From a virus, in the IMG/VR virus record IMGVR_UViG_3300030102_003614, positions 1 to 26,043 of that record: 26,043 nt of DNA; one strand, written 5' to 3'. This document shows, piece after piece, positions 1 to 26,043 of this stretch. The notes beneath the pieces are model-generated. The model saw only the letters and a program-made list of their open reading frames with translations. It searched no databases and was not told where the DNA came from. The position numbers were made by a program, and so were the translations under genes. The first letter of the stretch is position 1. Each line of letters opens with the position of its first letter.

Positions 1-69
1 AAAACGATTTCGTTCATGCAAAATTGGGTATATAGGGTGTTTAGAACTAAAATAATTAAATAAATAGAT

Positions 70-258
70 ATGATTTTAACTTTTATAGCTGGTATTTTTA
101 TAGGTATTATGATACATTATAAAATAAATTTAGAAACTGAAAAACAAAACGAAAAATTAATAGAAAATATTAAAAGATTAGAGCAAAGAAAAAAGATAAA
201 CCCTAAAATGTTTTTAAGTAAAAAGGAATTAAAAAATGGCAAAAGCAAAAGTATATAA
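70..258 (+). CDS. small membrane-anchored coiled-coil protein
   Basis: This encodes 62 residues. Residues 1-17 are hydrophobic (MILTFIAGIFIGIMIHY) and can form one membrane segment, followed by a charged, probably helical stretch rich in Lys and Glu (about 22-42) and a basic tail. The arrangement suggests a single-pass inner-membrane protein with a cytoplasmic helix, but I recognise no family. The 3' end overlaps the following small basic gene by 23 bases. It is the first complete gene at the left end of the window, upstream of the terminase genes. Function is unknown. Confidence 0.6.
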   Translation: MILTFIAGIFIGIMIHYKINLETEKQNEKLIENIKRLEQRKKINPKMFLSKKELKNGKSKSI

Positions 259-367
259 GTTTTTAGGTACTACAAAACGTAAGCGTAAAGGCATACATTC
301 TAAAAATAAGTCAAGAACTAAAGGCGGCAAACAATATGTTAAGCGTTATAAAGGTCAAGGCAAATGA
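236..367 (+). CDS. 43-residue highly basic protein
   Basis: An ATG at 236 opens 43 codons ending in TGA at 365-367. The product starts MAKAKVYKFLGTTKRKRK and stays full of Lys, Arg and Gly to the end (KRYKGQGK). The start lies inside the preceding gene and the stop overlaps the next start as ATGA at 364-367, which is the translational-coupling pattern seen throughout this genome. I recall similar very short proteins carrying the FLGTTKRKRKG pattern in Bacteroidota phages, but without an established function. The charge suggests nucleic-acid binding; that is inference only. Confidence 0.65.
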   Translation: MAKAKVYKFLGTTKRKRKGIHSKNKSRTKGGKQYVKRYKGQGK

Positions 368-552
368 TAAAATACGAATGTAAAAAATGCGGTAACACTA
401 AAGAACTACGCAAAACTACTTTAGTAATAAGAAATGGTAAAGCTGTAGGTAAGGAAGCTTACTGTATTAAATGTGATTTGTATATGACTTCAAAACCAAA
501 AGAAGGTATGCCGCAAATAATTAGAACAGAACCAACTTTAAGAAAAAAATAA
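364..552 (+). CDS. zinc-ribbon protein upstream of terminase
   Basis: The 62-residue product carries two CxxC knuckles, C6/C9 (CKKC) and C34/C37 (CIKC), separated by 24 residues. That is the classic layout of a zinc ribbon binding one zinc ion. The rest is basic. It overlaps the preceding gene (ATGA) and its stop overlaps the terS start (TAATG at 550-554), so it is probably translated together with the packaging genes. Zinc ribbons of this kind bind DNA or protein; the partner cannot be told from the sequence. Confidence 0.7.
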   Translation: MIKYECKKCGNTKELRKTTLVIRNGKAVGKEAYCIKCDLYMTSKPKEGMPQIIRTEPTLRKK

Positions 553-1025
553 TGGGTAAAGGTCGTAAAAAAATACCTACGCAACTTAAAAAAATGAGTG
601 GTACGCTGCAAAAATGTAGGACACCAGAAAATGAAATGACTGTAGATTTGGTAAATGAATTACCAGAACCGCCAAGCTTATTAAGTACAATAGGTAGACA
701 AGAATGGGTAAAGGTAACTAAGCAACTTTATAATTTAAAAATGCTACATGAAATTGATTTAAGATTAATAGAAGCTTACTGTAATGAAATAAGTATTTAT
801 ATAGAAGCCGAAACTGAATTAAGATTAAATGGTAGAGTAGATAATTTTTTAAATACTAACGGTGATTTAATAAGAAGTCAAAGCAAGCCATTAATGAAAA
901 TAAAAAATGACGCTTTAAATAATGCGCTTAAATTAGCTACGCAATTCGGTTTAACACCTACAGCAAGGGCTTCAATATCAGCGCCTATTACTAATAATAC
1001 ACAAATAAATAATTATTTTGAATAA
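552..1025 (+). CDS. terS: terminase small subunit, P27-like
   Basis: The 157-residue protein opens with GKGRKKIPTQLKKMSGTLQK, which matches the start of P27-type small terminases (G-R-x-x-P-x-x-L-K then GT). A central helical region (about 45-140) follows, and a Thr/Asn-rich tail. Small terminase binds the packaging start site on phage DNA and hands it to the large subunit for cutting and translocation into the prohead. It directly precedes the large terminase, overlapping it by 8 bases, as usual. Length is normal for the family. Confidence 0.88.
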   Translation: MGKGRKKIPTQLKKMSGTLQKCRTPENEMTVDLVNELPEPPSLLSTIGRQEWVKVTKQLYNLKMLHEIDLRLIEAYCNEISIYIEAETELRLNGRVDNFLNTNGDLIRSQSKPLMKIKNDALNNALKLATQFGLTPTARASISAPITNNTQINNYFE

Positions 1026-2562
1026 ATATTTTTACGATAATAATGAAGCTGAAAAAGCTATTTCTTTTATAGAAAAATTTTGTACTCATACAAAAGGTGA
1101 AAAAGCGGGTACTTCTTTATATTTAGAAGACTGGCAAAAAAAAATAGTAGCTGACATTTTTGGCTGGAAAAATAAAGTAACTGGTTTTAGAAAATATAGA
1201 ACGGTTCTTATACAATTACCGCGAAAGAACGGAAAAACGACCCTTGCTTCGGCAATAGCTTTACTAATGTTATTTATGGATAGTGAACGTGGTTCTGAAA
1301 TTTATTGCGCAGCTTCGGACCGTAACCAGTCTGGTATATTATTCGAAATAGCCAAGCAAATGGTTTTACAAAATACTGAACTTAACCAGCGCGGTAAAGT
1401 ATTTAGAAATTCAATAGTAAACGAAAGTAAAGGTAATTTTTTTAAAGCTATAAGCGCTGACAGTAATACAAAGCACGGGTTTAGTGCTAATTGTGTTATT
1501 TATGACGAATTACATACAGCTAAAAGTAGGGACTTATGGGACACCCTTTTAACTTCAACTGGTAGTAGAAGACAGCCGCTAATAATTGCTATTACAACTT
1601 CTGGATATGATAAGCAAACTATATGTTATGAAATTTACGAATACGCAAAAAACGTGAGGGACGGTATTATAATAGACGAAACATTTTACCCCGTTATATA
1701 TGAAGCGGAACTTGAAGACGATATACAAAGTGAAGACGTTTGGAAAAAAGCAAACCCAAACTACGGTATAAGTCTACGTAAAGATTATATGCAGCGCGAA
1801 AGTCAAAGGGCTGTAGATATACCAAGTTATATGAATACATTTAAGCGGCTTCACCTTAATATATGGACTGGTTCGCAAGTTGCTTGGCTTGGTTCAAAAG
1901 AATGGAACGATTGTAAAACTACTTTTGATTATAATTTTTTAAAGGGCAAAAAATGCTGGGGTGGTTTAGACTTAGCTTCTACGCGTGATATTTCAGCTTT
2001 TGTTTTACTTTTTAAAGAAGATGAACATTTCTTTTTATTGCCACACTTTTTTATTCCTAAAGATAATGCGCAAAAAAGATTTGAAAAAGATAAAATAGAT
2101 TACCCAACTTGGATAAATAGCGGTCATATTATAGGTACTGAAGGTGACGTTTGCGACTATGATTTTATAAAACATAAAATTATGGAACTTGGCGAAATAT
2201 ATAATATACAGTCAGTATGCTATGACCGCTGGAACGCTTCACAATTAGTTATACAACTTCAAGACGAAGGGTTATTAATGGACGGTTTCGGACAAGGTTA
2301 TAGAAGCATGAGTGCGCCAACTAAAGAATTTGAAAAATTAGTTTTAGCTAAACAAATAAAGCACGACAATAACCCTTGCATGAACTGGCAAATAAATAAT
2401 GTTCAAATCATGGAAGACCCAGCGGGTAATATTAAGTGCGCAAAAAACAAATCAAAAGAAAAAATTGACGGGGTTATAGCCGCTATTATGGCGCTTGGTA
2501 ATTATATGACTGAAGAAAATATAGATAGTGTATATGACAGTAGAGGTTTATTAATATTATGA
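1018..2562 (+). CDS. terL: terminase large subunit (packaging ATPase and nuclease)
   Basis: The 514-residue protein has both terminase halves. In the ATPase, the Walker A loop is LPRKNGKTT at 67-75, the Walker B strand with catalytic acid is VIYDE at 160-164, and the coupling motif is TTSG at 193-196. In the RNase H-like nuclease, the metal-binding acids are D318 (GGLDLAS), D403 (CYDRW) and D484 (KIDGV). It cuts concatemeric phage DNA and pumps it into proheads through the portal. The start is TTG at 1018, inside the end of terS; no ATG or GTG fits as well before the conserved region. It resembles the Terminase_1 (HK97/P27-associated) group. Confidence 0.95.
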   Translation: MNKYFYDNNEAEKAISFIEKFCTHTKGEKAGTSLYLEDWQKKIVADIFGWKNKVTGFRKYRTVLIQLPRKNGKTTLASAIALLMLFMDSERGSEIYCAASDRNQSGILFEIAKQMVLQNTELNQRGKVFRNSIVNESKGNFFKAISADSNTKHGFSANCVIYDELHTAKSRDLWDTLLTSTGSRRQPLIIAITTSGYDKQTICYEIYEYAKNVRDGIIIDETFYPVIYEAELEDDIQSEDVWKKANPNYGISLRKDYMQRESQRAVDIPSYMNTFKRLHLNIWTGSQVAWLGSKEWNDCKTTFDYNFLKGKKCWGGLDLASTRDISAFVLLFKEDEHFFLLPHFFIPKDNAQKRFEKDKIDYPTWINSGHIIGTEGDVCDYDFIKHKIMELGEIYNIQSVCYDRWNASQLVIQLQDEGLLMDGFGQGYRSMSAPTKEFEKLVLAKQIKHDNNPCMNWQINNVQIMEDPAGNIKCAKNKSKEKIDGVIAAIMALGNYMTEENIDSVYDSRGLLIL

Positions 2563-2756
2563 TTGACAAAGAAATTTTAATTTTATTACGTGCTGACGGT
2601 TTCGTGCAAAAGTTTTGGGAAAAAACAAAAAACCATAAAACATACAAAGCCGCTTATGAAGAACTTGAAAAAGAATATGAAGAACTATTTGGTGAACGTA
2701 GGTATTCAGATTATAATTCTTTTAGAATTTGCCGTGATAGGAAAATAAAAAAATAA
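2559..2756 (+). CDS. hypothetical protein between terminase and portal
   Basis: The 65-residue product is charged, with a probable helix rich in Tyr, Glu and Lys (AAYEELEKEYEELFGERRYS, about 31-50) and a basic end. It overlaps the large terminase stop by 4 bases (ATGA), so it belongs to the packaging transcript. The YEELEKEY and RRYSDYNSFR pattern resembles small unknown proteins in Bacteroidota phages as I remember them, but no function is established. A packaging accessory role would be a guess from position alone. Confidence 0.65.
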   Translation: MIDKEILILLRADGFVQKFWEKTKNHKTYKAAYEELEKEYEELFGERRYSDYNSFRICRDRKIKK

Positions 2757-2771
2757 TATAATGCAACAAAG

Positions 2772-2826
2772 TAGCAATTAATTGCTATTAAATTTAATTA
2801 CTATTGTAAATATTTTTAATTAAAAA
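2772..2826. repeat. three short perfect palindromes before the portal gene
   Basis: The 79-base gap between the hypothetical gene and the portal gene holds three perfect palindromes in a row: TAGCAATTAATTGCTA at 2772-2787, ATTAAATTTAAT at 2787-2798, and TTTTTAATTAAAAA at 2813-2826. The first contains GC pairs and is the least likely to be chance; the other two are pure AT and expected more often in such DNA. They could be protein-binding operators or a weak RNA hairpin separating the packaging and capsid transcripts. TATTTTTA at 2811-2818 is one base off the TAnnTTTG promoter element. Confidence 0.4.
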
Positions 2827-2835
2827 TTTTTTATA

Positions 2836-4020
2836 GTGGGCGTATTAGATAGGATTGCTAACTTCTTTAAAACCCCAGTCAAAGAAGTAAGGCACCAAAA
2901 TTATTTTACTACATTAAATACTACAGCTTCTTATAGTGAAGGTAGCGCTATGACTTTTACAGCTGTATGGGCGGCTATAAGATTACTTTCAGAAAGCATA
3001 TCTACTTTACCAATAGGCGTTTATTCAAAAGATAAAAACGGTGATAAAGTAGAATTAGATGATAATATTTCTTATATATTAAAATTCAAACCAAACACCT
3101 ACCAAAATAAAGTAACTTTTTTTGAAAAAATTATGGTAGACTTATTACTTGACGGTAATAGCTATGTACAAATTATAAGAAATAGGAACGCTAGAGTAGT
3201 AGAACTTTTACCAATAGAATATGAAAATATGAATATAATCTACAAAGACGGTAGATTATTTTATCATAATGACCAGATGAAAGAAGTAATAGATAGCGAA
3301 GATATGTTACATTTTAAGCTAATTACTAAAAGTGACGGTTATACTGGGCTTTCACCAATAGAACAATGTAAAAACGCAATTTCTTGGGGTTTAGATTTGG
3401 AAAAATATGGTAAAAGCTTTTTTGAAAACGGGGCTAAATTATCTGGTGTTTTAGAAAGTGACCGTACTTTATCTACTGAAGCAATAGACCGTTTAAGAAA
3501 TAGTTTTAATAATAATTATTCTAAATTAAAAGGTGCAAATCAAACAGCTGTGTTAGAGGAAGGGTTAAAATACAAACCAATACAGATAGCGCCAGACCAA
3601 GCCCAATGGCTGGCAAGTAGACAGTTTAGTATTGAGGAAGTGGCTCGTATCTTTAACCTTCCGCCGCACCTTCTAAAAGATTTATCTAAGTCAAGTTTTA
3701 ATAATATAGAAATGCAAAGTCAAGAATTTGTTTCATATTCATTGATGCCTTACTTAACACGTATAGAATTAGAAATGAATATCAAATTATTTAGACGTAC
3801 TGAAGTAGGTAAAAAATATGTAAAATTTAATGTAAACGGTTTATTAAGAGGTAATATAAAAGACCGTAGTGAATTTTATAGTAAAATGATTTCAAGCGGT
3901 GTAATGAGTATTAACGAAGTGCGTGCTAAAGAAGATTTAAATAAAATAGAAGACGGTGATAAACACTTTACACAATTAAATATGACTACTATACAACAAA
4001 TAGGAGAAAATGCCAGCTAA
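2836..4020 (+). CDS. portal protein, HK97 family
   Basis: The 394-residue protein has the features of HK97-like portals: an early FTAVWAAIRLLSESISTLPI segment (about 41-60), the central GYTGLSPIEQCKNAI segment (about 174-188), and the C-terminal NLPPHLL and MQSQEFVSYSLMPYLTRIE helices (about 275-315). Twelve copies form the ring through which DNA enters the head. The start is GTG at 2836, giving MGVLDRIANFF, a typical portal start; no upstream ATG is in frame. The end overlaps the protease gene by 11 bases, the expected neighbour. Confidence 0.93.
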   Translation: MGVLDRIANFFKTPVKEVRHQNYFTTLNTTASYSEGSAMTFTAVWAAIRLLSESISTLPIGVYSKDKNGDKVELDDNISYILKFKPNTYQNKVTFFEKIMVDLLLDGNSYVQIIRNRNARVVELLPIEYENMNIIYKDGRLFYHNDQMKEVIDSEDMLHFKLITKSDGYTGLSPIEQCKNAISWGLDLEKYGKSFFENGAKLSGVLESDRTLSTEAIDRLRNSFNNNYSKLKGANQTAVLEEGLKYKPIQIAPDQAQWLASRQFSIEEVARIFNLPPHLLKDLSKSSFNNIEMQSQEFVSYSLMPYLTRIELEMNIKLFRRTEVGKKYVKFNVNGLLRGNIKDRSEFYSKMISSGVMSINEVRAKEDLNKIEDGDKHFTQLNMTTIQQIGENAS

Positions 4021-5746
4021 AGAATGTGATAACGGTAAATGGAAGTGGGGTACTTACGGGGAATGTAAGTATGATAGCAAAGCTGAAGCTGAAGCTGATA
4101 ATGAAGACTATAGGGCTTTAGAAGATATTAGTTTAGATGTAAACGAAGGTATGGTAGAGGAAGCTAAAAGGGGTTTAGCTTGGCGCAAAGAATTTGGTAG
4201 AGGGGGTACTGAAGTAGGGGTACGAACCGCTAATATGATTATAAATAATACTATGACTATTGAAAGGGTAAAGAAAATGTATGCTTACTTTAAAAGGCAT
4301 GAACCATACCAAGATAGCGAAGGTTTTAAGGTAGGTGAAGAGGGGTACCCGTCAAACTCAAGGATAGCCCATTCGCTTTGGGGTGGTGATAGTGGGTACT
4401 CATGGTCAGAAAAAAAACGTAACCAGATATTAAATGAGGAAGAAAAAAGAGTTAGTGCAAGAATAAAAAAAGCTTTAGAGAACAAAGTAGAAGAACATAA
4501 TGAAGAAATAAAAGATTTAAATTTAGATTGGAACGCTAGAGTTACTTTCAAAACTTTAGAAAAAGTATTTGATAGGGGCGTAGGGGCATATAATACAAAC
4601 CCCCAGTCAGTAAGACCGTCTGTAAAATCTTCGGACCAATGGGCGCTAGCGCGCGTTAATTCGTTTCTTTATGCTTTAAAAAAGGGTAAGTATAGAAGTG
4701 GTAAACATGATACTGATTTATTACCAAAAGACCACCCAGTAAGAAAAAAAATGGACGAAGAAAAAAATAAAACTATGGATAACGAAAATAGACAATTAAT
4801 AGGTACTTTGATTACTGAAGGTATTGAATTACCATTATATACAACAAAAGAGGAAGCTGAAGCTTATGCTGAAGAAATGGGGGGTTCTGGTTCGCATACT
4901 CATAATGTAGACGGTACCGACTATTTTATGCCTTTTTCTACGCATGAAGAAGCTTTAGAAATTATGGGTGAAGAAGACATGGAAGAAAAATACTACCATG
5001 ATGAAGAAGAAGATAAACAAAATAGAAGTATAATAGAATGTAAAGAGTGTGAAGACGATTGCGAAGACAAATGTATTAAAGGAAGTGAAGTAATAGGTGA
5101 GAAGAAAATAAAATACATTTGGGATAAAAAATATAATAATATAACTATGGAAAAAAGAATTTACGATATAGAAACCCGAGTACATGAAGATAACGATAAA
5201 ATGACTGTAGTGGGTCATGCTTCTTTATATAATAGTAGAAGTGAAGATTTAGGCGGCTTTTATGAATATATACAAGAAGGCGCTTTTACTGAAGAACTTA
5301 TAGCTAAGTCTGATGTGAGGGCTTTAATTAACCATGACCCAAATTTAATACTTGCTAGAAATACAGCTGGAACGCTAAAATTAACACCAGACGCTAAAGG
5401 GTTAAGGTATGAGTTTGACATACCAAACACAAGTTACGGTAGAGACTTAGCGGAAAATTTAAGAAATGGTAATATAAGCCAGTCTTCATTTGCTTTTACT
5501 GTTAAGTCAGACCAATGGAGTACTGACCAAGAAGGTAGAGACATAAGAACTATTACAGAAATTGATAGACTATATGATATTTCAAGTGTTACTTACCCAG
5601 CTTATAGTTTAGCTGAAAGTGAATTATTGGTAGCTAAAAGAGGGTTACATACATATAAAGAAAAAAAGGAACTGGAAAAAGAAGAAAAATTTTTAGTAAT
5701 GCGGTCACTTGCAAAGTTAAAAATTGAAATAGCAAAGAGAAAATAA
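4010..5746 (+). CDS. prohead protease (S78) with long N-terminal extension
   Basis: This is a 578-residue fusion. Residues 380-578 make a full-length HK97-type prohead protease: VVGHASLYN near 400, catalytic His442 in INHD, catalytic Ser493 in QSSFAF, and DISSVTYPAY near 524-533. It cleaves scaffold regions of capsid subunits during head maturation. The first 379 residues are extra: an RGGTEVG...GYPS...LWGGDSGYSW region (about 64-132) that I recall from other phage head proteins, a second region with DQWALARVNSFLYAL (about 208-222), then SGSHTHNVDGTDYFMP (about 293-308) and an acidic Cys-rich patch (CKECEDDCEDKC). The functions of those modules are unknown. Residue 380 is a Met with an A-rich leader, so a short protease may also be made from 5147. 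Confidence 0.9.
   Translation: MPAKECDNGKWKWGTYGECKYDSKAEAEADNEDYRALEDISLDVNEGMVEEAKRGLAWRKEFGRGGTEVGVRTANMIINNTMTIERVKKMYAYFKRHEPYQDSEGFKVGEEGYPSNSRIAHSLWGGDSGYSWSEKKRNQILNEEEKRVSARIKKALENKVEEHNEEIKDLNLDWNARVTFKTLEKVFDRGVGAYNTNPQSVRPSVKSSDQWALARVNSFLYALKKGKYRSGKHDTDLLPKDHPVRKKMDEEKNKTMDNENRQLIGTLITEGIELPLYTTKEEAEAYAEEMGGSGSHTHNVDGTDYFMPFSTHEEALEIMGEEDMEEKYYHDEEEDKQNRSIIECKECEDDCEDKCIKGSEVIGEKKIKYIWDKKYNNITMEKRIYDIETRVHEDNDKMTVVGHASLYNSRSEDLGGFYEYIQEGAFTEELIAKSDVRALINHDPNLILARNTAGTLKLTPDAKGLRYEFDIPNTSYGRDLAENLRNGNISQSSFAFTVKSDQWSTDQEGRDIRTITEIDRLYDISSVTYPAYSLAESELLVAKRGLHTYKEKKELEKEEKFLVMRSLAKLKIEIAKRK
5147..5746 (+). CDS. possible internal start producing the S78 protease alone
   Basis: The ATG at 5147, in frame with the long gene, would give a 199-residue protein starting MEKRIYDIETRVHEDND. 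That start and length are what HK97-type prohead proteases usually have. The preceding bases (TAAAAAATATAATAATAT then AACT) form the kind of AT-rich leader used by other genes here. Both His442 and Ser493 of the long protein would be kept. No promoter is visible, so it would be internal translation from the same message. This is inference; only the full fusion is certain as an open frame. Confidence 0.35.
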   Translation: MEKRIYDIETRVHEDNDKMTVVGHASLYNSRSEDLGGFYEYIQEGAFTEELIAKSDVRALINHDPNLILARNTAGTLKLTPDAKGLRYEFDIPNTSYGRDLAENLRNGNISQSSFAFTVKSDQWSTDQEGRDIRTITEIDRLYDISSVTYPAYSLAESELLVAKRGLHTYKEKKELEKEEKFLVMRSLAKLKIEIAKRK

Positions 5747-5772
5747 ATAATTAACAAATAAATTTTAAAAAA

Positions 5773-7017
5773 ATGAAAAATAGTTTAGAACTTAAAGAAA
5801 TGCGTTCAGACTTGATTTCTAAATTAGAAGTTATGAAAGAAGTAGCTACTAATGAAGAAAGAGACTTAACGCAAGAAGAAAATACTGAAATGGACAGTAT
5901 TTTAAACAAAGTAGACGATTTAGACGTAAAAATTACACGTGCTGAAAAAGTTGAAAAATCAATAAGAGAAAGCGCTTTAGTTTCTGGTGGTGCTGTAAAT
6001 AAAAACGACATATCAGAAAGTAAAGAAGCTAAGGATTACTCATTCCAAGACGCTATGAGGTCAGCTTATACTGGTAAAGTAGAAGGTCTTGTAAAAGAAA
6101 TGGACCAAGAAGCTAGAAATGAAGCAAGGTATACGGGGCAAACTTTCAAAGGTTTAGCTATTCCTTCAGCTGTTTTAGAAAGTAGAGCCGCTGTAGAAAA
6201 AGACGCTGTAAACTCTAGCCAGACTATGGCTTTTACTGACCAGTTAGAAGCAAACTTAGTATTAGCTTCAGCTGGTGCTAACTTCTATTCGGGTGTTACT
6301 AACATGAAGTTTCCAGTAATTTCAGCTGTAAATTCAGCTTTCTTACCAGAAACTGGTGGTTCGGCTGCGGCTGCTAACGGGACAGCTTCATCTTTAACTT
6401 TATCTCCGAAAAAATTAATATCGGTTGTAAATGTTTCAGCTGAAGCTATGATGCAAAACGCTTCTTTAGAAGCTGCATTAAGAAGAAATATGGCTGGCTC
6501 TATTGCTGCGACTTTAGAAAACGCTTTATTATATGGTGGTTCTGATATTACAAACGCACCGCAAAGTATTTTTACTGATGCTGCGGCTGGTTCTACTGCT
6601 GCTTTTAGTGGTGCTACTGCATTAACTTTAGAAACTACAGTATTAGACAACGGTGTAAGATTAGAAGGCGCTAGAATGGCTTATTTAATGAATAGTACTG
6701 CTTATTCAGCTATTAAAGTTGCTGACTTAGTTTCTGGTGTTAGCGCTGCGTATGACCCAAGAACTAAAGAAGTAAACGGTTACTTCTCTTTCATGTCGTC
6801 TAATGTAGGTGCTGGTGGTGCTTCTCATGCAAGTAAAGCTTTTGTTTTATTTGGTGATTTCAGCAAAGTACATATCGCACAGTTTGGTGGTTTAGATATT
6901 TTATTTGACCCTTATACTGGTGCTGCAACTGGTGAGCCAAAAATGATTGTAACTTCACTTGTAGACGGTGATGCTGTACAAAATGATACGGCTTTTGCTA
7001 ATCTAATTGAAGGATAA
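5773..7017 (+). CDS. major capsid protein, HK97 fold
   Basis: The 414-residue protein begins with a charged helical region (about 1-75, rich in Glu and Lys), the delta or scaffold-like domain that the prohead protease normally removes. An Ala/Gly/Ser-rich capsid domain follows, including a SLTLSPKKLISVVNVSAEAM stretch (about 208-227) typical of HK97-family capsids and the late FGGLDILFDPYTGA region (about 372-385). It follows the protease gene by 26 bases with an A-rich leader (TTTTAAAAAA then ATG). The gene ends in an intrinsic terminator, consistent with strong separate expression. The cleavage site cannot be fixed by reading. Confidence 0.95.
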   Translation: MKNSLELKEMRSDLISKLEVMKEVATNEERDLTQEENTEMDSILNKVDDLDVKITRAEKVEKSIRESALVSGGAVNKNDISESKEAKDYSFQDAMRSAYTGKVEGLVKEMDQEARNEARYTGQTFKGLAIPSAVLESRAAVEKDAVNSSQTMAFTDQLEANLVLASAGANFYSGVTNMKFPVISAVNSAFLPETGGSAAAANGTASSLTLSPKKLISVVNVSAEAMMQNASLEAALRRNMAGSIAATLENALLYGGSDITNAPQSIFTDAAAGSTAAFSGATALTLETTVLDNGVRLEGARMAYLMNSTAYSAIKVADLVSGVSAAYDPRTKEVNGYFSFMSSNVGAGGASHASKAFVLFGDFSKVHIAQFGGLDILFDPYTGAATGEPKMIVTSLVDGDAVQNDTAFANLIEG

Positions 7018-7029
7018 TTTAACATTTTT

Positions 7030-7073
7030 AAGGTCGGAAAATTGGGCTTTTTTGCCCTTTTTTCCACCTTTTT
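7030..7073 (+). terminator. intrinsic terminator after the capsid gene
   Basis: The left arm AAGGTCGGAAAA (7030-7041) pairs with TTTTCCACCTT (7060-7070) with C7035 bulged. Inside it GGGC (7044-7047) pairs with GCCC (7054-7057) around a six-T loop. A run of five T follows at 7069-7073. This is the strongest hairpin in the window apart from the frameshift stem. It lies 12 bases after the capsid stop, so it would end or attenuate the head transcript. Confidence 0.85.
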
Positions 7074-7160
7074 ATTAAAAACTGCATATCGTTTTTAACA
7101 GTATTTAGAAGCGTTTTAAGCAACTTTAGGTAGTTTGGCTAATATGTATATTAAAAAGTT

Positions 7161-7262
7161 ATGATATTACAATACAAGCAAAACACTAGAGAAGAAAAAA
7201 TTAAGAAAAAAGACAAAAAAATTATTATGTTAAATTATAAAAAAACACAAAAAAATGGCTAA
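7161..7262 (+). CDS. possible 33-residue lysine-rich peptide
   Basis: An ATG at 7161 opens 33 codons (MILQYKQNTREEKIKKKDKK and on to NYKKTQKNG) ending in TAA at 7260-7262, which overlaps the next gene's start at 7255. The overlap resembles the coupling used elsewhere in this genome, and it fills half of an otherwise empty gap. Against it, the composition is what AT-rich non-coding DNA would encode. No family is recognised. It may instead be only a leader for the connector gene. Confidence 0.3.
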   Translation: MILQYKQNTREEKIKKKDKKIIMLNYKKTQKNG

Positions 7263-7839
7263 AAGTTTTAAAGTTACAGCTTACCCAGCTGACATTTCTA
7301 TAGTAAGTTTAAGTGAAGCAAAAGACCATTTGAGAGTTAGTAATTCAGCTGACGATACGCTTATAACAAACTTAATTTTAGCTGCAACGCAAGCGGCTCA
7401 AAATTATACAAACAGATTTTTTATAAACCATTCTGTTCGTATGGATTGCGACACTTGGGAAGAAACACTTTACTTTTATAAGTCACCAGTATTTTCTTCA
7501 ACAACTATAGAATACTATGGGACTTCAGCTACTATTTATGATGTTTGGGACAGCTCTAATTATATAGTAGACAAAGTACATGAACCAGCCAGACTTCTTT
7601 TACAAGCTGATAAAAGTTACCCAGATTTAGCTGACCGTAAAGCTGCAATAAAAATAACTTATGTAAGCGGTTATGGTACAGCCAGTACAGATGTACCGCA
7701 AGCTATAAAGCAAGCTGTTTTATTAATGATAGGTAATTTTTATGAAAATAGACAAGAAGTAGTAGTAGGTAGAATAGCTACAGAAATGCCTAAAAGCGCA
7801 CAATATTTATTAGACCAATATAAAGTACAAATAACATGA
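7255..7839 (+). CDS. head-tail connector, HK97 gp6-like
   Basis: The 194-residue protein opens with a region carrying SLSEAKDHLRVSNSADDTLI (about 19-38) and then ILAATQAAQNYTNRFF, the signature start of gp6-like connectors (PF05135 type). It ends in a helical region with VPQAIKQAVLLMIGNFYENR (about 142-161). In HK97 these proteins form a ring under the portal. The gene is the first after the capsid terminator and overlaps the next gene by 4 bases (ATGA), the order expected for connector, adaptor and tail completion. Confidence 0.88.
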   Translation: MAKSFKVTAYPADISIVSLSEAKDHLRVSNSADDTLITNLILAATQAAQNYTNRFFINHSVRMDCDTWEETLYFYKSPVFSSTTIEYYGTSATIYDVWDSSNYIVDKVHEPARLLLQADKSYPDLADRKAAIKITYVSGYGTASTDVPQAIKQAVLLMIGNFYENRQEVVVGRIATEMPKSAQYLLDQYKVQIT

Positions 7840-8189
7840 TAACTATAGGTGAATTAGATAGGCGTATAACCATACAGCAAGCTGAAACCAGTATAGAAAG
7901 TAATTATGGTGAACCTTTACAAAGCTGGTCAGATTTAATTATTGTTTGGGCTAAATACTTTGTAAAAGGTGGTAAAATTAATGAAGAAAGCGACCAACTT
8001 GTAGCTGAAGAAAATGCTTTTTTTATTATACGCGACCCTAAGTTTACTGATACACCAACTTTTAATGAATACAATTATAGAATACATTATAACGATAAAA
8101 TATATGTTATTGATAATATCAAAGAAATAGAAAGTAGAACTAATGATTATTTAGAAGTTAAGACTACAGAAAAAAACAACAATGGCTAG
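7836..8189 (+). CDS. head-tail adaptor (head closure) protein
   Basis: The 117-residue protein starts MITIGELDRRITIQQ and continues with YGEPLQSWSDLIIVWAKYF (about 24-42), ending with KIYVIDNIKEIESR (about 88-101). This is the small beta-barrel pattern of Phage_H_T_join or SPP1 gp16-like adaptors, which close the filled head and receive the tail. Length fits the family. It overlaps both neighbours by a few bases and sits between the gp6-like and gp10-like genes, as usual. Confidence 0.85.
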   Translation: MITIGELDRRITIQQAETSIESNYGEPLQSWSDLIIVWAKYFVKGGKINEESDQLVAEENAFFIIRDPKFTDTPTFNEYNYRIHYNDKIYVIDNIKEIESRTNDYLEVKTTEKNNNG

Positions 8190-8715
8190 AGTAGATATAA
8201 ATATAAAAAATTTACAGTCTATTAAAGATTTGTTTAATGAATTACCAAAAGGTGTAAAGAAAGTAAATACGTGGCAAAAATTTTGGCGTCTTAATACTAA
8301 ACCTTTTGTAGAAGCTGCGCAAAGAAACGCACCAGTTTCTAAAAAAGACCATAAATTTAAATTTAAAAGTGGTGAAAAAACAATAAGAAGCGGTACTTTA
8401 AAAAAGTCTATAGGTTACTTCAGTACACGTAAAAGAAGAAATGATTGGTTAGGGGGTTATGTAGGTCCACGTGTAAAAGGAAGGTTCAAAGACGAAAACG
8501 CTGGTTTTTATGGGTCATTTGTAGAATACGGTGATGAAGTAATGCACTTTGGTAATGCTAATAATTACGCTGGTAAAAAGTTTATGAAGCCAGCTTTTGA
8601 TAGTGAAAAAAATACAGTTTTAAGTAATAGTATGCGTGATGCCCAAGTAATTTTTGTACGTGAGACTAAAAGGTGGGCTAAAAGAACTAAACAGTTTGGA
8701 ATTTTAGGAAGATGA
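8182..8715 (+). CDS. tail completion protein, HK97 gp10-like
   Basis: The 177-residue basic protein has the gp10-like pattern: KPFVEAAQRNAPVSKKDHKF near 40-59, then SGTLKKSIGYFSTRKRRND near 71-89, then FYGSFVEYGDE (about 109-119) and KKFMKPAFDSEK (about 132-143). It is somewhat longer than the family core because of a basic insertion before the central segment and a basic C-terminus. These proteins join the tail to the head-closure ring. It overlaps the adaptor gene and the next gene (ATGA), matching the standard order. Confidence 0.85.
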   Translation: MARVDINIKNLQSIKDLFNELPKGVKKVNTWQKFWRLNTKPFVEAAQRNAPVSKKDHKFKFKSGEKTIRSGTLKKSIGYFSTRKRRNDWLGGYVGPRVKGRFKDENAGFYGSFVEYGDEVMHFGNANNYAGKKFMKPAFDSEKNTVLSNSMRDAQVIFVRETKRWAKRTKQFGILGR

Positions 8716-9140
8716 GAGTAGGACAAGCAATATATAGTATTTTAAGTAATAGTTTAACTGTAGCCCAACACTTAGGTACTGGTAACCGTATTTTTCCATT
8801 AGTAGCTAAAGCTACTCAAAGTTTACCTTTTTTAATATATGAAGTAACCCAAGATGACCCAGTACAAACTAAAGACGGTTTAAGTGAAAGTTACGTAAGA
8901 GTTTACAGATTAGAAGTATTATGTTATTCAGACACTTACACAAATGTTAGTAATATTGCGACTTCTGTAAGAAAAACTTTAAACCGTGCGCCAACTTACC
9001 CAGCTTCTACTTACAATGCGATAAAACTGCAAAGTATAAACTATATAAATGCAAATGAGGAGTTTGAAGCTGATTCGGGTAAAAATGGTGTTTTTCGTAT
9101 AAGATTAGTGTTTGAAGTAAGACAAATTTTAACAGACTAA
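8712..9140 (+). CDS. tail terminator protein (DUF3168-like)
   Basis: The 142-residue protein starts MRVGQAIYSILSNSLTVAQH and contains LPFLIYEVTQDDPVQTKDG (about 38-56), then YRLEVLCYSDTYTNVSNIA (about 65-83) and a late FEADSGKNGVFRIRLVFEV (about 117-135). These match the DUF3168 or tail-terminator fold, whose hexamer caps the tail tube at the head end. It directly precedes a small gene and the tail tube, as in other siphoviruses. The following 21 bases are an A-rich leader. Confidence 0.82.
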   Translation: MRVGQAIYSILSNSLTVAQHLGTGNRIFPLVAKATQSLPFLIYEVTQDDPVQTKDGLSESYVRVYRLEVLCYSDTYTNVSNIATSVRKTLNRAPTYPASTYNAIKLQSINYINANEEFEADSGKNGVFRIRLVFEVRQILTD

Positions 9141-9161
9141 AATAAATTAAAATATAAAAAA

Positions 9162-9356
9162 ATGAAAAAATATAAATTACTAAAAGACTGGAAAAGCAAA
9201 AGGCATAATAAAATTTTAAAAGCTGGCGCTTTTGTAGTCGTAACAATAGAAAAAGAACTTAAAGAATTAATAGAAGGTGATTATATTATAGCGCCTAAAA
9301 TTAAAAAAGCAAAAAAGAAAAAAGAAGAAAAAGGAAGTATAGAAGAAACTAATTAA
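9162..9356 (+). CDS. small basic hypothetical protein
   Basis: The 64-residue protein has a beta-like first half (KYKLLKDW ... LKAGAFVVVTIEKEL, about 3-32, then DYIIAPK) and a Lys/Glu-rich tail. The pattern looks like a tiny SH3-like barrel, though I cannot name a family. It stands between the tail terminator and tail tube genes, where many siphoviruses keep one small protein of unknown role. An A-rich leader precedes the ATG. Confidence 0.65.
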   Translation: MKKYKLLKDWKSKRHNKILKAGAFVVVTIEKELKELIEGDYIIAPKIKKAKKKKEEKGSIEETN

Positions 9357-9379
9357 TTAATTTTTAAAAATAAATAACA

Positions 9380-9814
9380 ATGGCAATTTTAAACGGAACG
9401 GACATAAAAGTCTACGATAGTACAACAAACATTTTAGTAGCTTTTGCTCAAAATGGTACGCTGAATATGAACCATTCAGTAAGAGAAATAACAAATAAAG
9501 AAAGTAACGGGTTCAAAGAAGTTTTAGAAGGTTTACGTGATTTTTCAGTATCTCTTGACGGTGCTTACTGTTGGACTGATACTGCGGGGTCAGCGCTTAC
9601 TAACGGTGCTGACGATATTGTATTATCTAATATGATAAACAATAGAACAGCTTTAACTATAAGATTTGGTAATACTGGTAGTACTACTGGTGATACTTAC
9701 TACGAAGGTAGTGTTTTTCTTGATAGTTTTTCTGTTACTGCGCCAACTGAAGATACAGCTACTTACAGCTTGAACTTTACTGGTACTGGTGCAATTACAC
9801 AAACTATAGCTTAA
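9380..9814 (+). CDS. major tail (tube) protein
   Basis: The 144-residue protein starts MAILNGTDIKVYDSTTN and contains NHSVREITNKESNGFKEVLE (about 31-50), GLRDFSVSLDGAYCW (about 51-65), and a late VFLDSFSVTAPTEDTATYSL (about 113-132). This is the pattern of TP901-1-type tail tube proteins, where a beta-sandwich hexamer stacks to make the tail. Position before the chaperone pair and tape measure fits. The gene is followed by a hairpin, as the capsid gene is, consistent with high expression of these two structural proteins. Confidence 0.88.
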   Translation: MAILNGTDIKVYDSTTNILVAFAQNGTLNMNHSVREITNKESNGFKEVLEGLRDFSVSLDGAYCWTDTAGSALTNGADDIVLSNMINNRTALTIRFGNTGSTTGDTYYEGSVFLDSFSVTAPTEDTATYSLNFTGTGAITQTIA

Positions 9815-9828
9815 TTAAGTGTAGTTTA

Positions 9829-9880
9829 GGGGAACCAAGCGCCTTTCTTTTTCTTGATTGGCGACTTGGGGAACCTTTTA
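9829..9880 (+). terminator. hairpin with U-rich tail after the tail tube gene
   Basis: CCAAGCGCC (9835-9843) pairs with GGCGACTTGG (9860-9869), a nine-pair stem with A9864 bulged and a 16-base loop. CCTTTTATTT follows shortly after. GGGGAACC occurs directly repeated on both sides (9829-9836 and 9868-9875). The large loop and the GGAACC between stem and T-run make it a weaker terminator than the one after the capsid gene; an attenuator or a 3' stabiliser is as likely. Confidence 0.5.
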
Positions 9881-9906
9881 TTTATTAATCAAAAAAAAGA
9901 AAAGAA

Positions 9907-10245
9907 ATGGAATATAAAGTCATAACAATAGGAGATAAAGATTTTCCAATAAAGTTTGGTTTTAATGCTTTAAGAAAATATAGTATAATGACAAATACGA
10001 AATTAGCTGACTTACAAAAAATAGGTGAAGGCATGGATTTAAACAGCGCTTTAACATTATGTTACTGCGGCATACAAGACGGTTGTAGAGTAGCTAAGAA
10101 AAAATTTGACATGAGTATAGACGATTTAGCTGATTTATTTGACGGAAACTGGGACTGCATGGAAAGCGTATTTAGTGTCTTGGCAAGTCAAATGACTGAC
10201 GGTTTTGACGAAAAAAAGAAAACGCCCAAGAAGGAAAAGAAGTAG
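9907..10245 (+). CDS. tail assembly chaperone, short form (G-like)
   Basis: The 112-residue protein starts MEYKVITIGDKDFPIKFGFN, then has a helical body (GEGMDLNSALTLCYCGIQDG, about 41-60, then DDLADLFDG and a Trp-containing segment) and a Lys-rich end. That is the pattern of the first tail chaperone in siphoviruses of this type, which coats the tape measure during tail assembly. It stops at TAG 10243-10245, inside the loop of the frameshift hairpin, so a share of ribosomes continues into the downstream frame. Confidence 0.85.
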   Translation: MEYKVITIGDKDFPIKFGFNALRKYSIMTNTKLADLQKIGEGMDLNSALTLCYCGIQDGCRVAKKKFDMSIDDLADLFDGNWDCMESVFSVLASQMTDGFDEKKKTPKKEKK

Positions 10246-10592
10246 AAACCCTTACTTGGGCTGAGTTATTTGAAATAGCGCTTGGCGAAATGAACATGAA
10301 GCCAGAAGATTTTTTGGATATGTTACCAAAATACTTTTGGCGTAAAATGGCTGGCTTTTATAAGTTGATAAACTTAAAACAGCGTCAAGAATGGGAACGT
10401 ACAAGGTGGCAAACTTGGCTTTTGCTTAATGTACACGTAGATAGCGGTAAAAGATTAAAAATAACTGATTTAATAGAGTTTGATTGGGAAAAAGAAAATA
10501 AAAAATTTAGTGACAATAATAAAGATTACGCGGAATACATAAAAAAATTAGAAGACTATAAATTAAAAGTAAAAAAACAAAATGGCAAGTAA
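9907..10592 (+). CDS. tail assembly chaperone, frameshifted long form (G-T fusion)
   Basis: The fusion joins 9907-10218 to 10218-10592 by a -1 shift, giving 228 residues (104 plus 124). The second half reads on as ENAQEGKEVETLTWAELFEI and then a helical, aromatic-rich region (FWRKMAGFYKLI and on). The downstream frame is open from 10209, just after a TGA at 10206, so it has no good start of its own before the shift site; the first ATG is at 10290 and cuts off the TLTWAELFEIALGE part. In lambda-like tails the G and GT proteins together load the tape measure. The T part overlaps the tape-measure start by 11 bases. Confidence 0.85.
10212..10261 (+). promoter_or_regulatory. programmed -1 ribosomal frameshift signal
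   Basis: The slippery heptamer A AAA AAG is at 10212-10218 in the correct phase (zero-frame codons GAA AAA AAG). After a five-base spacer, GCCCAAGAAGG (10224-10234) pairs with CCTT, a bulged A at 10254, and CTTGGGC (10250-10261), making an 11-pair stem with a 15-base loop. The loop holds the TAG that ends the short form. Heptamer, spacer length and stem all fit the known bacterial -1 signals used between tail chaperone genes. Confidence 0.9.
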
Positions 10593-13500
10593 AGCAATAG
10601 GTTTATTAACAATGGTTTTTGGCGCTGATATGAAGGGCTTTGATAAAGCTATGAAAAAAGCCGAAAGAAGTGTTGGTAAGTTTGGTAAAAACATGGAAAA
10701 ACTTGGTCGTAACATGACCCGTAATATTACTTTACCTTTAGTAGCTGTAGGTGGCGCAGCTGCTAAATTATCAGCTGACTTTGACACGTCAATGACTAAA
10801 ATACAAACTTTAGTAGGTCTTACTGGTGAGGAGGTAAGAGGTATGAAAGATAGAGTTTTAGAACTTTCTGGCGAAACTGCGCGTTCGCCTAAAGAACTTG
10901 CTGACGCTTTATTCTTTTTAACTTCAGCTGGTTTAAGAGGTGAAAATGCTTTGATGTCTTTAGAAATGGTAGCGAAAGGTACTGCGGCTGGTCTTGGTGA
11001 TATGGAAGCTTTATCAAAAACTGTAGCGGCTGCTCAAAATGCTTACGGTGTTGAAACTTTAAGCGCAGCTGAAGCCCTAGATGTTTTTGGGGGTATGGTT
11101 CAAACTGGTATGTTTAAGTCTGAAGAACTGGCGCAAGTACTTGGTACTAATTTAGGTTTATCAGCTAATCTGGGTATATCATTTGAGGAAGTAGGCGCTT
11201 TTATTTCTACTTATACTAAGACTACTGGTGACGCTACAAGCGCTACTACTGGTTTTGGTGCGGTTATGATGAGTTTTGCAAAAATTGCACCGATACAAGA
11301 AAAAGCTTTAGCTAAAATTGGTATGTCAGCTGACGGTTTACGTGAAATGCTTGGTAAAGAAGGACTGCAAAAAACCTTATTGTTTTTAGACCAAAATTTC
11401 AAAGCTAATAATATGCAGCTTAGTGAATTTTTTACTAAGTCGCAAGCTTTAAAAGGTGTTATGGGTGTTTTAGGTAACCAAACTGAAACTTATGTAGATA
11501 TTTTAGACGATTTAGCAAGGAAGCAAGGTTTTGTAGATAATGCTTTTAGTATTACTGCGAATACTACTGGTTTTCAAATGAAGCAAGCTTTTAATGATTT
11601 AAAAGTAGCTGGCGTACAACTTGGTGACGCTTTAGCGCCTATTATAAGAAGTTTAGCTAACATGGTAACAACTTTAGCAAGGTCATTCAGTAATTTAACA
11701 GAAAATCAAAAAAAGAGTATAGCACAATTTTTAGCAATAACTGCGGCTGTAGGTCCGCTTGTTTTTGTGTTTGGTAGGTTTATTACAATAGGTTTGACTG
11801 TAGTAAAAGTAATGGGTAAGCTTAGGTTAGCTGCTATGGCTAACCCCTACATTCTTTTAGCTGTAGCTATTGGTAGTATAGTTGTAGCTTTGAAGAACTG
11901 GGCTTCATCTTCCGAAAAAGTTAGAACTAATATGGATAGGATAGCTGAAATTGACGCTGACGTAAAACGTAATACGGGTGCGCAAGTTGAAAGGGTACGT
12001 GAACTTACAAGACAGTTACAAAACGAAAATTTAAGTCTAGGGGCTAAAAAAAGAGTACTTAACGAATTAAAACAAATTTCACCACAATATTACGGTTCTT
12101 TAAGCGCCAATAAATTAGATTTAACTGAACTTACTAAGGCAACGCAACTTTATACACAAAGTATAATTAAGCAAGCCGAAGCTGAAAGTTTAGCGCAAAA
12201 AATTGCTAATCTTAAAGTACAAAAACAAGAAGATGAAATTTTTGTAAGAAACCAACAAGATAATTTGACTGGAGGTTTTCTAGGTGCTTTTTCTGGTGAC
12301 CACGTTATAAAAGGTTTAATAAAACAAAAGAAAGCTAGAATAGCAAGCGCAAAAGAAGATTTAGATTTTTTCCAAAATAAACTTACTAAAACACTTAACG
12401 AAGTAGACGAACTTGCTAATGAATCAGCTGAATTAATAGGCGATAAAGACAGACAAACTGATATATTTGACCCAGACCAATTTAAAGGTTTGTTTGAAGA
12501 AATTGAAGTTGAAGTAACAGAACTACAAAAATTACAAAATGAAGTAAGAGAAGCCGAAACAAATTTACGTAATTTAATGATTACGGGTAATGCAAGTGAC
12601 GAAGAAATAGCAAAGAAGAAAAATAAATTAAGTGAAGCCCAAGAAAAACTTAACAAACACCAAAAAGAATATAACCAATTAATGGGTATTGCTACCGCTG
12701 AAGCTGCAAACCCATTTAGAGATTTAGAAGACGCTGTAGACAAAGCTAACACAGCTTTACAAGATGCTATAATAAACGGTGAAGACTATACACAACAATT
12801 AGCTGACTTTGAAAAAGCTACAGCAAAACTTAAAGAAAAACAAGATGAATATAATGACGCGGTAAATACTACTACTAAACAAGAGTTACCAGCTTTCATA
12901 CAACTTATTGATAAATTTTTTCCTAAGTTAGAAATATTTGGTAAAAGTTTAGCTGAAATTTTCCAAGAAAGCGGTGAAACAATAGCGGGCGCTATGGACT
13001 TAGCTATAGGTGCTTTTGAAGCTTTTAATAAACGTGCTACAATACTTGCGGAAAACCAAAAGAAACGTGATTTAAAAGAACTTGACGAAAAAGAACGTAG
13101 AGAAGCTGAAATGATAAATAACTCGTCAATGACTGAAGAACAACGACAAAGGGCGTTGGCTCTTATGCAAGGTAAAATAGCTGACGAAAGAGTAGCTATA
13201 GAAGAAGCCGCTGATAAAAAACTTAGAAATATTAAAAAACGTACTGCAATTTTAGATAAAGCGCTAGCAATAACTTCAGTAGTACAAAATACCGCAGCCG
13301 CTATAATGAAAGCTTTTGCACAAACTGGAATTTTTGGGGGTCCAATAGCGGCTGGTATTATCGGGGCTTTAGGCGCTGCGCAAATAGCTTTAATAGCTTC
13401 TACGCCAATACCATTAGCGCAAGGTGGTATAATATCTGGTCCGACTACTGCTTTAATGGGTGAGTACCCTAGTGCTGGCGCTGGTAACCCCGAAGTAGTA

Positions 13501-13638
13501 GCACCTTTAAATAAACTTAAAGATATGATAGGTAATGCAGGTGGAACCCAACGAATACAAATATTTGGTAGATTAACTGGTAATGATATATATTTATCAA
13601 ATCAAAGTGAAAGTATTAACAGATTAAGAACGACATAA
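10582..13638 (+). CDS. tail tape measure protein
   Basis: The 1018-residue protein is the longest here and follows the chaperone pair, the invariant place for a tape measure. An N-terminal core of the TP901-type (PhageMin_Tail, about 65-280) includes ELADALFFLTSAGLRGENAL and FGAVMMSFAKIAPIQEKALA. Hydrophobic segments at about 383-437 could cross a membrane, long coiled coils fill about 455-880, and a second hydrophobic, Gly/Ala-rich region lies at about 893-945, followed by PLAQGGIISGP. It sets tail length; by the usual rule of roughly 1.5 angstrom per residue the tail would be near 150 nm (inference). Confidence 0.93.
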   Translation: MASKAIGLLTMVFGADMKGFDKAMKKAERSVGKFGKNMEKLGRNMTRNITLPLVAVGGAAAKLSADFDTSMTKIQTLVGLTGEEVRGMKDRVLELSGETARSPKELADALFFLTSAGLRGENALMSLEMVAKGTAAGLGDMEALSKTVAAAQNAYGVETLSAAEALDVFGGMVQTGMFKSEELAQVLGTNLGLSANLGISFEEVGAFISTYTKTTGDATSATTGFGAVMMSFAKIAPIQEKALAKIGMSADGLREMLGKEGLQKTLLFLDQNFKANNMQLSEFFTKSQALKGVMGVLGNQTETYVDILDDLARKQGFVDNAFSITANTTGFQMKQAFNDLKVAGVQLGDALAPIIRSLANMVTTLARSFSNLTENQKKSIAQFLAITAAVGPLVFVFGRFITIGLTVVKVMGKLRLAAMANPYILLAVAIGSIVVALKNWASSSEKVRTNMDRIAEIDADVKRNTGAQVERVRELTRQLQNENLSLGAKKRVLNELKQISPQYYGSLSANKLDLTELTKATQLYTQSIIKQAEAESLAQKIANLKVQKQEDEIFVRNQQDNLTGGFLGAFSGDHVIKGLIKQKKARIASAKEDLDFFQNKLTKTLNEVDELANESAELIGDKDRQTDIFDPDQFKGLFEEIEVEVTELQKLQNEVREAETNLRNLMITGNASDEEIAKKKNKLSEAQEKLNKHQKEYNQLMGIATAEAANPFRDLEDAVDKANTALQDAIINGEDYTQQLADFEKATAKLKEKQDEYNDAVNTTTKQELPAFIQLIDKFFPKLEIFGKSLAEIFQESGETIAGAMDLAIGAFEAFNKRATILAENQKKRDLKELDEKERREAEMINNSSMTEEQRQRALALMQGKIADERVAIEEAADKKLRNIKKRTAILDKALAITSVVQNTAAAIMKAFAQTGIFGGPIAAGIIGALGAAQIALIASTPIPLAQGGIISGPTTALMGEYPSAGAGNPEVVAPLNKLKDMIGNAGGTQRIQIFGRLTGNDIYLSNQSESINRLRTT

Positions 13639-16043
13639 TGGCAAGAGACCCCTATAATTTAAACCAATACGCTACCTTTACCGTAAAGTCTTATAATGGT
13701 GACACTTATAACTGCGCAATACTATGGACTGGTGCGGCAAATACAAGAACTTGGACGTTAGCAAAAGACGGGTTAAAAATATCTTACGAAAGTGAGAAAG
13801 CCCAAGATAAAAACTCACCTATATTAGCTTCTAAATGTACTCTTAATTTAATGGTTACTGACGGTGCTATGCAACTTTTTTTACAAAATATAAGAAGCAC
13901 AAAAAACGAAAAAGATGTTTGGCTAACTATTACTCATGCAAACGGTACTAAACTCTTATGGTGCGGTTATTTTATTTTAGATTTAGAAGCCCAAGAAGAT
14001 GTTAGTTTACCTAACGAAACTACGCTGGTCGCTGTAGACGGTATTGCTACATTAAAAGAAGTACCATTTTTAAGAGAATATACAGTAGGTACTACTACTG
14101 CGCCTACATTTCCTTATACAGCAAATGATACTTTTTATAATGCTGGTTGGCGTAGACTTATAGGTAATAGTACATCTTGGCTTAAATTAATTTGTGACGC
14201 TACGGGTCAGTTATTAAGTACTGATAGTACTTCTACTTCTTTAGATAATTATTTTATAAGTACAAGTTTTAACTGGTGGAATGAAGACATGGGTGTAACT
14301 CCAGATGTAGCAAACGACCCTTTGGCTAACATGAAAATTAATTTACGTGAATTACACCGTAAAGATGAAAACAATATAATAAAACCGCCAAGCGTTTATG
14401 AAGTAGTTAAAATAATATGTAGAAATTTTAATATGCGCTTTTTTTACTGGCAACATAAATTTTATTTTGCGCAAGTAGGCGAATACAATTCAGACGAACA
14501 CGGTTCAATTCCTTTTTCTACTGTAGTAAATATACCAACGCGTGTTTATTTTCACGTAGGGTCGGTGCAAACTACTCATAATTTTATTGGTAATAATAAT
14601 TATTCAATGTATTACGCGCAAATAGAACCAATTTTAAAAAGCGCTGGTTTGCAAAAAATTGCGGGTACTATATTTCAAGCAATACCAGCAATAAAAAAAG
14701 TCAATATTTTTTACCGTGAACTTGCTGGTTCTAATCATTTTAATGGCTACCCTTTATTTGTAACACATAACACTTTACAAACACCTACAGCTTTTCCTAC
14801 TGACGGTGCGTACCATGAGTTTACCCAACAAAGTGAAAGTAACGGTATATTAAATTATATGAGTTTTACAGATGCCGATACTTTAGCGGGCTGGATAGTT
14901 AGAATTTATGGTAGTTTTTCTAACTCGTCTACTGGTAATTTAACTATGGAAACCGCGTGGAGTATGAGAGCAAAGCCAGCCGCTTCTAATTGGGGTGATA
15001 GTGATAACTACGTAGCTTTTAAATTTCAAGGTGCTACTTTTGCCGAAATACGCTGGCAAAGTATTGATAATGGTAATGAATTTCCTTTGGATAATAACCA
15101 ACAATATATAAGAGACTATATAACCATACCAGCAAATTGTACTAACGAAATAATAAATATTTGGGATAGTAGCACTACTACGACTACAAATACTACTGGT
15201 AATTTATTTCCTACAAATGCCGCTTTTGTCGGTGACTGGGATTTCCAATTTTGGACTTTTACGGGTTACGATAATGCTACTACTTACCAGATGCAAGCGC
15301 AAGGTAATACAGCTTTATATAGTCACGGGCGTATTATGAACGGTTGGGGCTTGCAAGGCACAAATGTAAGTGGAACTACGCCAATGGTTAGGGCGCAAAC
15401 CCCTTCCTATTATGCTTTTGACTATACAGACGCTATAGATATGAACGGTGATTTTCTAAGTAGATTTGTTCCAGTTATGGATAATGCGCAAACAAATGGT
15501 AATACAGCCCAGCAAATACAAGTAAACCAAGATAGTAGCGATACCTTTGTTTATGACGTTGGTAATATATTTTTTGGTGACGGTTCGGGGGCTAACAGTA
15601 CTGCGACAATAAAAGTTTATGACGGTGCTAACTGGGTGTTTGTAGATTCGCTTGGTAAATGGGGTTTGGCAACGCATACTTACGATTCAACTTCTACTAC
15701 TTTCAACTGGTCAGTAAGTTATAATAAAAAGCTACAAGACTTACTTGGTGAAGAAATTTTAAATAATCAAAGTAGAAGTATTCTTACCTTAAACGGAACT
15801 ACGGTATTATCTGAAAATGATAAATTTTATACTGGTTCAACTAAAAGAAAATATGTAAACCCAGTAGCGCGACTTATAGACGCTGACGGTAAAAAGTATA
15901 TGATGATGAGAAGTACATTTAATTTCGTAAAAGACGAATGGAGTGGTGAATGGGTGCAAATGTTACGTGAAGTACCTACTACGACTACTGGAACCCAAAC
16001 TTGGGACGATGACGTCCCAGCTGACCCTATAACATCTTTTTAA
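13638..16043 (+). CDS. large baseplate or tail-tip protein
   Basis: This 801-residue protein is coupled to the tape measure by TAATG. The first part (about 1-145) is beta-rich, with LKISYESEKAQDKNSPILAS, then LWCGYFILDLEAQED and TTLVAVDGIATLKEVPF. That is the pattern of a baseplate protein that I associate with Bacteroidota siphoviruses. Next comes an aromatic stretch with MRFFYWQHKFYFAQVGEYN (about 265-283), then long Ser/Thr/Asn-rich beta regions of the type found in receptor-contacting tips. It probably takes the place of the separate distal tail and tail-tip genes of other phages. No enzyme motif is seen. Confidence 0.7.
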   Translation: MARDPYNLNQYATFTVKSYNGDTYNCAILWTGAANTRTWTLAKDGLKISYESEKAQDKNSPILASKCTLNLMVTDGAMQLFLQNIRSTKNEKDVWLTITHANGTKLLWCGYFILDLEAQEDVSLPNETTLVAVDGIATLKEVPFLREYTVGTTTAPTFPYTANDTFYNAGWRRLIGNSTSWLKLICDATGQLLSTDSTSTSLDNYFISTSFNWWNEDMGVTPDVANDPLANMKINLRELHRKDENNIIKPPSVYEVVKIICRNFNMRFFYWQHKFYFAQVGEYNSDEHGSIPFSTVVNIPTRVYFHVGSVQTTHNFIGNNNYSMYYAQIEPILKSAGLQKIAGTIFQAIPAIKKVNIFYRELAGSNHFNGYPLFVTHNTLQTPTAFPTDGAYHEFTQQSESNGILNYMSFTDADTLAGWIVRIYGSFSNSSTGNLTMETAWSMRAKPAASNWGDSDNYVAFKFQGATFAEIRWQSIDNGNEFPLDNNQQYIRDYITIPANCTNEIINIWDSSTTTTTNTTGNLFPTNAAFVGDWDFQFWTFTGYDNATTYQMQAQGNTALYSHGRIMNGWGLQGTNVSGTTPMVRAQTPSYYAFDYTDAIDMNGDFLSRFVPVMDNAQTNGNTAQQIQVNQDSSDTFVYDVGNIFFGDGSGANSTATIKVYDGANWVFVDSLGKWGLATHTYDSTSTTFNWSVSYNKKLQDLLGEEILNNQSRSILTLNGTTVLSENDKFYTGSTKRKYVNPVARLIDADGKKYMMMRSTFNFVKDEWSGEWVQMLREVPTTTTGTQTWDDDVPADPITSF

Positions 16044-16044
16044 T

Positions 16045-17052
16045 ATGAGTGTAAACCAAAATAGTAGAAATTTACAGTTTATAGACGCTGAGGAACAAAC
16101 AAATAAATTAGTTATTAGCCAAGTCACAGCTGACTTTGATGACGGGTATTCAGTTACTAATGAAACGCCTTTTGGTTGTAACCCTACTTTAATTGCCTTA
16201 GATGCTGGTAGTAAGGTTATGATAAACGGTAACCAGCTTACTTTAGCTTCAGCGGCTTCAGCTGGCGCAACGTCTTTAATTTTTAGTAATACAAGTTTAG
16301 AAAACCCTATACTGATAGGTGACAAAATAGTAATAAATAGAATTAATTTATTTCAACAATACCAATTTAAAACTGAAGGAAGCGTAGCTGGTTTTACTGT
16401 AGATAGTGACGGGCTAACAAAGGGCGGCATAGAAATTACTGGTTTTTTAAATGACGATAGCTTTGCGGGGGCTACAGCTAATAATATACCAACTGCGTTA
16501 AGTGTAAAAACCTATGTAGACGATAATGCTGGGGGGTCAATACAAAATTTTAAAGATGTTAAATGCGCTTCAACAATAACTACTTCGTCTTCAGACGGTG
16601 AAGCCCATGCTGTAACCATACCTTTCGATACTACAATAACAGAAAGCACTTCTAATACCATAACTTTTTATGGTAGTAGCGGACCAACTGGCTTGACTGG
16701 TGGCGCAAATTCTTGGGCTATGAGTACTGCGGGTTTTTATGTTTTTAGCTGGAATGTAGGTACTAATACAAATATATCTAATAACAGAATTTTATCTGGT
16801 GTAAAATTGCAGCAAGGAACTTCGGGCGGTGAAGCTATAGAATGGACTGATATTGAACCTTCTTATTGCTATATTTATGATAGGGGTAATGGGGGTGTGC
16901 GTAAAGGAAGTACAAGCGGACAAAGAATTATAAGACATAATGTAACTACAAGGTATTATAGATTAGTTTTATGGAAGGAAGAAAGCACTACTGCAACTAC
17001 TACAGCTATAACTTTATTAAATGCTTGTAATATATATGTTCAACAAATTTAA
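16045..17052 (+). CDS. tail fibre with possible C1q-like head
   Basis: The 335-residue protein starts one base after the baseplate gene. The first 110 residues are beta-rich. A stalk-like part follows (about 110-165: GFTVDSDGLTKGGIEITGFL, then IPTALSVKTYVDDNAGG, a motif common before fibre tips). The last 165 residues form a globular domain with WAMSTAGFYVFSWNVG and an ending NACNIYVQQI, which suggests a trimeric C1q or TNF-like jelly roll. It is likely a receptor-binding fibre or spike; the fold call is from pattern only. Confidence 0.68.
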   Translation: MSVNQNSRNLQFIDAEEQTNKLVISQVTADFDDGYSVTNETPFGCNPTLIALDAGSKVMINGNQLTLASAASAGATSLIFSNTSLENPILIGDKIVINRINLFQQYQFKTEGSVAGFTVDSDGLTKGGIEITGFLNDDSFAGATANNIPTALSVKTYVDDNAGGSIQNFKDVKCASTITTSSSDGEAHAVTIPFDTTITESTSNTITFYGSSGPTGLTGGANSWAMSTAGFYVFSWNVGTNTNISNNRILSGVKLQQGTSGGEAIEWTDIEPSYCYIYDRGNGGVRKGSTSGQRIIRHNVTTRYYRLVLWKEESTTATTTAITLLNACNIYVQQI

Positions 17053-17065
17053 ATATAATGAAAAA

Positions 17066-17221
17066 ATGAAAAAAGATACTACGGAAGTAATAATTGCGAA
17101 TGGGGGTGTATTAGGGTTAAGTTTAGCGGAATGTAACGAAATTTTACTTTTTATATCTACAAGCTTAGCTATTTGCTTTACTATTTACAAATTTTACAAA
17201 ACAATACAAAATAATAAATGA
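17066..17221 (+). CDS. small holin-like membrane protein
   Basis: I place the start at the ATG at 17066, giving 51 residues (MKKDTTEVIIANGGVLGLSL at the N-terminus). An in-frame ATG at 17021 would lie 32 bases inside the fibre gene, while 17066 follows its stop with a run of A. The segment ECNEILLFISTSLAICFTIY (about 22-41) is one clear membrane span, with a weaker hydrophobic stretch before it and a basic tail. It ends overlapping the peptidase gene (ATGA), so a holin that releases the lysin is the natural reading, though small size and position are the only evidence. Confidence 0.6.
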   Translation: MKKDTTEVIIANGGVLGLSLAECNEILLFISTSLAICFTIYKFYKTIQNNK

Positions 17222-17616
17222 AATATTTTAAATATTCGGAGTTTGATAGCCCCGACCAAGAAGGAAGCGGTAAAAAATACATGAGTAAGGAATTTTTATC
17301 AATGCTTGATTTATGCCGCGAAAGGTGCGGTTTTCCATTTAGAGTTACAAGCGGATTTAGAACGCAAGCTTGGCAAGACGAATTAACAAAGCGCGGCTAC
17401 AAAACCGCTAAATTTAGAAGCGCACACCAAGACGGTTTAGCCGCTGACATAAAAATTACAAATAACTTTCAACGTGCTTTGATAGTGGGTAATGCTATGG
17501 ACATTTGTAGCGACATGGGTTTACCAATTCGTATTGGTATAGCTGGTGAAGGTAAAGGTAATTTTGTACATATTGACATAAAAGAAAGTAAAAGCCCAAG
17601 ATTATGGGTTTACTAA
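17218..17616 (+). CDS. M15 peptidase endolysin (peptidoglycan-degrading)
   Basis: The 132-residue protein is a complete small M15-type peptidase (PF08291 group). It has FRVTSGFRT at 41-49, the zinc-binding SAHQDGLAADI at 68-78 with His70 and Asp77, and FVHIDI at 116-121 with His118 as third ligand. Such enzymes cut peptide cross-links in peptidoglycan and act as endolysins in phages; tail-associated use is also known. There is no signal peptide, so it needs a holin, and holin-like genes lie on both sides. Confidence 0.9.
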   Translation: MKYFKYSEFDSPDQEGSGKKYMSKEFLSMLDLCRERCGFPFRVTSGFRTQAWQDELTKRGYKTAKFRSAHQDGLAADIKITNNFQRALIVGNAMDICSDMGLPIRIGIAGEGKGNFVHIDIKESKSPRLWVY

Positions 17617-17663
17617 AAGCCAAGAATAAAGCTTTTAATTTATTCAAATTTAAAACAATAATT

Positions 17664-17861
17664 ATGAAAAAATGGTTTGAAGAACTTATAATAAACAAAA
17701 TATTAAAGTCAAGAAAATTTTGGTACACCGTAATAGCTGCGGTTGTAACTTTTTTACATGATAATTTTGGACTTGACCCAAAAGAAACTGAAAATTTACT
17801 TTATGCTATTATTGCCTTAATTTTAGGTCAAGGGGTTGCTGACGCTGCAAAACGTAAGTAA
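17664..17861 (+). CDS. second lysis-cassette membrane protein
   Basis: From the ATG at 17664 this is 65 residues. An alternative in-frame ATG at 17604 adds 20 residues but lies inside the peptidase gene and lacks the A-rich leader. The order is a basic amphipathic start, FWYTVIAAVVTFLHDNFGLD (about 19-38), a DPKETEN turn, then LLYAIIALILGQGVADA (about 45-61) and a basic end. Two hydrophobic segments split by an acidic turn suggest a class II-type holin or a pinholin. It overlaps the next gene by one base (TAATG). Confidence 0.65.
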   Translation: MKKWFEELIINKILKSRKFWYTVIAAVVTFLHDNFGLDPKETENLLYAIIALILGQGVADAAKRK

Positions 17862-19090
17862 TGAACAGCAAACACCTTCTTTATCAAGATGAAATACTTT
17901 ATTTATTTAATGAAGGTAAAAGCTATTATGAAATATCAAGGCGTATTATTGACAAATACTGCCTTGACGTTTCACCAGATTATTTTAGAAAAAGAGTTAA
18001 AGAAATACTTATTTGGAAACTATCAGATAAAGAAATAGTAGAAAGTAATGTAAAGCTATCAAAGCAAGCCCAAAAGTTACGCGACTTAAATAGGATTCAA
18101 AACAAATCTTTTAGAGAATATGCGCGTATTGAAAACGCTTTAGAGGGTTATAATAAAGAACTTATAAAACTACTAAAAAAAGAAAGTACTAATCTTAAAG
18201 TAAAAAAATATAAAGAAGATACTGAAGCGGCTATCTTAGTACATTTAACAGATACTCACTTTAACGAACTTGTTGAGTTAAGAAATAATAAATACGATTT
18301 TAACATAGCCAGTAAAAGATTGCAAAAATTTAGCGTACAAATTAAAAAATATGCAAAGCTTTTTAAAATTAAAAATATATTAGTTGGTATAACTGGTGAT
18401 TTAATGAATAGTGATAGGCGGCTTGACGAACTTACAAGCATGAGTACAAACCGTGCTAAGGCAACTTTTTTAAGTGTAGCGCTGATAAAGACCTTTTTAC
18501 TTGAATTAAATAAGATAGCTAATATTACTGTAGCTTGCGTAACTGGTAATGAAAGTAGAGTTAAGCAAGAACTTGGCTGGGTTGATATTGTAGCAAGTGA
18601 TAATTACGACTTTACTATCTTTGAAATGTTAAGACACTTATTACCAGACATGAAGTTTTTAACTGGTGACGCTTTAGAAATAATAGTAAATATTGGTAAC
18701 CAAAATGTTTTATTAATACATGGTCACCAGCTTGGCAAAATGGATAGTAACCAGCAAAGTAAAGTTATTGCTAAATATGCTGCAAAAAATATCATAATTG
18801 ATTTTATTATATGCGGTCATTTACATAGTACAATGATAACGGATAATTTAAGTAGAGGTTCTTCTTTAGTAGGTTCTAATGCTTATAGTGAAAATGCTTT
18901 GAATTTAACTGGTAGGGCTGCGCAAAACATTTATATATTTACAAAAGAAGGTAGGCATGATATTAGTATAGACTTACAAGATACTCTTAATTATGAAGGT
19001 TATGATATTAAAAAAGAACTTGAAGCTTATAATGCTAAGTCTTTGAAAAAGACTGCGCAAAACAAAACTATATTTCAAGTAGTAATATAA
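17861..19090 (+). CDS. metallophosphoesterase with N-terminal helix-turn-helix
   Basis: The 409-residue protein contains the full calcineurin-like motif set: D131-x-H133 in LTDTHFNE, D180 in ITGDLMNS, N230 in VTGNESR, H287/H289 in LIHGHQLG, and H320/H322 in ICGHLHST. Residues 8-50 look like a helix-turn-helix (EILYLFNEGKSYYEISRRII), followed by a helical region to 120. It could hydrolyse nucleotides, nucleic-acid ends or a signalling phosphodiester; the substrate is not evident. It is the last gene before the intergenic control region and is coupled to the membrane protein by TAATG, so it is probably expressed late. Confidence 0.85.
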   Translation: MNSKHLLYQDEILYLFNEGKSYYEISRRIIDKYCLDVSPDYFRKRVKEILIWKLSDKEIVESNVKLSKQAQKLRDLNRIQNKSFREYARIENALEGYNKELIKLLKKESTNLKVKKYKEDTEAAILVHLTDTHFNELVELRNNKYDFNIASKRLQKFSVQIKKYAKLFKIKNILVGITGDLMNSDRRLDELTSMSTNRAKATFLSVALIKTFLLELNKIANITVACVTGNESRVKQELGWVDIVASDNYDFTIFEMLRHLLPDMKFLTGDALEIIVNIGNQNVLLIHGHQLGKMDSNQQSKVIAKYAAKNIIIDFIICGHLHSTMITDNLSRGSSLVGSNAYSENALNLTGRAAQNIYIFTKEGRHDISIDLQDTLNYEGYDIKKELEAYNAKSLKKTAQNKTIFQVVI

Positions 19091-19104
19091 TTTTATTATA
19101 TTTG
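19073..19104 (+). promoter_or_regulatory. promoter candidate upstream of the 19.1 kb terminator
   Basis: TATATTTG at 19097-19104, followed by CAGG, is a perfect match to the Bacteroidota -7 element TAnnTTTG. TTTC at 19073-19076 lies 20 bases upstream and differs by one base from the -33 TTTG. It would start RNA near 19111, only about 70 bases before a terminator. The upstream half overlaps the end of the metallophosphoesterase gene. It could drive a short RNA or be chance. Confidence 0.45.
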
Positions 19105-19131
19105 CAGGTTTTCAATAATAAGTTTTTGTTT

Positions 19132-19180
19132 AAAAGCAACTTACTTGAACGTCAAAAATTCATATAGGTTGCTTTTTTTT
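19132..19180 (+). terminator. intrinsic terminator at the end of the late genes
   Basis: AAAAGCAAC (19132-19140) pairs with GTTGCTTTT (19168-19176), nine pairs extended by a wobble and two AT pairs. The loop contains a small TTGA-ACG-TCAA hairpin (19145-19155). Eight T in a row (19173-19180) complete it. It lies 42 bases after the metallophosphoesterase stop and would end late transcription. Read the other way the T-run is shorter, so it is mainly a + strand terminator. Confidence 0.75.
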
Positions 19181-19192
19181 TGACTAAAAATT

Positions 19193-19311
19193 AAGGTTTT
19201 TAACAATAGCTTTTTTAAATAATTTATACGTAAAGCTTGTAAGTTGTTGATTATCAATAATAAAATAATATAAAAAAAACTTTGTTTTATTTTTGTATTG
19301 TTAAAAACTTT
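19193..19311. repeat. long inverted repeat flanking the early promoter
   Basis: AAGGTTTTTAACAATA at 19193-19208 is matched in inverted orientation by TATTGTTAAAAACTTT at 19296-19311, 15 of 16 positions with one G-T. The arms are separated by 87 bases. The right arm occupies the spacer between the -33 and -7 boxes of the early promoter. A TTGATTATCAA element (19247-19257) sits between the arms. Two copies of one binding site facing each other would fit an operator, or part of an origin. Confidence 0.5.
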
Positions 19312-19321
19312 AGTATGTTTG
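19292..19321 (+). promoter_or_regulatory. early promoter
   Basis: TTTG at 19292-19295 and TATGTTTG at 19314-19321 are separated by 18 bases and match the Bacteroidota TTTG and TAnnTTTG elements. Transcription would start about seven bases on, near 19328, 22 bases before the ATG at 19350. It is followed by a long unbroken series of same-strand genes without another visible promoter until about 24400, so it is the best candidate for the main early promoter. Confidence 0.7.
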
Positions 19322-19349
19322 TAGCATAAAACATTAAAACAAAAACAAA

Positions 19350-19571
19350 ATGAAAAATAAATTATACACACTAGAATACTATAAACACAAATGTAAAGTG
19401 TTAGAATTAGAAACAACATGGTTAGATGAACTATGTAATTTTGAAAGAGATAATCAATACCAGTTAAATGACCCTAACGGAGAAATGGAGGAGTGGCAAG
19501 AAGAAATAGAAGAACTTGAATTGAATTATAGAAAAGAAAAAGACAAATTTGATAAAATTTACAAACTATAA
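19350..19571 (+). CDS. acidic coiled-coil hypothetical protein, first early gene
   Basis: The 73-residue product is strongly charged, with a predicted helix around EEWQEEIEELELNYRKEKDK (about 47-66). It is the first gene after the early promoter and has an A-rich leader (AAAACAAAAACAAA then ATG). First genes of phage early operons often act on host proteins; the sequence gives no motif to say so here. No family is recognised. Confidence 0.65.
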   Translation: MKNKLYTLEYYKHKCKVLELETTWLDELCNFERDNQYQLNDPNGEMEEWQEEIEELELNYRKEKDKFDKIYKL

Positions 19572-19751
19572 ATGAAAGATATTACAACAACACAATACTG
19601 GATTAATAATAAAAGCGGTTTAATTTGGTCGGTTCAACAGTCTGAAAATGATATAATCATATTCAGAAGTAATAAAACAAAAATAATATCTACTGAAAAT
19701 TTATTAAAAAATTATCATAAAATATATACTAACAAAAACTATAAAAAATAA
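19572..19751 (+). CDS. 59-residue hypothetical protein
   Basis: An ATG at 19572, immediately after the previous stop, opens 59 codons ending TAA at 19749-19751. The product reads MKDITTTQYWINNKSGLIWS and continues with EDDI-like beta segments (ENDIIIFRSNKTKIIS, about 25-40) and a basic end. The alternating hydrophobic pattern looks like a small beta fold. It fills what would otherwise be a 198-base gap in a tightly packed operon. No family recognised. Confidence 0.6.
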   Translation: MKDITTTQYWINNKSGLIWSVQQSENDIIIFRSNKTKIISTENLLKNYHKIYTNKNYKK

Positions 19752-20016
19752 AAACAAAAACTAAAAATTATGAAAAAACAAGAATTAGAAAACAGATTAA
19801 GAAACTTTGAAACTTTAGTTTACTCAAATGAAACTGATGTCTTTGAATTTATGTATAGCAAAATCTATAAAATACATTTCAATAAAGACGTATTTAGAGT
19901 AATGAGAAACGGAAGTTTTAGACCAAACAGATATACTGTTACAGAAATTATGCAACTTATTAAATTACATAAATTACAATTAGAAGAATTATAAACAAAA
20001 ACAAAAACTAAAAATT
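19752..20016 (+). repeat. identical A-rich leaders before two early genes
   Basis: AAACAAAAACTAAAAATT followed by ATG occurs at 19752-19772 and again at 19999-20019, identical over 21 bases including the start codon. A shorter relative (AAAACAAAAACAAA then ATG) precedes the first early gene at 19350. Bacteroidota translation is favoured by A-rich leaders instead of Shine-Dalgarno pairing, so these probably act as ribosome-loading sites, duplicated with the genes or kept for equal expression. Confidence 0.6.
19770..19994 (+). CDS. hypothetical early protein
   Basis: The 74-residue product is mostly helical and basic to neutral (MKKQELENRLRNFETLVYSN at the start, YTVTEIMQLIKLHKLQLEEL at the end). 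The ATG is preceded by AAACAAAAACTAAAAATT, which is repeated exactly before the next gene. No domain can be named. It belongs to the early transcript. Confidence 0.6.
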   Translation: MKKQELENRLRNFETLVYSNETDVFEFMYSKIYKIHFNKDVFRVMRNGSFRPNRYTVTEIMQLIKLHKLQLEEL

Positions 20017-20277
20017 ATGAGAACAAGATTTAAAAAACCAAGATTTATAGATACTGGTGATTACGATACAGAAGGTTACTATACAGAAATAGAATTAGAA
20101 TATAGAGACATTACTTTATTTAATAAATATTGTGGTGAAACTTTAAACTTTGCAACACCAGAAGAAGCTTTTGATACATACATTAAATACATAAAAGATA
20201 GTCATAAAGCTTTGATTGAAGATGTAATGGAATGGCGCAAAAAACACTACCCTACTTACTATAAATTTAATTATTAA
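20017..20277 (+). CDS. hypothetical early protein
   Basis: The 86-residue product starts MRTRFKKPRFIDTGDYDTEG and has an acidic Tyr-rich middle and a helical second half (ATPEEAFDTYIKYIKDSHKA, about 46-65), ending in WRKKHYPTYYKFNY. I recognise no family. It shares its 18-base leader with the gene before it and lies in the early operon. Confidence 0.6.
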   Translation: MRTRFKKPRFIDTGDYDTEGYYTEIELEYRDITLFNKYCGETLNFATPEEAFDTYIKYIKDSHKALIEDVMEWRKKHYPTYYKFNY

Positions 20278-20292
20278 CTAATATTAAAACAA

Positions 20293-20418
20293 ATGAACAA
20301 AGAACGCTGGGCTTATTATCAAAAAGAAATACAAAGATTAAGAAAATTAGACAAACAAATAACTGAAAGGGTAAGGGCTACTTACTCAATAAAAAAGAAA
20401 AAGAAAAATGACAAATAA
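20293..20418 (+). CDS. 41-residue basic helical protein
   Basis: An ATG at 20293, preceded by AATATTAAAACAA, opens 41 codons: MNKERWAYYQKEIQRLRKLD, then a Lys-rich end. It overlaps the next gene by 11 bases (20408-20418). The sequence is a single amphipathic helix with a basic tail, suitable for binding nucleic acid or another protein. Spacing, leader and overlap argue that it is real. No family recognised. Confidence 0.5.
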   Translation: MNKERWAYYQKEIQRLRKLDKQITERVRATYSIKKKKKNDK

Positions 20419-20698
20419 TTATACTATACACAAAACAATAAAACAAAAGGTTAATATAAGCGCTAAAGATTTGCCTATCTATAAAATATATTTTGGTTAC
20501 AATACTACTTGGTATTTTAGACTTAAAGTTATAGAAGGTTATTTAGTGGCTCATAAATTAGAAATAAATACTAAAGGCGGTCACCAGTACTTGACTACAA
20601 TTCCAGAAGTTATAATTGACGGTGAATACGATAAATGTACTGAGGAAGACTGGTATAGGGCTGTAGAATTATTATTAAAAGAATTAGATAATCAATGA
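20408..20698 (+). CDS. hypothetical early protein
   Basis: The 96-residue product has a beta-rich first part (YKIYFGYNTTWYFRLKVIEG, about 25-44, then YLVAHKLEI) and ends with a helix (CTEEDWYRAVELLLKELDNQ). The last four bases overlap the next start (ATGA). No named domain. Position just before the putative annealing protein and nuclease suggests a part in DNA metabolism, but only by neighbourhood. Confidence 0.6.
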   Translation: MTNNYTIHKTIKQKVNISAKDLPIYKIYFGYNTTWYFRLKVIEGYLVAHKLEINTKGGHQYLTTIPEVIIDGEYDKCTEEDWYRAVELLLKELDNQ

Positions 20699-21075
20699 AT
20701 AAAGATATATTAAAGAAGCTATACTTAGATAATTCACTTAGTAAAAAAGATACGCATACAGACAAAAGAGGTTTTACCATAATAACAAAGTCTGGTATTG
20801 AAAAAATTAAATTTAATCATAATATTTTTGTTGATTACGAAACTATTAGATGTGATAAAGATTTTGTTGTATTTAAAGCTACAAGTTATATTAATGAAGA
20901 ACCTAAAGAAATTGCTTTTGGTTCGGCTTCAGACGAAAATTGCTATAATAATTTTAAGGTAGAAGTAGCACAAAAAAGGGCTTTAGCACGTGTTGTAATA
21001 GCTACAGTCGGTTTGAGCAAAGCTATGGGTGAAGATGAAATAAACTACCAAAAAAAACAAATAGTAAATAAATGA
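20695..21075 (+). CDS. putative ssDNA-annealing or recombination protein
   Basis: The 126-residue protein has RGFTIITKSGIEKIKFNHNI (about 25-44), DFVVFKATSY (about 56-65) and then VEVAQKRALARVVIATVGLS (about 89-108). I recall the ITxSGIEKI and AxKRALxR pattern from a widespread but poorly described phage family, and the second part resembles the helix in Erf/Sak/Rad52-type annealing proteins. It overlaps a Cas4-like nuclease gene (ATGA), the usual exonuclease-annealing pair. The role is inference; homology search or structure prediction would decide. Confidence 0.5.
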   Translation: MNKDILKKLYLDNSLSKKDTHTDKRGFTIITKSGIEKIKFNHNIFVDYETIRCDKDFVVFKATSYINEEPKEIAFGSASDENCYNNFKVEVAQKRALARVVIATVGLSKAMGEDEINYQKKQIVNK

Positions 21076-21797
21076 AAGTAAGCCAGTCAGCTTTACGTGA
21101 TTTTTACAATGAAGACTTTTGTAAAGTCAAGTGGGAAGAAATGTATATTAATAATTATAGAACAAAACCCACCGCTGCTATGATTGACGGTTTGTTTTTT
21201 GAGCAAAACGTAATAGGTGAAAGTAGAGGTGGCGAAGTTTACAATATACCAAAACTAAAAACTGGTAAACCTTCAAAACGTGAAACTGATTTACTAAAGC
21301 TATCTAAATTTGCAAAACAAACTATTAAAGATTTAGAAATAGAATTAATAGACGTACAGCCAGAATGGTCTTCAAAAGAACTTATAGGACACCCAGACGC
21401 TTTAATTAAGTATAAAGGTGAACTTGCTATTTTAGATTTAAAATATACAGCTATTAAAGAAACTGAAAGCGCAAGGTTTAACCCATACGCTTGGTCCGAT
21501 TTAGAATATAAAGATTTTAGCCAAGCTATTCATTACATAGAATTGTATAAACAAATGTATGATATTTATTTACCATTTTTTTATTTAGTTTTTGGCAAGT
21601 CTGGCTGGGTTAAATTTATTTGTATTGATTTGACCAAAAAAAGTTTAGATGAATATAAAGACAAAATAAAGCGTTTTCAGCAAGATTTTAAGACTTTTAA
21701 GCCCGTAGGTATAAATAACTATGAAACTTGTAGAAAATGCCCTATAATGTGTAATGAACGTATATATAAACCACAAATAATTACAGTAGAATGTTAG
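21072..21797 (+). CDS. PD-(D/E)XK nuclease with Fe-S-type cysteines (Cas4/RecB-like)
   Basis: The 241-residue protein carries GHPDALI with D109, ILDLKY with D122 and K124, and Q151 in SQAIHY, the catalytic set of PD-(D/E)XK nucleases in the RecB/Cas4 branch. C17 near the start and C220, C223 and C227 (CRKCPIMC) near the end match the four-Cys cluster of Cas4 and AddB, which holds a 4Fe-4S group. It is likely a 5'-3' exonuclease in phage recombination or replication, paired with the preceding gene. No cas genes or repeats are nearby. Confidence 0.85.
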   Translation: MKVSQSALRDFYNEDFCKVKWEEMYINNYRTKPTAAMIDGLFFEQNVIGESRGGEVYNIPKLKTGKPSKRETDLLKLSKFAKQTIKDLEIELIDVQPEWSSKELIGHPDALIKYKGELAILDLKYTAIKETESARFNPYAWSDLEYKDFSQAIHYIELYKQMYDIYLPFFYLVFGKSGWVKFICIDLTKKSLDEYKDKIKRFQQDFKTFKPVGINNYETCRKCPIMCNERIYKPQIITVEC

Positions 21798-22168
21798 AAA
21801 AAGAAAAAGAAATATTAAATAAAGTAATAGAGCAACTATCTATAATGTATAAAGTAGATGCTGAAGAAATAAAAAAAATAGGTAGTAGAAAAGAAAACGT
21901 AATAGAAGCGCGTAGAATGTTTAATTATTATTTATTTACAGAAAAAAATATAAAACATTATAAAATGAATATGTACATTAAAGGTATAAACCATGCGACT
22001 TCAATATATCATGTAAAAAAAATTAAAGATTTATTTACTGTAGATAAAGAATTACAAATAAAATATATAGAATTACTTTATTTATGTGATACAGATAACT
22101 TTTATAGATTACATAAAAATAAAATATTTAGTGATACTATAAGTAAAGTATTCAAAATAATAAAGTAG
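21791..22168 (+). CDS. stand-alone DnaA domain IV-like DNA-binding protein
   Basis: The 125-residue protein resembles the C-terminal duplex-binding domain of DnaA. GSRKENVIEARRMFNYYLF (31-49) matches the basic-helix pattern SRKREVVxARQIAMYL, and IKGINHATSIYHVKKI (63-78) matches the DnaA signature GGRDHSTVxHAxxKI, with the central H-A/S-T kept. There is no AAA+ domain. It may recognise DnaA-box-like sites at a phage origin, or compete with host DnaA. The start overlaps the nuclease stop. Confidence is moderate because it rests on pattern alone. Confidence 0.68.
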   Translation: MLEKEKEILNKVIEQLSIMYKVDAEEIKKIGSRKENVIEARRMFNYYLFTEKNIKHYKMNMYIKGINHATSIYHVKKIKDLFTVDKELQIKYIELLYLCDTDNFYRLHKNKIFSDTISKVFKIIK

Positions 22169-22272
22169 TGAAAAACAAGTATAAAATAGGTAATTTTATT
22201 ATACAATTATTACCGCCTAAAATAATTTATAAATTTAAAAACAAAAAAAATGATAGTAAAAGGAAAACTTAA
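22168..22272 (+). CDS. possible 34-residue basic peptide
   Basis: GTG at 22168 overlaps the previous stop (TAGTG) and opens 34 codons (MKNKYKIGNFIIQLLPPKII, then a Lys/Asn-rich end) to TAA at 22270-22272, which lies inside the next gene. The hydrophobic middle and basic ends could suit a small membrane-associated peptide. It would fill an 81-base gap. No family is recognised and chance is a fair alternative. Confidence 0.25.
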   Translation: MKNKYKIGNFIIQLLPPKIIYKFKNKKNDSKRKT

Positions 22273-22540
22273 AAAACTATTACCAGAAATATCTGGTATT
22301 AATAAAGCTGGTAACGAATGGAAAAAGCAAGATTTTATTATAGATACTGGCGCGCAGTTTAACCCAGAATTATGTATTTCTACATTCAAAGAAAATATAG
22401 ATGTCATAAAGAATATAAACATAGGTTCTGATTTAGAAGTAGAACTAAACTTATATTCAAAACCCTATAATGATAAATACTTTCATAATATTATAGCTTG
22501 GAAAATAACAGTATTGGATAACGAACAAACACCGTTTTAA
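22250..22540 (+). CDS. DUF3127 OB-fold protein, likely SSB-like
   Basis: The 96-residue protein matches DUF3127: VKGKLKKLLPEISGINKAG (about 3-21), EWKKQDFIIDTGAQFNP (about 23-39), and YFHNIIAWKIT (about 77-87). Members are small OB-fold proteins found mostly in Bacteroidota and their phages, with suspected single-stranded DNA binding. The last residues, DNEQTPF, resemble the acidic tip ending in Pro-Phe that bacterial SSB uses to recruit partners. It sits among replication and recombination genes, so an SSB role is likely. The leader is A-rich (AAAAACAAAAAAA then ATG). Confidence 0.75.
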   Translation: MIVKGKLKKLLPEISGINKAGNEWKKQDFIIDTGAQFNPELCISTFKENIDVIKNINIGSDLEVELNLYSKPYNDKYFHNIIAWKITVLDNEQTPF

Positions 22541-22541
22541 G

Positions 22542-22913
22542 ATGTTAAAAGGTTATGAAAACATTACGTATGAACTAACAGCTGAAGAAAAAGAATTATT
22601 ACCTATTATTGTTAAAGGTTTGTTAAATAAAAAAGGTAAAGAAAACGCTGTTAGCGGTACTAAAATACAGAAAGCGCTTAACTTAACTGGCGCACGTCTA
22701 AGAAAAATAATTGGGTATATAAGAACAAATGATTTAATCTTTGGCTTATGTTCTACTAAAAGCGGTTACTATGTCGCTAAAGACATACGCGAATTAAGCG
22801 ACTGTATGACTTCATTAAAGCAAAGAATTTATGCGCAAATGAAGACTTTACATTCACTTGAAAAACAGTCTTTAATGATTGGTGGAACGGGTCAATTAAC
22901 AATATTTGAATAA
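22542..22913 (+). CDS. winged-helix protein with clamp-binding-like tail
   Basis: The 123-residue protein has LTAEEKELLPIIVKGLLNKK (about 12-31) and then VSGTKIQKALNLTGARLRKI (about 37-56), a helix-turn-helix, then a wing around YYVAKDIREL. A C-terminal helix ends with GQLTIFE. QLTIF is close to the QLxLF-type motif that binds the bacterial beta sliding clamp. Similar proteins occur in early regions of Bacteroidota phages as I recall, without assigned function. It ends one base into the replication gene (TAATG). Confidence 0.65.
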   Translation: MLKGYENITYELTAEEKELLPIIVKGLLNKKGKENAVSGTKIQKALNLTGARLRKIIGYIRTNDLIFGLCSTKSGYYVAKDIRELSDCMTSLKQRIYAQMKTLHSLEKQSLMIGGTGQLTIFE

Positions 22914-23551
22914 TGGAAATAATAAGAGTAATAAAAAATAGAAACTATAGTACTATAGCAAATAATGTATTTAGAGACAAAAACGTAAGCTTAAAGGGTA
23001 AAGGTCTTTTAGCTTTAATTTTATCATTACCAAACGACTGGAATTTAAATATATCAGGACTAAGTAAAATAACTAAAGAAGGTAAACATTCTATTAGCAC
23101 CACCATAAACGAACTTATACAATGCAAGTATATAGAACGTAATATAATACGTAATAAAGGTATGTTTAAAGGTTATCAGTATATAGTTTATGAAGAACCG
23201 AAAGCTAATAATTCGGACACGGTAAAACCGATTACGGAAAACCAGCAACAAATAAATAAAGAAGAAAATAAAATAACTATAAAAAAAGATATAATACAAG
23301 AATTAAAAACTGAAGTAGCGCATTACGAAGGGTGCGAAAATATAGTTAAAATAGAATTTTTAGAATATTGGTTAGAACCAAGTAAAAGTGGTAAAACACG
23401 TTTTGAAATGCAAAAGACATGGGACACAAATAGAAGACTTAAAACATGGATAAAAAACAATAATAAATGGTATGGTAGTAAAACAAATAAATTAGATAGG
23501 CAAGTAGGTGCATGGGTTTCAGCGCGTGATATGATAGAAAAAAATGGTTAA
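22913..23551 (+). CDS. replication initiator or organiser (winged helix, RepO-like)
   Basis: The 212-residue protein has an N-terminal winged helix (about 1-95): YSTIANNVFRDKNVSLKGKG, LLALILSLPNDWN, and ISGLSKITKEGKHSISTTIN. A polar linker follows, and then a C-terminal region with FLEYWLEPSKSGKTRFEMQK (149-168) and TNRRLKTWIKNN, as in phage O/DnaD-like replication proteins. Such proteins bind the origin and help load the replicative helicase; since no helicase is encoded, the host DnaB would be recruited. It overlaps the gene on each side. Confidence 0.75.
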   Translation: MEIIRVIKNRNYSTIANNVFRDKNVSLKGKGLLALILSLPNDWNLNISGLSKITKEGKHSISTTINELIQCKYIERNIIRNKGMFKGYQYIVYEEPKANNSDTVKPITENQQQINKEENKITIKKDIIQELKTEVAHYEGCENIVKIEFLEYWLEPSKSGKTRFEMQKTWDTNRRLKTWIKNNNKWYGSKTNKLDRQVGAWVSARDMIEKNG

Positions 23552-23774
23552 AGGTTATAAAAAAGAAAAATTTAAAAAAGTTGAAAAAAGGGTTATTGAA
23601 TATTTTTTTACAAAACATAATAACGACTGGAAAACAATGCAAAAGATATTTAAAATATCTATTACAGCTTTGAATAGAATTATAAGTGACGAATTGGAAC
23701 GAAGGTATAATAATAAAAGAAAAATAGAAAAAGAAAATGAAGAAAATAAAAGAAATAGAAATAAAAGAACTTAA
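23544..23774 (+). CDS. small basic HTH protein
   Basis: The 76-residue protein contains VIEYFFTKHNNDWKTMQKIF (about 17-36) and then KISITALNRIISDELERRYN, a plausible helix-turn-helix, and ends in a Lys/Asn/Arg-rich tail. It overlaps the replication gene (ATG at 23544) and shares 38 bases with the following gene. A DNA-binding accessory or regulator is likely. The exact target is unknown. Confidence 0.6.
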   Translation: MVKGYKKEKFKKVEKRVIEYFFTKHNNDWKTMQKIFKISITALNRIISDELERRYNNKRKIEKENEENKRNRNKRT

Positions 23775-24117
23775 ATTACTTTGTGTTGATTTAATTAGTA
23801 AAACTTTAGTAGAACTTGGGCAAAATAAAACTGATAAAGAGATAGTAGTATTAGCTACGTCTTTAGCTGAAGATTTAAAAGAAGACTTTTATAAATTATA
23901 TTTTATAGATATACAAAAAAGTTTTCGTGAAGGCGTAAGAAGAACTGAATTATTTTCTTTGAATGTTAAAACTTATTATACTTGGATTAGAACGCATAGA
24001 AACTTAATCTGGGCTAACGAAAGTAAAGAAAGTACACAAATAGATAAAAGATTAAAATATAGAAGTAGAAATAATACTGGCATGATTACTTTAAAACAAA
24101 AACTAATAAATGTTTAA
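23737..24117 (+). CDS. helical hypothetical protein in replication module
   Basis: The 126-residue protein is mainly helical: ELKLLCVDLISKTLVELGQN (about 11-30), KEIVVLATSLAEDLKEDFYK (about 34-53), IDIQKSFREGVRRTE (about 57-71), and NVKTYYTWIRTHRNLIW (about 76-92). I recall similar proteins next to phage initiators in Bacteroidota phages, where a helicase-loader role has been suspected from position. No motif confirms it. The start overlaps the preceding gene and the end overlaps the next. Confidence 0.6.
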   Translation: MKKIKEIEIKELKLLCVDLISKTLVELGQNKTDKEIVVLATSLAEDLKEDFYKLYFIDIQKSFREGVRRTELFSLNVKTYYTWIRTHRNLIWANESKESTQIDKRLKYRSRNNTGMITLKQKLINV

Positions 24118-24367
24118 CGAAGACGATTATATAAAAGGCATATATTCTATTTATACTGACCCTAGAGAATTTGACGGTAATAAAGTTAAATGTAGTCTTT
24201 GTGATAATGAAGCTGAAGACTGGGACGAAGTATGCGAAGACCACCAACTTTGTGACGATTGTTCGGAATATAATTTAGACTGTAGATGTGATTTTTTTAT
24301 AGAACAATACAATAGAAATAGACAGCCAAAAGATTGGATTAAAAATATATCAGAAATAGATTATTAA
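24110..24367 (+). CDS. acidic two-site zinc-binding protein
   Basis: The 85-residue protein has eight metal ligands in order: C28, C31, C42, H45, C48, C51, C58 and C60. They suit two zinc sites in a compact finger. The surroundings are strongly acidic (DDYIK, EDWDEV, CDDCSEYNLDC), unlike DNA-binding fingers, so protein binding is more likely. It is the last gene before a 97-base gap that contains a promoter. No family is recognised. Confidence 0.65.
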   Translation: MFNEDDYIKGIYSIYTDPREFDGNKVKCSLCDNEAEDWDEVCEDHQLCDDCSEYNLDCRCDFFIEQYNRNRQPKDWIKNISEIDY

Positions 24368-24402
24368 CAATAAAATATTAATAACTACTTAATTAAAAAA
24401 GA

Positions 24403-24432
24403 TTTATAATAAAAAAAATATATATATGTTTG
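24403..24432 (+). promoter_or_regulatory. promoter for the right-end genes
   Basis: TATGTTTG at 24425-24432 matches the -7 element TAnnTTTG exactly and is the same octamer as in the early promoter. TTTA at 24403-24406, one base off TTTG, lies 18 bases upstream, the same spacing. RNA would start near 24439, 26 bases before the ATG at 24465. It lies in a 97-base gap and would drive the small membrane protein, NinB-like, VRR-NUC and HNH genes. Confidence 0.6.
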
Positions 24433-24464
24433 CTACTATGTTGCATAATTTAATTTTATCTTTA

Positions 24465-24602
24465 ATGAAAACACTTATAGGTATTGCAACTTTTTTACTT
24501 TGTATACCGTTTTTCTTTTGTGTTTATTTATGGATAGCTACTAAAAGACATTTTGAAATACAGCGTAAAAATATCAAAAGGCAAAATAATATATCAAACT
24601 AA
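24465..24602 (+). CDS. 45-residue single-span membrane protein
   Basis: The ATG at 24465 opens 45 codons ending TAA at 24600-24602. Residues 2-24 are KTLIGIATFLLCIPFF and on to YLWI, a clear membrane span, followed by a basic cytoplasmic-type tail (TKRHFEIQRKNIKRQ). In-frame ATGs at 24426 and 24438 exist, but the first overlaps the promoter -7 box and the second sits at the predicted RNA start. The end overlaps the NinB-like gene by 50 bases. Function unknown. Confidence 0.55.
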   Translation: MKTLIGIATFLLCIPFFFCVYLWIATKRHFEIQRKNIKRQNNISN

Positions 24603-24933
24603 TACAAAGCTATTAGAATATATACAAACAATTTCAGACGATACTATAGCTGAAATAGAAATAACTTTATTAGAAGATAGTAGAAGCAATAAGCAAAATA
24701 AACTTTGGTGGACTTGGGCTAAAATTATTGGTGATACTTTAGGATATTCCAAAAACGAAATACACGATATTCTAAAGGCAAAGTTTCTAACGCGTGAATA
24801 TATACAAGACGGTAAAACAAAAAAGTATATAAAGTCTACAGCAACTTTATCTAAGTCTGAATTTAATAAACTTACTAATGACGTTTTCTTTTGGGCTAAT
24901 GATACTTTAAATATTAATTTACCGCATGAATAA
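24553..24933 (+). CDS. NinB-like recombination protein
   Basis: The 126-residue protein shows the NinB (Orf family) pattern: EDSRSNKQNKLWWTWAKIIG (41-60), GYSKNEIHDILKAKFL (about 64-79), and a final STATLSKSEFNKLTNDVFFW (about 95-114), then a short acidic end. NinB proteins bind ssDNA and SSB and replace RecFOR in phage recombination. The start must be TTG at 24553 (or ATT before it), because the frame closes at TAG 24535 and no ATG precedes the conserved part. It overlaps the membrane protein gene by 50 bases. Confidence 0.75.
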   Translation: MKYSVKISKGKIIYQTNTKLLEYIQTISDDTIAEIEITLLEDSRSNKQNKLWWTWAKIIGDTLGYSKNEIHDILKAKFLTREYIQDGKTKKYIKSTATLSKSEFNKLTNDVFFWANDTLNINLPHE

Positions 24934-25339
24934 ACTAATAGTTATGAGTGAAGCAATATTACAAGCTGAAGTTGTAAAGTATATTTCTTTACAGTACCCT
25001 AAAGCAAAGTATTGCGCTTCGCTTGGTGGTATTTATACTTCACCTACGCAAGCTATTAAAGCAAAAAGAACTGGCTACAAACGTGGCTTTCCAGACTTAC
25101 AAATTACTGAAGCAAGGGGCGGTTATTTTGGTTTGTTCTTAGAATTAAAAACTAATAAAGGGCGTGCTACAAAAGACCAAAAAGAATGGATTGAAGACTT
25201 AACTAATAGAGGTTATAAAGCTTTAATTGTAAAAGGAATTGACGAAAGTATAAATGCAATAGATAATTATATGAAGCAAAGTAATACTGTTATATCTAAT
25301 TGTAAGGAAGATTACTGTAGATTACAAGAATGCTTATGA
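24926..25339 (+). CDS. VRR-NUC domain nuclease
   Basis: The 137-residue protein is a minimal VRR-NUC: E15, then LGGIYTSPTQAIKAKRTGYK (about 33-52), GFPDLQI with D57, and LELKTNKGRA with E73 and K75, then Q85. This is the PD-(D/E)XK layout of phage single-domain VRR nucleases, which cleave branched DNA such as Holliday junctions. The ATG at 24926 overlaps the NinB-like stop by 8 bases; a second in-frame Met at residue 7 begins MSEAILQAE and is an alternative start. Junction resolution is the likely role. Confidence 0.85.
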   Translation: MNKLIVMSEAILQAEVVKYISLQYPKAKYCASLGGIYTSPTQAIKAKRTGYKRGFPDLQITEARGGYFGLFLELKTNKGRATKDQKEWIEDLTNRGYKALIVKGIDESINAIDNYMKQSNTVISNCKEDYCRLQECL

Positions 25340-25668
25340 AAAAAGTAAGTAAAAAACAAAGTAAAATAAATAATGAACTTAAAAAAGTATATAATCTTAT
25401 AAGCGAAACACGTGGTCATTATTGTACGGGTTGCGGGCGTTCTAATGTACCGTTAAGTCATTCGCATATAATTCCAAGAAGTAGAAGACCAGACTTAGTA
25501 TGTGATATAAATAATATTACTTATCATTGTTTGATTGGACCAGATAATAGTAAAGGGTGTCATAGTATTTGGGAAAGTAAAGAACGCTATAAGCTATTGG
25601 ATTACCATAAAAACATGGAATATATTTTAGAAAATGACTTAGAATATTATTATTTAATTATTGAGTAA
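25330..25668 (+). CDS. HNH-like zinc nuclease, divergent
   Basis: The 112-residue protein has C32/C35 (CTGC), then LSHSHIIPRSRRPDLVCDIN (42-61) with H44 and H46, N61/N62, and later C67 and GCHSIW with C77 and H78. The SHIIPRS motif and zinc knuckles are those of HNH-type enzymes in phage recombination regions. The classical DHI or NHH order is replaced by S-H-I. It follows the VRR-NUC gene with a 10-base overlap and precedes a regular HNH gene (TAATG). Confidence 0.65.
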   Translation: MLMKKVSKKQSKINNELKKVYNLISETRGHYCTGCGRSNVPLSHSHIIPRSRRPDLVCDINNITYHCLIGPDNSKGCHSIWESKERYKLLDYHKNMEYILENDLEYYYLIIE

Positions 25669-25970
25669 TGCCAAAACTAAATAGTAGTAGACCACGTGCT
25701 TGGATAAAAAAAAGAAAAAGAGTAGTTAGTATTAGTGACAATAGTAATTTTTATAACAGTAGACAATGGCGTAGATTACGTCAATATGTAATGCAGCTTA
25801 ACCCATTATGTAAGCATTGTAAAGATAAAGGTATTGTAAAAGCTGGTGAGTGTATAGACCATATAATACCAATAAGACTTGGTGGGGAAAAACTAAGTAT
25901 AAATAATTTGCAAACACTATGTAATAGCTGTCATGCTGTAAAGAGTGGCAAAGAAGCACATAAAAACTAA
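25668..25970 (+). CDS. HNH endonuclease next to the packaging genes
   Basis: The 100-residue protein is a standard small HNH enzyme: FYNSRQWRRLRQYVMQLNPL (28-47), C48 and C51, CIDHIIPIRLGG with D64/H65 (62-73), NNLQTLCNSCHAVKSG with N80, C85, C88 and H89. In HK97-like phages an HNH protein coded beside terS is needed with terminase for cos cleavage. Here terS is at the other end of the window, so the two would be adjacent if the genome is circular. The N-terminus is basic. Confidence 0.9.
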   Translation: MPKLNSSRPRAWIKKRKRVVSISDNSNFYNSRQWRRLRQYVMQLNPLCKHCKDKGIVKAGECIDHIIPIRLGGEKLSINNLQTLCNSCHAVKSGKEAHKN

Positions 25971-26043
25971 TGACTTATAAAAAAAAAATAAAAATATATA
26001 CAGTAGGGGGGTGCAAAATCTTAGAATGCTTTTTTTTGTACAT
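25970..26043 (+). CDS. possible partial small gene running off the right edge
   Basis: ATG at 25970 overlaps the HNH stop (TAATG) and the frame stays open to the window edge (MTYKKKIKIYTVGGCKILEC and on). If the right end joins the left end, it continues open to TAA at 53-55, giving 42 residues. The coupling pattern favours a gene; the composition and short length favour chance. No family recognised. Confidence 0.2.
   Translation, partial: MTYKKKIKIYTVGGCKILECFFLY
26006..26014. other. candidate packaging-site (cos) region
   Basis: GGGGGGTGC at 26006-26014 is the only such G-run in this AT-rich window, placed between the HNH gene and the left-end terminase cluster. Cos sites of HK97-type phages lie in this interval and have GC-rich overhangs. 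No protein-binding repeats are clear around it, so this is a position-based guess. Confidence 0.3.

Follow-up and report, generated by a model that had tools for sequence, protein, structure and literature searches.

The canonical DnaA box is TTATCCACA, and the DNA-reading domain of this bacterial initiator is its domain IV (PF08299; 1j1v), a helical fold with a helix-turn-helix (HTH). In E. coli DnaA, R399 enters the minor groove while the recognition helix reads the 3' part of the box (PMC5742627), the roles of R399, R407, and H434 have been described (PMC5742627, PMC7561715), and base contacts have been assigned to residues 399, 423, 432-435, and 438-439 (PMC5043019). D433 is highly conserved in DnaA and is reported to contact box position 7 (PMC8235120), although it is typical of the superfamily rather than required of it. 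E. coli DnaA also represses its own promoter (PMC8203912). Among phages, the predicted structures include many stand-alone domain IV proteins, and the annotated 'DnaA' proteins of Polaribacter phages P12002L (PMC4615864) and Freya_1, Cellulophaga phi19:3, Sulfitobacter phiGT1, and uncultured Caudovirales likewise consist of domain IV alone, the phiGT1 protein being annotated as 'DnaA C-terminal domain IV'. These proteins are about 100-200 residues long and are encoded in replication/recombination regions. Phage domain IV proteins carry the labels 'DnaA' or 'replication initiation protein', even though DnaA's job is impossible without the ATPase, and we found no functional study of a stand-alone phage domain IV protein in the open literature.

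The locus described here has the same general layout. The window (the whole stretch of 26,043 nucleotides that was analysed) contains terminase, portal, head, and tape-measure genes, and it therefore derives from a tailed phage. Both the TAnnTTTG promoter element and the single relative recovered from two scans of genome contigs, a phage-like contig binned into a Flavobacteriales MAG, point to a presumably Flavobacteria-like host. A preliminary description of this DNA had proposed a gene for a stand-alone DnaA domain IV-like protein, lacking the ATPase and lying upstream of an SSB-like and an initiator-like gene, and each of these elements was recovered (Table 1). The ORF exists and includes both of the peptides quoted in that description, its 125 residues leave no AAA+ part, and the ORF immediately upstream encodes a PD-(D/E)XK nuclease instead. 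Downstream, the SSB-like product is an SSB-type protein and the initiator-like product resembles phage replication-initiation/DnaD-like proteins. Comparison of the domain IV gene with its 93%-identical relative (L001) gave a pN of 0.035 and a pS of 0.346 (pN/pS ~0.1), so that the ORF is a genuine gene on which purifying selection acts. Its place in the replication/recombination region is also conserved, as the order of annealing-type protein, PD-(D/E)XK nuclease, domain IV, SSB, winged-helix, and Rep genes is kept, with local gains and losses.

Table 1. Positions of the features discussed, in window coordinates.
Feature	Positions	Strand	Basis
IMG/VR record IMGVR_UViG_3300030102_003614, complete 26-kb virus record (the window)	1-26,043		
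Conserved AT-rich control region with DnaA-box-like 9-mers, upstream of early operon	19091-19349		
Highly conserved non-coding block, 118/122 identical to L021	19177..19298	.	alignment
Candidate site TTTTTAACA (of TTTTTAACAATA)	19197..19205	+	predicted
Presumed Bacteroidota-type early promoter: TTTG, 18-nt spacer, TATGTTTG	19292..19321	+	read from sequence
Candidate site TTTTTAACA, inside early promoter spacer	19299..19307	-	predicted
PD-(D/E)XK nuclease, upstream neighbour of domain IV gene	21072..21797	+	profile matches
Stand-alone DnaA domain IV gene, 125 aa	21791..22168	+	ORF, profile, fold, purifying selection
Bac_DnaA_C homology region	21818..22024	+	profile match
SRK loop; R33 aligns with E. 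coli DnaA R399 (minor-groove arginine)	21884..21892	+	alignment; role PMC5742627
Predicted recognition helix, residues 68-82 (HATSIYHVKKIKDLF)	21992..22036	+	model and alignment
SSB-type protein (DUF3127, phrog_4932)	22250..22540	+	profile matches
Winged-helix-like protein, phrog_2113; synteny anchor	22542..22913	+	profile matches
Replication-initiation / DnaD-like (Rep-like) protein	22913..23551	+	profile match
Candidate site 3, TTATTAACA (of TTATTAACAATA)	24361..24369	+	predicted

Searched as a single sequence, the 125-aa protein matched PF08299 (Bac_DnaA_C) over residues 10-78 and profile positions 2-69 of 69 with an E-value of 3.2e-4 and 21.1 bits, which is only suggestive because the curated cut-off is 31.5 bits. 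Unlike the annotated phage 'DnaA' proteins, it has no PHROG match, nor does its subfamily have a PHROG, and no meaningful tblastn match was obtained among 50,697 phage records. Viral contigs yielded one close relative (L001) together with syntenic others at 26-34% identity, and their alignment, used as the query, returned 31 loci and a 28-row family alignment. At the level of this family the profile match is conclusive, with PF08299 matched by 24 of the 28 members (best E-value 5e-10). The top four matches of the family profile in the PDB are all DnaA, led by E. coli DnaA domain IV (1j1v, E-value 3.3e-5) and followed by chance-level matches, and at an E-value of 1e-5 the same profile matched 282 of 395 Flavobacteriales genomes, where almost all of the matches listed are the C-terminus of a DnaA-sized frame. 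The AlphaFold model of the protein (pLDDT 86), compared by Foldseek and structural superposition, has the domain IV fold with its HTH and superimposes upon 1j1v with a Z of 14.5 and an rmsd of 1.8 Å over 94 residues, versus a Z of 5.7 for the best non-DnaA fold. Matches to rotavirus NSP2 (E-values 0.04-0.07) were dropped, there being no such fold among the structure matches. From the family profile, the PDB ranking, the Flavobacteriales DnaA matches, and the model superposition, we can conclude that homology and fold are settled: the protein is DnaA domain IV and nothing else. Compared with DnaA it has neither the AAA+ ATPase (domain III) nor the N-terminal domains, and it has a helical C-terminal tail of ~40 residues. 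As stand-alone domain IV is already annotated in many phages, the kind of protein is known, and what is new here is a member of a subfamily that is uncatalogued and in which the reading residues have changed.

We consider it about 60% probable that this protein binds duplex DNA of its own genome at the early control region, in an operator and/or origin-site role. Domain IV without the ATPase would constitute a small, sequence-specific duplex-DNA binder of the phage replication/recombination operon, and its likely targets would be short DnaA-box-like sites on the phage genome, chiefly those of 19091-19349. Binding there could keep early genes repressed or set the time of their transcription, and/or flag the start of replication to the initiator/helicase-loader-like protein (22913) and the SSB (22250). 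The preliminary description had suggested that the protein marks the phage origin; box-like 9-mers are indeed present in the AT-rich control region, but the GC skew of the window makes no turn near 19.3 kb, and origin activity at that position is therefore unsupported. Marking of the phage origin by the domain IV protein is possible. If the candidate site holds, an initiator's DNA-reading domain would have been recycled as a phage operator/origin binder with shifted specificity. The family itself offers a concrete candidate site, together with relatives that form a natural series with and without the gene.

Upstream of the early operon, a non-coding region of 150-550 bp is present in nearly all members of the family. 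In the window, the conserved block within this region contrasts in its near identity to L021 with the 23-35% synonymous divergence of nearby genes. We take the early promoter to be of the Bacteroidota type from the generally known consensus. Across 26 early control regions, TTWTNAACA occurs in 40 copies in 24 of the regions versus 7.6 +/- 2.5 in shuffles. When the DnaA box TTWTNCACA and every one-letter variant of it were counted, only TTWTNAACA was strongly enriched, and in an unguided 8-mer count it ranked immediately after the promoter -7 element. The DnaA-box-like 9-mer TTNTTAACA, which is one base off the bacterial box, is thus, promoter elements aside, the strongest motif upstream of the early operon and a candidate site on statistical grounds. 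Typically, the promoter spacer contains one copy of the box, 6-8 nt ahead of TAnnTTTG, and a second is found 45-100 bp upstream. In L048 and L050 the spacer box is reversed, and such freedom of orientation fits an operator better than it fits a core promoter element. The spacer box was present at 0 of 101 host TAnnTTTG sites, and the composite promoter-with-box pattern was found in 5 of 148 host genomes. Over the entire window TTNTTAACA is not enriched (5 found, 6.4 expected), the extended 12-mer and the crowding of copies in control regions being all that stands out. No cluster of boxes was seen in the non-coding DNA of isolated phages whose domain IV proteins are of other kinds. Likewise, 20 Flavobacteriales dnaA neighbourhoods yielded no cluster of oriC boxes, and hence no host box to set beside that of the phage. 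Other elements were also observed in these regions. A terminator-like hairpin (19131-19180) follows the phosphoesterase gene and shows paired changes relative to L021 (GCAAC..GTTGC versus GCAAT..ATTGC). A second conserved element, ~TTTACTAGGTTAAAAAAAAT, is located upstream of the early promoter in L022-L028, L141, L142, and L168 and occurs both with and without the domain IV gene. In addition, a near-identical promoter, GAATTGTTAAAAACTTTTCGTATATTTGTAT, was found in a dozen contigs of 3 to 250 kb (L250, L263, L264, L272, L273, L278, L283, L293, L295, L302, L316, and L318) and is perhaps part of a mobile element.

The presence of the box was compared with that of the gene among phages sharing the winged-helix protein. 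The spacer box was found in 21 of 26 phages with a window-type domain IV protein versus 0 of 25 without one (Fisher p 7e-10, with kinship ignored). When placed on a tree built from the winged-helix protein, the gene is missing at four separate points, which gives four independent contrasts; the box follows the gene in nearly all pairings and runs opposite to it in none, with a p of 0.125 at best, as significance is out of reach with only four contrasts. The pairing was found post hoc, and we regard it as a lead, not proof. By eye, L141 and L142 retain a recognisable version of the early promoter region that lacks both boxes. In L159 the domain IV slot is filled by another domain IV protein that has diverged further (PF08299 E-value 0.0018), and the spacer box is absent while other box copies remain in the control region. 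It should be noted that L159:6477-7004 (P0002) encodes a DnaA_C-like protein with the helix RDRSLIYHYE, in which R occupies the position of DnaA H434.

There is an appreciable chance, if short of an even one, that TTNTTAACA belongs to another factor, either a host regulator or a different phage protein, and that the domain IV protein binds elsewhere or serves as a non-specific architectural protein. A scan for the promoter-with-box pattern matched many viral contigs (56 of 80 matches were intergenic), and the converse test, from box to gene, gave no support to the pairing, with a PF08299 match in only 17 of 50 whole records; many of these 50 are fragments, yet large records without a match exist. 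The box is also present in the L136/G007 phage, whose domain IV is host-like with D433 kept, and within the winged-helix set it shows no association with domain IV proteins from other subfamilies (1 of 14). Due to these cases, another factor may read the box. Against this stand the loss of the box with the loss of the gene in all four independent contrasts and the agreement of the box with the DnaA box at 8 of 9 positions. Our more detailed proposal is put forward as tentative: through changes in its recognition helix, a re-targeted domain IV would read the phage-specific box of the promoter spacer, and this one small protein would control the early operon as well as tag the phage start site while leaving host DnaA sites unused.

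It is similarly doubtful, though conceivable, that the protein is purely a transcription regulator of the early operon, acting as an autorepressor or activator at the spacer box with no part in replication. The box lies in the spacer close to the -7 element in either orientation and is absent without the gene in the sampled winged-helix group, as would suit such a regulator, and the autorepression of E. coli DnaA (PMC8203912) offers a precedent, since here too the operon presumed to encode the binder has a DnaA-type box at its promoter. The likeness has its limits, as the window protein has no ATPase and hence no nucleotide switch, the phage box is one base different, and the binder is only a predicted one. 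Furthermore, the gene is located among replication genes and away from any repressor locus, a second box lies 45-100 bp upstream, and the box occurs in phages without a detected domain IV, all of which argue against a purely regulatory protein.

The residues that contact DNA bear upon a further proposal of the preliminary description, namely that the protein occupies host DnaA boxes. Across 30 phage proteins there is no variation at R399, R407, or H434, T436 is retained in 28, and position 435 has A or S, like its host counterpart; in the window protein, H68 aligns with H434 and N67 with D433. Other positions have changed relative to domain IV of DnaA. Position 432, K or R in host DnaA, is hydrophobic in the phage proteins, D433 is replaced in 29 of 30, V437 is replaced mainly by S or A, and A440 mainly by H, whereas 17 distinct host DnaA proteins all keep K/R432, D433, and V437, and 16 of them A440. 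Thus, the DNA-binding frame is retained while several reading positions are unlike those of the host. The subfamily differs in this respect from several annotated phage 'DnaA' proteins, whose recognition helix has stayed closer to that of the host (DHSTI, DHASV, or DHTTI). Loss of D433 was considered as the cause of the C6-to-A change in the box and was dropped, as L022 and G007 keep D433 yet have the same box and D433 contacts position 7. An isolated domain IV with R399, R407, H434, and T436 kept could in principle compete for host boxes at oriC or the dnaA promoter and thereby block host initiation, but we consider such a take-over unlikely. Selection for mimicry should have preserved positions 432, 433, 437, and 440, the gene belongs to a replication/recombination operon in which its place is conserved, and canonical DnaA boxes occur in the window no more often than expected (90 found, 98 expected, one mismatch allowed). 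Binding to its own genome is the reading that we prefer, with phage DNA, and not the host origin, as the probable target. A chance resemblance to domain IV by some other helical protein, to which the single-sequence score beneath the Pfam cut-off might appeal, is contradicted by the concordant family profile, fold, and residues and is highly improbable.

Two neighbouring products showed features of their own. The small protein encoded at 20695-21075 has a weak match only, to phrog_22961 (E-value 6e-4), and resembles a short single-strand annealing protein. In the Rep-like protein, a FEMQKTWD motif at the C-terminus recurs in the phages L007-L012, whose matches to this protein are limited to its C-terminal part.
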